From contig NZ_QOCL01000009.1 of assembly GCF_004006665.1 (NCBI RefSeq), forward strand, positions 372,001 through 436,000: 64,000 nt of DNA. The letters are read 5' to 3'. Each line of letters starts with the position of its first letter. Position 1 is the stretch's first letter. The position numbers and the translations under genes were made by a program. The notes below the pieces were generated by a model. That model saw nothing but the letters and a program-made list of their open reading frames with translations, was not told where the DNA came from and made no database searches. This document shows positions 1-64,000 of the stretch, piece after piece. This DNA comes from Halobacteriovorax sp. HLS. Its GTDB lineage: Bacteria > Bdellovibrionota > Bacteriovoracia > Bacteriovoracales > Bacteriovoracaceae.

Positions 1-946
1 GATTTACTATGAATTGATCAGCTTGTTCGATTGTAAAGCCTAACTTGTAGGCCGTTACTACAATAGGAAGAACAAATAAATTAATTAAGAAAAGATATAA
101 ACCAAATTGCCATTTAGCATGGGTAATATGGTTTTCATTATTATTTTCAACTACTGCAATGTGAAACTGTCTAGGAAGGAATAAAATTGCATTTGTTGCT
201 AATATTAAATATGTTGCCCATGTGGCGATATCTTTGAAGTCTCGATTGCCCATATAGGCATAACTCTCAGGTAGGTAAGTTTTTAAATCGTTAAAAAAGT
301 TCCAAGGTTGCTCGTTATATACGAAGAATGCAACACTCCCAATCAAAATAAACGTAACTAACTTTACAATATTTTCTAGTGCTATGACAGTTATCATTTT
401 TGGGTGTCTCTCTGTTAAGCTAACTTTTTTGATTCCAAGAATGATAGTGCCCATAATAATTAGAACTACAATAAATGCCTCTGTTAGAAAACCTAAAGCT
501 TCATTACTTGTTAACAAAGATATTGATCCAATAATTGCTTTAATTTGTAATGATATGTAAGGAATAGTTCCAATTAGAGCAAGAGATGTTGCTATGAAGG
601 CGACTTTTGCAGATTTTCCGTATCTTGTTGAAACAAAGTCCGCAATACTCGTAATTTTATACTGCTCTTTTGCTCTAATGAGTTTACGTAAAATTGAATC
701 CCAAAGAATTATGGATATCATTGGTCCCAAGTAAATAGTTAAAAAGATAACTCCACTTTTGGCCGATGATCCAACCGAGCCGTAGAAAGTCCATGCAGTA
801 CAGTATGCAGCGAGTGTTAAGGAGTATGTGAGTGGGCTCTTATTGATTTTTCCAAAAAGTTTCTTTCTTTGTAAGAAGACTACGACAGAATAAAGCATCG
901 TGGTGTAAATAATTACATACAGGAGAACTTCAAGAAGACTAAACAT
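1..946 (-). CDS. Sodium:solute symporter family protein, N-terminal part (CbrA-like), cut by window edge
   Basis: About 315 residues are readable from an ATG at 946 and the frame stays open to position 1. The translation is almost all transmembrane helices. It begins MFSLLEVLLYVIIYT and soon contains TYSLTLAAYCTAWTFYG followed by a GSVGSSAKSG segment, which is typical of the SLC5/SSS family. That block is found especially in the symporter-like input half of CbrA-type sensor kinases. Whether a kinase half follows cannot be seen because the gene runs off the window. The start overlaps the end of the upstream small membrane gene by 8 bp (ATGTTTAG), so the two are probably translated together. 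Family call is firm; transporter versus sensor is open. Confidence 0.8.
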   Translation of the reverse strand, partial: MFSLLEVLLYVIIYTTMLYSVVVFLQRKKLFGKINKSPLTYSLTLAAYCTAWTFYGSVGSSAKSGVIFLTIYLGPMISIILWDSILRKLIRAKEQYKITSIADFVSTRYGKSAKVAFIATSLALIGTIPYISLQIKAIIGSISLLTSNEALGFLTEAFIVVLIIMGTIILGIKKVSLTERHPKMITVIALENIVKLVTFILIGSVAFFVYNEQPWNFFNDLKTYLPESYAYMGNRDFKDIATWATYLILATNAILFLPRQFHIAVVENNNENHITHAKWQFGLYLFLINLFVLPIVVTAYKLGFTIEQADQFIVN

Positions 947-1148
947 TTCGATCCCTATTTTTTATTTTACTTTTTAAAAATAGAATGATGATTAAAAGTA
1001 GCCACATAACAAATAATGTTAAAATAAGAAATACATCGTTCTCTCTATTCTTTGTTATAAAGAATGGACCAGTAAAACCTACTACAGCGATTGCTGCTAG
1101 TAGATAGTCGAAATAAATTGAACTAAGTACTCTTTTTATCATTTTCAT
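939..1148 (-). CDS. Small two-helix membrane protein, partner of the SSS gene
   Basis: A 69-residue protein with two predicted membrane segments (about residues 13-32 and 40-58) and a basic C-terminal end (KSKIKNRDRNV). I do not recognise the family. It lacks the motifs I would expect of the DUF4212 small subunit of acetate/solute symporters, although the position is the same: directly upstream of, and overlapping by 8 bp, a sodium/solute symporter-type gene. The likely role is a companion subunit or assembly partner, inferred from context only. No strong ribosome-binding site precedes the ATG. Confidence 0.6.
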   Translation of the reverse strand: MKMIKRVLSSIYFDYLLAAIAVVGFTGPFFITKNRENDVFLILTLFVMWLLLIIILFLKSKIKNRDRNV

Positions 1149-1383
1149 AAGTACTAAATCGGCATCTAAAATAAATTATGTATGATAGGAATGAATCTTT
1201 AGACAAATTAATGTTATAAGTTTTAAGTCTCGAGATAGATTAACGCTCTCTATTCTTCGAGTTTGGTATATGACCATATTGGTCTTTTTCTAATGAACAG
1301 TCTCAGATAAATTTCTTCAATCAGTTTCTTTTTGGTTCATTAAGTGCTTTAATTGATAAAATGATTTTTTTAATGGAATACTT

Positions 1384-2418
1384 ATGTATCTAATTATTTT
1401 ACTTTCTCTGTTTAACTTATCTACTTACGCTCAACGTGAGGCAAGAGTCCATACAATGCTTCAGTCTGGTGGAGTAAGACTAATAAAAGCTACTGAAAGT
1501 TTAGAATTTTCTAGTACTGTAAATATCTCAAATAATAGTAAGAATTTGATTATTGTTTCTAATGGCATCCCTGATCATAATGTTGGAAAATTTCCAAATG
1601 CTGGAAATCCTCATGCAATTAATAAGCAAAAGTATCTTTATAGAGTTGCTATAAATCCAATTATGAATATGGTTGTCACTCCATTAGAGATGACTTACGA
1701 CTTTGGCGTTGCTCTAAATGGTATTCCATTTGACCCTGGTGCGGACGAGTGGTTTCAAGGACAAAGAAACTCTGAATGGCAGTATGAAGCATTATCAGGT
1801 GCTGTTCGCTTAGGAGTTGACGAGAATCATGCTCATGTCCAGCCTACTGGGGCATACCACTACCATGGACTCCCTCTCCAATTAATGGAAAAGCTAGGGG
1901 TACGTAAGGGGGCACAGTCTCCTGTCATTGGGTACGCTGCGGATGGGTTTAAAATTCTCGCCCTCTATGGAAAGAATGGAACAAAAGTTTATTCAAGCTA
2001 CAGATTGAAAAAGGGAACCAGGCCTATTGGTGGAAAGTATGATGGGACATTCGTTAGTGATTATGAATTTGTTAAAGGCTCTGGTGATTTAGATCGTTGT
2101 AATGGAAAAGCAATAGGTGAGGAGTACTTCTACTTCTTAACTGAGGAGTTTCCTGTCATCCCTAGATGTTTTAGGGGAACTCCTGATCCTAGTTTTAGAA
2201 AGGGGCGAAATCAGCCAGGGGACGATAATGTTGTCACTAAGAGACCGTTACATCCTCCTCATATTCAAAAGCCTCATGTTCATGGCCCACCAATGGCCGC
2301 TAAGAATGCTTGCAAGGATAAACTTGTTAATAAGCCATGCGAGTTTAATTCCCCACATGGAGTAGTTAGAGGAATGTGCTTTAAATCTCCTTCTGGAGAA
2401 ATGGCCTGTAGACCATAA
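1384..2418 (+). CDS. Secreted YHYH-domain protein
   Basis: A 344-residue protein with an N-terminal signal peptide (hydrophobic to about residue 14, cleavage near TYA-QR). The defining motif is AYHYHGLP near residue 160, preceded by a His-rich stretch (ENHAHVQPTG), which places it in the YHYH family (PF14240). That family is often found near oxidoreductases or attached to large secreted proteins and has no firmly known function; metal binding by the histidines is a fair guess. A second His/Pro-rich segment (HPPHIQKPHVHGPP) and four cysteines lie near the C-terminus, consistent with an exported, disulfide-bonded protein. It stands alone, with its own 235-bp upstream region. Confidence 0.85.
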   Translation: MYLIILLSLFNLSTYAQREARVHTMLQSGGVRLIKATESLEFSSTVNISNNSKNLIIVSNGIPDHNVGKFPNAGNPHAINKQKYLYRVAINPIMNMVVTPLEMTYDFGVALNGIPFDPGADEWFQGQRNSEWQYEALSGAVRLGVDENHAHVQPTGAYHYHGLPLQLMEKLGVRKGAQSPVIGYAADGFKILALYGKNGTKVYSSYRLKKGTRPIGGKYDGTFVSDYEFVKGSGDLDRCNGKAIGEEYFYFLTEEFPVIPRCFRGTPDPSFRKGRNQPGDDNVVTKRPLHPPHIQKPHVHGPPMAAKNACKDKLVNKPCEFNSPHGVVRGMCFKSPSGEMACRP

Positions 2419-2525
2419 AATAATTTTAAATTCTTGTTGATTTTAATTTCAAATTTGTGCCATACTCATAACTAATTCGACCATGTCGATACGGATTTTG
2501 TTCATAATATAATGTTTAGTGTGGA

Positions 2526-3158
2526 ATGCTCAATTTAAGGTTCCAAGCTTTGGGTTTAATGAAAAGAAATAATTGGTATCCCGTTGAAAACGGTAAGTGT
2601 GTCATCGAAATTAAGGTTGTCTCAATCGAGCAGCTCTTTGATAAAAGAGATCCTAATCCATTCAGAATAAAAGACTTAGATGATGATGTAGTAGAGTATA
2701 TCCTCTCCTGTGCTCATGAAATTGGTCCAAAAAAGATCGGAAAACTTCGCATTGTTACTAATGATGTTTTGTCTGATAGTAGCTCTTCGACTGTTGAAAC
2801 GGCGGTTAGAGAGTTCTTTACATATAGAGCAGATATTACGAGTAAGGCAATCCACGCTACATTTAATCTTGGATTTAAGACTCTTTTAATTGGTCTTTTG
2901 TTTCTTAGCTCATCATTATTTCTATCTTCTATCCTTTCTAAGAGTATAGATGATACATATTTTAAGACCTTCTTAAAAGAAGGTCTTTTGCTTGTAGGTT
3001 GGGTTTCTATGTGGAAGCCTATTAATATTTTTCTCTATGAGTGGTGGCCTTTAATTGATAGTAGAAACTACTTTAAAGTACTTTCTGATATTGACATAGA
3101 TATTGAGTTTTCAAATATTCAGAATGAGAAGAAACTCTCTGAGCTAAAGTTCGGATAG
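2526..3158 (+). CDS. Membrane protein of unknown function
   Basis: A 210-residue protein. The N-terminal 110 residues are soluble and mixed in charge. A hydrophobic stretch near residues 118-140 and a second near 152-172 suggest two membrane helices, followed by a short acidic cytoplasmic tail. No catalytic motif is visible and I do not recognise a family. The start is uncertain: the ATG at 2526 has only a weak ribosome-binding site, and an in-frame ATG at 2559 is possible. The end overlaps the convergent HAD gene by 15 bp. Confidence 0.65.
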   Translation: MLNLRFQALGLMKRNNWYPVENGKCVIEIKVVSIEQLFDKRDPNPFRIKDLDDDVVEYILSCAHEIGPKKIGKLRIVTNDVLSDSSSSTVETAVREFFTYRADITSKAIHATFNLGFKTLLIGLLFLSSSLFLSSILSKSIDDTYFKTFLKEGLLLVGWVSMWKPINIFLYEWWPLIDSRNYFKVLSDIDIDIEFSNIQNEKKLSELKFG

Positions 3159-3731
3159 TTTTAGCTCTGAGACGAGATCCATATAATTTGTAATACTGAG
3201 ATCGGCGGCTTTTGCTAGGTGCGAATTTCTTTGGTTTAGAAACAGACCTGAGATCGCACCAGCATTGCGAGCTGTTTCGAGATCAAAGTCATAGTCTCCA
3301 ATGTATAACAAGTTTTCAATAGGCGTATTAAACTTCTTTGCCATTAAGAATAATCCTTCAGGGTTTGGTTTTGGAGGGGCGCAGTCTCTTGTTAGTACGT
3401 AATTGAACTCCCAGGGAAATTTTGCCAGTGTAAGGTCTGTTACTTTCTTGGAGTTCCTTGTCAATATACCGATTGGAAAATTTGCTTCCATTAGTAGTTG
3501 AATGAATGAATCAATGTCTCTTAAAGGTGTTGCTTTAGATGCACCAGTTAGCTCATGTTTCTCAACAATTGCAAAACCTTTTTCTTTTAACTTCTCATCT
3601 TGAATATCTTCTAAGAAGTCTAGAATTGGAAAGTCTTTAGGAATACCAATCTCGTCCCTCATTTGATTAAAGTCGAGCTGGGAGTCAACTATCGTTCCAT
3701 CCATATCAAATACAATAGCATTTATTTTCAT
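3144..3731 (-). CDS. HAD-family hydrolase (phosphoglycolate phosphatase-like)
   Basis: A 195-residue HAD hydrolase. Motif I is FDMDGTIVDS at residues 8-17, with nucleophile Asp9 and acid/base Asp11. Motif II is in GILTRNSKK, and motif IV is IGDYDFDLETARNAG near residue 142. An alpha-helical cap sits between motifs I and II, as in phosphoglycolate phosphatase and beta-phosphoglucomutase. It should remove phosphate from a small cytoplasmic metabolite; the substrate cannot be read from sequence. An AGAGG ribosome-binding site lies 6 bp before the ATG. Its 3' end overlaps the convergent gene by 15 bp. Confidence 0.88.
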   Translation of the reverse strand: MKINAIVFDMDGTIVDSQLDFNQMRDEIGIPKDFPILDFLEDIQDEKLKEKGFAIVEKHELTGASKATPLRDIDSFIQLLMEANFPIGILTRNSKKVTDLTLAKFPWEFNYVLTRDCAPPKPNPEGLFLMAKKFNTPIENLLYIGDYDFDLETARNAGAISGLFLNQRNSHLAKAADLSITNYMDLVSELKLSEL

Positions 3732-3906
3732 TTGAACCTCTTTAAGATGACCGTTTACTTTCGTTGGGTATCATTCTTTCCTATATTACTCTGGAAAAAC
3801 TTTCATTAGCAAAAATAAATGTACTTCCTAAGCTAAAGTGTTATTTTTACTAAGATATTTTATTCGATTGTCGATAAAGAGATTATTTTCATTTTTAAGG
3901 TTTGTT

Positions 3907-5286
3907 ATGGTTCAAGAAGAAAAAATTATCGAGGACACTCAAGAGATAGTTGCGAAGCTGTCTGAGATTCTTGATTCCGAGGAAAATGGATCTAACAAGA
4001 CTTACGATGTTATGGAGTTATTGCTCGAACTTCGTGAGGTTGATGACGAACTTTATATTAAAACCCTCAAAAAATTTCCGAATGAATTCTTAGCTGATGT
4101 TGTCTCGGAAATGCCTGCACATATTCAAGAAGAAGTTTCTGATCTTATAAGTTTTCGTCGTCTTGCAAAAGTTGCAACGGAGATGGATACAGATGATGCA
4201 GCTGATTTTATTCAAACGATTAGTGAGCATAATGAAAATAGGGCAGAAGAGATCCTTGAGAAAATCAATGTTGAGGATAGAGAAGAAATTCGTAACCTTA
4301 TCTCTTATGAAGATGATGTTGCGGGTGCTTATATGCAGATTGAGTTATTTACCGCAAAAATTAATGAGAATATTGACGAGTCTATTAAAAATCTTAGAAA
4401 CTTAAAAAATAAAGATGAAGTAAAAGGTGTTTACCATGTCTTTATTACCGATGATTTCGGAAAGTTTATTTGTTCAATTGGACTAGAAGAAGTCATTATT
4501 TTTGACAGAAGCGAAACTTACGAAAAGTTTTTAGAGTCAAGTCAGTATGTGTGGAATAAGGTTACTGCTAATCATAAAGACTATATTCGTGATGTGGTAG
4601 AGAGAGTTAGTGATTACAACCTTTCTGTTATTCCAGTTGTTGATGAGGCCGGATATTTACTAGGTCGAATCACGTCCGATGATATTTATGATATTATGGA
4701 GGATTCAGCGACTGAGGATATCTTTCATATGGCCGGTGTTAATGCCGATGCAGAATCCGGTGAGGACTTCTATGATGTTGCTAAGTCTAGAGGATTTTGG
4801 CTTGCGATAAATCTAGTTACAGCAATAGCGGCTTCAATTGTGATTGGACTTTTTGATCAAACGATAGGAAAGTTCGTCTCCCTTGCTGTACTAATGCCTA
4901 TTGTTGCTTCAATGGGTGGAAATGCTGGAACTCAGACACTAACCGTTACAGTTAGACAGCTAGCAATTGGTGAGATTGATTGGGAAGATGGGTTAGGAAC
5001 TATTAAAAAAGAGATTTTAATTTCGCTTTTAAACGGGCTTATCTTTGCTGTACTGATTGGAGTCATTGCTCATTTATGGTTTGGTATAGAGTCTCTTGGC
5101 CTAGTTATAGCAGCATCGACAATTATAAATCTTTTCATTGCAGGTCTTTTCGGTTCAACCATACCCCTTATCTTGACTCGCTTTGATATTGATCCGGCCA
5201 TAGGTAGTACAGTTTTATTAACAACAGCTACTGATATTTTCGGCTTTCTTACATTTCTGGGGTTAGCAAAGCTAATCCTAGTGTAG
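3907..5286 (+). CDS. mgtE: Magnesium transporter MgtE
   Basis: A 459-residue MgtE-family magnesium channel/transporter. The order is an acidic N-terminal MgtE_N domain (to about residue 135), a pair of CBS domains (about 140-270) that sense cytosolic magnesium, then five membrane helices. The hallmark GGNAGTQTLTVTVRQLA lies in the membrane part. Length is normal for the family. A GTG at 3838 gives a longer frame, but the ATG at 3907 is preferred: it has AAGG seven bases upstream and gives a normal soluble N-terminus, whereas the extension adds a hydrophobic stretch not expected in MgtE. It appears to be a single-gene unit. Confidence 0.93.
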   Translation: MVQEEKIIEDTQEIVAKLSEILDSEENGSNKTYDVMELLLELREVDDELYIKTLKKFPNEFLADVVSEMPAHIQEEVSDLISFRRLAKVATEMDTDDAADFIQTISEHNENRAEEILEKINVEDREEIRNLISYEDDVAGAYMQIELFTAKINENIDESIKNLRNLKNKDEVKGVYHVFITDDFGKFICSIGLEEVIIFDRSETYEKFLESSQYVWNKVTANHKDYIRDVVERVSDYNLSVIPVVDEAGYLLGRITSDDIYDIMEDSATEDIFHMAGVNADAESGEDFYDVAKSRGFWLAINLVTAIAASIVIGLFDQTIGKFVSLAVLMPIVASMGGNAGTQTLTVTVRQLAIGEIDWEDGLGTIKKEILISLLNGLIFAVLIGVIAHLWFGIESLGLVIAASTIINLFIAGLFGSTIPLILTRFDIDPAIGSTVLLTTATDIFGFLTFLGLAKLILV

Positions 5287-5392
5287 TCCTGAACTTCTAA
5301 GTGTTTGTAAATTCGTTTTGTCTCAATATTAAATATTGTAAAAACCGTGTTTATTCCTTTTTTTTCCTGTCAAAATGTCATTTTATTGATAG

Positions 5393-5420
5393 AAATTTCC
5401 AACACAAATATAGGAAATTT
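5393..5420 (+). promoter_or_regulatory. Leader hairpin covering the ribosome-binding site of the 5422 gene
   Basis: AAATTTCC at 5393-5400 is the exact complement of GGAAATTT at 5413-5420, with a 12-base loop. The right arm takes in part of the AGGA ribosome-binding site, and the ATG at 5422 follows at once. The stem is AT-rich and only 8 bp, so it would be weak; a regulatory role is inference. Confidence 0.35.
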
Positions 5421-5421
5421 T

Positions 5422-7629
5422 ATGAAAATTATTGGTCAGTTGCTCTGCTATTTAGCGCTCTCTAATGTTTACGCTAGTTTTAACTTTGGTATCAGTTTTG
5501 ACGGACCATTAAGTAAAAGTTGTCCATTCGTAAAAAATCAAAATGTATTATCGACACTTGATTCATTGCAAACCACGTTAGAGCAAATTCGAGATAACAG
5601 AGTTCAGTGTCAGTCGATTTACGATAACTCAAAGACATTCTTATCTACTATCTCTAAGGAACTTATCTCACGTGATAGTGAAGTTAAATCGGCAACTTCT
5701 AATAAAGAAACTCTACTGGCCGAAGTATACAGTCGTATTAATAACGGAACCTATGCAAACGAGCTGGATGAAGAAATCCTCGCTCTTACTAGAGTTGAGA
5801 ATGAGTACACTTCCAAAGACAGAGTGAGAGATACTCATTTGATGGACTCTCTTTCACTCGGCGCACTTCTTTTAGATAACTTAAGAGAAAATCCCGAATG
5901 TGATGGCTCTCTAGGAAATACACTTCTTAGACCGAATCTTTTACTGCTTGGACAAGTTGCAAATACAATGTACCCAGGTTCTTCATTAGTTACCTCAGGT
6001 ATCGCAAATGGTCTTTCTGGTCTGATGGATAGTTTTGTTAACTATGCAAAGAATAAGTTTAGTGATGAGTCTCAAGCCTTAGAGGACCTTTTTGATTCTC
6101 GAAATTACTATCTCTCCTATAAGTGCGCTTATAAGAATATCAATATCTTGACATGTAAAATGAGAGCATCTTCTATGACTAAAGAAGAGCTTAGAACTCT
6201 ATATAAGAAATTATTAAGCCTAGATACTCCGCAAAAAGACTTTAAAACTCTTGTAGATATGAATAAGCACTATCCGAGGGTAACTCTTATTCTACAACAA
6301 TTAAAAGATATCTATGAGACATCTCAACAGCAAGAAACTATCGTAGAGATTGCTAGTATCCAAAAAGAAATGACTCGTCTTAGGCTACTTCGACCAAGCC
6401 CTTATGACATTAATGAGTGGAATGATGGATACGAAAATATTAAGACCTGGAATAATTGGAATCAGAACTTAAAGTGGACCCAGTACCTCAAGAACTATCT
6501 CGCTTCATATTGTCAGATCTTTTCAGCTGATTATCCTACGGCCTGGTCAGTTTCTAATGATGAATGTAAGCCTGAGAATCTATTAAATAACGAAGATAGA
6601 TCTAGTTTTATTACAAGAGTTGTAAAACCATCTCTAGAAGATTTAGGAAAGAATTTAGAGCGTCTTTCTGAAAAACTTAGAGAGTCTGTAAATATAGAGC
6701 GTCTATACTACGCAATAAAGTCAGAAGAAAATTACTCAGAAAGAAATAAAGATTATAAATTCTCTGAAATGTTAGAGCTCATAAAGTCAGATCTTGAGAG
6801 AGAAAATCGTCCCCAGGCCAACAGACTATTCTCTATCAGAATTGAGAAGGCCATAAAGGCATTAAGCGCTCTTGTTGAATATGACGGAGAGTTAGTTTCT
6901 GTAGGAGATGAAGAAGCTGGCAATGAGCTTTGTGACCTTGAAAAAGACGACTTCCTTTGTAAGGACTTCAAGTCTTTGGCCCAAGCTGCCTATACTTACC
7001 TTGCCAATAACTTATCGGGGGGAGAGGTATTGTCTGTTGAAACCATTGATGCAACTTTTTACAATTACTTCTCAGGGGTTGAGGACTATTTCCTCAATGG
7101 AATTGATGATGAAACTTCTTTAAATTACTCTAAGTATACTTATCAAGTCAGTATGTATCGTGCTGTCCGTGCGGAGCTTTTAAGTCTGGATAGTTCTGGA
7201 ACAGCTGACCTTCCTTTGATGAATGTTGCTCGCTCTGGATTTGAAAAGGTTTTCGGTTATGAAATTGTAAAAATGCTGCAAAAGGATGTTAAGAAAGCTC
7301 TAGAGGGTGGTTCAAGAATAGACTCTTATCGAGATACAATTCATTCGTGTGCGATTTATTTTCCTCTTTTAGAAAAGTCCTCTGAGCTAGGTGGTAACTT
7401 ATTTCAAAGAAAGAAAATTAAGAAGGTTGCAAAGCAATGTGAGCAATTACTTCAAAGAAATGGAGGGATACCATACCTTGTGGCCTCGGAAGAAAAGTTT
7501 CCTCTTTCAAAGGGCAGACTTAGTTACAAGAATCAATGTTATTACAAAGATTACGAAAGTGAAGCATTAATAAAGAAAGTGGTCTTAGGACGTGAAATCA
7601 GAAATAACGACGATCTTCCTGAGCTATAA
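5422..7629 (+). CDS. Large secreted protein of unknown function
   Basis: A 735-residue protein with a signal peptide (MKIIGQLLCYLALSNVYA, cleavage near YA-SF). The rest is mainly helical and charged, with several cysteines, no membrane helix and no motif I recognise. Segments near residues 70-130 and 400-460 look capable of coiled coil. A GTG at 5347 opens a longer frame, but the ATG at 5422 is preceded by AGGA and begins a proper signal peptide. It is probably periplasmic or secreted. It stands alone and ends 5 bp from the convergent dus gene. Lineage-specific proteins of this kind are common in predatory bacteria, but no role can be assigned. Confidence 0.7.
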   Translation: MKIIGQLLCYLALSNVYASFNFGISFDGPLSKSCPFVKNQNVLSTLDSLQTTLEQIRDNRVQCQSIYDNSKTFLSTISKELISRDSEVKSATSNKETLLAEVYSRINNGTYANELDEEILALTRVENEYTSKDRVRDTHLMDSLSLGALLLDNLRENPECDGSLGNTLLRPNLLLLGQVANTMYPGSSLVTSGIANGLSGLMDSFVNYAKNKFSDESQALEDLFDSRNYYLSYKCAYKNINILTCKMRASSMTKEELRTLYKKLLSLDTPQKDFKTLVDMNKHYPRVTLILQQLKDIYETSQQQETIVEIASIQKEMTRLRLLRPSPYDINEWNDGYENIKTWNNWNQNLKWTQYLKNYLASYCQIFSADYPTAWSVSNDECKPENLLNNEDRSSFITRVVKPSLEDLGKNLERLSEKLRESVNIERLYYAIKSEENYSERNKDYKFSEMLELIKSDLERENRPQANRLFSIRIEKAIKALSALVEYDGELVSVGDEEAGNELCDLEKDDFLCKDFKSLAQAAYTYLANNLSGGEVLSVETIDATFYNYFSGVEDYFLNGIDDETSLNYSKYTYQVSMYRAVRAELLSLDSSGTADLPLMNVARSGFEKVFGYEIVKMLQKDVKKALEGGSRIDSYRDTIHSCAIYFPLLEKSSELGGNLFQRKKIKKVAKQCEQLLQRNGGIPYLVASEEKFPLSKGRLSYKNQCYYKDYESEALIKKVVLGREIRNNDDLPEL

Positions 7630-7634
7630 TTTAT

Positions 7635-8603
7635 CTAATTGAGAATGGACTCTTTCAGCTCTTGCTCGAAGATCCATTCTGTTGCTTGTTCATATTGTTC
7701 TAATGTTTTTACTTTTTTTATCTTCTTATATACTTTGTGATCAAGATCAAAAATATCTTTTAAATAAAACCACTGTTCGCGCATTCTTGTTAGGAAGTCT
7801 GATTTAGCGTTATCTAGGCCCATATAGCCGTCGCAAAGTGATTTATGCATCTTTATAAGTTTTGCACGATAGCTTTGTTCATTGAAGACTTCACCTCTTA
7901 TCTGCGCAAGTAGGGCAGGGTTAGAAAGAACTCCTCTTCCAATCATCCATCTATTCACAGTAGTAAGCCTTTTTGAGAAAATAGAGAAATCATTAGGTGT
8001 TCTTATGTCCCCATTATAGCATGGAGTGGTGTCTAATAGAGGAAGGCATTGCTCAAAGGCATCTATATCAACACTACCTTTATATATTTGACATCCATAT
8101 CTGGCATGAATAGTGAAATCAGTTATATTAAGCTCATTAATAAAGGGAATAATTTCCTTTAGTTCTTGGGCATTTTCTCTCCCAAGACGAATCTTTACAG
8201 TAAATTCTATAGGGCAATCTCTTTTGATTTCATATAAAAGATCTTTAACTTTATCGGGGTGAAGTAAAAGTCCAGAGCCTTTAGTTCGATTTGCCACCAT
8301 TGGATATGGGCAACCCATATTCAGATTTATACGTGTCACCCCTAATTCTTTATAGGCATGAGCGGCGTGAATAAATTGCTTTGCACTCTTTGTAAGTACT
8401 TGTGCTGTCGTAGGGAGAAGATTCTTAGAGACATCGAGGTCTTCAAGCTGGCGCTTATTTAACTCACCACTTTCTTTGGTCACGATATATGGAGCAAGTG
8501 CGGAATCGGCTCCTCCAAAACTAGTTTCAAGCGAATTACGATAGATGAAGTTCGTTACCCCTCTAATTGGAGCTAGGATAAGCTTGTCGTTTTGATTGAG
8601 CAT
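7635..8603 (-). CDS. tRNA-dihydrouridine synthase (Dus family)
   Basis: A 322-residue flavoenzyme that reduces uridine to dihydrouridine in tRNA, using FMN and NADPH. The N-terminal LAPIRGVTN matches the family's FMN-binding start. NLNMGCPYPMVANRTKGSGLL holds the catalytic Cys98. Further FMN/TIM-barrel motifs are TVKIRLG, FTIHAR and YNGDI, then MIGRG near residue 222. A helical C-terminal tRNA-binding domain completes the normal length. Which Dus class it is cannot be decided by eye. No clear ribosome-binding site precedes the ATG; a perfect hairpin lies 18 bp upstream of it. Confidence 0.93.
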   Translation of the reverse strand: MLNQNDKLILAPIRGVTNFIYRNSLETSFGGADSALAPYIVTKESGELNKRQLEDLDVSKNLLPTTAQVLTKSAKQFIHAAHAYKELGVTRINLNMGCPYPMVANRTKGSGLLLHPDKVKDLLYEIKRDCPIEFTVKIRLGRENAQELKEIIPFINELNITDFTIHARYGCQIYKGSVDIDAFEQCLPLLDTTPCYNGDIRTPNDFSIFSKRLTTVNRWMIGRGVLSNPALLAQIRGEVFNEQSYRAKLIKMHKSLCDGYMGLDNAKSDFLTRMREQWFYLKDIFDLDHKVYKKIKKVKTLEQYEQATEWIFEQELKESILN

Positions 8604-8621
8604 GTTTAATCAAATGTGTTG

Positions 8622-8642
8622 AGGCCTATTCGTGATAGGCCT
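8622..8642 (-). other. Perfect hairpin between the DUF4136 and dus genes
   Basis: AGGCCTAT at 8622-8629 and ATAGGCCT at 8635-8642 form an 8-bp GC-containing stem with a 5-base loop. It lies just after the stop of the DUF4136 gene and just before dus. No T-run follows on the minus strand, so it is not a typical intrinsic terminator. It may be a processing or partial-termination hairpin. Confidence 0.5.
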
Positions 8643-8646
8643 TGCA

Positions 8647-9198
8647 TTACTTCTTAGTCGGAGGAAAGTTTTTGGTTATTTTTTCTATGATTTTAACAAA
8701 TGCCTCTAGCTTGTCTTGTGGTGTTGATCTTTCTGCAAAGTTCTTATTGGCCGAACCTCTCCAAACTAGTTGTTTTGATTTTCTATCAACAAGGTCAAGC
8801 ATTAAAGCGCCTGATTCGTTCTCCCTTGTAGATACATAAGTGAGTGTATTATATGTTCCATACATACCCGTAGAATATGGATGATAACCAAAGCTAACAT
8901 CAAAAGAGCGCACATCAATGGCCCTATTTTGTTGTATAAGATAATTAATGATTAAATCTGAATCATTACCTTCAACGAATTTAAGTCCAGCTTTTTCAAT
9001 TTGAGACTCTATGAACTTCTTTGCTTTTACGTCAGCATCTTGATTAAGGTGGTAACTTGAAAGTTTTCCTTTCATATCTACCCATGAAATTGTTTTATAC
9101 TTTGAGAAGTCAATATTCTTGTCATAGTTAATATCTGTTTTTAGAGAGCCACAAGAGCTAAGAGTGATTACTGCTAGTAATAGAAGTACGATTTTCAT
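8647..9198 (-). CDS. DUF4136 lipoprotein
   Basis: A 183-residue lipoprotein. The signal peptide ends in the lipobox LSSC (Cys16), so it should be anchored in the outer or inner membrane facing the periplasm. The fold is the DUF4136 domain (DINYDKNIDFSKYKTISW at the start, then a helix/strand core with GALMLDLVDRKSKQLVWRG). That family has no known enzymatic role. AGGA precedes the ATG at a good distance. dus lies 43 bp downstream on the same strand, so the two may share a transcript interrupted by a hairpin. Confidence 0.87.
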   Translation of the reverse strand: MKIVLLLLAVITLSSCGSLKTDINYDKNIDFSKYKTISWVDMKGKLSSYHLNQDADVKAKKFIESQIEKAGLKFVEGNDSDLIINYLIQQNRAIDVRSFDVSFGYHPYSTGMYGTYNTLTYVSTRENESGALMLDLVDRKSKQLVWRGSANKNFAERSTPQDKLEAFVKIIEKITKNFPPTKK

Positions 9199-9256
9199 AG
9201 GAAGTCCTTTTCATTTTTTTAGATTCTATAGGGAAGGTAATAAGTAGTCAAAGGAC

Positions 9257-9288
9257 AAAAAAAAAAGGCAAATACTAAGTATTTGCCT
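9257..9288 (-). terminator. Intrinsic terminator of the RRM gene
   Basis: On the minus strand a 10-bp perfect stem (AGGCAAATAC and its complement, loop of 3) is followed by a run of nine T, 28 bp after the stop of the RRM gene. This is a textbook Rho-independent terminator. Confidence 0.9.
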
Positions 9289-9316
9289 TTATGGTATATT
9301 TAAAAAGAATTAAATC

Positions 9317-9613
9317 TTAGTAACGATTACCACCACCGAAACCACCACGGTTGTTGTTTCTTGGCTCTTGTGGCTTCGCTTCGTTAACTCTCATTGGACG
9401 ACCATTTAAGTCATTTCCGTCAAACTTAGAGATAGCTTCTTGAGCTTCTTCGTCTGAAGACATTTCAACAAATGCAAATCCTTTTGATCTACCAGTTTCT
9501 CTGTCGATAATTAACTTTGCTGATTCAACTGTTCCACAAGATGAAAAAGTTTCAGTGATTGATTCTTCAGTTTCTGAAAACGGAAGATTTCCAACATACA
9601 ATTTTTTACCCAT
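9317..9613 (-). CDS. RRM-type RNA-binding protein, glycine-rich tail
   Basis: A 98-residue single-RRM protein. RNP2 is LYVGNL (residues 5-10) and RNP1 is KGFAFVEM (about 44-51), with aromatic residues where RNA bases stack. The C-terminal 18 residues are a Gly/Asn/Arg tail. This is the layout of the small cyanobacterial and proteobacterial RNA-binding proteins that resemble eukaryotic glycine-rich cold-inducible ones; binding of single-stranded RNA is expected. It has AGGAG before the ATG, its own terminator, and a 189-bp upstream region that could hold a long leader. A second RRM protein is encoded at 58950-59477. Confidence 0.93.
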   Translation of the reverse strand: MGKKLYVGNLPFSETEESITETFSSCGTVESAKLIIDRETGRSKGFAFVEMSSDEEAQEAISKFDGNDLNGRPMRVNEAKPQEPRNNNRGGFGGGNRY

Positions 9614-9802
9614 TATAGTACTCCTATTTAGTCAATTTAATGGTTAGGCACCGCGCTCAAGAGAAGTTAGTCAGGATACCTGGAAAAAGTCTCGGAACAG
9701 TTGCATTTTTAATTTTTATTTAATAACACATGTATTTCACGAATTCAATACTATCGTAATTTTTATAAACGGTTAATATTATAAGCGCTGCGCAAAGTGA
9801 TT

Positions 9803-10639
9803 CTAGTTAGTTAGCTTAATTCCTTCGGCCGAAATTGTTATCTTTCTCTCTTTATATAGCATGCCAATGGCATTCTTAAAGGTCTGCTTACTCATTGATA
9901 ATGCCATCTTGATATCGGCAGGGGAGCTCTTGTCGTAAAGTGGAGAATGTCCGCCAGAGTTTCTGAGCATTTCAAGTATTGTCTCCTTTGCATCGACAAC
10001 ATTCTTGATACCTTGTACCTGGAGAGATGCATCAACAAGGCCATCTTCTCTTAGTTTCTTGGCATAGCCCTGATAGGTCTTTTTTAGAACAACTTTAGAG
10101 AAAATTTCATTATCATAGATCATTCCTATAAACTTTTTATTAATAATTGCACGAAAACCTAGGTCTGTTTTTTGAACTGGGACTATTTCAATACTGTCAC
10201 CAGGTGCAAAATCAAAAACAGAGTTTTCAATAAATTTCCCAAGTTTTGTGGTTCCATATACACGATCAGTTCCTTCCTCAAGGCACACTCTAACAATATG
10301 ATCTTCAAAATTTCTAACTTTTACTTTTTGTTCGTTCCCAGGAACGAGAAGATCTTTTTCTATGCCCCAATCAAAAAATGCTCCAAACTCTTGATTGTCT
10401 ACAACTCTCATTAGCGCATACTCGCCAACTTGAGCGTAAGGTCTTTGGTCTGTAGCAATGAGACCACCTTTAGTATCAATATAGATAAAAGCTTCAATCG
10501 TTTGCCCGACTTGAAGATTAATAGGCGCCATAGAAGGAGGCATGAAGATCTCATCTATTGAATCATCATCTTTTAGATAGAACCCTGATTTTGTTTCTCT
10601 AGAAACAGTGAGGCTATTTACTTTACCAATTTCAAACAT
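9803..10639 (-). CDS. cvfB: S1-domain RNA-binding protein, CvfB/YitL family
   Basis: A 278-residue protein of the CvfB family. These are built of tandem S1-like OB folds plus a C-terminal winged helix. The S1 features are visible in QVGEYALMRVVDNQEFGAFFDWGIEKDLLVP (about residues 70-100) and in the following FEDHIVRVCLEEGTDRVYGTTKL. The wing is near MALSMSKQTFKNAIGMLYKERKI. The family binds RNA and affects gene expression in firmicutes; its exact role here is unknown. The ATG at 10639 is chosen because GGAG stands 7 bases upstream; an in-frame TTG at 10651 is less likely. It lies 29 bp after the DUF1499 gene, probably one operon. Confidence 0.88.
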   Translation of the reverse strand: MFEIGKVNSLTVSRETKSGFYLKDDDSIDEIFMPPSMAPINLQVGQTIEAFIYIDTKGGLIATDQRPYAQVGEYALMRVVDNQEFGAFFDWGIEKDLLVPGNEQKVKVRNFEDHIVRVCLEEGTDRVYGTTKLGKFIENSVFDFAPGDSIEIVPVQKTDLGFRAIINKKFIGMIYDNEIFSKVVLKKTYQGYAKKLREDGLVDASLQVQGIKNVVDAKETILEMLRNSGGHSPLYDKSSPADIKMALSMSKQTFKNAIGMLYKERKITISAEGIKLTN

Positions 10640-10668
10640 CTTATTCTCCAAGTCTTACTTAAGAGGCT

Positions 10669-11094
10669 TTATAGCCCTATTTGCTGAAGAATTCTATCGA
10701 TTCTTTTCTTATTCGCTCCAAGGTCACTCTTACCAACGCGAGAAGATGATTTATAGTGTAGTTTTTTCAAATTCTCTTCGTACAGAAACTCTACATCATC
10801 TACAAATCCAAAAATAGACGACTGGTCTGTGAAATACAGATAGTTCTTCTCAACCTTTACTACTTTGTACTGAGGTTTTGAAGCTAGTACCTTTACTATA
10901 TTTTGGATTTTGTTCTCCTGCGTAAGAATAGAGCTTTTTACACAGTTAAGCTCTGACGTACACTTCATTAATGTAGATGAGTTTTCCTTTAAACTCGTAG
11001 GCGACATTTTTTGGCTGTTCAGGCCAAGATTATACAACCTCATTAAAAAGGCAATAATGATAAAAAGTAAAATATATGAAATCTTCTTAAGCAT
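10669..11094 (-). CDS. Membrane-anchored DUF1499 protein
   Basis: A 141-residue protein with one N-terminal membrane helix (about residues 6-24). The DUF1499 domain follows: CTSELNCVKS, then YLYFTDQSSIFGFVDDVEFLYEE and a closing SSSRVGKSDLGANKKRID. The last block is the family's most conserved part. The function of DUF1499 is unknown; it is common in marine bacteria and plant plastids. AGGAG precedes the ATG. It is followed at 29 bp by cvfB. Confidence 0.88.
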   Translation of the reverse strand: MLKKISYILLFIIIAFLMRLYNLGLNSQKMSPTSLKENSSTLMKCTSELNCVKSSILTQENKIQNIVKVLASKPQYKVVKVEKNYLYFTDQSSIFGFVDDVEFLYEENLKKLHYKSSSRVGKSDLGANKKRIDRILQQIGL

Positions 11095-11209
11095 GGTAAC
11101 TCCTATAAATTGTCTAATTATTTCTGATTAACGTACTCTAGAATACCTATTCTTGAAATACACTTATAACATTGTTTAATTATTTTCTATTATACGTTAG
11201 AATAGTCTA

Positions 11210-11917
11210 ATGAAACTATTTGTATTCATTCTTTTCTTATCAATGTCTAAGACATTAGCACTGGATATACATCTTGCTGTCGAAGATAGTTGGCCACCTT
11301 TTGCAGACAACTCAGGGCAGGGGATATCCACTGAGATTGTAAAAGCAGCTTTTTTAGATCAAGGAATTAAGCCGAAGTTTAAAGTTGTTCCATATGCTAG
11401 GGCCTTGGCCTTGACTAAAGATGGAGGAGTTGATGGTTGCTATAATGTAACAAAGCAAGCTTCAACATTGAAAGAATATATCTTTGGTGAAGAAGTACTA
11501 TTAAAAGCAAAAGCTTCGTTCTTTTACCGTAAGGGTGAAACTTTTAATTATAGTAAGATTGAAGATCTTCCTGCGGGGTCTGAGATTGCTATCATACGAG
11601 GCTATGAGTATGGTGAAAAGTTTGAAAAGTTAAAAAATAGGTTTCGCTTAATTGAAGTAAACTCTCAAAAGCAAATTATTAATATGCTTATTACTAGAAG
11701 AGCTGAGAGCGCAATAATGTTTGATGAAGTTGCAAAGTACTATACTTCTAGAATGAATGTCAGTGATTTAGTTATAAAAAGTTTTGTAAATCATGAGAGT
11801 GATATTTATGTGGCCTTCTCTAAGAAGAATAAGAACTCAGACTTATTTGCAAAAAAACTAGATATGGGCCTTCGCAAGCTTAAGAAAGATGGCACATATG
11901 AGACGTTTTTTAAATAG
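11210..11917 (+). CDS. Periplasmic substrate-binding protein, SBP_bac_3 family (orphan)
   Basis: A 235-residue exported protein. The signal peptide ends near TLA-LD, and the mature part is a type-II periplasmic binding fold of the amino-acid-binding family 3: WPPFADNSGQGISTEIVKAAF at the N-terminal lobe, and AKKLDMGLRKLKKDGTYETFFK at the C-terminus. No permease or ATPase gene is nearby, so it may feed a distant transporter or serve a sensor. Two similar orphan proteins lie at 16132 and 44400. Its 3' end overlaps the convergent TauE gene by 8 bp. Confidence 0.86.
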   Translation: MKLFVFILFLSMSKTLALDIHLAVEDSWPPFADNSGQGISTEIVKAAFLDQGIKPKFKVVPYARALALTKDGGVDGCYNVTKQASTLKEYIFGEEVLLKAKASFFYRKGETFNYSKIEDLPAGSEIAIIRGYEYGEKFEKLKNRFRLIEVNSQKQIINMLITRRAESAIMFDEVAKYYTSRMNVSDLVIKSFVNHESDIYVAFSKKNKNSDLFAKKLDMGLRKLKKDGTYETFFK

Positions 11918-12647
11918 CTAAATTTTTATAAAGAACAAAAAATCCCATGGTAATTAGAAAAATAGCAAAAGACTTCTTGAGAACTTTCTGTGGGATATAT
12001 TGAACTGTTCTAGCTCCAATAAATACACCTATAATTGAGAAAAAAGAAAATAAACTAAAGAATTTCCAATCCACGCTGACTTGCTCTAGGTAGCTAATAA
12101 AGCCTACTGTTGAGTTTAGAAATATTACAAATAGGGAAGTGCCAACGGCTTTTTTCATTGAAACTCTACCAAGAATAACGAGGGCCGGAACGATAAGAAA
12201 TCCTCCTCCCACACCTACTATACCAGTAATGACTCCAACAATAACTGCAATGACAATTAGGATAGATTTCTTTATTTCTGCAGAAGATTCACTAGTATTT
12301 TTTCGCTCCTTTAACATCATGAACGAGGCAAGGATCATGACTATTGAGAAAAAAAGAAGTTGGGTATTTGAACTGAGAAATTTGCTCATTTGAGAGCCTA
12401 CAACAGTTCCTATCATTGCAAATGGAGCAAAGATGAGAGCAACTTTAAAGTCTACATTCTTTTGTTTTAAATGTCCGATGCTACCAAAGACACTTGTGAG
12501 TCCAACTATGCCTAAACTAAGAGCAATGGATGTTTTAGGATCAACCTTGAGGACATAAACGAGTATTGGGACGGTCAAAATAGACCCTCCTCCACCAAGC
12601 ATCCCTAAACTTAAACCTATTAATGTCGCTAAGAAATAACCTAACAT
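11910..12647 (-). CDS. TauE/SafE family sulfite/organosulfur exporter
   Basis: A 245-residue membrane protein with about eight helices. It shows the two-fold repeat of the TauE/SafE (DUF81) family: GLSLGMLGGGGSILTVPIL near the start and GVITGIVGVGGGFLIVPALVI in the second half, each followed by a conserved A(I/V)(G/A)(T/L)SL block. Members export sulfite or sulfur-containing organic anions. It is directly downstream of the Crp/Fnr gene (39 bp) and next to the divergent persulfide dioxygenase operon, so sulfite from persulfide oxidation is a plausible cargo. The AAGGAGAG ribosome-binding site lies inside a predicted hairpin. Confidence 0.9.
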   Translation of the reverse strand: MLGYFLATLIGLSLGMLGGGGSILTVPILVYVLKVDPKTSIALSLGIVGLTSVFGSIGHLKQKNVDFKVALIFAPFAMIGTVVGSQMSKFLSSNTQLLFFSIVMILASFMMLKERKNTSESSAEIKKSILIVIAVIVGVITGIVGVGGGFLIVPALVILGRVSMKKAVGTSLFVIFLNSTVGFISYLEQVSVDWKFFSLFSFFSIIGVFIGARTVQYIPQKVLKKSFAIFLITMGFFVLYKNLAI

Positions 12648-12680
12648 AATCTCTCCTTAATTTAAGAATAAAGGAGATTA
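12647..12680 (-). promoter_or_regulatory. Hairpin enclosing the Shine-Dalgarno of the TauE gene
   Basis: On the minus strand TAATCTC-CTTTA pairs with TAAGG-A-GAGATTA: 7 bp, one bulged A, then 5 bp with one G-U, and a 9-base loop. The right arm contains the whole AAGGAG of the TauE gene and ends at the A of its ATG. It lies between the Crp/Fnr stop and the TauE start, where it could hold TauE translation below that of the regulator. Confidence 0.5.
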
Positions 12681-12686
12681 AAAATA

Positions 12687-13307
12687 TTAACCTTGAGCTG
12701 AATCAATATAGTGAAGTATTTTATCAACATCTAAAATCTTGAAGTCTCTACCATTTTTTTGAATAAGTCCGTCATTCGAAAGAGTCGTCATAACACGAGT
12801 TACAGTCTCTAGAGTACTACCTGAAAAATCGGCGACTTCTTTTCGGGTCCATACTTTTTGAGGGTATTTAAGTTTTAGAAATACGAGAGACTCTCTAATC
12901 CTAGTGTTAGCACTCTTATCTAGTAGGCCAGCAAGCCTTTGTTCTGCTTCTCCAAGCTCTAGGGAGATGATTTTCATCAATTCCTTTAAAAGATCAGGGT
13001 GGTTTTCACAGATTTCATTGCACTGTTCTTTAGAGATAATATGTATTTCACTCTCACTGAGCGCAATAGCGTTTGCGTGGTAGGGTGTTTGGGCAAAGTA
13101 AGATCGGTGCCCAAAGATGCTATCTTTTGCAAAAACTCTTAAGAAGGTTTCCTTGCCAGACTCTGAGATATGGTAGAGTCCTATAAGGCCAGACTTTACA
13201 AGGTAGAGACTTTGCGGCTCTTCTCCTTCCATATATATACTTTGAGATCTCTTATAAGTCCTCTTCGTAGAGGATTGTATGAATGGAAGAAGCTTTTGGT
13301 AAAACAT
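12687..13307 (-). CDS. Crp/Fnr family transcriptional regulator
   Basis: A 206-residue regulator: cyclic-nucleotide-binding-type beta barrel (residues 15-105), dimer helix (about 105-130), and a winged helix-turn-helix (WTRKEVADFSGSTLETVTRVMTTLSNDGLI, residues 153-182). The recognition helix carries E167-x-x-T170-R171, close to the E-x-x-S-R of FNR that reads TTGAT half sites. It lacks the four cysteines that hold FNR's Fe-S cluster; its only cysteines are C96 and C100. Between it and the divergent sulfur operon lies a perfect TTGAT-N4-ATCAA box, so it probably controls that operon and perhaps itself. Thiol or persulfide sensing through C96/C100 is inference. Confidence 0.9.
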   Translation of the reverse strand: MFYQKLLPFIQSSTKRTYKRSQSIYMEGEEPQSLYLVKSGLIGLYHISESGKETFLRVFAKDSIFGHRSYFAQTPYHANAIALSESEIHIISKEQCNEICENHPDLLKELMKIISLELGEAEQRLAGLLDKSANTRIRESLVFLKLKYPQKVWTRKEVADFSGSTLETVTRVMTTLSNDGLIQKNGRDFKILDVDKILHYIDSAQG

Positions 13308-13342
13308 AGTAAAATTGAGCCTTTATGATTACTTTTAATATA

Positions 13343-13384
13343 TTGATCTACATCAAGGTTAAGTTTTATTAATTATTACATAAT
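13343..13384 (+). promoter_or_regulatory. FNR-type operator and class II promoter for the sulfur operon
   Basis: TTGAT-CTAC-ATCAA at 13343-13356 is a perfect FNR-family palindrome. CATAAT at 13379-13384 matches a -10 box in five of six positions. If transcription starts near 13391, the operator is centred at about -41.5, the class II activator position, with a 23-base leader to the ATG at 13414. The box also sits 36 bp upstream of the divergent regulator gene, which would allow autoregulation. Confidence 0.75.
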
Positions 13385-13413
13385 GAATGAGTATAAACGA
13401 GAAAGGAGAGGGT

Positions 13414-14265
13414 ATGGCCTTAAACGTAAGAGAATTCTTTGATAAAAATACATTCACTATGACGTATATAGTTTATGATAAAGAGACTAAAGATTCTATT
13501 ATTATTGATCCTGTTTTAGACTTTGATAATGCTTCGGGGAGGTTTTCCTATGAAAGTGTCAATACGCTTATTGATTATATTCAGAAGAATAAATTGACTC
13601 CATTAGCAATTCTAGAGACCCATGCTCATGCTGATCATATTACAAGTGCTACACATTTAAAGAATATATTTAAAGGCATTCCTATTGGAATCAGTTCGGA
13701 AATAGTCAAAGTTCAGGATGTTTTTAATAGAGTATTTAATGACGAATCAAGTGAGAATGATTTTGATCTACTTTTGTCAGATAATCAAATTATTAAATTT
13801 GGAGCTATAGAGGTTAAGATAATTCACACTCCTGGTCATACTCCTGCTTGCTCGAGTTTTTTAATAGGTAATAAGGTATTTACTGGAGATGCTCTATTTA
13901 TGCCCGACTTTGGAACCGGTAGATGTGACTTTCCATCAGGAAGTTCAAGTGATCTCTATCATTCTGTGCATGAGAAGTTGTATACATTAGCTGATGAAAC
14001 TGAAATTTTTACTGGGCATGACTATATGCCTGGTGGTAGAGAACTTCAGTTTAAAACTACAATAGGTAAGAGTAAGAAAGAGAATATTCATATCAAGGAA
14101 CAAACTACTTGTGATGAGTTTGTAAGCTATAGAGATGAAAGAGATAAGACTCTTGCAGCTCCAAAACTTCTTTTACCAAGTATTCAAGTTAATATTAAGG
14201 CCGGAAAACTACCTCAGGCAGATAAGAATGGTAAGAGCTATTTAAAGCTACCTATAACTATATAA
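13414..14265 (+). CDS. Persulfide dioxygenase-type MBL-fold metallo-hydrolase
   Basis: A 283-residue metallo-beta-lactamase-fold protein. The metal site is ETHAHADHITS (H70, H72, D74, H75) with HTPGHTPA, a GDALF Asp and FTGHDY later on. This is the ETHE1/Blh pattern of non-haem iron persulfide dioxygenases, which oxidise glutathione persulfide to sulfite. Neighbouring sulfur transporters support this over glyoxalase II. The ATG at 13414 has GGAGAGG just upstream; an ATG at 13387 in the same frame lies too close to the promoter. First gene of an operon with two YeeE/YedE genes and an OsmC gene. Confidence 0.9.
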   Translation: MALNVREFFDKNTFTMTYIVYDKETKDSIIIDPVLDFDNASGRFSYESVNTLIDYIQKNKLTPLAILETHAHADHITSATHLKNIFKGIPIGISSEIVKVQDVFNRVFNDESSENDFDLLLSDNQIIKFGAIEVKIIHTPGHTPACSSFLIGNKVFTGDALFMPDFGTGRCDFPSGSSSDLYHSVHEKLYTLADETEIFTGHDYMPGGRELQFKTTIGKSKKENIHIKEQTTCDEFVSYRDERDKTLAAPKLLLPSIQVNIKAGKLPQADKNGKSYLKLPITI

Positions 14266-14274
14266 GGATTAAAT

Positions 14275-14685
14275 ATGGAAAATATACTCAACCCTCTTTT
14301 AGGGGGAGTCATTATTGGGCTTGCAACTACACTTATGATGGCCTTTAACGGAAAGATTACAGGAATAAGTGGAATTGTCGGTTCTAGTTTATCTAAATTT
14401 AGTAGAGAAAATTTTTGGAGATATTCTTTTTTGTTAGGTCTTATTCTAGGAGGAGTTTTATTAAAATATATTGCACCCCAGTTCTTTAACTATGAAATTA
14501 AGTTTTCTTTTATAGAGGCCATTGTTGCAGGATTACTTGTGGGAATAGGAACTAGATTAGGTAGCGGTTGTACAAGTGGTCATGGTGTGTGTGGTTTACC
14601 GAGACTGTCTGCTCGCTCGTTAATTGCAACGATCACATTTATGGGATTTGGAATTCTAACAGTATTTATTAAGGGGCTTCTATGA
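14275..14685 (+). CDS. YeeE/YedE family transporter, first half
   Basis: A 136-residue membrane protein with about four helices. The signature GTRLGSGCTSGHGVCGLPRLS (about residues 93-113) holds two cysteines of the type that handle thiosulfate or sulfur in YeeE/YedE (TsuA, PmpA) proteins. In full-length family members two such halves are fused; here the second half is the next gene, overlapping by 4 bp (ATGA). The role is probably uptake or movement of thiosulfate or another small sulfur species across the inner membrane. Confidence 0.9.
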   Translation: MENILNPLLGGVIIGLATTLMMAFNGKITGISGIVGSSLSKFSRENFWRYSFLLGLILGGVLLKYIAPQFFNYEIKFSFIEAIVAGLLVGIGTRLGSGCTSGHGVCGLPRLSARSLIATITFMGFGILTVFIKGLL

Positions 14686-15101
14686 AAGTTATATTGAGTA
14701 TGATTGCGGGAGTTATTTTTTCTTTTGGTTTGGTTATTTCCGGAATGATCAATCCTGACAAAGTAATAGGATTTTTGGATATCTTTGGACAATGGGACTA
14801 CGCTCTGGCCTTTGTAATGGGTGGTGCTGTCATTTTTAATTTAATTACATTTAAGCTGTTAAAGAAAAAAGATCGTCCTTTTTTTAACGGGAACTTTGAG
14901 TGGCCAACTAGGAAAGATATTGATTCAAAGCTAATCATTGGGTCTGCTTTGTTTGGAATTGGGTGGGGCCTGATTGGTATTTGTCCTGGTCCAGGAATTG
15001 TTAACCTTATTTCACTAGATACCAAGGTTTTTACTTTTGTTGGGAGCATGGTTGCTGGAATGTTGATTTTTAAGATTTTTACACAAGGAGTGAATAAGTG
15101 A
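14682..15101 (+). CDS. YeeE/YedE family transporter, second half
   Basis: A 139-residue membrane protein with about four helices and the second family signature, GIGWGLIGICPGPGIVNL, around residues 87-104 with one conserved cysteine. It starts inside the stop of the first half-transporter (ATGA overlap) and should pair with it, as PmpA and PmpB do. Its own stop overlaps the GTG of the OsmC gene. Translational coupling across three genes indicates one functional unit. Confidence 0.9.
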   Translation: MKVILSMIAGVIFSFGLVISGMINPDKVIGFLDIFGQWDYALAFVMGGAVIFNLITFKLLKKKDRPFFNGNFEWPTRKDIDSKLIIGSALFGIGWGLIGICPGPGIVNLISLDTKVFTFVGSMVAGMLIFKIFTQGVNK

Positions 15102-15529
15102 GTATTTACAAAACGGTAGCAAGAGGTAGCTCTGAAAGTATCCAGCTTGAAGTAAGTAGTGAATTTAAACCATCTTTAAGTGTAACTCCACCTCCCGAGT
15201 TTAAGGGGCCGAAGGAATTTTGGAGTCCCGAAGATATTTTCTGCGCGAGCATTTCTTCTTGTTACTTGTTAACATTTAAAGCAATGGCAAGATTTAAAAA
15301 GTTGGAATGGAGAGATATTGAAGTCTCAGTTGATGCCCATCTTGAAAAGAGTCCAACCGGTCTAAAGTTTACCAAAGTTGAGATAAGGCCATTTTTAACT
15401 ATCTGTTGTCAAAGTACTGTTGATGAATATCTAAAGGTGTTGGAGAGTGCAAAATCAAATTGCTTAGTGACTAGTTCAATGAACTGTGACTTTAGTGTAA
15501 TACCTAAAATAAAAGTTAAAGCTAAATAG
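15098..15529 (+). CDS. OsmC family protein
   Basis: A 143-residue OsmC/Ohr-type protein: an N-terminal strand region, the helix with FCASISSCYLLTFKAMARF (cysteines 49 and 54), and a later helix with a reactive-type cysteine in SAKSNCLVTSSM. Such proteins reduce organic hydroperoxides or bind thiols. The start is GTG, overlapping the previous stop (GTGA), with AAGGAG seven bases upstream. As the last gene of a persulfide/thiosulfate operon it may act on sulfur-bound thiols or protect from oxidants, which is inference. Confidence 0.9.
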   Translation: MSIYKTVARGSSESIQLEVSSEFKPSLSVTPPPEFKGPKEFWSPEDIFCASISSCYLLTFKAMARFKKLEWRDIEVSVDAHLEKSPTGLKFTKVEIRPFLTICCQSTVDEYLKVLESAKSNCLVTSSMNCDFSVIPKIKVKAK

Positions 15530-15534
15530 AGAGG

Positions 15535-16008
15535 TTATGCGTTATTTAGCGCTATTTCGATAATTTCGTTTGCGGCCTCTTCACTTACTTCATTGATAAG
15601 TGCATATTCCGCAGCTAGAGACGATGTTAAACGCTTGAAGATTTGATCTTCAACGCTTCCTCTGTCCGTTAATTGATTAAGCTCTTTTACAAGCTTTACA
15701 ATATTTTCCATGTCTTGAAAAAGAGAGCTTTCTTTAAAGTAATTAATTCTATCTTTTTTAGAGTCATAATCGACAGCTTCAAAGTCAGTAGATAGGTCTT
15801 CGACAACCTTGGTTAGTTCTTCTTTAGAAAGAAGAGTTCTGAAGCTTTTAGTATCATCCATAGGGATGAAGTTTCTAAGTTTTTGATCAACTGACTCTAC
15901 AACAAGGAAGTATCTATCATCAGCTCCAATCTTTTCGACACCAACAACACGGCCCACACCAAAAGTTGAAGAAATAATAATTTGTCCAATGAGATCTGAG
16001 TCCATCAT
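15535..16008 (-). CDS. CarD-family transcriptional regulator
   Basis: A 157-residue protein. The N-terminal 60 residues match the RNA-polymerase-interacting domain of CarD/CdnL (LIGQIIISSTFGVGRVVGVEKIG, then YFLVVE and the RNFIPMDD strand). The helical C-terminal domain, which contacts promoter DNA in the family, ends in ANEIIEIALNNA. CarD proteins bind RNA polymerase beta and stabilise open promoter complexes, often for rRNA genes. Two ATG codons stand in tandem at the start after GGAG. It ends 5 bp from the convergent OsmC gene. Confidence 0.87.
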   Translation of the reverse strand: MMDSDLIGQIIISSTFGVGRVVGVEKIGADDRYFLVVESVDQKLRNFIPMDDTKSFRTLLSKEELTKVVEDLSTDFEAVDYDSKKDRINYFKESSLFQDMENIVKLVKELNQLTDRGSVEDQIFKRLTSSLAAEYALINEVSEEAANEIIEIALNNA

Positions 16009-16131
16009 GTTAAATACTCCACGTGTAATCTATTTTATGACGAATAGAAGAGAATTGATTGAATTTAAATTTTATCATAGAGACTAATAGATAGATATAA
16101 AAAAGAAATGTTTTTGCAACATGTAATGAGG

Positions 16132-16908
16132 TTACAGTTCTACTTGATCTTTCGGTGATATCCCGTATGAGTCCCAGAGCTTTTTAAGCTTTCCTGATTC
16201 GGATAAGGACTTCAATATTTGATTTAACTTGTCTTTTGTAAGTTGTTTATTAGATCTTAAAAGAATAGTGTGCTCATACTTTTGATCTAGTTCATTAGAG
16301 ACAAGAATTCTCTCTTTCGCCTGCGGAAACTTTTTAAAATACTGAGTTAATAAACTCTTGGTGACTATAGCAAGTTGAGGGAGGTCTCTTTTGCTTATGG
16401 AGAGAATATTTGATTCGTGATTTGTTCTAAGTTCAACATTAAACTTTGTCTGTAGATACTCTCTGTCAGTTTTAAAGTCGGCAAATTTATAATGATATCC
16501 TAAAATACCCAAAATCTTTTTTCCTGAAATATCTTTAAAATATTCTTGAGTTCTACCTTTTGCTGCATGTGCTATAAACACTTCTCCGCCATGCAAAATA
16601 ACATTAGAAGCTTCCATGTCATAGTCTTTCCAGCCCCATTGTAGGTTCTCAAAGAAAAGGAGGTCATACTCACCATTTTCATAATCTTTGTATCTTCGTT
16701 TAGATGAGGTTAGTTGAAATTTGAATAGGAACTCGTCTTGACTCTCATTTAATAACTTAATGAGGTCAATAGTAATTCCTTTAATTTCATTTTTATACTG
16801 TCCTATAAATGGAGGAAAGAGGTAGCCCCCAACTTTTACAGTCGTTGGGGCTGCAAAGTTACTTTGCGAGATCATAAAAAGAATGGATGTGAGCAATATC
16901 CTAAACAT
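16132..16908 (-). CDS. Periplasmic substrate-binding protein, SBP_bac_3-like (orphan)
   Basis: A 258-residue exported protein with a signal peptide (cleavage near NFA-AP). The mature protein follows the family 3 binding-protein pattern: VKVGGYLFPPFIGQYKNEIKGITIDLIKLL at the start, and LNQILKSLSESGKLKKLWDSYG at the end, the usual closing helices. There is no transporter gene beside it. It is one of three such orphans in this window and may deliver ligand to a sensor rather than to a permease. No obvious ribosome-binding site. Confidence 0.82.
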   Translation of the reverse strand: MFRILLTSILFMISQSNFAAPTTVKVGGYLFPPFIGQYKNEIKGITIDLIKLLNESQDEFLFKFQLTSSKRRYKDYENGEYDLLFFENLQWGWKDYDMEASNVILHGGEVFIAHAAKGRTQEYFKDISGKKILGILGYHYKFADFKTDREYLQTKFNVELRTNHESNILSISKRDLPQLAIVTKSLLTQYFKKFPQAKERILVSNELDQKYEHTILLRSNKQLTKDKLNQILKSLSESGKLKKLWDSYGISPKDQVEL

Positions 16909-16970
16909 TGCTAGATTGTATCAAAGAAATCCTACTAATAGTGACAATAATGATAGAGTTTTTTGGTCGG

Positions 16971-17312
16971 TCAATTCTTGTTCATTATCTCTTTAACTTG
17001 CTGTTGAATTTTAAGAAACTCATCAGAATTTAAGTCCATTTTTTGAGCAGGTGACCTTAGGTTTGTTTGTCCTTTCGAAGGTGAGTAGGTTTGCTTATGC
17101 TTTTTGGCAATAACAGCACCTCTATCTTTTATGCTATCCCACTCTTTATCTGAGAGACCCTTGAGTTTAGTGCTGGCCTCGACAACTTGTTGATCTGTTA
17201 AGATCCCACTGGCCTGCATACTTCTTAGCATAGATTCAACTTCTGACTTATCAATCTCTGCGGCCCATGATAATTGTATGGAAAGTACTAGTGCTACGAG
17301 TAATTTTATCAT
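16971..17312 (-). CDS. Small secreted protein of unknown function
   Basis: A 113-residue protein with a clear signal peptide (MIKLLVALVLSIQLSWA, cleavage before AEID). The mature part is short, helical and charged, without cysteine or known motif. A strong ribosome-binding site (AGGAGG) precedes the ATG, though a small CCTC...GAGG hairpin could cover it. It lies 62 bp upstream of the binding-protein gene on the same strand; a shared transcript is possible. Confidence 0.68.
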   Translation of the reverse strand: MIKLLVALVLSIQLSWAAEIDKSEVESMLRSMQASGILTDQQVVEASTKLKGLSDKEWDSIKDRGAVIAKKHKQTYSPSKGQTNLRSPAQKMDLNSDEFLKIQQQVKEIMNKN

Positions 17313-17440
17313 TTGTCCTCCTGGGAGGGCTCTATTATACTTGATTCTGAATTACAAAAGATTTTGATCGAGATTATAGGTAGTTACAGGCGATTAAGCA
17401 CTTTTTAGATGGCAAGAGAATTTGCCAAAAGGTTAATATA

Positions 17441-18088
17441 TTGAACTTTATAGATGAGAAAATATTAAATTACTGTGTGGACAAATCTGATCATGCGAGT
17501 CAAATATGTAATGAATTAGAGTTAGAAACTAAATCCACTCAACCTTTGCATAGGATGCTGTGTGGTCCGCTAGAATGTTCTCTTCTAAAAAGTCTAATTC
17601 AGCTTAACAGTTCGAAGCGTGTTTTAGAACTTGGAACATTTACTGGGTATTCTGCCCTTTCAATGGCGGAGGCCTTGCCTGTTGATGGTGAAGTTGTCAC
17701 AATTGATAAGAATAAGAAGATAAATGAAACTGCAAAGAAGTTCTGGTCACGCTCTATACATGGATCAAAAATCAAGGCCCTCTTCGGAGATGCTATAGAT
17801 GTTTTGAAAACTTTGGAAGGAACTTTTGATTTAGTTTTTATCGATGCAGACAAGAGAAACTATAAGAATTACTTTGAGCTTTGTATTGATTTACTATCTG
17901 AAAATGGAGTAATCATAGTTGATAATGTTCTCTGGTCGGGAAGAGTCATAGAAGGTCTTTCAACTGATGAAGATAAAAGCACAGTTTACCTGAAAGAATT
18001 TAATGATTATATTTATTCGCGGGAAGATTTGGTAAAAACCCTCCTGCCGGTTCGTGATGGAATTTTCCTTATACAAAAAAGGAAGTAG
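17441..18088 (+). CDS. O-methyltransferase, class I SAM-dependent (family 3)
   Basis: A 215-residue methyltransferase of the caffeoyl-CoA/catechol O-methyltransferase-like family. SAM-binding motif I is RVLELGTFTGYSALSMAEALP, followed by EVVTIDKN. The metal-binding motif is DLVFIDADKRNYKNYF, and IIVDNVLWSGRV closes the site. The substrate is probably a catechol-like small molecule. The start is TTG at 17441 with AAAAGG eight bases upstream; no better in-frame start precedes the conserved region. The TM2 gene begins at the next base after its stop. Confidence 0.9.
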   Translation: MNFIDEKILNYCVDKSDHASQICNELELETKSTQPLHRMLCGPLECSLLKSLIQLNSSKRVLELGTFTGYSALSMAEALPVDGEVVTIDKNKKINETAKKFWSRSIHGSKIKALFGDAIDVLKTLEGTFDLVFIDADKRNYKNYFELCIDLLSENGVIIVDNVLWSGRVIEGLSTDEDKSTVYLKEFNDYIYSREDLVKTLLPVRDGIFLIQKRK

Positions 18089-18526
18089 ATGAGTAATTTA
18101 ACTGTTAAAACTAATAATAGAATTATTGATACACATAGCCTGACAATCGGTTATCTCACATGGATTTTTGGATTCACTGGCTCTCACCGTTTCTACTATG
18201 GAAAGCCCATCTCTGGGACGATCTGGTTTTTTACCCTAGGTCTTCTTGGAGTGGGGTGGCTTATAGACTTATTTCTAATCCCATCAATGGATGCCGAAGC
18301 GGATACAAAGTACTGGGATGGAGAGATAGATTATACTATTGCTTGGATTCTATTAGTGTTTTTAGGAGCCTTTGGAGTTCATAAGTTCTATATGAGAAAA
18401 GTTGTCTGGGGCGTAGTTTATTTTCTTACTGCAGGTTTTTTCTTTATGGGTATTCTCTACGATTACTGGACTCTTAATGAGCAGATAGACCGTCAGAATA
18501 CGAAATTTAAAACTCAGTCTCTTTAA
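18089..18526 (+). CDS. Membrane protein with two TM2 modules
   Basis: A 145-residue protein with two TM2-type units, each a helix pair containing G-x-x-G-x-H-(R/K)-F-Y: FGFTGSHRFYYGK (about residue 29) and LGAFGVHKFYMRK (about residue 90). TM2 proteins are small membrane proteins of poorly known function. The ATG directly follows the stop of the O-methyltransferase gene, so the two are coupled. The stop abuts the convergent GDPD gene with no gap. Confidence 0.85.
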   Translation: MSNLTVKTNNRIIDTHSLTIGYLTWIFGFTGSHRFYYGKPISGTIWFFTLGLLGVGWLIDLFLIPSMDAEADTKYWDGEIDYTIAWILLVFLGAFGVHKFYMRKVVWGVVYFLTAGFFFMGILYDYWTLNEQIDRQNTKFKTQSL

Positions 18527-19252
18527 TCAATTACATTGATTCTTGTGACTACCTGGTTTGAACACTCCATAAAGTCCAGCATTAATAATTCTCTTGCACC
18601 AGCTTGGGTCTTTACCAAAGACTTTTTTAAACTTTGACTTCCAAGCAAGAAAGCCTGTTAGGTATGGAAGATCATACTCACTTTCAAAAATAATATCTGC
18701 ATTTTTCATATACAAATTATTGAACTCTTCTAACTTATTAATAACTTTTAATTTCGCGACATCAGTTTGAAGATATTTAACTTCAACACTCATAGGCTTG
18801 AGCAGTCCATAATCTTTTGAAGTTTCTAGGTATTCATCTAGGGTCGGAACTTGTTGATCTGGATGATTCGTAAGTCTGAGTCTTCTTAATTGTTCGAATG
18901 TAAGTTCAGCTATTCTTATATTGTTAAACCTTCTTTGAAAGCTTGAGGCACCAATTTCATTATATATGATATCTAGCTCTTGCTTATTTTGCTTATAAGA
19001 AATCATTCTTTTGATATATTTATCATGAAAGATGACGATCTCACCGTCTTTAGTTTCTTGAATATCAAACTCTAGATATAGAAAATCACTTCTATCTTGT
19101 ATTGTACTTAAAGAAGCCTGAAGGGCCGCTATTGAATTCTCAGGTAAGTAATCAAAGTACTCACCCTTTCCGCCACCGGCTCTATGACCTAAATTCTTAG
19201 CAAATAGTGAACAACTTGATAATAATAGTATAATTAAAGCTAACTTTTTCAC
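18527..19252 (-). CDS. Glycerophosphodiester phosphodiesterase, exported
   Basis: A 241-residue GDPD TIM-barrel enzyme that splits glycerophosphodiesters into glycerol 3-phosphate and an alcohol. Motifs are GHRAGGGKGEYFDYLPENS at the N-terminus (His, Arg, Glu), YLEFDIQETKDGEIVIFHD (metal-binding Glu/Asp and catalytic His), and SVEVKYL. The GTG at 19252 is chosen: GGAG stands six bases upstream and a signal sequence with a possible lipobox (LLSSC) follows. An ATG at 19297 in the same frame adds 15 residues without a ribosome-binding site. A second, apparently cytoplasmic GDPD is at 50694. Confidence 0.85.
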   Translation of the reverse strand: MKKLALIILLLSSCSLFAKNLGHRAGGGKGEYFDYLPENSIAALQASLSTIQDRSDFLYLEFDIQETKDGEIVIFHDKYIKRMISYKQNKQELDIIYNEIGASSFQRRFNNIRIAELTFEQLRRLRLTNHPDQQVPTLDEYLETSKDYGLLKPMSVEVKYLQTDVAKLKVINKLEEFNNLYMKNADIIFESEYDLPYLTGFLAWKSKFKKVFGKDPSWCKRIINAGLYGVFKPGSHKNQCN

Positions 19253-19401
19253 GAATTTCTCCAATACAGAACTAATCGGATAGGCAAAAAAGAACATTAG
19301 ATTTATTTAAATTGTTAGAAATTGGTAGTTCTCTAAATTATGAATATCTTATGCTGACTCACCCTCTAGTGGACATAGAATAGATCTAAAGCGAGACTAA
19401 A

Positions 19402-20577
19402 ATGAACCTACCAATAATGGATGATGATTTTAAAAATTTACAACATGAGTACGCTCTAGAGCTTCCGGATTTAATTGATACAGTAGAATCAAATCTAATG
19501 AGTATTGAGACTCAAAGTAATATAGAAAAATCGATCAAGGATTTAAAGCGAGTTGTCCATAGTATAAAAGGGACTGCTGGTTCTTATGAACTAAAGTGGG
19601 TTTCAAGTCTATGTCATCAATTTGAAGATCAACTTGATGATACACAAGACGCTTTAATTATGGATCCTAAAAAGAATATTGAGCAGTTTTTTAAATATGT
19701 AGATCTCTTTAGATCTTATGTTGCGAGCTTTTTAGACGGTGCCGTCTCTCAGGAAGAGTTTGATATTGCACTAAGAAAGTTAAGGCAAGACCCTCTGCTT
19801 GAAGTAGATGGTGAGAGTATTGAAAAAAGAAAGGTTTTAATTGTAGAGTCGGCCTCTACTTTATTAAAAGCTTATAAGCTGCTTATTTCCTCTCTAGATA
19901 TGAACTACTCTACTGCTATGAGTGGTAGAGAGGGCTTCGAGAGACTTCTTATTGAAAAGTATGATTACCTTATCACTGGACATGCCACAGGAATTGTTGA
20001 TGGCCCTAGTCTTATAGCGATCACTAAAGTTTTTAATGGAGCTTCAAGAGGAGTGAAAACAATCCTTACAACCTCTATCGATCAATTAGACTTAGAGCCC
20101 GAGCAGATGCCTGATATCTTGATTGAAAAGAAACTTGGAATGATGGAAAAAATAAAAGAAGTTTTTTCTGAGGAGTCCGCTAAAGAAGTTCTTGATGAAA
20201 CAACACTTCCTTTTAAAAAGGTTCTGTGTATCGATGATGATAATGCCGTATTGAAACTTTTGAAGCTTGCCTTTTCAAAACAAGAGGATGTTGAATTCTT
20301 TTTTTCTAATCATTTTAACAAAAGTGAAATTCAGGTTAATCAGCCAGAACTTATTCTTCTCGATTATTTTATAGATGATAGAACAGGTGTAGATATCTTA
20401 AAAGAGCTAAGAGATGAATGTGGTTACGAGGGAGAAGTTGTATTCTTAACTGGTACAACTTCTCAGGATGATCTTCAAGAAATGTATGACTCTTCAGCAA
20501 GTGGAATTATTGAAAAGCCATTTAATCCAAAGAGTCTATATCAACTTTTAGCTGATATCTTTAAAAAAGCGGCCTAG
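19402..20577 (+). CDS. HPt domain - degenerate receiver - receiver protein
   Basis: A 391-residue signalling protein with three parts. Residues 8-118 form a histidine phosphotransfer domain with HSIKGTAGSYEL (phospho-acceptor His53). Residues 142-255 fold like a receiver but lack the acidic pair and the phospho-Asp (IVESAS and ITGHATG at the equivalent spots). Residues 272-390 form an intact receiver: IDDDN, Asp321 in LILLDYF, a TGTT segment and K513-equivalent in IEKPF. No kinase or output domain is present, so it is a phosphorelay intermediate. It overlaps the convergent gene by 4 bp. Confidence 0.88.
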   Translation: MNLPIMDDDFKNLQHEYALELPDLIDTVESNLMSIETQSNIEKSIKDLKRVVHSIKGTAGSYELKWVSSLCHQFEDQLDDTQDALIMDPKKNIEQFFKYVDLFRSYVASFLDGAVSQEEFDIALRKLRQDPLLEVDGESIEKRKVLIVESASTLLKAYKLLISSLDMNYSTAMSGREGFERLLIEKYDYLITGHATGIVDGPSLIAITKVFNGASRGVKTILTTSIDQLDLEPEQMPDILIEKKLGMMEKIKEVFSEESAKEVLDETTLPFKKVLCIDDDNAVLKLLKLAFSKQEDVEFFFSNHFNKSEIQVNQPELILLDYFIDDRTGVDILKELRDECGYEGEVVFLTGTTSQDDLQEMYDSSASGIIEKPFNPKSLYQLLADIFKKAA

Positions 20578-20891
20578 TGTAGAGACTCGTAATATTGATA
20601 TAGGCTATCGATAAGCTTACTATACTCGGCCGGTCCAACTATTGTTGAAAAGCTTTGCTCACTTTCCATTGTCATCTCTAAATAATCTTGTTCAGAGGAA
20701 ATAACTTTATCGCAAAAGTTCTTACCGAGATCATTTTTAATCTCTTTTGCTACAAAGCGAATAAACGCATCTTGTGAATTTTCATCTGTCATTTCACTAC
20801 AACTCTTTTCCATATAGAATTCAAAATCCTGTAGTTGGGCAAATGATTGCCAAGAAAATAGAAGTACAAAGACTAGTAATGTTTTTTTCAT
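20574..20891 (-). CDS. Small secreted protein of unknown function
   Basis: A 105-residue protein with a signal peptide (MKKTLLVFVLLFSWQSFA, cleavage before QLQD). The mature part is acidic, with two cysteines (SCSEMTD and KNFCDKV) that could pair in the periplasm. AAGGA precedes the ATG at a good distance. No family recognised. Its stop shares the tetranucleotide CTAG with the stop of the convergent HPt/receiver gene. Confidence 0.68.
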   Translation of the reverse strand: MKKTLLVFVLLFSWQSFAQLQDFEFYMEKSCSEMTDENSQDAFIRFVAKEIKNDLGKNFCDKVISSEQDYLEMTMESEQSFSTIVGPAEYSKLIDSLYQYYESLH

Positions 20892-21060
20892 AGAGTATCC
20901 TTTTTTGATGTTATTTAAAGCATGATTTGTGCCAAAAAAGGTACGTTATTTCAGTGGTTTAGAGGGAGGTTTGATGGATAAATTCTATACATTGTTCATA
21001 CTTTATTCATATTAAGTCATTAAACTAAATAGAAAAGTTAATCTATTTATAGGTGGCACT

Positions 21061-21438
21061 ATGATAATTTTTCTAGATGATGATCCCGATTTAGCAAATC
21101 TTCTTGAAAAGAAATTCGCAAACTTTGGTGAGGATATAGTTGTTTTTTCTTCAATAAAAAAGCTGATGGAAAGTGAATTATTAGAAAAGGCCTCTCTATT
21201 ATGTTTTGATATTAATCTTGATCATGAAAATGGTATTGAATTTTTTAAAGAAATTCATCCCCTGTATCCGAGTGTTTCGTCTCTTTGTTTTTCAAACTAC
21301 TCAGATCTTTTAGAGGAACAGCTTCAGAAGGTTGGTGTAACTAACCTTGTTTGTAAAGAGGATGGGATTGATCTTTTAATGAACGAGGTTGGACGAATTC
21401 TTGATGAAAGAAAGCTCTATTCTAATGTCGCCTCATAA
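21061..21438 (+). CDS. Single-domain response regulator
   Basis: A 125-residue stand-alone receiver domain. FLDDDPDL supplies the acidic pocket, LLCFDINLDHENG holds the phospho-acceptor Asp (about residue 52), LCFSNYS the Ser/Thr position, and VCKEDG the conserved Lys. There is no output domain, so it should act by protein contact or in a phosphorelay, like CheY or Spo0F. The nearby HPt/receiver protein (19402) and chemoreceptor (21936) are possible partners. GGTGG precedes the ATG. Confidence 0.85.
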   Translation: MIIFLDDDPDLANLLEKKFANFGEDIVVFSSIKKLMESELLEKASLLCFDINLDHENGIEFFKEIHPLYPSVSSLCFSNYSDLLEEQLQKVGVTNLVCKEDGIDLLMNEVGRILDERKLYSNVAS

Positions 21439-21482
21439 GTGGAGTTTTCTAGTCAGACAATGGAAAAAAAAATAAGAAGATA

Positions 21483-21512
21483 TTGACGAAAACTATTTAT
21501 TCTAAATAAAAT
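21483..21512 (+). promoter_or_regulatory. Sigma-70-type promoter of the histone gene
   Basis: TTGACG at 21483-21488 and TAAAAT at 21507-21512, 18 bp apart, each match consensus in five of six positions. The ATG at 21547 follows about 30 bases later with GAGGA before it. This suggests strong, simple expression, as expected for an abundant DNA-binding protein. Confidence 0.6.
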
Positions 21513-21546
21513 ACATTAATTATTAATAATTTTTTGTGAGGAATAA

Positions 21547-21792
21547 ATGGCAAAGAAAAAAACGACAAAGAAAGCAGCAACTAAGAAACCGGCGAAGAAA
21601 GCATCTAAGAAAAAAGATATGCTACTTGTTGGTTCTAAAACTAAAGAAGCTCTTAAAGGTAAAGGATACAATGTATCTTCTGATACTTTAGATGCTATGA
21701 ATGAATATGTTTACTGGCTAATTGATCAAGCACAGAAGAAGTGTACTGCTAATGGTAGAAAAACAATTAGACCTTACGATATCTTAGCTTAG
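21547..21792 (+). CDS. Bacterial histone with lysine-rich N-terminal tail
   Basis: An 81-residue protein. Residues 1-24 are a tail with 12 lysines plus Thr, Ala and Pro, like the basic tails of histone H1 or HU-like proteins. Residues 25-81 read as one histone fold: helix 1 (VGSKTKEALKGKG), loop NVSSD, a long helix 2 (DTLDAMNEYVYWLIDQAQKKCTA), then NGRKTIRPYDILA. That last block carries the histone R-x-T-x4-D motif (Arg71, Thr73, Asp78) at the same spacing as archaeal histones. Helix 2 is about one turn shorter than in archaeal HMfB. It should bind and pack DNA. It has its own promoter and terminator. Confidence 0.88.
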   Translation: MAKKKTTKKAATKKPAKKASKKKDMLLVGSKTKEALKGKGYNVSSDTLDAMNEYVYWLIDQAQKKCTANGRKTIRPYDILA

Positions 21793-21803
21793 TTCTACGT
21801 TAC

Positions 21804-21836
21804 TTTTAGGCGATTTCAATATCGCCTAAAATTTCT
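21804..21836 (+). terminator. Terminator of the histone gene
   Basis: TTTTAGGCGAT and ATCGCCTAAAA (21804-21814 and 21821-21831) form a perfect 11-bp stem with a 6-base loop, followed by TTTC. It lies 12 bp after the histone stop and fits a Rho-independent terminator. Confidence 0.85.
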
Positions 21837-21935
21837 TGTTAATTTCTATATTTATTAAAACTTAATTTTTCCTAAAGAATACTATTTCACTTCATCTTCA
21901 TTTCTTCATTCCGACAAGTAGGGTAAGGAGTGTTT

Positions 21936-23951
21936 ATGAATTTAAAAAAGCGGTTAGTTTTATTCTTTCTTTTAGTTGGTTTAGTTCCCTTTGGAGCAGG
22001 AGTATATTTTTCTGTAGACTCTGCATCTGACGCATTAACGGAAAGTGTTCATGACAAATTGTCTGCTTCCGCTGCTCTTATATATGGTCAGCTTGAAGGA
22101 CTCTATGAAAGTAGATATTCTTCCGCTTCTGTTCTTTCGAAATCTAGAAAATTACAAGATATTTTTGTTACGGCTGACTCTAGTGACTGGTCTAGTGTAG
22201 AAAAGTATAATTCATACTTTAAAAGTCTTCTTGATGAAACAGGTTTTGAAGATATGCTCTTTGTAACAAATGAAGGCCGTATCCTTGGAGCACTTGATCA
22301 TCCTGAGATTAATGGATCTAATATGAGTCAGTTTAAAGATACTCCACTTTACGCTGCTTGGAAGAAGGCGATGTCCACTCCATATAATAATACGGACTCT
22401 ATTCAGCACGCAAAGTATCATCCGTATAAAGTTTGGAAAAATGAGCAAGAGTCATTTCTTGTTACAAGGTTTGCTCCAAACTCTAAAGATAGAGGAAGGT
22501 GGTTAAAAGATCAGAGTATTGGTTCAATTATTTTTCAAATGAGTGCTAAGAGGGTTGATAGCATATTGAAAGATCGAATCGGAATGGGAGAGACTGGAGA
22601 AACTTATCTTGTTGAAATGAAAGATGATGGATCAACTATCTATGCTTCTAATCGTGTTGTAAAAAAGGGGCCTGTTGGTAAAGCAAAGAAAGGTTCTACT
22701 ATAACGAAGCTTTTTAAAGATAAGAAGAATTTTAATGTCACTAAAAAGGGCTCTACAGGAGTTACTGAAATTGCTTACGCAACCTACTTTAAATATAAGA
22801 ACTCTGAATATGGAATATTTACAACTCAATCTAAAGATGAGGCCTTGGCATCTGTTATAAGTTTAGAAAAAACGATGGCAGTAGTTGCACTTATTTCATT
22901 AATAGCAATTGGCTTTATTTCAACAATGATTGCTAATCAAATATCTGGACCTATCTTGAGTATAAGTCGCGAACTTTTCTCTAGTGCAGATAAGGTTTCA
23001 GACGCTTCTAAAAAAGTTGCTGACACTAGTTCTCGATTATCATCAGCTACAACTCAACAAGCTGCAGGTCTTCAGGAAACTGTTTCTTCAATTGATGAAA
23101 TTAATGCAATGATCGATAGAAATACTGATGCTTCTAATGAGTCTAAGAAAGTTTCTGAACATAGTCGACAAGTTGCAGAAGAAGGAAAGCAAACGATTGA
23201 ACAAATGATTGCTTCCATTAATCAAATTAGTAAGAGTAACTCTATGATTACTGACCAAATGAGTGATAATAACCAAAGAGTTTCTGAGATTGTTAAACTA
23301 ATAAAAGAAATCGGTGATAAGACTACAGTTATAAATGATATTGTTTTTCAAACAAAGCTTCTTTCTTTTAATGCTTCTGTTGAAGCAGCTAGAGCAGGCG
23401 AGCATGGAAAAGGTTTTGCTGTTGTTGCAGAAGAAGTTGGAAATCTTGCGAATATGTCTGGAAAGGCCGCTGAAGAGATCTCTGAAATGCTTGAAAATAG
23501 TGTGAAAACAGTTGAAGATATAATTAATACTTCTTCTAGTAAAGTTGAAGGACTTATAAATACTGGTAAAGAGACAGTGGATAAAGGTTCAAAGTTAGCT
23601 GAAAAGTGTGGTTTAGCTCTTGATAAGATTGTTGAAAACGCTTCAAAAGTTAATAGTCAGATTTCTGAAATTGCAACAGCTTCACTTGAACAGTCTCAAG
23701 GTGTTAAAGAAGTTAACGATGCTATGAAACAAATCGATGAAGTAACACATATGAATACTCAGATCTCGAACGAGACGAGTTTGCAGGCAACGACATTAGA
23801 AGATGAGTCATTGCTTCTTTATAAAGAAGTAAAAAGACTTGAAAGTCTTGTTAATGGAGCTTCCAATAAAAAGGAAGCTAACAGCTCAAAAGATGCTGAT
23901 GTCTATGAGATATCTAACGATAGTGATTTTGAACAAGATAAAGCCGCTTAA
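21936..23951 (+). CDS. Methyl-accepting chemotaxis protein
   Basis: A 671-residue chemoreceptor. It has a membrane helix near residues 8-27, a periplasmic sensor domain of about 280 residues (Cache-like, with [23 protein letters not shown]), and a second membrane helix near 310-330. The long cytoplasmic signalling coiled coil follows, and its tip is readable as [41 protein letters not shown] standard HAMP domain is not obvious between the helix and the coiled coil. There is no C-terminal CheR-tether pentapeptide. The ATG at 21936 has AAGGAG five bases upstream. No chemotaxis kinase genes are in the window. Confidence 0.93.
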
Positions 23952-23968
23952 CTTTAATTGACTGATTT

Positions 23969-24009
23969 AAAGCTAGTTCCTATAATGGATAGAAATAGGA
24001 GCTAGCTTT
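23969..24009 (+). promoter_or_regulatory. 15-bp hairpin enclosing the Shine-Dalgarno and start of the M23 gene
   Basis: AAAGCTAGTTCCTAT at 23969-23983 pairs with ATAGGAGCTAGCTTT at 23995-24009 over 15 bp with one G-U, loop of 11. The right arm includes the AGGAG of the M23 peptidase gene and the first two bases of its TTG. It follows the chemoreceptor stop by 17 bp. No T-run follows, so it looks more like a translation-limiting or processing hairpin than a terminator. Confidence 0.6.
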
Positions 24010-24883
24010 GAAATGGATTTTATCGATATACCTCTTGTTGTTCTTGGTTTCTTGCGCAACAATTTCCCCAATAAAGAAAGAATTTTCCTCGATTAACAAA
24101 ATTAAGTTAACAACTGGAAAGATTCATAATGGAACAGTGAAGAAGATCTCTCTTTTGTATCCGTTTAAACTTATTAGTGCAGACCTCTACTGTCATGATA
24201 TTAGAATGGTTACTTCAGCACCTAAGAATGGACGTGTAGAAACTTATTTGTCAGCGAATAGACATAGATCGACCGGTCATATTGATTGTGAGTATAGATT
24301 TACTGTCGATAAGCTAGAAAAGAAAATCAGCGTGGCCAGCTTTAAAATTGTTGAAGCTGATTATCCTCTAAAAACCCTAAAAGTTGCAAAGAAGTACGCT
24401 AAATTGAGTGATGAAAACCTTGAAAGATGGAAAGTTGAAACCGCTCATATGAAGACTGTTTATGAAGGGGTGATTCGAGATAGAAAGCTTTTCAATGGTC
24501 CATTTAAGAAGCCTCTTAACTCTAAGATTACTGCTATCTATGGCTCAAAGAGAGTCTTTAATGATATGAAGCACTCGTGGCACTCAGGAATTGATTTTAG
24601 AGCTAGGCCGGGAACGAAGATACCATCATCGAATAGGGGAAAGGTTATCCTTGCTAGGCACCACTTCTTTACAGGTAAGACAATTATTCTAGATCATGGA
24701 ATGGGGATTCTTACAATGTACTGTCATTTAAATGAATTTAAAGTTGCTGAAGGAGATATTGTTCCTCAAGGCGCCATTATTGGACTTTCAGGTAATACAG
24801 GAAGATCAAGCGGACCTCACTTACACTGGGGTGTGAGAGTAAATGAAAACTGGATTAATGGATTTACTCTCTTAGATATTTAA
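24008..24883 (+). CDS. M23-family (LytM) peptidase lipoprotein
   Basis: A 291-residue lipoprotein with lipobox LVSC (Cys16). The C-terminal domain is an M23 zinc endopeptidase: HSGIDFRA (metal His and Asp near residues 192-196), ILDHGMGILTMYCHL, and HLHWGVRV near residue 271 complete the HxxxD and HxH site. Such enzymes cut peptide cross-links in peptidoglycan. The N-terminal 150 residues form an extra region of beta type. The start is TTG at 24008 with AGGAG six bases upstream, both held in a long hairpin. It overlaps the convergent transporter gene by 4 bp. Confidence 0.9.
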   Translation: MKWILSIYLLLFLVSCATISPIKKEFSSINKIKLTTGKIHNGTVKKISLLYPFKLISADLYCHDIRMVTSAPKNGRVETYLSANRHRSTGHIDCEYRFTVDKLEKKISVASFKIVEADYPLKTLKVAKKYAKLSDENLERWKVETAHMKTVYEGVIRDRKLFNGPFKKPLNSKITAIYGSKRVFNDMKHSWHSGIDFRARPGTKIPSSNRGKVILARHHFFTGKTIILDHGMGILTMYCHLNEFKVAEGDIVPQGAIIGLSGNTGRSSGPHLHWGVRVNENWINGFTLLDI

Positions 24884-25326
24884 AACTTAATAATAAGATA
24901 TGTTCCTGTGAACAGAAGTACAGTTCCAAGAAGTCGATAGATATTTATTGACTTCATTGGAAGCCCTAAAATTCCATAGTGATCTAGAATTAAGCTCATT
25001 ATTAATTGACCCGCAATAATGAGTGAGACCCATGCTGTTGAGCCAAGCTTTGGTACAGCAAAAATTGCGGCAAAGACAAAAGCACTTCCAATGAATCCAC
25101 CTGTTAATAGTATGGGACTAAAAGAAGTTAGTTGGGCCATGGTCGGAAATTTAACAGGACCAGCGATCATAAGAGTAAGAAAAACGAGAAATCCTCCACT
25201 AAAAGAAATGAAGGCCGCTACTAAGGGATGGCCAATTTGTGTGGAAAGTTTTGCATTGATTATGGCCTGAAACGGAACAAGCAGTCCGGCGCAAACACCA
25301 AGTATTATATATAGAAATTGATTCAT
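24880..25326 (-). CDS. DMT-superfamily transporter, YdcZ (DUF606) family
   Basis: A 148-residue membrane protein with five hydrophobic segments. The start (LYIILGVCAGLLVPFQAIINAKLSTQIGHPLVAAFISF) and the core (GGFIGSAFVFAAIFAVPKLGSTAWVSLIIAGQLIMSLILDHYG) match the YdcZ/DUF606 half-size transporters of the drug/metabolite superfamily. The substrate is unknown. Such half-transporters work as dimers. AAGGA precedes the ATG. Its stop shares TTAA with the stop of the convergent peptidase gene. Confidence 0.88.
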   Translation of the reverse strand: MNQFLYIILGVCAGLLVPFQAIINAKLSTQIGHPLVAAFISFSGGFLVFLTLMIAGPVKFPTMAQLTSFSPILLTGGFIGSAFVFAAIFAVPKLGSTAWVSLIIAGQLIMSLILDHYGILGLPMKSINIYRLLGTVLLFTGTYLIIKF

Positions 25327-25436
25327 ATTTTATCCTTTGCTTGATTATGCCACTTTTAGCATCAATATGAAAAGCTTTGCGCTTGCATCAAATGGTTTAT
25401 ATGCGAAAATAAGATATCTAAAGAATTGGAGAATTA

Positions 25437-26549
25437 ATGTCACTGACAGTCATCTTACTTATACTAAACTGTTTAGGGGTACTCTTTGTAATCCAAAGAC
25501 TAGTCTTTTCTAAACAAGAATCATTAAAAGACGAGCTATATCAATTTAAAGAGCAAATCGTAGACCGACTCAACCTGTCATCTAAGGAGAGAGTAGAGGA
25601 TCTGCATACTTTTAAAACAGACTTATTTCAACATCAACAAGAAAGTATGTTGGGACTTCATAAAATTATTGAAACTAGACTTGATAAGATTTCTAACAAA
25701 GTTCAGGAAAACTTGGATAAAGGTTTTGAGAAAACTAATGCCACTTTTCAAGGAGTCATTGAAAGGCTTGCAAAAATTGATGAAGCTCAGAAGAAGATTG
25801 AAGCTTTGTCTACAAATGTTGTTTCATTACAAGATGTACTAACAGATAAGAAAAGTCGTGGAATTTTCGGAGAAGTTCAGCTCTCTAATCTTTTAAGTTC
25901 TGTCTTTGGTGTAAAGAATGAAAAAGTCTATAATCTTCAATATTCACTCTCAAATAAGAAGATTGTCGATGCTGCCCTTTTTCTACCTGAACCAATAGGA
26001 ACACTATGTGTGGATTCCAAGTTCCCACTTGAGAACTTTAAAAGGATGATGGATAAGAAAAGTACAATTGTAGAACAAGATCTCGCGGCCAAGGAGTTTG
26101 TTAAGAACTTAAAAAAACATATTGATGATATTTCTAGTAAGTATATTATCACTGGAGAAACCTCGGATCAGGCAATTTTATTTCTCCCTGCAGAAGCTAT
26201 TTTTGCTGAGATACATGCATATCATTCAGAGATTGTGGATTATGCTAATTCAAAACGAGTTTGGCTCGCATCTCCTACAACTTTTCTTGCGACGCTTACA
26301 ACTATTCAAAGTGTCATGCTTAATTTGGAAAGAAATAAGTATATGTCTGTCATGCATGAGGAGATTAATAAATTAGGCGAGGAGTTTGGCCGTTATCAAG
26401 AGCGCTGGGATGATCTGTCCAAGCATTTGAATACTGTAACTAAAGATGTAGATAAGATACATATCACCACTAATAAAATCTCAGGAAGGTTTCAGAAAAT
26501 TATGGCCGTAGACATTGAAAATGGTGACTATTTAGAGTCTGGGGACTAG
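25437..26549 (+). CDS. rmuC: DNA recombination protein RmuC homologue
   Basis: A 370-residue RmuC-family protein: one N-terminal membrane helix, a coiled-coil region (about residues 25-135), and the RmuC domain. The domain is marked by KSRGIFGEVQLSNLLSSVFG and the nuclease-like VDAALFLPEP...LCVDSKFPLENFKRM, and ends in ISGRFQKI. Family members limit inversions at short inverted repeats and are related to restriction endonuclease folds. GGAG precedes the ATG by six bases. It is followed at 59 bp by a very small membrane gene. Confidence 0.92.
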   Translation: MSLTVILLILNCLGVLFVIQRLVFSKQESLKDELYQFKEQIVDRLNLSSKERVEDLHTFKTDLFQHQQESMLGLHKIIETRLDKISNKVQENLDKGFEKTNATFQGVIERLAKIDEAQKKIEALSTNVVSLQDVLTDKKSRGIFGEVQLSNLLSSVFGVKNEKVYNLQYSLSNKKIVDAALFLPEPIGTLCVDSKFPLENFKRMMDKKSTIVEQDLAAKEFVKNLKKHIDDISSKYIITGETSDQAILFLPAEAIFAEIHAYHSEIVDYANSKRVWLASPTTFLATLTTIQSVMLNLERNKYMSVMHEEINKLGEEFGRYQERWDDLSKHLNTVTKDVDKIHITTNKISGRFQKIMAVDIENGDYLESGD

Positions 26550-26608
26550 TCTGGGCCTTAAAATATTGCTATACTGCCAGATAATTAATGATTTTTAACG
26601 GAGATATT

Positions 26609-26740
26609 ATGAGTTTTGAAGTATTTGTAGCTATTTGCCTTGTTGTTTGTTGGGCGTCTTTTCCAATCTCATTAATTATTGCAACTAAATCTTTTGAAGA
26701 CGATATTATCGGTGGTGGACATCACGACGAAGAGCACTAA
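26609..26740 (+). CDS. 43-residue single-helix membrane protein
   Basis: A short frame, 43 residues from an ATG with GGAG just upstream. Residues 4-26 form one hydrophobic helix with two cysteines (AICLVVCWAS). The tail is acidic and ends GGGHHDEEH, a possible metal-binding end. It has its own upstream gap, and its stop shares CTAA with the convergent response-regulator stop, an arrangement common for true genes here. I do not recognise it; small subunits of respiratory complexes look similar, but there are no such genes nearby. Confidence 0.55.
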   Translation: MSFEVFVAICLVVCWASFPISLIIATKSFEDDIIGGGHHDEEH

Positions 26741-27126
26741 GCCGCTTTTGTATTCGTCTTAAGTATCTTCGCAACTAAAGCGGGGATGATTTCGACCTTA
26801 AAAGGCTTTGGAAGTAGCATGACACCGTCTAAGGCCTTTAATCTAATTTCAAAATTTTCCAATTCTCCAGTAATTAATAACACAGGAATATTTGCAGATG
26901 ATGCTATTTCATTAGCTAATTTTATTCCGTCTTTCTTTGGTATATTTAGATCTGTAACCACCATAGAGAACTTCTGATTCTTTAACTTTGTGCTGGCCTC
27001 AAGCCCATCGGTAGCGCAAATCACTTGAAAGTCAGCATCTAAAAGTGCTGTCTGTATGAGGTTTCTTAATTTAACATCATCTTCAACTAACAATATATAT
27101 GGTTTAGTATTCTTGTGTTGATGCAT
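26737..27126 (-). CDS. Single-domain response regulator
   Basis: A 129-residue receiver domain. LLVEDDVKL gives the acidic pair, MVVTDLNIPKKDG the phospho-acceptor Asp near residue 60, LLITGE the Thr, and LPKPF the Lys-Pro. No output domain is present. AAGGA precedes the ATG. No kinase is adjacent, so the partner is elsewhere. It is one of three lone receivers in the window and overlaps the small membrane gene by 4 bp at the stop. Confidence 0.88.
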   Translation of the reverse strand: MHQHKNTKPYILLVEDDVKLRNLIQTALLDADFQVICATDGLEASTKLKNQKFSMVVTDLNIPKKDGIKLANEIASSANIPVLLITGELENFEIRLKALDGVMLLPKPFKVEIIPALVAKILKTNTKAA

Positions 27127-27282
27127 TAGATATCCTTTGTCTTTTTAAGTTATATAATTGTCGGCTTAATGGGTGAAAATAAAAACTTAAGATTTTTAAA
27201 GGATTAAGTGTTTAGTAATTTCAGATAGTTATAAGTGTTCTAATAAGGGAGCTGTCTCTTGGAATAGTTAGAAAAGTGCAAA

Positions 27283-27927
27283 CTAAAAGTGTTTTATAAG
27301 CCACTTTCTTAAGTGTTGTATCTCTTCAATATCGATCTCATGGCCCATATGGTATTCGTGCCATTCGATATCTAGTCCGTCATCGAGAAGTGTTAGGGTC
27401 TGTTGTTCTACATCCTTAAAAGGGATGGCCTGATCCACTTGACCGTGGGCGATAAAAATAGGTGTCTCGCTCAAAATATCACTATGCTTATACTCCATCC
27501 TTTCAAGATAGATCCTTGGACTTAAGCATATAACACCAGCAAATTTTCTCTTAAGCTTTAAAAAGCTATGTATCGCTATACAGCCTCCTTGAGAGAATCC
27601 GGCGATAAAAATATCTTCATTTTTATATCCATGAGCGGTTAGTTCATTAATTAGTTCTTCGATGAGATCAATAGAGTTATGAATTCCTTCAATCGGGTTT
27701 CCTGGTGGTAGATCGTACCAAGAAAAACCAAAGAGGTAAGGCTTTGGTGCGTTTACAAGCAGAAAGTCGAGACAAGTTTGATTAAGCTCATTAGCAATAT
27801 CAACGTAAGAGTTCTTGTTATCACCAATTCCATGCATGAGGATCATGATCTTAGTTGAGCTAACTGGTCCACTAAATTTAGCAGGCAAAAATGTACTATC
27901 TAAAACTTTCGAAGAAAACATATTCAT
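27283..27927 (-). CDS. Alpha/beta hydrolase, carboxylesterase/phospholipase type
   Basis: A 214-residue serine hydrolase of the acyl-protein-thioesterase/carboxylesterase family. MILMHGIGDNKNSY forms the oxyanion side, IAGFSQGGCIAIH holds the nucleophile Ser (about residue 116), HGQVDQAIPF the Asp, and YHMGHEI the His. Length is normal. It acts on short acyl esters or lysophospholipids in the cytoplasm; no signal peptide is present. The start lacks a clear ribosome-binding site, and the Met at codon 3 is an equal choice. Confidence 0.9.
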   Translation of the reverse strand: MNMFSSKVLDSTFLPAKFSGPVSSTKIMILMHGIGDNKNSYVDIANELNQTCLDFLLVNAPKPYLFGFSWYDLPPGNPIEGIHNSIDLIEELINELTAHGYKNEDIFIAGFSQGGCIAIHSFLKLKRKFAGVICLSPRIYLERMEYKHSDILSETPIFIAHGQVDQAIPFKDVEQQTLTLLDDGLDIEWHEYHMGHEIDIEEIQHLRKWLIKHF

Positions 27928-27985
27928 TTTTTATCAGCTTAGACGAGAAGATACAAGTAAGCTTGGCGTATTATGCCTCGTGGCG

Positions 27986-28014
27986 TTAAAAGTAAATATT
28001 CGATAAAATATAAT
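27986..28014 (+). promoter_or_regulatory. Promoter of rplY
   Basis: A perfect -10 box TATAAT at 28009-28014 lies 17 bp after TTAAAA (27986-27991, four of six matches to the -35 consensus). The GTG start of rplY is 42 bases downstream with AGGGAGG in between. Confidence 0.5.
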
Positions 28015-28055
28015 GTATCCAAAATAAGGATAAGTACAATCAGGGAGGTACTAGA

Positions 28056-28670
28056 GTGTACGAACTACTAAAAACACAATACAGAGAAGAACCAGTTAAT
28101 ACTCTTCGTAAAGAAGGCTATGTTCCAGGTGTTGTTTATGGAAAAGGTATGGAGTCAGTTAGTTTTAAAGTAAACTCTCTTGCGATTACAAAATTCCTAC
28201 ACCACTCAGGAAAAGTATTTGAAGTTGAGATCCAAGGAAGAGGAAAGCACTTAGTGTCACTTGATAATATTCAATTTGATAATATGGGTGACAAGATGAT
28301 GCACGTTGCTTTTCACAAGATCTCTGCAAACGAGAAGACTACAGTAACTCTTCCAATTCACTTTGAAGGTACTGCTGTAGGAACTAAATCAGGTGGAATT
28401 ATTCAACACGTTCTTAACGAAGTTGAAGTTAAAGGACTACCAGGGGATATGCCAGAATATATCGTTGTAGACGTAGCGTCTCTTGATATACATGGACATT
28501 TCTGTTTAAAAGACATTCCAGCACCTAAGGGACTAGAGTGGGCACATGATATAGAAGCAAATGTTGTTTCTTGTCATCCACCAAAAGTAGAAGTAGTTGC
28601 TGAAGAAGTTGTTGAAACTGAAGCAGTTGTAGCTGAAGAGGTTACTACTGAAGACAAGCAAGCAGCTTAA
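28056..28670 (+). CDS. rplY: Ribosomal protein L25 / general stress protein Ctc
   Basis: A 204-residue long-form L25 (Ctc/TL5 type) that binds 5S rRNA in the large ribosomal subunit. The N-terminal half is the L25 domain (REEPVNTLRKEGYVPGVVYGKG and later HLVSLDNIQFDNMGDKMMHVAFHKI). The C-terminal half is the TL5/Ctc beta domain (VTLPIHFEGTAVGTKSGGIIQHVLNEVEV) plus an acidic Glu/Val-rich tail. The start is GTG with AGGGAGG eight bases upstream. It has its own promoter and terminator. Confidence 0.95.
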   Translation: MYELLKTQYREEPVNTLRKEGYVPGVVYGKGMESVSFKVNSLAITKFLHHSGKVFEVEIQGRGKHLVSLDNIQFDNMGDKMMHVAFHKISANEKTTVTLPIHFEGTAVGTKSGGIIQHVLNEVEVKGLPGDMPEYIVVDVASLDIHGHFCLKDIPAPKGLEWAHDIEANVVSCHPPKVEVVAEEVVETEAVVAEEVTTEDKQAA

Positions 28671-28693
28671 TCAATTTTTTTTAAAGTTAAATT

Positions 28694-28730
28694 GGCCCAA
28701 GATTTTCTTTCTTGGGCCTTTTGTCTTTTT
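28694..28730 (+). terminator. Rho-independent terminator of rplY
   Basis: GGCCCAAGA and TCTTGGGCC form a 9-bp perfect stem with a 7-base loop at 28694-28718, followed by TTTTGTCTTTTT. It lies 23 bp after the rplY stop. It falls inside the open frame that leads into the cysteine-repeat gene. Confidence 0.9.
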
Positions 28731-28971
28731 ATCCTTAAACTCCTTTTCCCAATTTAATAAACCGACGACTAAATTTAGCTGGGTTCAAGACACAACAAAC
28801 CCTTACAAAGGGAAGTGTTATGAATATGATATAAAGACTGGTGGACAAGAGTTTCAAGTTAAGGTTTCTAGGCAAAAGTGCCGCCCTAGTGAGACAGAGT
28901 ACCTATGGATCGAAAATAGTAATGGACTATCTGGAAAGTGTTACGAGGTAGACTCTGAAACAAAGGGGAGC
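28702..28971 (+). other. In-frame upstream extension of the cysteine-repeat gene without a standard start codon
   Basis: The frame of the cysteine-repeat protein is open back to 28633, and this stretch is clearly coding-like. From 28702 it reads IFFLGPFVFLSLNSFSQ, a good signal peptide core, and then supplies two more copies of the G-x-C-Y-E repeat (GKCYEYD and GKCYEVD). No in-frame ATG, GTG or TTG occurs before the TTG at 28972. Possible starts are ATT at 28702 or CTG at 28648, the latter with GAGG six bases upstream inside rplY. Either an unusual start is used or the true start was lost when this region became the rplY terminator. Confidence 0.6.
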
Positions 28972-30132
28972 TTGTATTCTTTATCTGTTTTAAATGGAAA
29001 ATGTCTTTTGGAAAAAAAGTCTTTTCAATTTGTTCAAACCAGTGAACTTTCTGGAGAGTGTTATCAAATTATTTCTGACACTAATCGAATGAAAGTTAAA
29101 ACAGATTCGTGCAAAACAAGTGAAGTAAGTTATCATTGGCTTAGTTCCTCTTCTGGATGGGGAGGGAAGTGTTATGAGATTGATGCTAATGATGGTCCTA
29201 GTGCATTTATTAATAAAGCAAAGCATGAAATGTGTCGTCCAAGTAAAGTTCGCTATTCTGTAAGAACGAGTGAATTTAATCAAGCAGGAGATTGCTATGA
29301 AGTTGATAGCGAAAATGGTAGACAGGCCTATTCCTATAAAGTGAGAAGAGAGAATTGTTTCACCGCCAAAGAGAGTGAAAAAAAATATGCTTGGAAACAG
29401 GTTGGGCCTTATAAAGGCGAGTGCTTAGAGTCTCAAGTCTCTAGTGATAATAAGGTCACAATTAAAAAATCTAATTATGAAAATTGTGTGGACTTCAAAG
29501 TTAGAGAAAAATTTATAAAGCTAGATCCCGTCTCAGGTGTCTGTGTGCTCGTTGATGACGAGACTTCTGGCAAGTTATTTGTGCATCAAATATCTATGTC
29601 GAAATGTAGAAGTCAGATAAAGGAATTTGATTATCAATTTATTACTCTTTCAGATGGAAATGTACGGTGCTACGAAATTGATAGAAAGACCCAAGGTGAG
29701 AGCTATATAAAGAAAACACTGATTGATGAATGTCAGGATCTTAAAATAACTCCAAAGTGGTTTGCTGATGAAGATGACCCATGGAGTGGAAAATGTTTAG
29801 GAGTTAATGAAAAGGGTGAAGTGCATTCTAAAAAGAGTTTAAATCCTTTAAAATGTAGACCGGAGAAAGTAAAAGTTCTGTGGCATAATTATGAAAGATT
29901 TAATGGGTTTTGCTTTGAGGTTGACGGTGAAAAGGGTCCTGAGTATTACGCTAAGAAAATTGATATCTCCAAATGCAAGCCAACTTTTACTAAATTCATT
30001 TTTTATAGAAAGAAGAATGAAAAGAGTGGGAATTGCTTTGATGCTGACTCAAAGACTGGTGGAGAACTCTACCATAAAAGGGTAGGAGCAAAGTCTTGTA
30101 AAAGAGAATTGCCCCAAATTAAAAAAGACTAG
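28972..30132 (+). CDS. Cysteine-repeat protein (nine repeats here, eleven with the upstream extension)
   Basis: The longest frame with an ordinary start (TTG at 28972) gives 386 residues, but that TTG has no good ribosome-binding site and cuts into a repeat, so the real protein probably begins upstream. It is made of units of about 36-43 residues. Each opens with G-x-C-(Y/F/L)-E-x-D and has a second Cys 15-20 residues on, often as C-(R/K)-P. Two cysteines per unit suggest one disulfide each, in an exported protein. I know no named domain with this pattern. It overlaps the convergent zincin-like gene by 4 bp. Confidence 0.7.
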   Translation: MYSLSVLNGKCLLEKKSFQFVQTSELSGECYQIISDTNRMKVKTDSCKTSEVSYHWLSSSSGWGGKCYEIDANDGPSAFINKAKHEMCRPSKVRYSVRTSEFNQAGDCYEVDSENGRQAYSYKVRRENCFTAKESEKKYAWKQVGPYKGECLESQVSSDNKVTIKKSNYENCVDFKVREKFIKLDPVSGVCVLVDDETSGKLFVHQISMSKCRSQIKEFDYQFITLSDGNVRCYEIDRKTQGESYIKKTLIDECQDLKITPKWFADEDDPWSGKCLGVNEKGEVHSKKSLNPLKCRPEKVKVLWHNYERFNGFCFEVDGEKGPEYYAKKIDISKCKPTFTKFIFYRKKNEKSGNCFDADSKTGGELYHKRVGAKSCKRELPQIKKD

Positions 30133-30659
30133 ATACCAACAGCACTTTGCAATGGTGCTTTATTGTATGTAAAAAGTTCTGTTAGATAACTCGTCTTGTA
30201 TTGAACGTAGTGAGCAGAACCAGGAATTACTGGATTCATAATGGAGCCCTTCACTGAGTAGCTATCCTTACTTAATATTTCACTATCATGTTCTCTGTTT
30301 AAGCTACAATGACCTAGTTCGTGATAGATCATAACTTCCCTTTGATAGCTACTTGCCTTATCCCACCAAGATTTCTTGATAATAACTTCTTTCGTTCCGT
30401 CACTATAGCTATTACAAACTCCGTCAAAATTTTCGTTAGAAGTATCACCAAAGTTAACTGGAATATCTCCAATATTAAAGCTTGGTTGATTGAGATACTT
30501 TCTCGCATTTGAAGTAAAGCTATCTGTATAGGGTTTGAATGTAGAGTCCGAAGAAGCAAATTGTCTTGTGCCACTAATATGTTGAATATGCTTTTGCGAA
30601 GCTACTCCACATCCTGTAAAAGTGAGTAATAAAAATGTCATAAGTAGTAATTGTTTCAT
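30129..30659 (-). CDS. Lipoprotein with HELGH zinc-protease motif
   Basis: A 176-residue lipoprotein (lipobox FTGC, Cys17). Near residue 117 it carries MIYHELGHCSLNREHDSE, the HExxH motif of zinc metallopeptidases, with a third His seven residues after the second. A downstream SIMNPVI could be a Met-turn. The third ligand spacing is one residue longer than in classical metzincins, so the clan is unsure. It is probably a periplasm-facing protease, perhaps acting on cell-surface proteins. It ends inside the stop of the convergent cysteine-repeat gene. Confidence 0.75.
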   Translation of the reverse strand: MKQLLLMTFLLLTFTGCGVASQKHIQHISGTRQFASSDSTFKPYTDSFTSNARKYLNQPSFNIGDIPVNFGDTSNENFDGVCNSYSDGTKEVIIKKSWWDKASSYQREVMIYHELGHCSLNREHDSEILSKDSYSVKGSIMNPVIPGSAHYVQYKTSYLTELFTYNKAPLQSAVGI

Positions 30660-30834
30660 TTGATCCCCTTAAATGTCACACACTACTAAGAGCAAGAAGG
30701 ATGCCGAATATTACCTTATAATTTCAGTAGTTTAATAAGATTTTCTTGTAAAAAAAATGTACAGTGATCTAAGTTGTCTCTTTTTTAAACACTAATTCCA
30801 TGTATAATTTAACTATATTTAATTGAAGGTAAGT

Positions 30835-31191
30835 ATGAATAGAACAATCTTAATTGTAGATGATGAAGAGGATATTAGAGATCTTTTAAAGGTTTACTTT
30901 GTTGATGAGGGATACAAAGTTATCGAAGCAAAAGATGGATTAGAAGGCTACTCTAAATTAGAGAATGAAAATGTCGATGTCATTATTTCTGATGTTAAAA
31001 TGCCAAATTTAAATGGAATTGAATTTTCAAAAAGAGCGAAGGCCTTTAAGCCTGATATTCCAATCTATCTGGTTACTGCATTTAGCGAATATACTGAAAA
31101 AGAAGTTTTGGCCATTGGTGTTGAGGCCATAATATTTAAACCTTTTGATATAAGTGAAATTGTCGATTTAGTAGATCGTCATTTTAAATAG
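30835..31191 (+). CDS. Single-domain response regulator
   Basis: A 118-residue lone receiver: LIVDDEEDIRDLL (acidic pair), VIISDVKMPNLNG (phospho-acceptor Asp near residue 52), VTAFSEY (Thr) and IFKPF (Lys-Pro). The ATG at 30835 follows AAGG by five bases; a TTG 12 bases earlier overlaps that site and is less likely. No kinase is adjacent. The Mpo1-like gene starts 5 bp after the stop, so the two may be cotranscribed without an obvious shared role. Confidence 0.9.
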   Translation: MNRTILIVDDEEDIRDLLKVYFVDEGYKVIEAKDGLEGYSKLENENVDVIISDVKMPNLNGIEFSKRAKAFKPDIPIYLVTAFSEYTEKEVLAIGVEAIIFKPFDISEIVDLVDRHFK

Positions 31192-31195
31192 TCCT

Positions 31196-31666
31196 ATGAG
31201 AAGTTTATCACAGTGGCTCGAAGAGTATGGACAAAGTCACCAAAATTCAGTCAATCAGACGATTCATAAGATATGCGTTCCTTTGATTGAGTTTTCATTG
31301 CTGGGGATATTTTGGTTAATTCCAACGCCGCAGATCTTTTGGAATATTCCTTATCTAAATTGGGCAACTCTGTTTAGCTTCTTAGCATTAATCTTCTATG
31401 TTTCTCTTCTTAATTTCAAGTATCTCCTAGGTTCAATATGCATGCTCTTTCCGATGCTTATTCTGATCTCATTTCTTAAAAATAGCTATGGTGGAATTAT
31501 TATTTATGGATTTGGTTTGATCTTTGCTCTTTCCTGGATAGGTCAGTTTATAGGTCATAAAATTGAGGGGAAGAAGCCATCTTTCTTTAAAGACTTATTC
31601 TTTCTTTTAATTGGCCCTCTATGGGTATTAAAGTCACTCTTTCAAAAATTAGGAATTGAAGACTAA
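31196..31666 (+). CDS. Mpo1-like (DUF962) membrane protein
   Basis: A 156-residue membrane protein with four helices. The N-terminal WLEEYGQSHQNSVNQTIHKICVPLI is the hallmark of the DUF962/Mpo1 family, whose yeast member is an iron-dependent dioxygenase of 2-hydroxy fatty acids. A second histidine block (GQFIGHKIEGKKPSFFKD) near residue 122 completes the conserved metal-type ligands. Activity on hydroxy fatty acids in the membrane is likely by family. Its stop shares CTAA with the convergent trmB stop. Confidence 0.87.
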   Translation: MRSLSQWLEEYGQSHQNSVNQTIHKICVPLIEFSLLGIFWLIPTPQIFWNIPYLNWATLFSFLALIFYVSLLNFKYLLGSICMLFPMLILISFLKNSYGGIIIYGFGLIFALSWIGQFIGHKIEGKKPSFFKDLFFLLIGPLWVLKSLFQKLGIED

Positions 31667-32253
31667 CTCTTTTTAAAAGTTAAATTATAAATAGTTTGGC
31701 CTCTTTCAAGGTACTTTCTTTCAAAGTGAGTACGTCCTCGTACACCATCTCTAGATGTGATCTCTTTACTTTCAATTAATTGAAGTTTCCAAGTTGAAGT
31801 CATAAACTCTTTACATTCTTGTGCATAGAAAAGCTCATTCGTTGCAAAGATGATTTCTCCATCGGGCCTTAATGTATGGATAACCTGTTGCATGAAAGGC
31901 ATGGCATGGAATCTCTTATTTTGATGTGCAGGTTTAGGGTTCGGATTTGGAAAGAGAAAGAAGTACTTACTAACAGTCTCCTTTTCAAGAACATGAGATA
32001 TCCATGAAATAGCATTTTCGTGTAAAGGTAGAAGATTTGTAGGGCTACCATGATTAATAAATCTTCGGTGAAACTTTTCAAACTTATCTCTTGTGTGCTC
32101 CAATGCCACGAGGTATCTGTCGGGATTTGCACCAGAGTATTGTATGGGATGAAGACCAACTCCACAGCCAACTTCTATATCAAGAGGTAATGAAGGGTAC
32201 TCAAAAGAATCTATTTTAGGTTTAGGAATATTATCTATGGAAAATTTTCTCAT
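31663..32253 (-). CDS. trmB: tRNA (guanine-N7-)-methyltransferase TrmB
   Basis: A 196-residue SAM-dependent methyltransferase matching TrmB, which makes m7G46 in tRNA. The SAM loop is DIEVGCGVGLHPIQY. The family marker after strand 4 is YFFLFPNPNPKPAHQNKRFHAMPF, where most members read PDPWPKxRHxKRR, so this copy is divergent there. The C-terminal TSRDGVRGRTHFERKYLERG matches the TrmB end (T-x-(F/Y)-E-x-(R/K)). It is somewhat shorter than E. coli TrmB at the N-terminus. No strong ribosome-binding site is seen. Confidence 0.8.
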   Translation of the reverse strand: MRKFSIDNIPKPKIDSFEYPSLPLDIEVGCGVGLHPIQYSGANPDRYLVALEHTRDKFEKFHRRFINHGSPTNLLPLHENAISWISHVLEKETVSKYFFLFPNPNPKPAHQNKRFHAMPFMQQVIHTLRPDGEIIFATNELFYAQECKEFMTSTWKLQLIESKEITSRDGVRGRTHFERKYLERGQTIYNLTFKKS

Positions 32254-32310
32254 TACAATTTTATATCAAATTTCTAATATAGTTAAAAGAAATTCGTGCT
32301 ATAAGTAGGA

Positions 32311-33186
32311 ATGAATGAAGCATATCTCTATGGACTAGGCGCTAATTTGACTTTCGCCCTTGGTTCTCAGATCTTTACAATGTACTCAAGAAGAATCTCA
32401 TCAGTTTGGATGAACTTCTTTAAAGCTCTTGTAGGTCTTGTATGCTTTGGTCTATCTGTTTCATTATTCTCTACATGGAATAGTATTTCGCTGACATTCT
32501 TTCTACTATTTTTCAGTTCTGGCTTTATTGGTCTTGGAGTTGGAGACATATTCTTGCTTAAATCCTTTAGTGAGATGGGTCCTGGTAGAACGCTTATGTT
32601 ATTTGGATTTCAACCTCTGATCATTGGCATTTTGAGCTACTTTGTTTTTGGGCAGACAATCGACTCTACTAAATTTTGGGCGATTGCTTTTTTTATTCTC
32701 TGTCTGGGCACTTTCTCGATTGAATCATTTAAAAGTTCTGGCTCGTGGAATGTTCGCGCTATTTCTATTGCTTTTCTAGGAATGACTTTAGATGGAATAG
32801 GAGTTGTCATTACCAGATATAGCTTTGATAATAATCCTCTGATTGGATCGATGGAGGGGAATTTCTATCGCTGCATTGGGGCCGTGAGTGTCTTTCTCAT
32901 TCTATCGATAATTAGACCTTTTGGTTTTTTACAGAAATGGAAAATGCAAACCACAAGAGATAAGTTATTGCTTTGTGTTGGAAGTCTTCTTGGAACATTC
33001 ATATGTCTGGCCCTCTATTTGAAGGCAATGCAAACAGCACACCTAGCAACTCTTTCGGGAATCGCTATTACAGGAACTATCTTTTCAAGTTTATTTGAAT
33101 CTATTATTGAAAGGAAATGGCCAAGTAGATATTTAATTCTAGCTTTTATTTTCTTTTTATTTGGAATGAACTTTCTTCTTTTCTAA
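32311..33186 (+). CDS. EamA/DMT family transporter
   Basis: A 291-residue membrane protein with ten predicted helices in two EamA repeats, the usual layout of drug/metabolite transporters. The first repeat includes GLGVGDIFLLKSFSEMGPGRTLMLFGFQPLIIGILSYFVFGQ and the second ends with THLATLSGIAITGTIFSSLFESII-type sequence. The substrate cannot be inferred. It is a single gene between divergent trmB and convergent grxB. Confidence 0.87.
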   Translation: MNEAYLYGLGANLTFALGSQIFTMYSRRISSVWMNFFKALVGLVCFGLSVSLFSTWNSISLTFFLLFFSSGFIGLGVGDIFLLKSFSEMGPGRTLMLFGFQPLIIGILSYFVFGQTIDSTKFWAIAFFILCLGTFSIESFKSSGSWNVRAISIAFLGMTLDGIGVVITRYSFDNNPLIGSMEGNFYRCIGAVSVFLILSIIRPFGFLQKWKMQTTRDKLLLCVGSLLGTFICLALYLKAMQTAHLATLSGIAITGTIFSSLFESIIERKWPSRYLILAFIFFLFGMNFLLF

Positions 33187-33190
33187 AGAA

Positions 33191-33832
33191 TTATCTCCAA
33201 AAATCTTCATGATAGTTGAACTTTGTCAGTCTTCTCACTTCTTGTAGGTAAGTATCTAACTTCTGTGAGAACTGAAACTCTGGAAATATGTACATACCCC
33301 ATAAGTGTGAAGCTATCATAATGTCTAAGATAGTTATTTTTTCACTCTGATAAAATGGAAGCAGCTCCTTTTCTAGAGAACTTAATGTCGTACTGAGTCC
33401 GTTTAGAAAAGTTTCTTTATTTTGTATGAGTTTTGAAAATGGTCCTCGTTTAGATTCTTTCTTATCTTGAAAATACTTTCTCGATTGATCATTGAACTCT
33501 GGTGTCCACATCCAATATGGCATACATAGTGAGTGAACATTTGATCCAATTTCGCTAAGTAGAGAATTTAGTTCTTCTAACTTTTCTTCAGTTAATAAGT
33601 CACAACGCAATAGGTTGTCAGTATCAAGGATTTTTATAATATCTAAGCTCTCATTACTTACTCTTGAATCTCCAAAATCGAATATAGGAAGCATTTTTAC
33701 TCCCATTAATTGAACTGGAGTAGATTCATCGTCGTATGGAAGAACAATGGATTCATATTTAAGATTTAAAAGGCCTAGGGCCATTCTAACTCTGACACAG
33801 AAAGGGCAATGTACGTAATGATATAGTTTCAT
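33191..33832 (-). CDS. grxB: Glutaredoxin 2 (GrxB) family protein
   Basis: A 213-residue protein of the GrxB type: a GST-like fold with an N-terminal thioredoxin domain and a helical C-terminal domain, larger than classical glutaredoxins. The active site is HCPFC (Cys9 and Cys12), followed by VRVRMALGLLNL. The cis-proline block is VKMLPIFDF and then SNESLDIIKILD, the glutathione-binding segment. It reduces protein or glutathione mixed disulfides in the cytoplasm. No clear ribosome-binding site precedes the ATG. Confidence 0.9.
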   Translation of the reverse strand: MKLYHYVHCPFCVRVRMALGLLNLKYESIVLPYDDESTPVQLMGVKMLPIFDFGDSRVSNESLDIIKILDTDNLLRCDLLTEEKLEELNSLLSEIGSNVHSLCMPYWMWTPEFNDQSRKYFQDKKESKRGPFSKLIQNKETFLNGLSTTLSSLEKELLPFYQSEKITILDIMIASHLWGMYIFPEFQFSQKLDTYLQEVRRLTKFNYHEDFWR

Positions 33833-33946
33833 AGCAATATATTAGTAGATGAGACTTTTAGTGGCAATTAAAGAGTAGAATATTAAACATTTTCTTAACA
33901 GAGTGAGTTTATCTAATTAGAATAATATGTATTATAGGAGAATATA

Positions 33947-35815
33947 GTGTCACTAGAATTAATATCAAAAGATAAGAGGTTCTATCCTTTGTTTTGGACG
34001 ATGTACCTAGGTGCATTAAATGATAACTTATTTAAAAATGCTCTCGTTCTATTAATTACTTATAAAAGCATTTCTTTAATGGGAATGAATTCCGGAGCGC
34101 TAGTTGCGATGTGTGGAGGGATTTTTATTCTTCCTTTCTTTCTCTTTTCGGCAACTGCAGGCCAGCTGGCAGATTCTAAGTCTAAAACCACTTTGATAAG
34201 AATCACAAAAATCACTGAACTCATCGTCATGACTTTAGCGGCAATTGGTTTCTACTCTAACAGTTTCACTTTATTATTAATCGTCCTCTTTTTAATGGGA
34301 ACTCAGTCTACTTTCTTTGGACCTTTGAAATATGGAATCATCCCTCAGTTGCTCAAAAAAGATGAGTTAGTTTTAGGTAATGCCTATATTGGAGGTGGAA
34401 CCTTCTTAGCTATACTTGTTGGAACAATTTTAGGGGGAGTTGTTGTTTCTACAGATGATCCCGGACTTTTGAGCTCCCTAGGAGTGCTAAGTGTTTCAAT
34501 ATTAGGTATAATTAGTGCTTTTAAGGTTAAGAATGTTGAGGCGGTAGATTCTACAGTTAGGCCTGACTATACTTTTGTTAGGCCAACAATTGAGATTATC
34601 AAGTTAACCATGAAAGAGAGAAGTATCTTTCATACTTGTATGGGAATTTCTTGGTTCTGGTTTATAGGTGCCGCAATTCTTTCTTTAATCCCTAGTCTTT
34701 GCAAAGATGTATTTAATGGTAATGAGGCCGTTGGAACTCTTTTTCTCGCAACCTTCACCATTGGGATGGGGATTGGGTCTTTTCTAGCAGAGAGACTTTC
34801 TCAGAAAAGACCTGAAACAGGTATGGTCGCAATAGCAGCAGTCCTAATGAGTATCTTTCTTGCTGACCTTGCTTATAGTGCTAGTCAATATAGCTTTATC
34901 CAGAGTGAGAATCACTTTAGTGTTTTAGAATTTTTAAGACAAGACTACTCTTTAAGGGCAATAATAGACCTATTACTTGTTTCAGTCTTTGGAGGAACAT
35001 ATATCATTCCTCAATTTACTTATTTACAGGACTTTACTCCAAGAGCTATTTTATCTCGAGTGATTGCTGGAAATAATATTTGGAATGCGATCTTTATGGT
35101 ATCCGCAGCAGTTATGATTATGGTGTTGAGTTCTCTGAGTATGAGTATCGCACAAATCATTCTTATCATTGCTGTCTTAAACTTTCTATTTTCATTCTAT
35201 CTCTATTATGTAAACTCTGATGTTACACTTCGATTTCTCTTTTGGATAATGTCCAAAGTCATCTACAAATTAGAGATTGAGGGCAGAGATAATATTCCTA
35301 CCGATGGAGCAGTAGTTATTGCATGTAACCATGTTAGCTTTATTGATTGGGTTTTAATTATGTCTGCTAGTCCAAGACCTGTTCGCTTTGTCATTGACTA
35401 CGCCTATTATTATGCAAAGGGTATGAAGTTTTGGTTTAAGCAAGCTCATTTGATTCCTATTGCGACTAGAAAGCAAGATCCTCAAATCCTTAATGAGGCC
35501 TTTGAACTTATTAAACAGTCCTTGGAGGAGAAGGCCGTTGTGGGGATATTTCCTGAAGGCTGGATTACAAGAGATGGAAAGCTGAGAAAGTTTCAACCAG
35601 GAATTAAGAAAATTGTTGAGACGACTCCTACTATTGTTGTTCCAATGGTAATAAAGGGACTATGGGGATCTTTCTTCTCTTTTGAAGGAAAGGGAGTTTT
35701 AAAAGGTTTCTCTTTGAGAAGAAGAAGAGTCACTCTCAAAATTTTACCACCCATAGCTGCTGATAAATTTAACTTTAAGGAATTAGAAGAAATTATACAT
35801 AGTGAGGCACAATGA
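33947..35815 (+). CDS. MFS transporter fused to PlsC-type acyltransferase
   Basis: A 622-residue fusion. Residues 1-420 form an MFS transporter of about 12 helices (FWTMYLGALNDNLFKNALV at the start, as in LplT lysophospholipid transporters). Residues 430-620 are a glycerophospholipid acyltransferase with NHVSFID (about 462-468), ARK-type residues, FPEGWITRDG (about 535) and VVPMVI. In longer relatives an acyl-ACP synthetase (AMP-binding) domain follows; it is absent here. The protein likely flips lysophospholipids inward and re-acylates them. The start is GTG with TAGGAG upstream. The next gene overlaps by 4 bp. Confidence 0.92.
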   Translation: MSLELISKDKRFYPLFWTMYLGALNDNLFKNALVLLITYKSISLMGMNSGALVAMCGGIFILPFFLFSATAGQLADSKSKTTLIRITKITELIVMTLAAIGFYSNSFTLLLIVLFLMGTQSTFFGPLKYGIIPQLLKKDELVLGNAYIGGGTFLAILVGTILGGVVVSTDDPGLLSSLGVLSVSILGIISAFKVKNVEAVDSTVRPDYTFVRPTIEIIKLTMKERSIFHTCMGISWFWFIGAAILSLIPSLCKDVFNGNEAVGTLFLATFTIGMGIGSFLAERLSQKRPETGMVAIAAVLMSIFLADLAYSASQYSFIQSENHFSVLEFLRQDYSLRAIIDLLLVSVFGGTYIIPQFTYLQDFTPRAILSRVIAGNNIWNAIFMVSAAVMIMVLSSLSMSIAQIILIIAVLNFLFSFYLYYVNSDVTLRFLFWIMSKVIYKLEIEGRDNIPTDGAVVIACNHVSFIDWVLIMSASPRPVRFVIDYAYYYAKGMKFWFKQAHLIPIATRKQDPQILNEAFELIKQSLEEKAVVGIFPEGWITRDGKLRKFQPGIKKIVETTPTIVVPMVIKGLWGSFFSFEGKGVLKGFSLRRRRVTLKILPPIAADKFNFKELEEIIHSEAQ

Positions 35816-36231
35816 AATATCAAAAAGATGGAAATACTGTATTCTTGGTCGCTGATAAGGGTGAGAACCTATTTGAAGCTCTTTATAAGGCCCAAGCAGA
35901 GCTAGGTTTTACTGGAGCTCAAGTAAAGGGGATAGGAGCTCTAAAAAATATCGAGATTGGTTTCTTTCATTGCGATGAAAAAAATTATGATAAGACCATA
36001 ATAAAGGAAGAGAAAGAGCTTCTTTCATTAGATGGGAACTTTACTTTCAATGAAGGAAAACCATTCTTTCACTTGCATGCAGTACTTGGTAATGAGGATT
36101 ATACAACAAGTGGTGGGCATCTCTTTGATGCGACCGTTGCTGTAACATTGGAAATCTATCTGCAATTAAATAATTTGAAAGTAGAAAGAAAGCCTAATGC
36201 TGAAATTGGACTTAATTTGTGTGAGCTTTAA
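35812..36231 (+). CDS. PPC (DUF296) domain protein
   Basis: A 139-residue single PPC/DUF296 domain. The pattern GIGALKNIEIGFFHCDEKNY, then HLHAVLGNEDYTTSGGHLFDATVAVTLEI, carries the conserved histidines (HxH and GGH) that bind a metal in bacterial members. The domain occurs in plant AT-hook proteins, but bacterial versions have no proven DNA binding; the role is unknown. It begins within the stop of the acyltransferase fusion (ATGA) and is followed directly by a HAD gene, so the three form an operon. Confidence 0.88.
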   Translation: MKYQKDGNTVFLVADKGENLFEALYKAQAELGFTGAQVKGIGALKNIEIGFFHCDEKNYDKTIIKEEKELLSLDGNFTFNEGKPFFHLHAVLGNEDYTTSGGHLFDATVAVTLEIYLQLNNLKVERKPNAEIGLNLCEL

Positions 36232-36672
36232 GTGAAGGAAGTAATTGTTGTAGACCTTGATGGGACCTTGGCCGACTGTGAGCATAGAGTTCATCACGTT
36301 GAACAGGTACCTAAAGACTGGAAGTCATTTAATGAGAAAATGGAGTTTGATAAACTTAACCTTTGGTGCAAGAAAATTATAGACTCAATGAGAAGTAATG
36401 GCATCGAAACAGTTTTACTTACTGGAAGAGGGGAAGAAAATAGGGATAAGACTCTTAAATGGTTAGAAGAAAATGGAGTCGAATTTTTAGATCTTTACAT
36501 GAGACCAGTAGGTGATGAGCGCGAAGATGCTCATATTAAAAAAGAAATTTACTTAGAAAAAATCGCTCCTAGCTATAAGACGCTCTTTGTTATCGAGGAC
36601 CGTTTAAGTGTAGTGAAAATGTGGCGATCTATTGATGTTACTTGCTTGCAGTGTGAGTGGGGTGATTTTTAG
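36232..36672 (+). CDS. HAD-family phosphatase, polynucleotide kinase 3'-phosphatase-like
   Basis: A 146-residue HAD protein. VVDLDGTLADCEHRVHHV gives nucleophile and acid Asp, VLLTGRGEENRDKTLKWLEENG is motif II of the kind seen in the phosphatase domain of T4 polynucleotide kinase, and LFVIEDRLSVVKMWR holds the closing acidic residues. It could remove 3'-phosphates from nucleic acid ends or act on nucleotides; no kinase domain is fused. The GTG start follows the previous stop with no gap. Confidence 0.83.
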   Translation: MKEVIVVDLDGTLADCEHRVHHVEQVPKDWKSFNEKMEFDKLNLWCKKIIDSMRSNGIETVLLTGRGEENRDKTLKWLEENGVEFLDLYMRPVGDEREDAHIKKEIYLEKIAPSYKTLFVIEDRLSVVKMWRSIDVTCLQCEWGDF

Positions 36673-36791
36673 CAGTGCGTTGCGGCGGTAGTTGAGAGTT
36701 AAGAATATGTTAGTTGTGAAATACGATCAGACTATAGTAGAACTATTATATACATTACTTTACGTCTCCAATTGAGGCAAATAGAGGATTA

Positions 36792-36992
36792 GTGAGCCCA
36801 AGACTGCAAATTGTAAAAAATGATAAAATTGTAACGATTATTGGTGACTTCGCTGAGGATAAATTACTCCTTAATGAAGCCACTGATTACTTTAAGAACT
36901 GGCTTAATGAGTATCAAGAAGTTCTTGAAGATGACTGTCACTTCTACTTTGAAGATAAGACAGGAAATAAAACAGAATTTAAGTTACAATAG
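36792..36992 (+). CDS. Small acidic protein of unknown function
   Basis: A 66-residue frame starting at GTG (36792) with GAGG six bases upstream. The translation is acidic, predicted alpha/beta, with no signal peptide, cysteine pair or known motif (IVKNDKIVTIIGDFAED at the start, YFEDKTGNKTEFKLQ at the end). Codon use resembles its neighbours. It lies 34 bp before a lipoprotein gene. Likely a real cytoplasmic protein, but the role is unknown. Confidence 0.55.
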   Translation: MSPRLQIVKNDKIVTIIGDFAEDKLLLNEATDYFKNWLNEYQEVLEDDCHFYFEDKTGNKTEFKLQ

Positions 36993-37026
36993 AAATTAGC
37001 TAGAACTATAAACCAAGGATGGTTAA

Positions 37027-37701
37027 ATGAAGTTACTTCCATTAATAGTAATGACACTTCTCATTACAACATCATGTAAAGAGCAAAAAGAAGAAGACAA
37101 AGCTCCAGATGAAACTTTTAGATTTGGCAAAGAAATCGCCCCTGAGAGAGCTTTATCTGATAGTGAATTTTCACTAATAAAATCAACATGTACGGACTTA
37201 CAAAATAAGAGAATTAGATTTAGTGAAAGAGGAGATAGGGAGTGGAGTTTTATTTTTACACTGCTTGAAAAATCTTGTTCTGATTCTAACTATGGTGCAC
37301 CTATAGAAGTGAGCTCGGCCTTAAGAGTTCCTCGCAGTGGCTCTGTGTTCTTTGAGGCCCCAAGAGTAGGAACTTTCTCTTCGGATATTTTAACTGATGA
37401 ACATCCTAGTTTTGAGGAAATCTGCACTAGTGTTTTAAAAGATATTAATGTTACTAATACGATCACTAGTGGAACTGTAAAGTATCAGTATCGTTTTATT
37501 AAGGCGCAAGAAGGAGCAATTTTAGAGATGGCAAAATTCTCTCAAAACGTGAGCGGTCGTTATACTCCTAACTTTATTGAATCATACTCCGTTCTTTCTT
37601 CTGCTTATGCCCATAGAGGTGGGATGGTTTACGAAAGGTATCGCGTGACTCCTTGTTCAAATGGATCTTCCCAGATTTACCGTCAGACTCTAAAAAAATA
37701 A
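37027..37701 (+). CDS. Lipoprotein of unknown function
   Basis: A 224-residue lipoprotein with lipobox ITTSC (Cys17) followed by a Lys/Glu/Asp-rich linker (KEQKEEDKAPDE). The body is mixed alpha/beta with three to five cysteines that could form disulfides. No family recognised. The AGGA ribosome-binding site sits exactly in the loop of a small AACCA/TGGTT hairpin at 37011-37024. A large inverted repeat lies just after the stop. Confidence 0.7.
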   Translation: MKLLPLIVMTLLITTSCKEQKEEDKAPDETFRFGKEIAPERALSDSEFSLIKSTCTDLQNKRIRFSERGDREWSFIFTLLEKSCSDSNYGAPIEVSSALRVPRSGSVFFEAPRVGTFSSDILTDEHPSFEEICTSVLKDINVTNTITSGTVKYQYRFIKAQEGAILEMAKFSQNVSGRYTPNFIESYSVLSSAYAHRGGMVYERYRVTPCSNGSSQIYRQTLKK

Positions 37702-37710
37702 TTTCCCTAT

Positions 37711-37749
37711 TCTTAACCATAACAGTTATCAGCAATGTTATGGTTAAGA
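37711..37749. repeat. Perfect 14-bp inverted repeat, 11-base loop
   Basis: TCTTAACCATAACA at 37711-37724 is exactly complemented by TGTTATGGTTAAGA at 37736-37749. It begins 9 bp after the lipoprotein stop. No T-run follows on the plus strand, and the A-rich stretch before it (37692-37698) would give a T-run on the minus strand. No minus-strand gene ends there. It may be a terminator variant, an mRNA-end hairpin, or a protein-binding site. Confidence 0.7.
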
Positions 37750-37999
37750 CTAGATATGGTATTAGCTCTACTAGCCTCAGTTTCCAATCTTGTTTCATTT
37801 ACCATCCTTGGTTGAAACACTGTCTACTTTCCTATAAGCAAGATAAAGGCCAACATTTTCATACATTACAAGGTCAAAATATCCCCAAATAGTTTCATAT
37901 AGTCACCGATGTCAATACTCTGTTAAGTCTTTGTGAACTCTTTTGTAGACTCTTGTAATAATTTGTTGAGCTTTCTATAGTGTGACTTCTGGAGGTTCT

Positions 38000-38452
38000 A
38001 TGAACATTTTTTTTCTTTCTACTCTTATTTTAAGTACACCTACTTTCGCAACAGAAATTATTTTTCCAAAAAATTATAAAAAAAAGATGAGGGCTTTCAT
38101 CACACATGCTGAGCCACACGATTTTGATACATTTAAAGTGAGTAATAGATATAATAAAGAATATATTATTATTTGCGCTGGGAATCCATTTCATAATAAT
38201 AGAACTTCATATATAGAATACGAAAACTTTTTTGGGGTTCATTCGGCCGACTTTAGGTTCAGTAATAATTCCGACTGTCACACTCTAAAGGAATATCTTA
38301 CTGCTGTCTTTCCAAGTATCAATAAAGAAAACCCCATTGAAATAACCTTCGACAGAGATAAATATGAAGTTGATACAATTATCTTACCAAATTTAGATAT
38401 GCATGAAGATGGGGAAAGTGAAAAAGATATTTTAAAGTTAAGTACATTGTAG
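38000..38452 (+). CDS. Secreted protein of unknown function
   Basis: A 150-residue protein with a signal peptide (MNIFFLSTLILSTPTFA, cleavage before TEII). The mature part has two cysteines (IICAGNP and SDCHTL) that could pair, mixed strand/helix content, and an acidic C-terminus. The ATG at 38000 is preferred over a GTG 18 bp earlier because GGAGG stands between them at the right distance. No family recognised. Confidence 0.66.
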   Translation: MNIFFLSTLILSTPTFATEIIFPKNYKKKMRAFITHAEPHDFDTFKVSNRYNKEYIIICAGNPFHNNRTSYIEYENFFGVHSADFRFSNNSDCHTLKEYLTAVFPSINKENPIEITFDRDKYEVDTIILPNLDMHEDGESEKDILKLSTL

Positions 38453-38487
38453 ATTGTTTATCTCAAGAATTAGTTCATAATGGATGA

Positions 38488-39678
38488 ATGGAAAGTGGAT
38501 TAAGAAAGAATATTTCAAAAGTATTTATATTTAATAGTAGTTGGATGTTTCTAATTGTTCTTCCTGTCATGGTGCCTTACTTGAGATCTAAGGGCCTATC
38601 CATGCAGGAAGTCTTTGAATTACAGTCTATATTTTCATTCTTTGTTCTCATTTTTGAATTACCGTCAGGATATATTGCAGATTTAATTGGTAGAAAGTAC
38701 TCTCTCGTTGTGGCCAGCTTCTTTCATGGACTTGGTTTTTCCATTATGCCTTTTGCTGACACATTTTGGCACTTAGTGGGCTTTGAGATTCTTCTTGCTA
38801 TCGGTGTTTCACTTTTTTCGGGAACAGATATTTCTATAATCTATGACTCTATTGCAGCTATTAAGAATAAAGGACCAGCTGATGTGGAGGGAAAGCTTAT
38901 TGGGAAAAAAATATTCTACTCCCAAACATCTGAAGCAATTGCTGCTGTGGTATGTAGTTTTCTTGTCATCTATCATTTAAATCTTCCTGTTTATGTGCAA
39001 GCGATAACGTGCTGGATTCCATTTTTCATTTCCTGGACAATAGTTGAACCTCCAAGACTATTGATGGATAAGTCTAAGCATAAAGACAACTGGCTCCATA
39101 TCTTAAAGACAGTCTTTCGAGGAGGAGCTCTACTTAATTTAATACTTCTTAACTCAATTTTTTATTCAGCGTCTACATTACTTGCTGTGTGGGCCTTCCA
39201 AGATTATTGGAAAGTGCAGGGAATAGATTTAAAGTATTTTGGACACCTCTGGTTTTTAACAAATATTGTTGTAGGAATTGTCGCTAAATATGCTCATTCC
39301 ATTGAACAGCGACTTGGTAGTGTCGTAACTTTAATTCTCTTAGGTATTCTTCCCGTTGTAGGTTACTTTGGAATGGGATTCTCTGGAGGAGTAATTGGTG
39401 TAGTTTTCTGCTTCTCTTTTCAAGTAAGTAGAGGATTAACTCAAGTCATTTTAAAAGACGCTTTGAACTCAAGAATAAGTGGCGAGTTAAGAGCAACCGT
39501 TAATTCTATGGTTGGTCTTGGAATGAGGTTTGTCTTTATTATTGGTGGACCACTACTAGGTTGGCTAATTGATAATAAGGGATACGAAGTGGCATTTGGA
39601 AGTTTTGGAAGTTTCTATCTATTAATATTTGTCTTCCTTCTACTTCCGATTTTAAAGCTTAAAGGGGAGTTTAAATAG
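38488..39678 (+). CDS. MFS transporter
   Basis: A 396-residue major facilitator protein with twelve hydrophobic helices. The motif between helices 2 and 3 reads GYIADLIGRKYSLVVASF, the standard MFS motif A (G-x-x-x-D-x-x-G-R-(K/R)), and FQVSRGLTQVILKDALNSRISGELRATVNSM in the second half resembles members of the drug/metabolite group. The substrate is unknown. It is a single gene that converges on transketolase, with a shared terminator between them. Confidence 0.9.
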   Translation: MESGLRKNISKVFIFNSSWMFLIVLPVMVPYLRSKGLSMQEVFELQSIFSFFVLIFELPSGYIADLIGRKYSLVVASFFHGLGFSIMPFADTFWHLVGFEILLAIGVSLFSGTDISIIYDSIAAIKNKGPADVEGKLIGKKIFYSQTSEAIAAVVCSFLVIYHLNLPVYVQAITCWIPFFISWTIVEPPRLLMDKSKHKDNWLHILKTVFRGGALLNLILLNSIFYSASTLLAVWAFQDYWKVQGIDLKYFGHLWFLTNIVVGIVAKYAHSIEQRLGSVVTLILLGILPVVGYFGMGFSGGVIGVVFCFSFQVSRGLTQVILKDALNSRISGELRATVNSMVGLGMRFVFIIGGPLLGWLIDNKGYEVAFGSFGSFYLLIFVFLLLPILKLKGEFK

Positions 39679-39703
39679 TGCGACCTCGAAGCCGCACTAT
39701 TTT
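39672..39703. terminator. Bidirectional terminator between MFS and transketolase genes
   Basis: AAATAGTGCG at 39673-39682 and CGCACTATTT at 39693-39702 form a 10-bp stem with a 10-base loop, flanked by AT-rich sequence on both sides. It can serve both convergent genes; the MFS stop codon (TAG) is in its left arm. It is the only intergenic hairpin at a convergent junction in this window. Confidence 0.78.
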
Positions 39704-39706
39704 AAA

Positions 39707-41719
39707 TTAGAAAGAAGTTGCAGCTTCTACAATATCTTTTTCACTAATATTATGAAGTGAGTATAGCTCATCTGCTAAGTACGCAGATTGTCCAAACTGA
39801 CCTCTGTTTGCAAGTGACTTAACTTTAAAATCAATATTATTAAGTGCAAGTTCGTGAACTAGTGTCGCTCCCATTCCACCTATTAGTTGATGATCTTCAA
39901 TTGTAATCAACTTTCCAGCTGTCTTACTTAGTTCGGTCTTAAAAGTTTCAATATCAACTTTATTTGTAAATGGGTTGTTGATAACAGTGGCAGAAATATT
40001 TTTTTGCTTTAAAAGTTCCGCTGCTTTTAGTGCCTTTTGAACCATCGGACCATTAGCAACAATTGTTACATCTGTTCCTTGCTCTAAAACTTGGGCCTTT
40101 TCCCACTCATAGCTAAGACCTTCTTTGTAATGAGTAGGATGACTTTCTCTACCGTAAAAGAAAAGTACTGAGTCTGCTACTTGTCCAGCTTCACGTTTAG
40201 ATTTACTCAACTCAATCGCCTTTGTCATATAAGCTTGCGCTTCACTTGAGCATGAGCAAACCACTGTTGTTACATGTGGAATGGCCGCGGTGGCCGCGAG
40301 GTAAGTTGTTGCTTGGTGAGATGCTCCATCTGCTGCATCTTGAAACCCTGCATGGCTATAAAGACCAATAATTGGAGCTTGTGAAAGAGAGGACATTATT
40401 AATGGAAGATTCCCTTTCGTTACTGCAAATTGTGCAAATGTATCTACAATTGGAATTAGGCCTTGCTTAGAAAGACCTACGGCAGTGTTAACCATATTCG
40501 ATTCTGCAATACCAACATCAATGAAGTTTCCAGGAAATGCTTTTTGAAAGTCGCTTATTCCAGTAGAGCCCTGTAAGTCAGATGAAACAGAGAAAACAGG
40601 AAGACCTGATTCAACCGCTGCAATAGCAGCTCTTGCAAAACCAGGCTGAACTTTTTCTTTCTTTACAGAAGGAGCCGCTGCAGATTCTTCTTTTGCTTGG
40701 GGTTTAGAAGAAAGGATTTGTTGGGCCCATGAAGAAAGTTCTTCAGGAGTTTGTCCTTCAAAAATCTCATCTAAAAATGCAGTTAACTTCTCATCATATG
40801 CTTTTAGTGGATAACCATGACCACCAGAAGCACTTTCTTCAGTAGACTTTACCCCATATCCCTTTATCGTTTTCACAATAATACAAACAGGCTTATTAGG
40901 ATTCTTTTTGGCCTTATCTAATGCCGTTTCAATCGTATTATGAACTTTTTGTAGATTGTGACCTTCACTTTCATTAATTACTTCCCAACCAAGAGTTGCA
41001 AGTGAGTTGAAAGTAGGGTTCATTGAGAATGAGTCGGCTTCAATTCTTCCTGAAAGTTTTGTATTGTTGTCAGAAATTACTAAAACAAATGGGTTTAGTT
41101 GTCCTTTTGCGGCGAGACCAGGAATAGCAGCAAAACTCTCTTTCGTTTCACCTTCCATACTTCCACCGTCACTTAATAGGCAGATGGTCGTTCTATCGTT
41201 TCCAATAATTTTATCTGCTAGAGCAAGACCTTGGGCCTGAGGAACACCTGAACCAAGAGGACCGTTAGAGATAAAGACACCTTCAGGATTAAGGTGTGAT
41301 TCTCCGTGACCAGTTAACTTACTCTCTACAGATCTAAACTTTCTAAGAGCTTCAAAAGTTAAGTCATCAAAACCATAATTTGCTCTTATCGCATAGATTC
41401 CATTTTCAGCATGACCAGCGTCGTTGACAAAATTATATTGATCAAACCAATTCGCATTCTTTTGTTTAAACATTATTGCGTGAATTGAAGAAGACATTTC
41501 TGCAAAAGCAGCAGGTCCCCCCCAGTGACAGGCGGCGCCACCTATAACTGCATGTTGATTCATGAGTGCAACCAAACCACGTGTCATTTTTGGACATGCC
41601 AGAGTCATCTCTGATCCATCGATAGACTTAACTGTCGTTGCATACTTTGGTTCATTCTTTGGTGTCGCAGCTAATTTATTAATTATTTTTAATGGCTTGA
41701 GAGTATTGAGTTTACTCAT
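39707..41719 (-). CDS. tkt: Transketolase, divergent type
   Basis: A 670-residue thiamine-diphosphate enzyme that moves two-carbon units in the pentose phosphate pathway. The N-terminal half has the ThDP/Mg region (GPLGSGVPQAQGLALA, LLSDGGSMEGETKE and FVLVISDNN). The middle has the pyrimidine-binding domain (DVGIAESNMVNTAVGL, with the activating Glu), and the C-terminal domain carries TVVANGPMVQKAL and TIEDHQLIGGMGATL. The usual SGHPG-x-P block near the start is replaced by GGAACHWGGPAAF, so it belongs to a divergent branch. GGAG precedes the ATG. A short Ala/Lys/Glu linker lies near residue 345. Confidence 0.92.
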   Translation of the reverse strand: MSKLNTLKPLKIINKLAATPKNEPKYATTVKSIDGSEMTLACPKMTRGLVALMNQHAVIGGAACHWGGPAAFAEMSSSIHAIMFKQKNANWFDQYNFVNDAGHAENGIYAIRANYGFDDLTFEALRKFRSVESKLTGHGESHLNPEGVFISNGPLGSGVPQAQGLALADKIIGNDRTTICLLSDGGSMEGETKESFAAIPGLAAKGQLNPFVLVISDNNTKLSGRIEADSFSMNPTFNSLATLGWEVINESEGHNLQKVHNTIETALDKAKKNPNKPVCIIVKTIKGYGVKSTEESASGGHGYPLKAYDEKLTAFLDEIFEGQTPEELSSWAQQILSSKPQAKEESAAAPSVKKEKVQPGFARAAIAAVESGLPVFSVSSDLQGSTGISDFQKAFPGNFIDVGIAESNMVNTAVGLSKQGLIPIVDTFAQFAVTKGNLPLIMSSLSQAPIIGLYSHAGFQDAADGASHQATTYLAATAAIPHVTTVVCSCSSEAQAYMTKAIELSKSKREAGQVADSVLFFYGRESHPTHYKEGLSYEWEKAQVLEQGTDVTIVANGPMVQKALKAAELLKQKNISATVINNPFTNKVDIETFKTELSKTAGKLITIEDHQLIGGMGATLVHELALNNIDFKVKSLANRGQFGQSAYLADELYSLHNISEKDIVEAATSF

Positions 41720-42062
41720 ATATTGGCTCCATGAAGTTTGTTAAAAATGTGATCACATAAAGTTAGTCTAAAAACATTAGACTGTTAAGTATTTGCTGAT
41801 TTTATTGCGCTGGATTGGATTATTAATAAGTTATTAAATTCAGCTAGATGTACTAGGTCTAAATGGGGTTTATTGTCCTTTCATGTCTTTGAAATCTTGA
41901 TTTTGTTGGCAATTTTGTAAAAACTTGAGAAAAATGCTTGTTGAGATTTGGTTTGTAAGTGCCTGATAAGATAGCTAATTTAAGACAAAAGTTAATTTTA
42001 TCTTAAGGGAAAATGAAATAATCCGATATAATTTATGTAGTAATAACTTGTAAGAGGTAAGT
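41720..42062. other. Intergenic region between transketolase and the 79-residue gene
   Basis: This is a 343-bp AT-rich gap between divergently transcribed genes, so it should hold both promoters. On the plus strand a TATAAT at 42027-42032 is a good -10 box for the 42063 gene but has only a weak -35 (TTAAGG). TTGAGA...TGATAA at 41941-41969 is a second candidate. No RNA gene, repeat or further coding frame is evident. Confidence 0.4.
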
Positions 42063-42302
42063 ATGTGCGACGTATGCAAAGCTGAAAATCTCGACTCGGA
42101 CTTTATGAATGGGGCAAGAAATAAGAATAATGCTTCAAAGTTGTATAGAGTTTTTAAAGGTCAAGTTGCAGTAGTAAAGACTTGTCCACTACATGATATT
42201 CAATTATTCATGTTAGGTGAGCAGAAGTTTCTTTTAGAGAATTTGAGTTTTTTAAAATTTTTAAATCAAAATAGGCGAAGTTTTATATCTAATTCATTCT
42301 AG
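42063..42302 (+). CDS. Small cysteine-containing protein of unknown function
   Basis: A 79-residue protein beginning MCDVCKAENL and carrying a further KTCPLHDIQLFMLGE segment near residue 40. The CxxC plus CPLH could form a zinc site or a redox site; only three cysteines and one useful histidine are present. The rest is basic and helical. AGAGG precedes the ATG by six bases. The aldehyde dehydrogenase gene follows after a long hairpin. Family not recognised. Confidence 0.6.
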   Translation: MCDVCKAENLDSDFMNGARNKNNASKLYRVFKGQVAVVKTCPLHDIQLFMLGEQKFLLENLSFLKFLNQNRRSFISNSF

Positions 42303-42308
42303 CCTGAT

Positions 42309-42347
42309 GACTTCTATTAGACTTATAATTAAGTCTAATTAGGAGTC
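42309..42347 (+). promoter_or_regulatory. 17-bp hairpin enclosing the Shine-Dalgarno of the aldehyde dehydrogenase gene
   Basis: ATTAGACTTA (42316-42325) and TAAGTCTAAT (42330-42339) form a perfect 10-bp stem with loop TAAT. It is extended by GACTTCT (42309-42315) pairing with AGGAGTC (42341-42347) across one bulged T and one G-U. The outer right arm is the AGGAG ribosome-binding site of the gene that starts at 42354. The hairpin begins 6 bp after the previous stop. No T-run follows. Confidence 0.65.
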
Positions 42348-42353
42348 AGCGTA

Positions 42354-43775
42354 ATGTCGTATCAGAGTTCATTTATAAATGGATCATTTTCTAAGCCTAC
42401 CCAAAGAAAATTAACAGTAAGCAATAAGTTTTCTAACGAAACCATTGGAGAGTTGTCTTTTTGTGATGATGAAGACCTCGAGAAGGCCATCAGTACTTCG
42501 GTTAATGCATTTGAAAGTTATAGAAATACAAGTGCACAATTTAAGTATGAGTGTTTAAAGAAGCTATTAGGTTCTCTAGTGGCAAACAAGGATAAACTAG
42601 CTCAACTTATTTGCGAAGAAGCTGGAAAGCCTATTTCATATGCATTAAGCGAAGTCGATAGAAGTATAAGTACAGTCGAGTTTGCTGTTGAAGAGTCGAG
42701 ACGGATTCGTGGTGATATTATTCCCATGAACTTTTTAAATGCTGTCGGTAGAAGTTCATTCACTAAGAAAGTTCCCCTAGGGCCTGTTCTTGCAATTTCT
42801 CCTTTTAATTTTCCTCTAAACCTTGCTCTTCATAAAATTGCACCTGCTCTTGCATGTGGTTGTTCAGTTGTTTTAAAACCATCTCTATCTACACCTTTAA
42901 TAGGCATAAAATTAGCTGAACTCATTGCATCTGCAGGATTTCCTAAAGGGCTTGTCAATGTTGTTATTTGTGAGGATGAGTTAAGTGAGAGATTAGTTAG
43001 GGATGAAAGATTTAAGTTACTATCTTTTACCGGTAGTCCAAAAGTCGGATGGTATTTGAAGTCTATTGCAGGAAAGAAGAAGGTTACTTTAGAGCTCGGT
43101 GGAAATGCTGCTGTTATTGTTGATGAAACAAAAGATCTTCCTAGCGTTGCTAAGAAAGTTGCAATAGGCTGTAATTTATATGCGGGACAGATATGTATTT
43201 CGACTCAAAGAGTTCTTGTAAATGAAAATATATATGATGATTTTAAGGAACTTCTAGTTCAAGAAATTAAAAAATTACCTATTGGAGATCCGAATAATGC
43301 TCAAACAATTATAGGACCCCTTATAAGTGCTGATCAAGTTAATAGAGTTCAAAATCTAGTTGATAGTGCGATTAGGGAAGGGGCAAACGATTTAATAGGT
43401 TTCGAGCTTTCGCGTAAAGAAGAAAATATACTCGGCCCTTACTTATTGGAAAATGTCTGTACAACAGATGACTTATGGAGTGAAGAAGCTTTTGCACCCG
43501 TGGCAGTAATGAGATCGTTTAAAACTTTTGATGAAGCTATCGCAATGGTTAACGACTCAAAGTATGGTCTGCAAGTAGGTATTTTCACCGACTCGATTTC
43601 AAAAGTTAAAAAGTCACTCGATTTTATCGATGTCGCGGGCATTATTATTAATGATATTGCTGGCTTTAGAATTGATCATATGCCTTATGGCGGCATTAAG
43701 GATTCTGGCCTTGGACGAGAAGGTATCGTTTATGCTATAGATGATATGACTTTTGAAAAGCTGGTGGTGTTTTAA
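42354..43775 (+). CDS. NAD(P)-dependent aldehyde dehydrogenase
   Basis: A 473-residue ALDH-superfamily enzyme. It carries PFNFPLNLALHKIAPALACGC with VVLKPS (cofactor Lys), FTGSPKVGWYLKSIAGKKKVTLELGGN (general-base Glu near 247), and AGQICISTQRV (catalytic Cys near 281). The closing PYGGIKDSGLGREG is also typical. It oxidises an aldehyde to its acid; the preference cannot be read. It resembles the lactaldehyde/glyceraldehyde-3-phosphate-like branch more than the alpha-aminoadipate one, by eye only. It is coupled to the START-domain gene (TAATG), so the pair may act on a lipid-derived aldehyde. Confidence 0.93.
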   Translation: MSYQSSFINGSFSKPTQRKLTVSNKFSNETIGELSFCDDEDLEKAISTSVNAFESYRNTSAQFKYECLKKLLGSLVANKDKLAQLICEEAGKPISYALSEVDRSISTVEFAVEESRRIRGDIIPMNFLNAVGRSSFTKKVPLGPVLAISPFNFPLNLALHKIAPALACGCSVVLKPSLSTPLIGIKLAELIASAGFPKGLVNVVICEDELSERLVRDERFKLLSFTGSPKVGWYLKSIAGKKKVTLELGGNAAVIVDETKDLPSVAKKVAIGCNLYAGQICISTQRVLVNENIYDDFKELLVQEIKKLPIGDPNNAQTIIGPLISADQVNRVQNLVDSAIREGANDLIGFELSRKEENILGPYLLENVCTTDDLWSEEAFAPVAVMRSFKTFDEAIAMVNDSKYGLQVGIFTDSISKVKKSLDFIDVAGIIINDIAGFRIDHMPYGGIKDSGLGREGIVYAIDDMTFEKLVVF

Positions 43776-44413
43776 TGCGTTTGTTTCATGTTCTATTATT
43801 TTTTATTTCAATCTCAATTTCAGCTAATGAGTGGAAGTTTCTTCAAACATATGAAGGAGTAGATTTATATGAGCTTCAAAACTCTTCCGAATATGCGACA
43901 CCTTTTAAAGCAATTGGAACAATTCCTGTTGATATAAGTAGTGTTATCAAATCCCTCTTAGACATAGACAAGAAGCATGAATGGGCCCCAAAACTAAAGT
44001 CGGTGGAGCTACATAAAGACTTGGGAAAGAATACTTTTATCTTCAGTGAATATTACAGAACTCCATGGCCTTATTATGATAGACAATTTCTATTAATGGG
44101 AGAGTTAAAAAAAGAAGGGCGTACAGTCACTTTTAAGGCAAAAAACTATAAAGACGAAAAGCTTATTCATGATGACCATGTTCTTGCTAGTGTTGAGATT
44201 TTAGATTTTGTGCTAGAGGAAGTGAGTGGAGGAACAAAAATAACTTTCACTTTTAATGGCGATATGGGTGGTTGGATACCATCTTTTGTTTCTAATATTA
44301 TTAGAAAGAAATGGCCTCTCAGGTTTATTCAGGCGCTAGAGAGGCTCTCTAAGAGTGGAAAAATTAGAACTACTGACTACTATATCAACTATATGAAGTC
44401 TATCGAGAACTAG
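43775..44413 (+). CDS. Exported START-domain lipid-binding protein
   Basis: A 212-residue protein with a signal peptide (cleavage near ISA-NE) and a START domain: EWKFLQTYEGVDLYELQ at the beginning, SVIKSLLDIDKKHEWAPKLKSVELH, TPWPYYDRQFLLMGE, and a C-terminal helix covering the pocket (GWIPSFVSNIIRKKWPLRFIQALE). START domains bind hydrophobic ligands such as lipids. The ATG overlaps the ALDH stop (TAATG). It overlaps the convergent binding-protein gene by 14 bp. Confidence 0.87.
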   Translation: MRLFHVLLFFISISISANEWKFLQTYEGVDLYELQNSSEYATPFKAIGTIPVDISSVIKSLLDIDKKHEWAPKLKSVELHKDLGKNTFIFSEYYRTPWPYYDRQFLLMGELKKEGRTVTFKAKNYKDEKLIHDDHVLASVEILDFVLEEVSGGTKITFTFNGDMGGWIPSFVSNIIRKKWPLRFIQALERLSKSGKIRTTDYYINYMKSIEN

Positions 44414-45185
44414 TTCTATCCCAATCTGTTAAGTTGTACTTATCAAGAATTGATTTTAGCTCTCCAGATTTTCTCATTTTCTTTATATGAAGGTGAAGTT
44501 GCTTATCTAATATTACTTTAATCTTTGAGTTATTCTTAGTGACAATTAAAATAGGGTTGTGTCCCGTAAGTGAAGTCGGGCTGATAGATAATGCTGAAGT
44601 ATGCTTCGATTTAAGAAAATTATATTTCATTACGTTATAATCATCTAACGCAATATCTCCTCGCTTGATTGCAATTAAATCGATTAAGCGCTTATGAATA
44701 TTGGAGCCCGTAACTTCATTTATTAAGTCTTCGCTACCTTGCCCCTGGTTGATTCTACTCATTTCTTTTACAATATTATCCGTGGCGCGAGATCCTTTTG
44801 GAAGCAAGATTTTCTTTCCTTTGAGATCTAGGTTTTCTAAAACAACTATATTATCTTCATTTCTTGAAATAACGCCAGTTGATCTAAATCCTAGAGGCGT
44901 TTTAATTGTCGTTAAATTTACTTCATCTCTTAGATCTAGAGCGGTAAGTATTCCAAAGTCAACTTTCTCTTTGTCAATACTATCTGAAATTCTCGCGTAT
45001 GGAGTAGAAATAGTTTTTAAAGTATCTTTGTTACTTTTAAAGTAGCTTTCAAGTATTTCAACGATATAGCCTTTAAACTCACTGTCTATACAGTAATAAG
45101 GACAAGATGGTGTTATAGATACTTTATATGTAGCTGAGAGAACCAGAGGGCTAAATAAGAGATAGATTAATAAAAATCTAATCAT
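44400..45185 (-). CDS. Periplasmic substrate-binding protein, SBP_bac_3 family (orphan)
   Basis: A 261-residue exported protein with a signal peptide (cleavage near LSA-TY) and a family 3 binding-protein body: TPSCPYYCIDSEFKGYIVEILESYF, IDKEKVDFGILTALDLRDEV, LKGKKILLPKGSRATDNIVKEM, and the closing LHIKKMRKSGELKSILDKYNL. Two cysteines near the start probably pair. It starts inside the end of the upstream sugar-type binding protein (8-bp overlap), so two binding proteins are made together with no permease nearby. Confidence 0.85.
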   Translation of the reverse strand: MIRFLLIYLLFSPLVLSATYKVSITPSCPYYCIDSEFKGYIVEILESYFKSNKDTLKTISTPYARISDSIDKEKVDFGILTALDLRDEVNLTTIKTPLGFRSTGVISRNEDNIVVLENLDLKGKKILLPKGSRATDNIVKEMSRINQGQGSEDLINEVTGSNIHKRLIDLIAIKRGDIALDDYNVMKYNFLKSKHTSALSISPTSLTGHNPILIVTKNNSKIKVILDKQLHLHIKKMRKSGELKSILDKYNLTDWDRTSSR

Positions 45186-46206
45186 TAATTGACCTCTTCA
45201 AGTCATTATTCCACTTGCTATTTGTCATCCAAGGTTTAGTAAATGAACTTGGAATCTTGCCATTCCAACCAGGGTACTTACTTAAAGTCTCTTTGGTTAT
45301 TGGGAAAGTTGGTATTAAAATTTTCTTAGAGACTTCTAGGCCTCTTAAAACTTTATAACCCGTTTTCATACTTTCTCTTCCAATTGAAGCACAAAATTGA
45401 GCACTATCAATTACTGTTAACTTTCCATTCTTAATATTTTGTACTGATTTAGGGTCTCCATCAATCGTCGCAATTTTAATCTCTGTTCTTTTATTCTTAT
45501 AAAGGTGATCGACAATAGACAGACCGCCACCATCATTAACTGTGAATATAACATCTATGCTATTTTTTGACGGAAAGTCTGAGAGAATATCTTTAGCTGC
45601 TTGAAGACCAGATACTGGCTCAACAGCATTATAAGTTCCTATGATTTTAAATTTTTGCTTCAGGTTTTTTAGTGTATCTATAAAGCCATCAACTCTTTCA
45701 ATAGTACTAGAGACTTTAGGGTATTCCACAATGATCAATTTTATCTCATAATCATCTTTGTAGAGTTGAGCAATATATTCTCCACCTAATGAGCCGGCCT
45801 GGTAGTTATTTGAAGTTAGAAAGCTGGCCAGCTTTCCATCTAGTATGTACTGGTCATAGGCAATAACAGGAATTTTAAGTTTATTTGCCGCTAATAGAGG
45901 AGGTGTTAATGCCGCATTATCAGTTGGTTGGATAATAATAAGATCTACTGGTTTCTTCCTTTTAAGAACTTCGTAAAACTGTTTTATTTGATTTCTCACT
46001 CCATTAGTTCCATCACCAGCAACATAAGATATAAGATTAATACGATCAATACCTGCCGAATTAATGGCCTTGGCCTGTTCTTCAAGCCCAGACCTCATAG
46101 CGACTTGTCCTTCAATCTTTGAAGACCAATATAAGACTGCAACATCGTAGTCTTTTGCAAATGTTGCTATGCAGAATAATGTGCAGATAATTATTTTAAA
46201 GTTCAT
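45178..46206 (-). CDS. Periplasmic binding protein, ribose/LuxP-type (Peripla_BP_4)
   Basis: A 342-residue exported protein (signal peptide ending near TFA-KD) with the type-I periplasmic binding fold of sugar-binding proteins. VAVLYWSSKIEGQVAMRSGLEEQAKAI, then DLIIIQPTDNAALTPPLLAANKLKIPVIAYDQYI, GSLGGEYIAQLY and FTVNDGGGLSIVDHLY follow the RbsB/LuxP/TorT pattern. No ABC transporter genes are present; such orphans can serve as the ligand-binding part of a sensor. The following SBP_bac_3 gene overlaps it by 8 bp. Confidence 0.87.
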   Translation of the reverse strand: MNFKIIICTLFCIATFAKDYDVAVLYWSSKIEGQVAMRSGLEEQAKAINSAGIDRINLISYVAGDGTNGVRNQIKQFYEVLKRKKPVDLIIIQPTDNAALTPPLLAANKLKIPVIAYDQYILDGKLASFLTSNNYQAGSLGGEYIAQLYKDDYEIKLIIVEYPKVSSTIERVDGFIDTLKNLKQKFKIIGTYNAVEPVSGLQAAKDILSDFPSKNSIDVIFTVNDGGGLSIVDHLYKNKRTEIKIATIDGDPKSVQNIKNGKLTVIDSAQFCASIGRESMKTGYKVLRGLEVSKKILIPTFPITKETLSKYPGWNGKIPSSFTKPWMTNSKWNNDLKRSIND

Positions 46207-46401
46207 AGAGGATCTCGATTACTATAGTACATTTGTTCTATTAATTTACTCAATAAAGTATCAAAATTCCATGTAAATATTATGAATAAAGATCGAAGTT
46301 ACTGTTATCTTAAGTTTCTCTTATTTCATGATATGTGTCATTTTTTCAAACCTTTGCCAAAGTATTAATAATTTTGATGTAATAAATTAAGGAGTTTATT
46401 C

Positions 46402-48096
46402 ATGTCTAGATTAGTTCTTTTGGTAAGTAGTATTCTATCGTTTTCAATTCTTGGGAGCACAGCTTCTTGGGATAGTGCAGATTGGTCTCGAACAGCAACA
46501 TTAGCTAAGGGTGAGAATCGCGAAAATATCTATAATTTAGAGCAAAGTAAATTAGAGAAACTATCTCATAAAGGTTATCTCCATGCTCTACAGTATCCTG
46601 TTACAGTGACTGGACTTCTCGTTCCTTATGATCCTTTAAAGAACTTTTTGGAAGCTGACGAAGTCAACCCTCTAAGAAGACTTGTCACTAAACTAGCGAA
46701 GAAGAAAGTTGGTTTCAATGATATGGATGAAATGTACAGCTGGCTTGGAGCTAACTCTTATAATGATGAAGATGCTACTGGGATTTATCGTATTCCGTAT
46801 CCTAATGGAGAGAAACCAGACTTTCCAATGGGGGTGACTTTGATGGAAACAGCGAGGGGAACAGGCATGACTTTTAGCTGTGCTACCTGTCACTCTGCAA
46901 ATTTATTTGGAACCACTGTCATGGGACTTACTAATAAGAGGGTTCGCGCAAATGAATTCTTTCATATGGCGAAAAAAACTGTACCTCTAATTCCTAGTCG
47001 CTTATTTAAAGTTTCAACTAGGGCGACTGAAGACGAGCGCTTGATGTTTAAGAGAACTAAGTACAATCTTAACTCTGTTGGAGTCGTTGTTCCACAAGTG
47101 GTTGGTCTCGATACTTCGCTACCGCAAGTGGCCCTTAGTTTATCTAGAAGAAATTTAGATGAATACGCTACAAAGAATAAATTCTTAGAAAAATTTCCTC
47201 GAAAAAATGAACTTGAACACTTTGTTGCAGACTCTAAACCTGCAGTTTGGTGGAATTTAAAATATAAGACGAGATGGCTTTCTGATGGTTCAATAGTTGA
47301 AGGTAATCCTATTTTAACAAATTTCTTATGGAATGAAATAGGTAGAGGAACGGACTTAAAGAAGCTAGAAAAATGGATGCAAGATAATACTGAAACTATT
47401 AAAGAGTTAACTGTCGCAGCATTTTCTACGAAAGCGCCAAGATGGACAGATTTCTTTGATGTAGAAACAATCGACCTAGAGGTTGCCAAACGAGGTGAGG
47501 TTGTTTTTAAGAAAAGGTGTGCCGAGTGCCACGGGAATTATGAAAAAGCTTGGAACCTTCCAAACGCTCACGAGCTGGATGCCGTCGAATTACTTGAGAC
47601 GACTTTAGTCGATTATCATAAGAAGACACCTGTTAAAGATGTCGGAACAGATCCTCAGCGATATCAAGGGATGAAATATTTTGCGAAGAGATTAAATGAT
47701 CTGAAAATTTCTAAGTGGATGAAGACAACAGTTGTTCCACAAAAAGGTTACGTACCACCACCGTTAGTTGGTATTTGGGCAAGGTATCCTTACCTTCATA
47801 ATAATTCTATTCCAAACCTATGTGCTTTTCTTACTCGTGCCGATAAGAGACCTAAGAAATTTGTGCAAGGACCTGCTGATAATAGGGAAACTGATTTTGA
47901 TAGCGAGTGTGTAGGTTATCCTGTTGGAGATGCTATTCCTAAAGAGTGGTGGAAAGATAAAGACGCTATTTTTGATACTACTAAACCTGGACTTAGAAAT
48001 ATCGGTCACACAAAGGCCTTTATTGATAAAGATGGTAATGAGCTATTAACTCCAACTCAAAAAAGAGAGCTTATTGTATTTCTAAAGACTCTATAA
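46402..48096 (+). CDS. Exported di-heme c-type cytochrome, RoxA-like
   Basis: A 564-residue protein with a signal peptide (cleavage near STA-SW). Two haem c sites are seen: CATCH at 160-164 and CAECH at 373-377. The C-terminal PPLVGIWARYPYLHNNSIPNLCAFL followed by RPKKF is typical of the large di-heme cytochrome family that includes rubber oxygenase RoxA and relatives of di-heme peroxidases. It is likely periplasmic or secreted and either oxygenates an unsaturated substrate or transfers electrons; which one cannot be decided here. AAGGAG precedes the ATG. A GNAT gene follows at 9 bp. Confidence 0.88.
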   Translation: MSRLVLLVSSILSFSILGSTASWDSADWSRTATLAKGENRENIYNLEQSKLEKLSHKGYLHALQYPVTVTGLLVPYDPLKNFLEADEVNPLRRLVTKLAKKKVGFNDMDEMYSWLGANSYNDEDATGIYRIPYPNGEKPDFPMGVTLMETARGTGMTFSCATCHSANLFGTTVMGLTNKRVRANEFFHMAKKTVPLIPSRLFKVSTRATEDERLMFKRTKYNLNSVGVVVPQVVGLDTSLPQVALSLSRRNLDEYATKNKFLEKFPRKNELEHFVADSKPAVWWNLKYKTRWLSDGSIVEGNPILTNFLWNEIGRGTDLKKLEKWMQDNTETIKELTVAAFSTKAPRWTDFFDVETIDLEVAKRGEVVFKKRCAECHGNYEKAWNLPNAHELDAVELLETTLVDYHKKTPVKDVGTDPQRYQGMKYFAKRLNDLKISKWMKTTVVPQKGYVPPPLVGIWARYPYLHNNSIPNLCAFLTRADKRPKKFVQGPADNRETDFDSECVGYPVGDAIPKEWWKDKDAIFDTTKPGLRNIGHTKAFIDKDGNELLTPTQKRELIVFLKTL

Positions 48097-48105
48097 GGAA
48101 TAAAT

Positions 48106-48666
48106 GTGCATACTGTGGAGTATTCTCCTATTACTGAAGAGGATTTAGATTTAGTTTTAGCTTTTACTGATAAATGGATTGGAAAGAATTATTATCAAAA
48201 AGAAGAGCTGGCCCAAATTATACAGCAAGGACATAAGTGTAATCTTAATGCTTCTGTTAAAGCTTGTGTTGGGGGAGAGTTGGCCGGAATTAGACTAACT
48301 CTTGCTCCAGGTAGTTGGATTAAAGAAACGAGTGAAGGGCTGAGCCTTTCTAAATGGAATATCCCAGAAGGTGATGTTGCCTACTTCAAGTCTCTATTTG
48401 TAAGTGAGAAATTTCAAAAGTTGGGGATTGGTAAAGAACTCTCAAAACGTTCAATTGATATTCTTAAGAAGATGAATGCCGCAGGAATTCTTTGTCATTC
48501 GTGGCTCGAGTCTCCTGGAAATAGCTCGCAAAAGTATCTTCTCAGTATGGGTTTTAAAGAAGTTCGTCAGCATCAAAAATTTTGGTCACAAATTGATTAC
48601 TTATGTACTAGATGTTCTCCAAAGAAGTGTGCTTGCACAGCCGCAGAAATGTTGAAGCTTCTTTAA
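48106..48666 (+). CDS. GNAT-family N-acetyltransferase
   Basis: A 186-residue acetyltransferase. The acetyl-CoA loop is in YFKSLFVSEKFQKLGIGKELSKRSIDILKK (Q-K-x-G-I-G-x-x-L, about residues 103-120), followed by the beta-bulge strand and YLLSMGFKEVRQHQKFW. The C-terminus has an extra CTRCSPKKCAC cluster of four cysteines, a possible zinc-binding knuckle not usual for GNAT. The start is GTG with AAGG upstream, 9 bp after the cytochrome stop. Substrate unknown. Confidence 0.85.
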   Translation: MHTVEYSPITEEDLDLVLAFTDKWIGKNYYQKEELAQIIQQGHKCNLNASVKACVGGELAGIRLTLAPGSWIKETSEGLSLSKWNIPEGDVAYFKSLFVSEKFQKLGIGKELSKRSIDILKKMNAAGILCHSWLESPGNSSQKYLLSMGFKEVRQHQKFWSQIDYLCTRCSPKKCACTAAEMLKLL

Positions 48667-48740
48667 ATAAATCTAGTATTTCCTGACAATTACTTCTTGT
48701 TAAATATCTATATGATAGTCTTCTAGTCTAGGAGAAATAT

Positions 48741-49925
48741 ATGAGTGTATCAATTTGGCAAGACCGATCAAATCGTCACAATTTAGCTGAGCAATGTAGT
48801 GATATTATTGTTATCGGTGGTGGCATTGCAGGGCTATCATGTGCCTATTGGATCTTGCAAGAAGATAGCGAGCTTAAAGTAACACTAATAGAAAAAGGCG
48901 AAGTTGGTGATGGTGCAACAGGAAGAAATGCTGGCTTCATTACTTGTGGATCTGTAGAGCATTTTAATCGTCTTGTTGAAAAACACGGTGAGAGTGAGGC
49001 CTTAGAAATTTGGAAGTTTTCAGAAACAAACCTTGAACTTCTAGAAGAACATCTAATTACTGGGAGTGAAAAAGAGCTCCAATTTGAAAAAAAGGGAAGC
49101 TTCTCCCTTGCGTCAACTGAAACTGAATTTCAAGAACTTAAGAAGTCTGCATTACTAATGCAAAAGTTAGGTATAGAGGTAGAAGTCATTGAAAAAAGTG
49201 ATATCGATAGTAGGCTTGGTGCGAGAGGTTTTATCGGTGGAATTAAGTATCTAGGGGATGCTTCTATTCACCCTATGAAGCTTCTTGATAAAATGAAAGA
49301 GAAACTACTTTCATTTAAAAATTTTAAATTATTTGAAAACTCAGAAGTATTTAAGATTAATTCAGTTTCACAAGAAAAAGAAGTTTTAACAAAGGGCCAT
49401 CGATTTAAGGCCCCAATTGTTGTTCTTGCAACAAATGGTTATTCCGCGTTACTTCATGATTATTTTAAAGATAAGATTTATCCAACGAGAGGGCAGATCT
49501 TAGCAACTTCATCTGTTGAGAAGTTTATGGAAGGGCCGTGTTATGCAAATTTCGTACTTGATTACTTTCGCCAACTCCCAAGTGGTGAGTTAGTCATTGG
49601 AGGTTTTCGACAATTGCAAAAAGATGTTGAAATTGGATATTCGGATGAGACTTCAGATGTAATTCAAAACGCTTTAGAACAATTCATACAAACTCACTTG
49701 CCGGCTCTTTCTGAGGCAGATATTACTCACCGTTGGTCTGGTATCATGGGGTTTTCGGTTGATGGTCAACCTATGGTTGGAGCGATTCCTAGTGATCAGC
49801 AAATCTACTTTCTGGGAGGATTTACTGCTCATGGCCTAGGGCTGGCTTTTCATGGGGCAAAGTGTTTAGCTGATATTTTGTTTGATAGAGAGATTCCTTC
49901 ATTTATTTCGGCAAAGAGGTTTTAA
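48741..49925 (+). CDS. FAD-dependent amine/amino acid oxidase (DAO family)
   Basis: A 394-residue flavoprotein. DIIVIGGGIAGLSCAYWIL is the FAD-binding Rossmann fold, with EKGEVGDGATGRNAGFIT right after, the pattern of gamma-glutamylputrescine, pipecolate and similar secondary-amine oxidases. RGQILATS, VIGGFRQL and WSGIMGFSVDGQPMVGAIP with FTAHGLGLAF close the FAD site. It oxidises a C-N bond with release of an imine. The DUF1338 gene overlaps its stop by 1 bp; with that neighbour, an L-pipecolate-type step of lysine breakdown is a reasonable guess. TAGGAG precedes the ATG. Confidence 0.9.
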   Translation: MSVSIWQDRSNRHNLAEQCSDIIVIGGGIAGLSCAYWILQEDSELKVTLIEKGEVGDGATGRNAGFITCGSVEHFNRLVEKHGESEALEIWKFSETNLELLEEHLITGSEKELQFEKKGSFSLASTETEFQELKKSALLMQKLGIEVEVIEKSDIDSRLGARGFIGGIKYLGDASIHPMKLLDKMKEKLLSFKNFKLFENSEVFKINSVSQEKEVLTKGHRFKAPIVVLATNGYSALLHDYFKDKIYPTRGQILATSSVEKFMEGPCYANFVLDYFRQLPSGELVIGGFRQLQKDVEIGYSDETSDVIQNALEQFIQTHLPALSEADITHRWSGIMGFSVDGQPMVGAIPSDQQIYFLGGFTAHGLGLAFHGAKCLADILFDREIPSFISAKRF

Positions 49926-50710
49926 TGAAAATTAACGGGCTTTTACAAGAACTTTGGGATGATTACACTTCAATGGCACCGTCGGCACTTTTTATACATG
50001 AACTGATGCAGCAGCGAGGAGAGAATGTCGTAAATGATCATATTGCTTTAAGAACATTTTCCCATGAGTCTATTGGTATTGATCAGTTTGCAATACACTT
50101 TGAAAAGTTCGGCTATAAACGTTGTGGAGATTATGAATTTGAAGCTAAGAAATTAGATGCTATACACCTTGAACACTCCTGTAATTCTAAGCTTCCAAAA
50201 ATTTTTCTAAGTGAACTTCGTTATAATGAACTTTCAAAAAACTCTATTGAGATAATAGAAAGGTGTATTGAACCTCTTAAGCTGTTATCAATTGATTCGC
50301 TTCTAGCAAAGCCCTTAAGACCATCTATTAGTTTTCGTGAGTATAAGCAGCTATATGAGGAATCTGAGTACGCTGCATGGTTATGCGCAATAGGCTTTAG
50401 GGCCAATCATTTTACAATAAGTGTGAATCACTTAAAGACCATTGAGTCTTTACTTGATCTAAATGAGATTTTGAAGGAAAATGGTATTTTATTAAATACT
50501 TCTGGTGGAGAAGTGAAAGGTAGCAAGAGTGAATTTTTGGAGCAGTCTAGTACTATGGCCGATAAAATGGACGTTGAATTTACAGACTGTACCGAGAAAG
50601 TACCTACTTGTTACTATGAGTTTGCTCTTCGTCACCAGCTGCCAACGGGGAAGCTCTATCAAGGGTTCGTCACAAAATCAGCCGATAAGATCTTTGAAAG
50701 TACCAACTGA
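49925..50710 (+). CDS. DUF1338 non-haem iron dioxygenase (HglS-like)
   Basis: A 261-residue protein of the DUF1338 family, whose studied member HglS of Pseudomonas putida converts 2-oxoadipate to D-2-hydroxyglutarate. Matching parts are NDHIALRTF (metal His and substrate Arg), HFTISVNHL (second His region) and CYYEFALRHQLPTG (metal Glu) near the C-terminus. It is shorter than HglS, as many bacterial members are. The ATG overlaps the FAD oxidase stop (TAATG), and the GDPD gene starts inside its end. Substrate assignment is by family only. Confidence 0.87.
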   Translation: MKINGLLQELWDDYTSMAPSALFIHELMQQRGENVVNDHIALRTFSHESIGIDQFAIHFEKFGYKRCGDYEFEAKKLDAIHLEHSCNSKLPKIFLSELRYNELSKNSIEIIERCIEPLKLLSIDSLLAKPLRPSISFREYKQLYEESEYAAWLCAIGFRANHFTISVNHLKTIESLLDLNEILKENGILLNTSGGEVKGSKSEFLEQSSTMADKMDVEFTDCTEKVPTCYYEFALRHQLPTGKLYQGFVTKSADKIFESTN

Positions 50711-51425
50711 TTCCTGGGTATTTACTAGACCTATTGCTCATAGGGGGCTTCATGGAAATGGGGTCTTGGAAAATACAATCGAAGCCTTTGATAAAGCGAT
50801 CAAAGAGAATCATCCAATAGAGTTAGATATTAGGGTAACTAAGGATGATAAGTTGGTTGTTTTTCACGATAGAACGACCTCCCGAATCTTTACAGAGAAT
50901 TTAGATGTAGAGAAAAGTCATTTATCTGATTTATTAAAATTAGAGGCTAAAGAGAATAGTGCAAAAATTCCTACTTTAGAAAATATTTTAGAGTATGTTG
51001 ATGGAAGAGTTCCTCTTCTTATTGAGATTAAAAATGAGAACTTTGATGGTAGGCTTGAGCGTTTATTAGTCGATCAACTGAGAAATTATCATCATGAGTT
51101 TTCAATTCAATCTTTTAATCCTTGGAGTCTAAAGGAAATCTCTCGACTAGCTCCTGATTTTTCAATTGGACTTTTATCTGGAACATTTAAGAAGTCAAAA
51201 ATGAATTTCTTTTCAAAGCTTGCCTTAAGAAATCTTATCTTCATTCCTTATCTAAGACCTGACTTCCTATCTTTGGAGTTTAGTGGCTATAGTGGTATTC
51301 AAAGAAGAATTGCTGAGATTTATGGAAGCGAAAGAGTTATCTTTTGGACTATTCGAGATAAGAAACAATTGCCTCTGCTGGGAAAACATAATTATATCTT
51401 TGATAACTTTGAGGACAATAAATGA
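50694..51425 (+). CDS. Glycerophosphodiester phosphodiesterase, cytoplasmic
   Basis: A 243-residue GDPD enzyme: PIAHRGLHGNGVLENTIEAF (catalytic His and Arg, metal Glu), IELDIRVTKDDKLVVFHD (metal Glu/Asp, second His), and PLLIEIKNE. The TTG at 50694 is preferred: it makes a 17-bp overlap with DUF1338 and starts ten residues before the conserved IAHRG. The frame stays open upstream to 50529, but that region is the DUF1338 coding sequence read in another frame. The next gene overlaps by 4 bp (ATGA). Likely releases glycerol 3-phosphate from lipid headgroups. Confidence 0.85.
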   Translation: MKVPTDSWVFTRPIAHRGLHGNGVLENTIEAFDKAIKENHPIELDIRVTKDDKLVVFHDRTTSRIFTENLDVEKSHLSDLLKLEAKENSAKIPTLENILEYVDGRVPLLIEIKNENFDGRLERLLVDQLRNYHHEFSIQSFNPWSLKEISRLAPDFSIGLLSGTFKKSKMNFFSKLALRNLIFIPYLRPDFLSLEFSGYSGIQRRIAEIYGSERVIFWTIRDKKQLPLLGKHNYIFDNFEDNK

Positions 51426-52027
51426 AAAAGTATGCGATTTTAATACTGTCATTATTAGGAGTAGCTGCTGTAGGCTATTACTTACTATCTTTCGATATTA
51501 ATAGCGAAATTGAAGAATCAAGCTTGCAGGATGCTCCATCAAAAGAGTCTAAGACCATTGCTTATGAGAGTAATAAGAAGGTAAAGCTCAACATTCATAC
51601 TGACAACAAAAATAATACTGAAGTTGATGTAGAAGAACTCGAGAAGATCAATGAATATCTAGATCAAGTAGAGAAGGATTGGTACAACGAGGTAGAGAAC
51701 CTTTTTCTGAGTGATGCTAAAAGTGGAGAAAGCTTTTTGCAAGAATATAGAGATTTAAAAAGAGGTTATGAGCAAGAAAGAGAGCGAAGATATGAAGATT
51801 TTCATGCGAAAATGAGAAAAGAGCATGGACCTAATTACTCTTATTCGCCTTCGGTCGATGAAGAAATGTTTAATGAAAAACTAGTAAAATCTTATGAACT
51901 CCAGTTAAGCAAAGTCATCGGAGAGAAGCTCATGATTGAATATATGAGTTTAAAAGATTCCTTTAATGAAAAGCAAAAGAGTTCTAAGAAATCGCAAGAT
52001 GATTTCTTTACATCAATTGAGTTCTAA
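51422..52027 (+). CDS. Membrane-anchored coiled-coil protein of unknown function
   Basis: A 201-residue protein with one N-terminal membrane helix (residues 4-23) and no lipobox. The rest is highly charged: an acidic/polar linker to about residue 75, then helices rich in Glu, Lys and Arg with heptad-like spacing (about 80-185). It probably faces the periplasm. It overlaps the GDPD stop (ATGA) and the NUDIX ATG (TAATG), so it is made together with them, but no function can be read. Confidence 0.7.
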   Translation: MKKYAILILSLLGVAAVGYYLLSFDINSEIEESSLQDAPSKESKTIAYESNKKVKLNIHTDNKNNTEVDVEELEKINEYLDQVEKDWYNEVENLFLSDAKSGESFLQEYRDLKRGYEQERERRYEDFHAKMRKEHGPNYSYSPSVDEEMFNEKLVKSYELQLSKVIGEKLMIEYMSLKDSFNEKQKSSKKSQDDFFTSIEF

Positions 52028-52584
52028 TGAAGAAATGGATTACAACTTCCTATATTGAAAACTTCCGCTCCTATGTATTCAATCACTTTATAGCAAAGAG
52101 AAGTAACCATGATCTTTCTTTAAGTGGTGAATTTGATGTTCTTGAATGTCCTAATTGGGTTGTCGTAATTGCGCGTGATGAACATAAGAAATTATTATTA
52201 GTTAAACAGTATCGTCACGGTATAGATGACTTCACTCTAGAGGGCCCTGCTGGTGTTATAGATCCTGGTGAAGACCCTATCGTAAGTGCCAAAAGAGAGC
52301 TACTAGAAGAGACTGGCCATGAATCAAGTGATTGGACATACCTTGGAAAATTAAGTGCGAACCCTGCTTTTCAGACTAATTTCTGCCACTTCTTCTTTGC
52401 TGATAATTGTGCTTACAAAATGGAGCAAAGACTAGACCCACTTGAGGAAATTGAAATAATACTAGTAAATCAATCTGAGATTAAAGAAATGATAGCGAAT
52501 GGTGAAATTCACCACTCGCTCTACTTGGCCGCCCTGGGGCTTTATCAATTACACTTTAACTCTTCTTTGGAGTTTTCTTCGTAA
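52027..52584 (+). CDS. NUDIX hydrolase (ADP-ribose pyrophosphatase-like)
   Basis: A 185-residue NUDIX enzyme. The full box is GVIDPGEDPIVSAKRELLEETGHE (about residues 77-100, pattern G-x5-E-x7-R-E-x-x-E-E-x-G). Sequence before it (LLLVKQYRHGIDDFTLEGPAG) and after it (KLSANPAFQTNFCHFFFA) resembles ADP-ribose and sugar-nucleotide pyrophosphatases. It breaks a nucleoside diphosphate bond as a clean-up or signalling enzyme. Last gene of the oxidase-DUF1338-GDPD operon. Its end overlaps the convergent NYN gene by 29 bp. Confidence 0.9.
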   Translation: MKKWITTSYIENFRSYVFNHFIAKRSNHDLSLSGEFDVLECPNWVVVIARDEHKKLLLVKQYRHGIDDFTLEGPAGVIDPGEDPIVSAKRELLEETGHESSDWTYLGKLSANPAFQTNFCHFFFADNCAYKMEQRLDPLEEIEIILVNQSEIKEMIANGEIHHSLYLAALGLYQLHFNSSLEFSS

Positions 52585-53089
52585 CCTTTTTCTTCGTACT
52601 TTTCTTGGAAGGTGATTTTAGCGTGAACCAATCTTCACTAGTAATAGGATGAAAGTAGTCAGCTTCATCGACAAGAAGTTTAGAAGTGGTTGATTCAACT
52701 GAAGCGATTTCTACTCGAACCCCTTCTGACTTTAAGTGTGAAACGAGTTCAATATAGTCCGAGTCACCAGACATTATAATAATCGTATCAACTTTTTGTG
52801 CTAATTGAGTGGCCTTAATAGACAACGGGATATCTGCACTCTTGTGGCAAGGTCTTACTGAGCCGTGAAAGTTGTTGTGTAGTCTTTCGGCGAGCTTTGA
52901 GGAGATATTCTTTCCTTCTCTAAAGTAGATAAAGCGATTTAATCCTCTATTATCTAATAGTTTTGGAATTAGAGAATCAAAATTAAGCATTGTTGATTCT
53001 TTCTTTGTTTCTGAATGTATTGATCTCTCAATATTATTCCCATCCACCAAAATCGCAACGGATTGGCTGATTAGTACGTCTTTGTTCAT
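52556..53089 (-). CDS. NYN (LabA/DUF88-type) nuclease-domain protein with lysine-rich tail
   Basis: A 177-residue protein. The NYN domain, a PIN-like ribonuclease fold, shows VAILVDGNNIERS (first acidic residue), FIYFREGKNISSKLAERL, and TIIIMSGDSDYIELVSHLKSEGVRVEIAS (the D-x-D site). The last 20 residues are a tail of Lys, Ser, Thr and Pro that could bind nucleic acid, much like the tail on the histone at 21547. Likely an RNA-cleaving or RNA-binding protein. GAGG precedes the ATG; the tail is encoded opposite the end of the NUDIX gene. Confidence 0.88.
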   Translation of the reverse strand: MNKDVLISQSVAILVDGNNIERSIHSETKKESTMLNFDSLIPKLLDNRGLNRFIYFREGKNISSKLAERLHNNFHGSVRPCHKSADIPLSIKATQLAQKVDTIIIMSGDSDYIELVSHLKSEGVRVEIASVESTTSKLLVDEADYFHPITSEDWFTLKSPSKKSTKKKVTKKTPKKS

Positions 53090-53101
53090 TTTACCTCTTG
53101 T

Positions 53102-56100
53102 TCATTCTTGAGAACGGTATTGAATTAAATTATAGAGTAATGCCCCTATATTTAATCTCTTTGCCTTTATATCTTCATTGTATAAAGGATTGAAGTTGAG
53201 GTTAAAGTGATACTTCATCACTTGTCCCTCTGTTGGAATTTTCATATTTTTAATCATGTAGAGAAATACGGTCTTAGTAAACATCTTCTTCCATCCGTAA
53301 AGCTCGGCAATCTTAACGATTGAACCTTCGTATATTAAAAATGCCTTATCAAGCTCTCGCATGTCAATAACATTATCATTATTTAAGTCAAATCTAACAA
53401 ATGTCGACTCTATATTGAGTAGAGCACCCACAACAAGTGTGAAATCTCTAATTCCCATTGGAACAGATTCGTCGTCAACATCTCTAGCAAAACCTTCCGT
53501 TTTACGGATGAAGTCCGTAGACTCTTCTCTTGGAGATCTTTTAAAGTAGTTATCTAGCTTAGGAAAGTACTTGCCATAGTCTAGATCATTTAACCAAGCA
53601 TTAAAGAAGTGTGGTCTGTAGCATCTTGGATAGAAAAGTAAGTCTTGATCAGTTCCTTGATTAGGGCAGTGATTCTTTACTTTATGCATGAGTTCATCGG
53701 CCAAAGTTACAGCAACTATAATCATGCTAGCGTACTCGGCCCCTTCATCTACATTAATTGCATTATCACCATCTGATGCATTTTGAAATAAATCACCTAA
53801 AAGAATAGTATTTTCACCAAAGGTTTCGATACTCTTTGTCCAGAGATTGAACTCTTCTAATACAGGTTTAAAATCAAATAAGAGCATATTGATTCTATCT
53901 ACATCAACTGCATCCTTACCATTGACTTTTATGCTATATCCTAGCATTGCTTTTTTCAGTGCGAATCTTATAAGGCTTAATTGTGTAAAGCCATACTGAT
54001 CTCTTTGAATATCTTTACCAAAGAACTGTATGAACTTTGTTGTCTGTTCATCGCTATCATTTTGACGAACAACTTTTTTAGTAAAGTGTCTATGCTTCTT
54101 TACCGTATAAAGAAATTCTCTTCTAAGTGAAGACATAGAACCATCTCTAATAAGAGGATAATCACTGGTGCGATAAAGATTCAAGTAACTAATCTTCTTT
54201 GGTGAAGATAGTTCTTTTTCAAAAAACTTATAAGTCTTTTCAGTGTAGTGTAGAGACTCTAAAGCTTCGTGAATCCATTCAAAAATAGTGTAGAGGTGTT
54301 CCGATTTAAAATTTGCCACTTCTGGAAATTTTGAAGGGTCAATTTTAGGATCTTTGATTTGATGAAGAACTCTTCCTTTGAACTTTAATAGTGTTGGGGC
54401 AAACTTCTCGAAGTCTATAGGTGAAGAGTCATCAGAGGTTGATTGGTGAATGAACCAATTCAACGAATTCATTAACTCATAACCAGTAAAGTAGCTGACT
54501 TGCGTATCAAGCACTAAGTTTTTCTTAATCTTGGAGTAAGTTTCAAGGTTAAGTGCCGATTGCTTAATAGTATCTACTTCGTTGGTATTATCTGTATGTA
54601 TGAGCTTAAATACAGAGGAGATATATGAAGGAATTTTCGTAGAAATAGTTTTTACTTCAGAAAATGTGAGTACATCTCTAGAACCACCAAAGAGTAAGGT
54701 CTTTAAGGGTTTTAACTTTTCAATATAGTCAACGATATCTGCATCACTACTTTCTTGATCTACTAGTATAGGCCTTAGTCCTTCTAGGATTCTTACATAG
54801 TCCAAATTCTCTTTGATATAGTTCACCCTAGGAAGAACTGCTTGAATAGTGATGTTAAAGAGTTCTGCTTTTTCCTCTAGTTCTTCTGTAAATATATCTA
54901 CCGCACTCGGGTCTTTTTTCGCAATATCAGATTTTTCGTTATAGCTTTGTAGCAGCTCTAGGGCAGACATTGAAATTTCTGTAATATTTAATAGGGCCTT
55001 AATTTCACCAACTGTAATCACTTCTGGTGTTGAGATAAAGACTTCCTCTTTTAAAGTCCTCAGTATTGCATCAATATCACTTTCTTCAAGGCTAATTCCT
55101 CCGAGCTCTTTTGACGAATCTTCTGAATTTGGAGAAAAGAGCTCTTTTAGAATAATTTTTAGATCATTCATCGTCATAGACTCAAGTGAGTCATCTTCTT
55201 CAATAAGAGATGAAAGATTCTCGACTACTTTCTTTAGAAAATGCCATTTCCATGACGAGTCTTTTTGATATGAATCATTCAGATAGCTCAAGTCAAAGTA
55301 GCTCGCCGCTAAACCTTTAATTTTGTCCAATGTTTTATGTAGCTCTTTTTCACTTAGCTGTTCTTTGGTTCCACCAGCGATAAGCACCTTAATACCAAAA
55401 ATTGCATCCAGAAAGTCTATGTCAAAGTTGAAGCTGTCGACTTCACGACTTAAGGTCTTTGCAAAGTTGAGAATATTAATTCTCTTTGGTAGATGTTCCT
55501 CTTTAGAAAGAATATTTTTAATTCTATCGACTCTAATATCAATTTCATTCAAGTACTTCTTTTTAACAATCACTTTTTCTTCAAGTGTGAGAAGTTCAAT
55601 TTCTTTTGTTAGGGTCTTGTGGTCTTCATAGAACTTCATTCCCTCTAAAGAAATATTCAAGTAGGTGAGAAGATGATTAAATTCGATAAAGTTAAAGCTC
55701 GTTTCAGCTCCTCCAATTAGGTCTTTCTTTACACTTTTAAAAACTTTTTCGTAATCTCTTAGATTAAAGTCTGAATCATTACCTGAAACTCTATCGAATA
55801 TAACGAAGAGGTCCTCTATTTTGAAAATGATGTCACTATCAGGAGCAGGATGAATGATATTTTCGAATCTCTTTAAAATATTTTGCTGAAATCCAATATA
55901 TGTCTTTTGGTTTTTAAAATGTTCTTTGCGTATAAAAGTTAAGTCTGTTGCCATAACCACCAGTTTAGGTAGTTTTACGATTGCATACTCTATCTCTTTA
56001 GAAGTTAAAATATTCTTATCTCCACCAAGAAATATCTTTTTTATAAAGAGAATGGCTTCAGCAAGTTTATCATCAATAGGGTTCTTCCCTAGGTCTATTC

Positions 56101-56719
56101 GATCATTGAGACCTAATAAGAACTCCTTGAGGTCTACGGATTTAATTTCATTACCTGGGCGATTTATTATCTCTAAAGACGAGTCAGTAAAGTCCTGTAA
56201 TGCTTTCATTAGGGCCTTTCTCTTTTCAAATGCTTGCTTACCATCTTTTTCATCTTGCATTTCCTTTAATGCTTTAGTGACGATGATGGCCTGCTTATTC
56301 ACAGTTAAAAGAAGTCTAAAAAGAGGGGAAATATTATCTCTACTTATTGTTGTTGCTTCATCTTTAAGCAGTAACATATTTAGTTCGAAGATTAATTTTA
56401 GACCTTGAATGATGGTATCTGAATTATTCTTAAAGAATCGTCTTACGAAATTCGAAAGTTCACTCTCTGATATTGTATCTCTGTCACCACTTCTAACATA
56501 GCGACTAAATTGGTTAAAATTCTCTTCAAGACATTTAATTTGATTTTCAATATTGAGATCAAAGATATTACCAAATTGATCAGGGTCTAACTTACAACTA
56601 GAACTTAGCTCATTAGAAACAAAGATATCCTGGTCTTTCACCGGGGCGTCGTTAATAAATCCACAAGAACTTACTAAACAAAAGATCAATGTAATAAAGG
56701 CAACTTTTAAATTCTTCAT
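53102..56719 (-). CDS. Giant lipoprotein with recurring EF-hand-like loops
   Basis: A 1205-residue lipoprotein (lipobox LVSSC, Cys19), the largest gene here. Close to its end is a canonical EF-hand loop, DLNNDNVIDMRE (1111-1122). Related degenerate loops of the form G-(G/D)-x-x-x-(x)-(L/I)-(T/S)-x-x-E recur at about 77, 232, 336, 449, 678 and 980, each followed by a helix. The protein therefore looks like a long array of EF-hand-like helix-loop-helix units, of which perhaps only the last binds calcium. It should be anchored in a membrane facing the periplasm or outside. No family recognised. Confidence 0.78.
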   Translation of the reverse strand: MKNLKVAFITLIFCLVSSCGFINDAPVKDQDIFVSNELSSSCKLDPDQFGNIFDLNIENQIKCLEENFNQFSRYVRSGDRDTISESELSNFVRRFFKNNSDTIIQGLKLIFELNMLLLKDEATTISRDNISPLFRLLLTVNKQAIIVTKALKEMQDEKDGKQAFEKRKALMKALQDFTDSSLEIINRPGNEIKSVDLKEFLLGLNDRIDLGKNPIDDKLAEAILFIKKIFLGGDKNILTSKEIEYAIVKLPKLVVMATDLTFIRKEHFKNQKTYIGFQQNILKRFENIIHPAPDSDIIFKIEDLFVIFDRVSGNDSDFNLRDYEKVFKSVKKDLIGGAETSFNFIEFNHLLTYLNISLEGMKFYEDHKTLTKEIELLTLEEKVIVKKKYLNEIDIRVDRIKNILSKEEHLPKRINILNFAKTLSREVDSFNFDIDFLDAIFGIKVLIAGGTKEQLSEKELHKTLDKIKGLAASYFDLSYLNDSYQKDSSWKWHFLKKVVENLSSLIEEDDSLESMTMNDLKIILKELFSPNSEDSSKELGGISLEESDIDAILRTLKEEVFISTPEVITVGEIKALLNITEISMSALELLQSYNEKSDIAKKDPSAVDIFTEELEEKAELFNITIQAVLPRVNYIKENLDYVRILEGLRPILVDQESSDADIVDYIEKLKPLKTLLFGGSRDVLTFSEVKTISTKIPSYISSVFKLIHTDNTNEVDTIKQSALNLETYSKIKKNLVLDTQVSYFTGYELMNSLNWFIHQSTSDDSSPIDFEKFAPTLLKFKGRVLHQIKDPKIDPSKFPEVANFKSEHLYTIFEWIHEALESLHYTEKTYKFFEKELSSPKKISYLNLYRTSDYPLIRDGSMSSLRREFLYTVKKHRHFTKKVVRQNDSDEQTTKFIQFFGKDIQRDQYGFTQLSLIRFALKKAMLGYSIKVNGKDAVDVDRINMLLFDFKPVLEEFNLWTKSIETFGENTILLGDLFQNASDGDNAINVDEGAEYASMIIVAVTLADELMHKVKNHCPNQGTDQDLLFYPRCYRPHFFNAWLNDLDYGKYFPKLDNYFKRSPREESTDFIRKTEGFARDVDDESVPMGIRDFTLVVGALLNIESTFVRFDLNNDNVIDMRELDKAFLIYEGSIVKIAELYGWKKMFTKTVFLYMIKNMKIPTEGQVMKYHFNLNFNPLYNEDIKAKRLNIGALLYNLIQYRSQE

Positions 56720-56870
56720 TTAACTCTTTGTTTATTTTTTATTGAATTTATCTGATTTGGGCCTTAATTTGAAGAAAAGTATGACGAACCTGTGTTTATT
56801 ACACAGTGTGTTAAAACTTCTGGTTTGAGCGAGCAATACAAGTCATAATAAGAGAAAAGGAGCATTTTTC

Positions 56871-58217
56871 TTGCTAAGTTTACGCAATATCAGATATTTA
56901 GCCTTGCTGATTGTCAGCATTCCCTGCGCTCACGCAGGTCTTGAAGGTAGTTTCTCGTTTGAAACCTTTCAAAGGTTGAATAATCCTAGCGAAAAGACTG
57001 AAGCCGTTAATTGGTCTGGTCTATCTCTTGGTTATAAAGACACAACTAGAGATTCAGAAGTTCAAGCAGAAGGGAGTTTTAGGTACTATTTCAGTGGCCC
57101 TAAGTCATTAAATTACTCTGTACCAAGCTTATACTATAGTGCCTTTACGGAAGACTCGACTTGGACCTTTGGTCGTAAAGTCGTAAATTGGTCGCCAAAT
57201 GAAAAGTACTGGCTCTTAGGTAATTTAAACCCAAGACAGGGTTATACTTTGCTTTCTTCTAAGCAAGAAGGTCTTACAGGTTTACATTACACTAAAGAGA
57301 TGTCTAAAGAAGCATCTCTGGATATTTTCTTTTCTTATTTTTATATTCCTACCATGAACCCTAGTGTTGATATTCAAGATGGTGAGGTTGTAAGTACTTC
57401 GGAGTGGATGAGAATGCCTCCAAAGAAGACGATTATTTTGGATCAGGTCGTTCCAATTTACTATGATATGAATCGACCAACTAATAGTGATATAATTTTT
57501 CAAAAAAGTATGGGGATAAGTTCTAAGTACAAGTGGACTGGAGGAAATGTTTCGGCCTATGCGATCTATAAGCCTGAAAGTAGTCTCCGCTCTAATGCAG
57601 AGGCGTCTCTATCTAGTGACGGTTCACAGGTTCTGGTAACGGCAAATCCTATTGTAAACCACCACCTTATATATGGTATGCAAACTTCTCAAAAGTTTGG
57701 TGATGTTCTAGGTGTAATATCTTTTGATGTAACGGACCCTAATGCAAAATTAGGAGATGACTTCGAGGTTTTAAATCCACTGCAATTAAAAGATAATGAT
57801 CGGGTCTTCGAAAGTGAGTACTTTTCCATAGAACCAAGTTACGACAAAGAAAGTTATCTAACTTTTTCAGCTCAGGTTGATAGGCCTTTCTACTCACTTT
57901 CAATGAATTATATAAAACTTATGAGTGAAAATTCTCGTGGAAGTGATGATTTCTTCTCTGAGACAGTAAAGTGGAAAAGTACAATTGGAACGATGGCAAA
58001 AGTTATGTGGACTGATCAGTTCTTTACTTTGCTTGATTATAGACTGGACTTTGAGCGTAAGGATCAGATTATTAGAATGGAAGGAGACTATATTTTTAAC
58101 AGAAGCCTAGGTGTTAGGTTAGGAGTAGAACTTATAAAGTCTCCGGAGATAAACTCATATTGGAGTGCCTATAGAGCTAATGATACCGTTTATACTTCTT
58201 TAAACTATCTCTTCTGA
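56871..58217 (+). CDS. Outer-membrane beta-barrel protein of unknown function
   Basis: A 448-residue protein with a signal peptide (cleavage near AHA-GL). The mature sequence alternates polar and hydrophobic residues in long strands, with many Ser, Tyr, Trp and Asn, and ends in phenylalanine (TSLNYLF), the signal for outer-membrane assembly. TTG at 56871 is the start, with AAAGGAG about nine bases upstream. No enzyme motif seen. It overlaps the convergent acyltransferase gene by 13 bp. Could be a porin or specialised channel. Confidence 0.75.
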   Translation: MLSLRNIRYLALLIVSIPCAHAGLEGSFSFETFQRLNNPSEKTEAVNWSGLSLGYKDTTRDSEVQAEGSFRYYFSGPKSLNYSVPSLYYSAFTEDSTWTFGRKVVNWSPNEKYWLLGNLNPRQGYTLLSSKQEGLTGLHYTKEMSKEASLDIFFSYFYIPTMNPSVDIQDGEVVSTSEWMRMPPKKTIILDQVVPIYYDMNRPTNSDIIFQKSMGISSKYKWTGGNVSAYAIYKPESSLRSNAEASLSSDGSQVLVTANPIVNHHLIYGMQTSQKFGDVLGVISFDVTDPNAKLGDDFEVLNPLQLKDNDRVFESEYFSIEPSYDKESYLTFSAQVDRPFYSLSMNYIKLMSENSRGSDDFFSETVKWKSTIGTMAKVMWTDQFFTLLDYRLDFERKDQIIRMEGDYIFNRSLGVRLGVELIKSPEINSYWSAYRANDTVYTSLNYLF

Positions 58218-58888
58218 TTCCAATTTCTTTTTTCTAAACTCGTCCAATTTTTAAAATTATCTCTAACCTTAGATTCTATCTCATCGAGAGACTGCTTTAG
58301 CTCCATCTGATAACTCTCAAAGGATCGATCAGTCGTAATTGCTATCGGGCTTCCATAACAGACAATAATTCTAGTAAAGAGTTTAGGTAATCTAAACTTA
58401 TCCCAACTATTAAAAGACCAGAACTTCTCAGCAATTGGTAAGTAAGGAATAATAGTTGTTTCAGACTTTATGGCCATATCTACTATGCCTGGTTTAACTT
58501 CTTTCGCTGGTCCTTTTGGACCATCAATTGTCACTGCTCCAGGGTGAGCTTGGCAGAGCTTTTCAATCATTTCTTCTTTAGCGGCCTTGCCACCTTTATC
58601 TACACCGGCCTTATTTCTAGAGCTTCCTCGAACCACAATTGTTCCTATTTTTTTGCAAGTGTAGGCCACTGGGTCTGCATCCTTAGATCTAGAGACAATG
58701 ACGATATGTGGATTTCCTCTTTGGGCAAGTATTCCATGTAGCAGGTTTTGATGCCAAATTCCAAGTAGGTAATTGCCATGTTTGCTAAGTTTTTGGGCCT
58801 GTGTGATATTTTCAAGTCCCATAAATCTGTATCTGTATGTTGAATTGAGAAGTCTAGCTATAAAGTAGATAATATTGGCAATGAACAT
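58205..58888 (-). CDS. Lysophospholipid acyltransferase-like protein (DUF374)
   Basis: A 227-residue protein of the DUF374 family, related to lysophospholipid and lipid A acyltransferases. Features are GIWHQNLLHGIL (the H-x4-(D/N) active-site block equivalent), IVIVSRSKDADPVAYTCKKIGTIVVRGSSRNKAGVDKGG, and VTIDGPKGPAKEVKPGIVDMA, the family hallmark. An N-terminal membrane-binding helix is present. It likely adds an acyl chain to a lipid A-like or phospholipid precursor. Its AGGAG ribosome-binding site lies in the right arm of the hairpin at 58896-58926, with seven T between it and the ATG. Confidence 0.9.
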   Translation of the reverse strand: MFIANIIYFIARLLNSTYRYRFMGLENITQAQKLSKHGNYLLGIWHQNLLHGILAQRGNPHIVIVSRSKDADPVAYTCKKIGTIVVRGSSRNKAGVDKGGKAAKEEMIEKLCQAHPGAVTIDGPKGPAKEVKPGIVDMAIKSETTIIPYLPIAEKFWSFNSWDKFRLPKLFTRIIVCYGSPIAITTDRSFESYQMELKQSLDEIESKVRDNFKNWTSLEKRNWNQKR

Positions 58889-58926
58889 AAAAAAAGCTCC
58901 TATATAGACAAAGACTATAGAGGAGC
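58889..58926 (-). terminator. Terminator of the RRM gene that also carries the ribosome-binding site of the next gene
   Basis: On the minus strand GCTCCTCTATAG pairs with CTATATAGGAGC (12 bp, one mismatch, 7-base loop) and is followed by TTTTTTT, a good Rho-independent terminator 24 bp after the RRM stop. The right arm contains AGGAG, and the ATG of the DUF374 gene follows the T-run directly. Confidence 0.8.
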
Positions 58927-58949
58927 ACTAATCGCTTTACAAGTAGAGA

Positions 58950-59477
58950 CTATCTATTTGTTGATTGAAATAGAACATCTAGACCAACTTTTTTGATCTT
59001 AGATTTCTTAATAATTGATTTTTCCTCATTCTTAGAAAGAGGTTTTGGTTTCGGCGCATGAGCTGCTTTAGACATGTCCATTCCTTCTCTTTCAAGAGCA
59101 ATACTTACTTTAACCGTTCTACCGTCGATGACTTTTCCATTTAATGCTGCTACAGCATCAAGGGCGGCCTTTTTGGTCTGCATCTCAACAAATGCAATAC
59201 CTTTACTCTTTTCAGTTTTTTCGTCTAAAATTAAGTTAACTTTTTCAACGTAACCAAATGGCTTGAATAACTTCATTACGCCAAAATCATCTTTTTTATA
59301 GTTTAAATTCCCGATGTAAACGACAGGATTCTTCTGCGCGTTTGGATCAAATTTTACAGGTTTCTTTGGGGAGCTAGCTTTAGTAAAGCTATTAGGTCTT
59401 TTTGCATTAGTTGTTTTGCCAACTCTTGCTGTGTTTTTCGAGCTACTTCTTTTGAAGTCTCTTTTTTCCGTTTTCAT
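58950..59477 (-). CDS. RRM-type RNA-binding protein with basic extensions
   Basis: A 175-residue protein with one RRM (about residues 52-128): RNP2 is VVYIGNL and RNP1 is KGIAFVEM. It differs from the small RRM protein at 9317 in having a 50-residue Lys/Arg/Ser-rich N-terminal extension and a basic C-terminal segment, which would add general nucleic-acid affinity. AAGGA precedes the ATG. A terminator follows at 58889-58926, overlapping the control region of the next gene. Confidence 0.9.
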   Translation of the reverse strand: MKTEKRDFKRSSSKNTARVGKTTNAKRPNSFTKASSPKKPVKFDPNAQKNPVVYIGNLNYKKDDFGVMKLFKPFGYVEKVNLILDEKTEKSKGIAFVEMQTKKAALDAVAALNGKVIDGRTVKVSIALEREGMDMSKAAHAPKPKPLSKNEEKSIIKKSKIKKVGLDVLFQSTNR

Positions 59478-59624
59478 AATGCGTCCTTATAATAGGTTTT
59501 TGCGCAATGTAGCACTAATCATTGTAGAAAACTACATAAGAAGTAGAAAATTCAATGTACTTTCTGGCCAGTACTTACTAGCTCATGTAAAAGTATTGTT
59601 ATTATATTTATATTTGGAGAGAGA

Positions 59625-60569
59625 ATGTTCAAACAATTACTACTAGTTAGTGCTATTTTACTAACTTCACTGAACTCATTTGCAAACTCTGCTGAAAATG
59701 CACAGATTACTGATGTGAGTACGTATGAACCTCATTGGACTAAGTTACCAATATTTGGAAAAGAAGCTCATGATCTGGGTTACGAATTGCCAATCCCTGT
59801 AGGTCTCTCACTTGTCTATAACTACCAGTCCATCGACTATAAGGCAGATGAAGATCTTCTTGTACAACTCTCTGGAGGAGTCTTAGGAGCACTATTTAAA
59901 AGTAAACTTCTTATCCCTAAAGATGATGTTAAAATTACAGGTCATGATTCAAGCGTTCAGCTCAGAGCAGATGCATGGGTCTTTCCTTTTCTAAACCTCT
60001 TCGTTGTTGGTGGATATACTGAAGGAAAGAAAAATATTTTAGCAAAAATGGATTCTCTTTCTAATGGTGGGTGGATAGGTGACGCTATATTTGTCGGAAA
60101 GACTTTACCGATTCCTATCGAGTACACCGCTGTTAATTTTGGTGGTGGGATGATTCTTGCTGGACAATATGAACTTTTCAAATGGACAAATCCAATTGTC
60201 TTCACTTTGATGGGGATGGGGACTAATGCATGGACTGATACATTAGATTCCACTATTCAAATGGGTGTTGCACAATTAAAGCTTGGTCAACGATATAAAG
60301 TTCCAGGAGGAATGTTAACTTATCTGATAGGTTATAATTATCAATATCTAAATCAAGATGTAACTGGAAGCTATAATTTTTCTGGAACAGACCTTGAAGT
60401 TCTTATGAGAGATGTGGACTTTGATGTAAAAATTCAAAGTAAAGAAACTCATAACCTAGCAGTAAGTTTTAACTATGACTTTGGACATAAGCAGCGTTGG
60501 AGTATCTTCACTGAGTATGGATTCCTAAATTGGGATCAAGTCGTTTTCCAACTAGGTAGACGCTTCTAA
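59625..60569 (+). CDS. Outer-membrane beta-barrel-type protein of unknown function
   Basis: A 314-residue protein with a signal peptide (cleavage near SFA-NS). The mature part is rich in alternating strands, with Gly/Tyr/Trp-rich segments (VGGYTEGKKN, MLTYLIGYNYQYLNQD), and ends in LGRRF, a terminal Phe as in outer-membrane barrels. The nearby word FGGGMILAGQYELFKWTNPI may be an inward segment. GGAGAG precedes the ATG. It ends 1 bp from the convergent mutM gene. Similar proteins occur in marine gammaproteobacteria by my recollection, without known role. Confidence 0.72.
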   Translation: MFKQLLLVSAILLTSLNSFANSAENAQITDVSTYEPHWTKLPIFGKEAHDLGYELPIPVGLSLVYNYQSIDYKADEDLLVQLSGGVLGALFKSKLLIPKDDVKITGHDSSVQLRADAWVFPFLNLFVVGGYTEGKKNILAKMDSLSNGGWIGDAIFVGKTLPIPIEYTAVNFGGGMILAGQYELFKWTNPIVFTLMGMGTNAWTDTLDSTIQMGVAQLKLGQRYKVPGGMLTYLIGYNYQYLNQDVTGSYNFSGTDLEVLMRDVDFDVKIQSKETHNLAVSFNYDFGHKQRWSIFTEYGFLNWDQVVFQLGRRF

Positions 60570-60570
60570 A

Positions 60571-61383
60571 TTACTTTTGGCACTTAGGGCAGTAGTAAGT
60601 ACCTCTTTGTGCCAAGAATATCTTTTTAACAGGTGTTTCACCACATAATTGACAGATCTTTTGATAGAAAACAACAAGGTGTCCTACGCCACCTCCAGCA
60701 CTTCCTGTCGTATCAGCATAACCACCTTGAAATGTCGTACCACCAGTCTGAGTTGCCCCATCCAAAACAACCTTGCAAGCACTGTGCATTTTTTTTATCT
60801 CAGTAAGAGTCAAAGATTTATTTCTTCTCGTCGGGCGAACAAATGCTCGTGCACAAATTTCGTTCACTATATAGTTACCTGTTCCCGCATAGAGAGACTG
60901 GTCCAGTAGGTGCACTTTTATTTGCCTATTAGGATACTTCTTTATGGTTTCAGTTAAATACTCAATGCTAAACTCTTTAGATCTCAAGTCATGTCCAAGT
61001 TCAGCGAGCTTATCTTGAGTTTCACTCTCACTTAATTGATACATATGACCAAATCTTCTAGGGTCGATATAGCTTAAATAACCTTTAGAGTGCTTGATAC
61101 ATAGGTGATTATGTTTAAGGCCTATTTTATCGCTAGGCCTTTCTTTGCCAATTCTCCAACCTCCAGTCATTCCCAAGTGACTTAGTAAGAATTCATTCTT
61201 ATCAAGTTCAAAGTAGAGCAACTTTCCTTTTCTATGCACTTTAATAATTTTACGATTTGATAAATCAATTGGTGTATGTGCAATTGATGAAATCACAGAT
61301 GACTGCGTACAACTAATAACTTTTAGTGGGAGGATTTCGTTTATTTGGTTTTTTATTGTTTCTACTTCTGGTAGTTCTGGGAT
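60571..61383 (-). CDS. mutM: Formamidopyrimidine-DNA glycosylase, with ATC in place of the start codon
   Basis: A 270-residue Fpg/MutM that removes oxidised purines from DNA. Read from 61383 it begins (ATC)-PELPEVETIKN, the invariant catalytic start (Pro2, Glu3). Later come KGKLLYFEL (Lys57 type), HLGMTGGW, and a zinc finger CQLCGETP...YYCPKCQ at the C-terminus. Full length is normal. The ATC stands where ATG is expected, with GGAG seven bases upstream. The first ordinary in-frame start is GTG at 61296, which would give 241 residues lacking the catalytic Pro and Glu. So either ATC is used as a start or the gene has lost its start. Confidence 0.88.
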   Translation of the reverse strand: MPELPEVETIKNQINEILPLKVISCTQSSVISSIAHTPIDLSNRKIIKVHRKGKLLYFELDKNEFLLSHLGMTGGWRIGKERPSDKIGLKHNHLCIKHSKGYLSYIDPRRFGHMYQLSESETQDKLAELGHDLRSKEFSIEYLTETIKKYPNRQIKVHLLDQSLYAGTGNYIVNEICARAFVRPTRRNKSLTLTEIKKMHSACKVVLDGATQTGGTTFQGGYADTTGSAGGGVGHLVVFYQKICQLCGETPVKKIFLAQRGTYYCPKCQK

Positions 61384-61447
61384 AGCGTAACTCCTAGATA
61401 TTATTAATGTTTCTTGTGTCTTTGTCAGAGTGCGAATAAATCTGAAT

Positions 61448-61477
61448 TTGACATGTTAAACTGTTAAAATTTATAGA
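61448..61477 (+). promoter_or_regulatory. Candidate promoter for the 61594 gene
   Basis: A perfect -35 TTGACA at 61448-61453 is followed after 18 bp by TATAGA at 61472-61477. The ATG lies about 117 bases downstream, which would leave a long leader. The -10 match is fair only. Confidence 0.35.
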
Positions 61478-61593
61478 TTTATTCTTCTCTCCACGATTTC
61501 TCTAGATTATGTACGATTGTATCAATTTTAATCAAGTATATAAATATTTCTATCGCCATATGTAAATATTATTAAATAAATTATAGTGGGGGA

Positions 61594-62841
61594 ATGAAAG
61601 CTATAAATTTAAAACTATTAATTGTTCTATCTTTATTAATCAATTTTCAAGCATATTCTTCTGGGGAATGTTTGTCATCATATTATGACGTAAATCGTTT
61701 TAACGAAATATCTACAGCTGTCTTAGATAGAATAGATAAAGTTTATAGCGATATGGATTATCTGATGGAAAATCATTTTAATTCAGACATTCTAAAGTCA
61801 CAGAGTAGTTATGAGAAAATTCAATTTTTAATATCTACTTTAGACTATAATATAGATGGTGAATTGGAGAGGTCTGGAGATATCTTAGCTGATATTCATT
61901 ATACTGTAGAAAATAATTCCTGTGATAAATCTAAGTTCAAACTACATCAACTTAGTCAAATGATCGCGCTAAAAAATTATTATTCAGATTTAAATTATTT
62001 TGCTGAAATTGAAGAAGAATTTAAATTAAGTGCAGACAGTTTTATAATGTTTCTAATTTTTAAATATTTTGCTTTAGATGATTTAAAAGGTAGTGAGTTA
62101 GCTTCTCAACTGTATTGGAAGATTAGATATCCTTTTTCAAAACTTGACTTTTCTGAAGTCGAATGGATTATTTTTAATCAAGGATTTAATGAGAAATTTG
62201 ATACGGTTGAAGACTTTATCTTGCTAAATAGCCATTTAAAGAGTCCTGAGGTTGTATTAGAATACGTTTCAAGTATGCATTCGTGCAATGTATCTTCTGA
62301 GATTTGTTTTCGTTTTAAAGAGTACTTTGTAAATAAGTTCAATAATATTGATGAAATAAGTAAGTATAATTTTTCTACTAATGATAGGAAGTTTATTTAT
62401 CTTTACTTAGTTAACCCTAAAAAAACAATTGCTTTACTCGAAAAAGCTGGCGTTGCTTCAGAAACATTAAAACTTTTCAAGAAGTACGTTAAGTTAGCTG
62501 GAAGTGAAATATGGTCAGTTGGGTCAAGTAATAAGAATGGACAAGGAGGAACTTCTTTTCATTTTAAGTTAAAAGGTAACAAAGAAAAGAGCTTTTCGGT
62601 CAATGTTAACTCAAGATATTTTTCTTTAAATGCTGTTAATGTAGATACGTCAAAAAATGATGACCTAGATATTGTTGTGAAAGTGGGTGATAGAATTTTA
62701 GACTATAGACCAGGTGTTTTTTTGAATAAATATAATATTTGTAATGATATTTCAGATTGTCGTGTAACTATGACAATCAAAAATAGAAAAAGTAAGTCTG
62801 TAAAAGTTTGGGTGGATCAGTTTTATGGTTCAGAAATATAA
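61594..62841 (+). CDS. Secreted protein of unknown function
   Basis: A 415-residue protein with a signal peptide (cleavage near AYS-SG). Residues 25-310 are helical and rich in Tyr, Phe, Leu and Asp. The last 100 residues look like a beta-sandwich (GGTSFHFKLKGNKEKSFSVNVNS onward, with a cysteine pair NICNDISDC), similar in feel to C-terminal pre-peptidase or carbohydrate-binding-like domains. GGGGG precedes the ATG. The base composition is more AT-rich than its neighbours. No family recognised. Confidence 0.68.
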   Translation: MKAINLKLLIVLSLLINFQAYSSGECLSSYYDVNRFNEISTAVLDRIDKVYSDMDYLMENHFNSDILKSQSSYEKIQFLISTLDYNIDGELERSGDILADIHYTVENNSCDKSKFKLHQLSQMIALKNYYSDLNYFAEIEEEFKLSADSFIMFLIFKYFALDDLKGSELASQLYWKIRYPFSKLDFSEVEWIIFNQGFNEKFDTVEDFILLNSHLKSPEVVLEYVSSMHSCNVSSEICFRFKEYFVNKFNNIDEISKYNFSTNDRKFIYLYLVNPKKTIALLEKAGVASETLKLFKKYVKLAGSEIWSVGSSNKNGQGGTSFHFKLKGNKEKSFSVNVNSRYFSLNAVNVDTSKNDDLDIVVKVGDRILDYRPGVFLNKYNICNDISDCRVTMTIKNRKSKSVKVWVDQFYGSEI

Positions 62842-63207
62842 TGGTCAAACCTGATTCTGAATTATTTATACTCCTAAATTATATAGGATAAGTTATTGTA
62901 ATGGCTAAGTGGCTACTTTTTTAAAAAATCTGACCGATCTATGAACTCATGTGAAGTTCAATTAAATAATGTGAAATAGATAAAGTTTGCGAAGACGAGT
63001 TTTAATTCGTAAGTATTAAAAAAAAAAACGACGAGAGTTGAAATTGTTTAGCCACCGGTTAGTTCGGGAATAGTGACAATAAGTGTCTGCAATGAAAGAA
63101 TAAAGTAACGAAATCAACTTAGCAAATTTGGTACTCAAGAGTACTCGAGCTTAGTTATAGTTTCATCTCATGATATTCCCATGACATGAATTGGTTATAA
63201 AATAGCA
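62842..63207. other. Intergenic region with no evident feature
   Basis: This 366-bp AT-rich gap separates two plus-strand genes. I see an A-run of 12 (63018-63029) and a cluster of small palindromes (GTACTC-AA-GAGTAC and CTCGAG around 63131-63149). There is no terminator with a T-run, no RNA gene and no coding frame. The promoter of the 63208 gene should lie here. Confidence 0.4.
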
Positions 63208-64000
63208 ATGAAGCAAAAAATATCGCTTATCATATTCATTTTAGGGCTGGTTCTAGTGATTTTCTCGTTCACACTTAGAGAGTCATACGAAAAAGAGATG
63301 TATCAGTTATATATAAACCAGCAAAAAGATAGTCTTGTTAAGGGGTGGACAAAAAGCTGGCAAGATTACCTAGTGCAAAACTATAAGCAAGAATCTGACT
63401 CAAATGTTATTACAGTAAAGGTTGATCGCAATGGGAAGCTGGTTGATAAGAGTTTTTTCCCTACTAAATCAAAAAGTGAAAGTGACTGGAAGCAGTTCAA
63501 TTCATTATCTAAGGTTAATCAAAAGAAGTTTCTTGAGTCCCAACTAGAAAAGAAGGGGAGCTGGGATAAGGCACTAGCTGTTAAGAGGTTGTATTCTCTG
63601 GATGGTTCTTATCAATTCAAAGAACTTAGCCTTTATGAAATGACTCTTGTTGACCAAAAAATAAAAGAGTCGGTTTCACTCATCTTTACGCAATTAAAAA
63701 ATAAATCTGATTTTAGTAATATAGAAAATCGCTATACTTTTGATGATGTCTTAATGATCGCTGATAAAGATGGAGTTGTATCATTATCAGTTCCATCGCT
63801 AAACTATCTAACAAAGACGATGTTTCAAGCTTTTAGAAGTGATGCCAATGTTACTGAGATAGAGTTATCCACAAACCCTTTCAATATTCAAGTCAAGCAA
63901 GGGTTTAATCCTTTTAAGTTCAATTCTGTTAGAGAAAAAACTCTAATGGGGCTTGGTTTTGTCTTACTCTTTTTAGCTGTAGGACTTTATTTATTGGAAC
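63208..64000 (+). CDS. Membrane sensor-type protein, N-terminal part, cut by window edge
   Basis: The reading frame from ATG 63208 stays open to the end of the window (264 codons). It shows a membrane helix at residues 5-22, a periplasmic domain of about 225 mainly charged residues, and a second helix starting near residue 250 (LMGLGFVLLFLAVGLYLLE). This is the layout of a histidine kinase or similar transmembrane sensor, whose cytoplasmic part would follow beyond the window. The kinase identity is inference. Confidence 0.65.
   Translation, partial: MKQKISLIIFILGLVLVIFSFTLRESYEKEMYQLYINQQKDSLVKGWTKSWQDYLVQNYKQESDSNVITVKVDRNGKLVDKSFFPTKSKSESDWKQFNSLSKVNQKKFLESQLEKKGSWDKALAVKRLYSLDGSYQFKELSLYEMTLVDQKIKESVSLIFTQLKNKSDFSNIENRYTFDDVLMIADKDGVVSLSVPSLNYLTKTMFQAFRSDANVTEIELSTNPFNIQVKQGFNPFKFNSVREKTLMGLGFVLLFLAVGLYLLE

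Follow-up and report, generated by a model that had tools for sequence, protein, structure and literature searches.

A face-to-face-type histone, as judged from its sequence, in Halobacteriovorax sp. HLS, with a lysine-rich tail that varies in length among orthologues

We analyze a histone gene of Halobacteriovorax sp. HLS that lies in a 64,000-nucleotide stretch of contig NZ_QOCL01000009.1 (positions 372,001 to 436,000 of assembly GCF_004006665.1), hereafter the window. The genome is 3.84 Mb in size and 99.98% complete. The features at the locus, in window coordinates, are as follows:

21483..21512, + strand: predicted promoter, with TTGACG at 21483-21488, an 18-nt spacer and TAAAAT at 21507-21512
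21538..21541, + strand: Shine-Dalgarno motif GAGG, 5 nt upstream of the ATG; orthologues have comparable motifs at this place
21547-21792, + strand: open reading frame for an 81-aa protein
21547..21615, + strand: lysine-rich N-terminal tail, residues 1-23, with 12 K and a net charge of +12
21616..21789, + strand: single histone fold, residues 24-81, with predicted helices at residues 29-38, 45-68 and 76-80
inside 21616..21789, + strand: loop-2 motif R71/T73/D78 and the face-to-face (FtF) interface positions K65, N69 and R71
21804..21831, + strand: intrinsic terminator hairpin with an 11-bp stem, followed by TTTCTTGTTA

A first-pass annotation of the sequence had described exactly this 81-residue protein and had placed R71, T73 and D78 correctly; its count of 12 lysines in a 24-residue tail agrees with the translation of residues 1-24. 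A mis-called start codon can be set aside, as the Shine-Dalgarno motif and the MAKK start are conserved, tail codons change mainly synonymously, and the motif also stands at the tail's own N-terminus in the tailed orthologues that we checked.

The gene had been proposed to form a single-gene unit with signs of high expression, and this idea is supported: its codon adaptation to ribosomal-protein genes (0.80-0.81) is the highest of the 67 open reading frames in the window, and only 0.0004 of draws from an amino-acid-matched null reach its value. The signal is located in the core (0.87) and not in the tail (0.67). As for the proposed regulatory elements, the terminator stands on its own (one such hairpin found versus 0.2 expected by chance), whereas in the same scan a consensus promoter match is by itself at chance level (3 sites versus 2.3 expected). 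The promoter gains its credibility from conservation, since TTGAC(G/T)...TARAATA is kept in all five congeners while the upstream DNA has otherwise diverged. Similar promoter-like elements precede the gene in two further genera (g16 and g3), and hairpins with T runs, judged by eye, lie 3' of most of the other orthologues shown. Together, the conserved promoter, the terminator and the extreme codon bias support a prediction of high histone expression. The gene neighborhood is conserved within Halobacteriovorax and, to some extent, across related genera, and the synteny comparison pointed to no partner gene specific to the histone. Two upstream genes conserved in one syntenic relative (L008) resemble signaling genes: 19402-20577 encodes a phosphotransfer/receiver-like protein (by eye) and 21061-21438, just upstream of the histone, a small receiver-like protein; synteny made no link of either to the histone evident.

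The histone fold at residues 24-81 is beyond chance. Among solved structures, the best sequence match is HLp of Leptospira perolatii (9QT0; phmmer E 3.6e-12), compared with 6.1e-05 for HBb of Bdellovibrio, and a profile built from 47 homologues recovers HLp at 7.2e-22, HBb at 4.9e-13 and the archaeal FtF histone HTkC at 3.1e-11. AlphaFold, run on a single chain with homologues, predicts the three helices listed above and a disordered tail, with pLDDT below 50 at residues 1-19; the mean pLDDT of 75 and the pTM of 0.54 are both lowered by the tail. When this single-chain model was compared with known structures, including Bd0055 (HBb) and HMfB as the first-pass annotation had advised, the top match was HLp (9QT1; Z 8.7, rmsd 1.0 Å over 57 residues), followed by HBb (Z 8.5) and HTkC (Z 7.9), with archaeal HMfA/HMfB and eukaryotic histones below these at about 5.7-6.4. 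The noted fold is thus borne out, with the profile retrieving histones and not an unrelated family. Matches to the Pfam families are weak: PF00808 falls under its cut-off (E 0.0049), as does the core histone family PF00125 (E 0.33, 11.6 bits against a cut-off of 26.4). A DUF1931 pseudodimer histone was rejected because 81 residues hold one fold and the PF09123 match is under cut-off. The matches to NCBIfam and to the NinG, SpoIIP and ATP synthase Pfam entries are also weak and sub-cut-off, and involve the low-complexity tail; a PHROGs search with the histone protein gave no match.

On sequence grounds, the protein fits best among the FtF histones, with a conservative replacement at one interface residue, and not among dimers of the Bd0055 type. 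The definition of FtF histones dates from 2024 and places the Bdellovibrionota class Bacteriovoracia among the bacterial carriers (Schwab et al., PMC11390915). In HLp, residues R49, N53 and R55 build a tetramer that wraps about 60 bp (PMC12701072, 2025). The RxTxxxxD loop-2 motif is present in the window protein (R71, T73, D78), and N69, G70, R71, K72, T73 and D78 are invariant in the 47 homologues, with N69, R71, T73 and D78 corresponding to N53, R55, T57 and D62 of HLp. The FtF interface asparagine (N52 of the profile, HLp N53) is therefore present as N69, and the interface arginine (R48 of the profile, HLp R49) is K65 here, a change of residue that keeps the charge; many homologues have R. 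The single fold with short alpha2 and alpha3 is that of bacterial FtF alpha3 histones. HBb-type histones are marked by the absence of the R48/N52 interface residues, whereas N69 is present here and invariant. As the difference in Z between HLp and HBb (8.7 versus 8.5) is within noise, it is the sequence scores, which favor HLp, and the interface residues that separate the two.

The earlier comparison with Bd0055 was therefore right about the fold and wrong about the nearest relative, which is HLp. HLp (9QT0/9QT1/9QT2; PMC12701072) has 47% identity to the window protein and likewise combines one fold, the interface N and R and the same RD clamp; its translated form, however, has 63 residues without a lysine-rich tail, with R49 where the window protein has K65, and Leptospira lacks HU (PMC12701072) whereas this genome has four HU/IHF-family genes. 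HTkC (9F2C) shares the fold (36% identity) and the FtF subfamily but is archaeal, and archaeal FtF histones are generally described as tailless (PMC11390915). HBb/Bd0055 of Bdellovibrio bacteriovorus (8FVX, 8CMP, 9EZZ) shares the fold, the RKT..D loop 2 and the phylum, but it is dimeric, has about 31-35% identity over the fold, and lacks the FtF interface residues and the lysine-rich tail.

Of 129 genomes searched in the class, 86 gave histone matches, and these fall into three kinds: orthologues of the window protein (group A; 46 analyzed), a second FtF paralogue that ends in ...DF (group B, ...GRKTVxxxDF; L106 and L108-L130, 24 analyzed) and is present in many relatives, often together with a tailed group A copy, and proteins that are longer or have two folds, a ZZ-domain histone among them. 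A tree separates groups A and B with 97% support. The segment before the core is 3-9 residues long and near neutral in 23 of the 24 group B proteins; in group A it ranges from 4 to 42 residues in front of a highly conserved core, so that tailed versions, which the first-pass annotation had suggested looking for, do exist in related genomes. We found no second histone, no group B copy and no ZZ-domain histone in the window genome. As the ZZ-domain histone is present in all four other sampled congeners, the window genome stands alone among the five in lacking it, likely through lineage loss or an assembly gap.

Group A tails of at least 13 residues consist of 49% K, 27% A, 13% T, 4% S, 3% R and 3% P, and the 674 tail residues of the group A orthologues include no acidic (D/E) and almost no hydrophobic residues. 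The basic residues are clustered, with 136 K/R runs of two or three against 70.6 in shuffled tails and 21 single K/R against 89, although these tail statistics come from related rows and so overstate independence. Among equal-length congeneric pairs, which are few, related, partly saturated and in one set probably misaligned, the tail has a pN/pS of about 0.18, against 0.03 for the core; synonymous tail codons have diverged while the pattern of lysine runs is kept. There is no conserved tail sequence even among congeners, as length and order differ and composition and K runs persist. Composition, run pattern and pN/pS, set against the 4-42 range in length, indicate that the tail is translated, and that its composition and pattern are under constraint while its length is not. 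Close orthologues whose fold is nearly identical are in many cases almost tailless (4-12 residues), so the tail is dispensable for the basic function of this type of histone. The core is approximately neutral (net +2), compared with about +12 per chain for the tail; a tail charge that compensates for weaker core charge was rejected, as the two do not correlate (Spearman 0.04, p 0.79). Marine salt alone looks unlikely to explain the tails, because the short-tailed relatives include records titled Halobacteriovorax. No other protein with the same tail was found in the window genome, where the four HU/IHF proteins are without lysine-rich tails.

The first-pass annotation regarded the tail as absent from the well-studied bacterial histones and as eukaryote-like. 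The first point fits the finding that most bacterial singlet histones have no long tails (PMC10627809), but the implied novelty is not supported, as Schwab et al. (2024, PMC11390915) already describe positively charged tails as frequent among the FtF histones of bacteria. The likeness to eukaryotes is one of composition only: the tail is built of K, A, T and P with almost no glycine and no conserved sequence, and we found no evidence of homology. Mycobacterial HupB has an HU fold with its lysine-rich tail at the C-terminus and is unrelated to the histone. It is likewise a tailed bacterial nucleoid protein (cited in PMC10919886).

The tail seems to have grown by the internal duplication of units, with the MAKKK start staying fixed. 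The MAKKK-type start and the Shine-Dalgarno motif are common to short and long orthologues, two of which (L091 and L092) differ by exactly one ACA GCA AAG AAA unit. The frame upstream of short-tail orthologues, at 9% K and 9% stops and rich in I/L/F/N, is unlike a tail, and we therefore rejected upstream start capture as its source; the published idea of a new start codon that captures upstream DNA fits poorly in this lineage. A core-only tree, built from 58 columns and poorly resolved inside group A, requires at least six tail changes.

Our main reading, to which we give a probability of about 0.75, is that the only histone found in this genome is a bacterial FtF alpha3 histone that serves as an abundant nucleoid-associated protein, with a DNA-wrapping tetramer whose tails contact DNA. 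The tetramer and the wrapping we infer from HLp, and the action of the tails from charge. By analogy with HLp, a ring-like tetramer would form from two dimers that meet face to face, and it would wrap about 60 bp of DNA regardless of sequence. Four disordered tails would each add about +12 to a nearly neutral core and would touch the DNA backbone past the wrapped segment or on neighboring duplexes; such contacts would be nonspecific, would increase affinity and compaction, and might also bridge DNA. A dimer like that of HBb, which would bend or coat DNA without tetramer wrapping, would account for the nearly equal Z of HBb as the second fold match, for the position of Bdellovibrio in the same phylum and for K65 in place of the FtF arginine. 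We consider it improbable, given the margin by which HLp outscores HBb with both phmmer and the profile, and given that HBb has D at the position of the invariant N69 and is reported to have neither interface residue (PMC11390915).

The tail could be nearly neutral, a low-complexity segment that is tolerated as basic and changes length by slippage, as its 4-42 range beside a conserved core, the 12-nt unit that separates L091 from L092 and the at least six changes on the tree would suggest. However, neutrality sits badly with the lack of acidic and near-lack of hydrophobic residues, with K runs far from those of shuffled tails, and with a pN/pS of about 0.18 in codons that diverge synonymously under a lasting pattern, and we regard it as unlikely, if somewhat less so than the HBb-like dimer. 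The constrained lysine doublets and the ZZ-domain histone of the four congeners would also suit a regulatory platform in the eukaryotic fashion, with tail lysines that undergo acetylation or are recognized by a second protein such as the ZZ-domain histone. As a reader in this organism the latter was rejected, since the window genome has the tail and not the ZZ-domain histone; the tails carry no conserved sequence or motif besides the K runs, and ZZ binding to tails is deemed unlikely in PMC11390915, which leaves such a platform with slim odds, below those of the dimer. Slimmer still are those of a tail that keeps paralogues apart by sorting tailed A and tailless B into distinct tetramers, whether homotypic or heterotypic. 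The tailed A and tailless B copies do occur together in several genera (g13, g35, g38), and a role for tails in biasing dimer choice has been put forward (PMC10919886), but the window genome and the sampled congeners are tailed without a B copy, and in one genus (g14) both copies are short.

Both the family of this histone and the frequency of tails within it are already published, and this protein is a good new example and not a new kind. Bacterial FtF histones were first structurally characterized in Leptospira in 2025 (PMC12701072), and those of Bacteriovoracia in Schwab et al. 2024 (PMC11390915) belong to the same subfamily and class as ours; the main text of that paper, in the part cited, contains no account of tail length turnover, of the K-run pattern or of a tailless B paralogue. 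Our open-access literature search found no study of a Halobacteriovorax histone, and no expression, binding or modification data on this one. The new angle, a modest one based on sequence comparison, is a tail that is constrained yet variable in length. Because natural orthologues in this lineage come both with a tail and almost without one, on a fold that hardly differs, the role of a bacterial histone tail can be tested directly, and the lineage also bears on how histone tails arise. A broader and tentative proposal, which we think is possible but would not bet on, is that Bacteriovoracia carry on one of their two FtF paralogues a rapidly remodeled, duplication-grown tail of lysine pairs and triplets with A/T/P spacers, and that its length tunes compaction between species. 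If true, this tuning would be an independently evolved bacterial parallel to eukaryotic tails.

Several relatives contain proteins of about 140 aa that match twice in a row and are apparently doublet histones (g36 and g43). Metagenome bins labeled Omnitrophota, Gemmatimonadota and Diapherotrites also hold relatives (L019, L021, L029, L031, L033, L040, L046, L049), which may reflect gene transfer or wrongly binned contigs. Lysine/arginine-rich tails are also seen on distant histones under Acidobacteria and Planctomycetota labels and in a distant genus of the class (L047, 633-884; L050, 4971-5171; L107).

Follow-up and report, generated by a model that had tools for sequence, protein, structure and literature searches.

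The mutM (Fpg) gene in the window, the whole stretch of 64,000 nucleotides of Halobacteriovorax sp. HLS analysed here, begins with ATC, and it is likely that integration of a mobile element at the 5′ end of mutM replaced the leader and start codon of the gene, the ATC being the legacy of that event. The gene occupies 60571..61383 on the minus strand and has 270 codons when read from the ATC at 61381..61383, an assignment that rests on domain, profile and constraint evidence for the gene and on the sequence and comparison with relatives for the initiator position. After the ATC, the minus strand reads CCA GAA CTA CCA GAA GTA GAA ACA (PELPEVET), and seven bases 5′ of it lies GGAG, a putative Shine–Dalgarno sequence (61391..61394, minus strand), both as an earlier note on this DNA had described. 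The first ordinary start is, as was also claimed there, the GTG at 61296, 29 codons into the protein. Reading back from the ATC, 24 codons pass before a TAA closes the frame, and none of them is ATG, GTG or TTG; what characterizes a gene with an AUU or AUC start, namely no canonical start in frame and a Shine–Dalgarno sequence at the normal distance, is found here. A promoter-like CTGACA-17-AATAAT (61400..61428, minus strand, 10/12 matches) is a weak candidate, because seven such sites were observed against 3.5 (sd 1.6) in shuffled sequence.

The 270-residue protein spans the entire Fpg model TIGR00577 (1–276 of 276), this full-length match scoring 187 bits, under the cut-off of 203. Pro2-Glu3 directly follows the initiator, and the N-terminal, H2TH and zinc-finger domains, which together with Pro2-Glu3 identify an Fpg/MutM DNA glycosylase, are all present. 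In pairs among the four g1 congeners, pN/pS is 0.07–0.19 over the whole gene and 0.09–0.21 in codons 2–29; judged from these alignments, mutM is under purifying selection and its open reading frame is intact. Automatic annotation would truncate MutM ahead of its active site in these genomes.

We sought mutM in 129 genomes of the Bacteriovoracaceae-like family, part of them metagenome-assembled and the named relatives being Bacteriovoracaceae and Halobacteriovoraceae assemblies, and found it in 110. With duplicates counted once, and with L128, L170 and L175 lacking a readable start, there are 103 distinct N-termini, three of them from distant paralogs (L184, L186 and L187). The starts are ATG in 72, ATT in 12, TTG in seven, GTG in six, ATC in four and GTT in one, the one remaining gene (L028) having ATG and then an extra residue. 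ATT or ATC thus starts 16/103 genes in the family versus 0/67 outside it, mostly in Bacillota, and PELPEV is retained in all 17 of the genes counted as non-AUG. When the codon is compared between sister strains, as the earlier note proposed, this position is occupied by ATT in two congeners, G003 as well as G004, and by ATG in a third, G001. A search for ATH-PELPEV in 368 genomes of the phylum matched 23, of which 19 belong to the family (16 of these contain the listed ATT/ATC mutM genes) and four do not; the sole mutM among those four (L329 in G235) has ATT at this codon, but also in-frame canonical starts 5′. A start in an upstream frame, or a fusion, was rejected as a candidate: most of the non-AUG mutM genes have a stop codon at a distance of 1–9 codons on the 5′ side (one codon in L153). 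Within the family, the synonymous positions of mutM codons 2–7 vary unusually little, codon 5 being CCC in 85/103.

The comparison of relatives places a tyrosine integrase ORF directly 5′ of mutM, on the same strand, in 44 of the 103 distinct family loci, the ORF mostly ending ~70–110 bp before mutM. The integrase domain is PF00589 (E 9e-16); among the ORFs longer than 300 residues, 22/32 fit all four simple active-site patterns and the others miss one or two, and some of the integrases that adjoin mutM have a small HTH_17 protein encoded ahead of them. ATT/ATC starts occur in 8/44 loci with an integrase and in 8/57 without, so a link between these codons and the presence of an integrase was rejected.

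The start of mutM itself recurs upstream of the gene. The 14-mer CCCGAACTACCCGA, a motif chosen post hoc with the data already seen, occurs 14 times on both strands of 1.62 Mb from 24 genomes: six occurrences are mutM starts, the other eight, in six genomes, all lie 5′ of mutM on its strand and 1.3–18 kb away, and there is none elsewhere in that sequence. These upstream copies (at −1343 in G004, −3953 in G001, −1528 and −4012 in G013, −4457 and −11043 in G010, −11435 in G114, and −17746 in G118) have ATGCCC in seven cases and CTGCCC in one, and from their sequence and position we take them for displaced native mutM starts. Matches of at least 19/24 bases in the same 1.62 Mb, on both strands, number 27 for the real 24-mer versus a mean of 0.13 for shuffled ones. 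Where the copies stand in a row (G013 and G010), they suggest tandem insertions.

The upstream neighbours of mutM vary among the four congeners, whose nearest common gene on that side lies 2.9 to 40 kb away, with the downstream genes syntenic. In G003 the mutM start recurs 1.3 kb upstream, with an rve/IS3-like transposase ORF in between (IS3/IS481-like; L221 9582–10793, minus strand), the 3′ end of which overlaps the first codons of the ATT-start mutM, and G004 has a 48-codon 3′ remnant of the same ORF next to its ATT. The sequence adjoining the ATT in these two genomes comes from an IS3-like transposase gene, which implies either elements of several kinds or an insertion that followed later. 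Contigs of three further genomes (G066:C12, G069:C184 and G115:C70/C95) end within about codons 2–5 of mutM, which is expected if the population has two upstream contexts; such ends are a hint and prove nothing.

Sister genes show directly that the 5′ ends have been exchanged. G113 (ATT) and G119 (ATG) are 36% identical over the 150 bases upstream and 100% identical at bases 18–60 downstream; upstream identity is 0.34–0.39 in the other pairs of ATT/ATC and ATG sisters. The pair G083/G088 has the reverse pattern, with 97% upstream and only 67% at bases 18–60 and 62% at bases 60–150. The non-AUG trait is scattered over the mutM tree, which was built without the start residue: the label, carried by 17 of 100 rows, needs 16 changes (shuffled mean 16.0; 327/500 shuffles as low). 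On the integrase tree, which is small (32 rows) and in which near-copies add to the clustering of the label, seven non-AUG rows need four changes (shuffled mean 6.4; 8/500 as low). At loci with an integrase, AGGTR is found at −14 to −4 in 8/8 ATT/ATC leaders and in 0/36 others; at loci without one, the figures are 0/8 and 4/49 and there is no link. Both the motif and the leader tests are post hoc, AGGTR having been picked once the leaders had been seen.

The window itself seems to contain the decayed remains of an element. The mutM-side copy of the putative attachment site, assigned this role from relatives, comprises codons 1–9 (61358..61383, minus strand), and a degenerate second copy with 19/24 bases lies 1.69 kb 5′ of mutM (63045..63073, minus strand). 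Between both copies, on the plus strand at 61594..62841, a 415-residue protein is encoded that has no Pfam match, is in none of the 185 ortholog families with three or four members described below, and is presumed to be remnant cargo. Beyond the second copy follows a block (63161..66268, its part in the window extending to 64000) that shares 90.5% identity over 3113 bp with sequence at the same place 5′ of mutM in G013, a member of another genus (g10), though the two mutM proteins are 51% identical; the mutM of G013 also starts with ATC. The block includes the 5′ part of a 483-residue gene (63208..64000, plus strand), which continues past the window and is followed outside it by a response-regulator-like gene, and the G013 counterparts of both occupy the same place (Pfam of the G013 set). 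Sequence comparison shows horizontal transfer at the mutM site. The leader of the window's mutM is closest to that of G018, from another genus and with ATT (20/28 bases, median 12), and no integrase was found near this mutM in the stretch examined. Given the degenerate copy and the G013-like block, the ATC is best read as a start supplied by an element. G013 also has, at G013:C1:659168–659293, the remnant of a second mutM C-terminus ~3.5 kb downstream of mutM (67% identity, 42 residues).

We propose that integrative elements encoding a tyrosine integrase use the first codons of mutM (ATG CCC GAA CTA CCC GA) as their attachment site in the chromosome. A crossover at roughly codons 1–6 would place the element between the native leader with its ATG and the remaining mutM, so that the gene's own ATG would be displaced to the far end of the element and the reading frame would be restored by the matching sequence that the element end carries. 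The element would thereby bring its own leader, Shine–Dalgarno sequence and start codon, the last being AUU or AUC in some elements. The ATC in the window would then derive from such an insertion, the element having since decayed to a remnant; we infer that an integrase made the swap and that ribosomes use the AUC which, with its GGAG, would now direct the synthesis of functional MutM, probably less often than an AUG would. Exchange of the initiation region by elements would explain why very rare starts have repeatedly arisen in a single repair gene and almost nowhere else. Several observations count against this proposal: the stretch examined beside the window's mutM yielded no integrase, the second copy there agrees at only 19/24 bases, ATT/ATC is not commoner at loci with an integrase, the ATT of G003 and G004 adjoins transposase-derived sequence, and neither excision nor a circular form was seen.

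Host evolution of a regulatory AUU or AUC at mutM, keeping MutM low or tying it to IF3 (a role proposed for the infC and pcnB starts) and leaving the elements incidental, is an unlikely explanation. It would fit the restriction to ATT and ATC (plus one GTT), with no ATA or CTG seen, as well as the AGGTR in all eight ATT/ATC leaders at integrase loci, which looks as if it offset a weak codon. However, the trait is scattered, with nearly as many changes as rows on the mutM tree, in sister genes the codon changes along with the whole leader, and the congener G001 has ATG. Inactivation of mutM, with a start at the internal GTG or none, was the other half of the choice posed by the earlier note, and we regard it as very improbable: there is indeed no canonical start ahead of the active site, but the low pN/pS of codons 2–29 includes the part ahead of the GTG, and PELPEV persists in every non-AUG gene. 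Of that choice, it is non-AUG initiation of a working gene that is supported, by the constrained frame and the recurrence at 16 loci, while inactivation is left unsupported. Sequencing or assembly error, for which the rarity of the codon alone would speak, has a negligible probability and is rejected because relatives carry ATT at the same mutM codon (two congeners), ATT/ATC recurring in 16 distinct loci with differing leaders.

Relaxed or altered initiation throughout the genome, e.g., by a special initiator tRNA reading AUU and AUC, would account for the choice of codons, these being the ones a GAU anticodon would read, and infC of the family also seemingly starts with ATA or ATT after GGAGG-like, GGAGGTGGGTT-like leaders in 17 of 30 loci found by pattern (L188–L217). 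Against this, mutM is the only gene with ATT/ATC at a conserved start among 185 ortholog families (those with three or four members in the four congeners, ~1.26 Mb), a survey in which eight families besides mutM were flagged and six read, the internal columns 582 and 117 were left out, and six “ALT” families were left unread. Lax initiation across the genome was rejected on the basis of this survey. A special initiator tRNA has no support either: the tRNA loci scanned in G000 (L278–L307, 30 of 33 matches) include three CAT tRNAs and no GAT tRNA, not even the ordinary tRNA-Ile(GAT), and since the latter gene is missing, the assembly is incomplete here. Altogether, we consider altered initiation extremely improbable as the origin of the ATC. 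A tRNA-Ala(TGC) of G000 lies at a contig end, so that an rRNA operon is probably unassembled.

The exchange of the 5′ end of mutM by elements, which we prefer, has close parallels. The dusA islands insert into the 5′ end of a protein-coding gene and exchange that end for their own, the original 5′ end becoming the outer boundary, and their integrase gene adjoins the target gene as at part of the mutM loci; the mutM case differs in target gene and host family, and the term “start codon” does not occur in that report (PMC4482086). Two traits of the dusA type are found here: the displaced 5′ end as a direct repeat, in eight exact copies from six genomes, the window copy being degenerate; and, by comparison of sister genes, an ORF restored with a 5′ end that the element would have supplied. 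As for a third trait, an integrase by the target, one lies there at 44/103 family loci and none was found by the window's mutM. The SpyCI islands likewise occupy the 5′ end of mutL, a DNA-repair gene of Streptococcus pyogenes, where integration blocks transcription as a growth-phase mutator switch and where, after decay of the island, island-borne sequence rescues expression; the mutM ORF, in contrast, appears to be restored with the leader and start codon of the element (PMC3430984). Searches of open-access papers listed none on mutM/Fpg as an integration site or with a non-AUG start, and none on such islands in Bacteriovorax; the word mutM is absent from the literature examined on relatives of these bacteria.

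Non-AUG start codons are known from infC and pcnB in E. coli, and the likeness to their regulation that the earlier note drew is an analogy. The pcnB start is also in the reference list of a study of Staphylococcus aureus, which describes the non-AUG starts of infC, cvfC1 and ccpN as conserved and regulatory and reports that AUU/AUA initiation with a strong Shine–Dalgarno sequence gives about 10% of AUG output in reporters in poor medium (PMC13009471). Unlike those genes, mutM seemingly has its codon exchanged with mobile elements. It is conceivable, though rather unlikely, that the integrated islands act as a reversible translational dial, AUU/AUC giving low MutM and more G-to-T changes and excision restoring AUG; mobile DNA would then set the mutation rate of the host via a start codon. 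In any case, the roughly one hundred different beginnings of this one gene, leader and start codon together, form a natural series.

These loci indicate a new integration hotspot in this predatory-type bacterial family, and some of the elements carry anti-phage genes. The set scanned with Pfam and PADLOC (43/77 ORFs, eight element regions) includes a CBASS-type cyclase, Sa_NUDIX, HamA/HamB and type I restriction proteins; with CBASS-, Hachiman- and type I restriction-like genes among them, a defence hotspot is possible. Two such regions 5′ of mutM, L346 (7697–19129) and L347, measure 11.4 and 17.7 kb up to the copy of the start sequence, each with an integrase.

Elsewhere in the window, at 28633–30129 on the plus strand and directly after rplY (GTG start), an ORF for a repeated GKCYEVD-type protein, conserved in three congeners, has no ATG, GTG or TTG for 113 codons. 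Its start is possibly a CTG near 28648, after GAAGAGG and inside the end of rplY, and the signal-peptide-like part includes a terminator-like hairpin, GGCCCAAG...CTTGGGCC.
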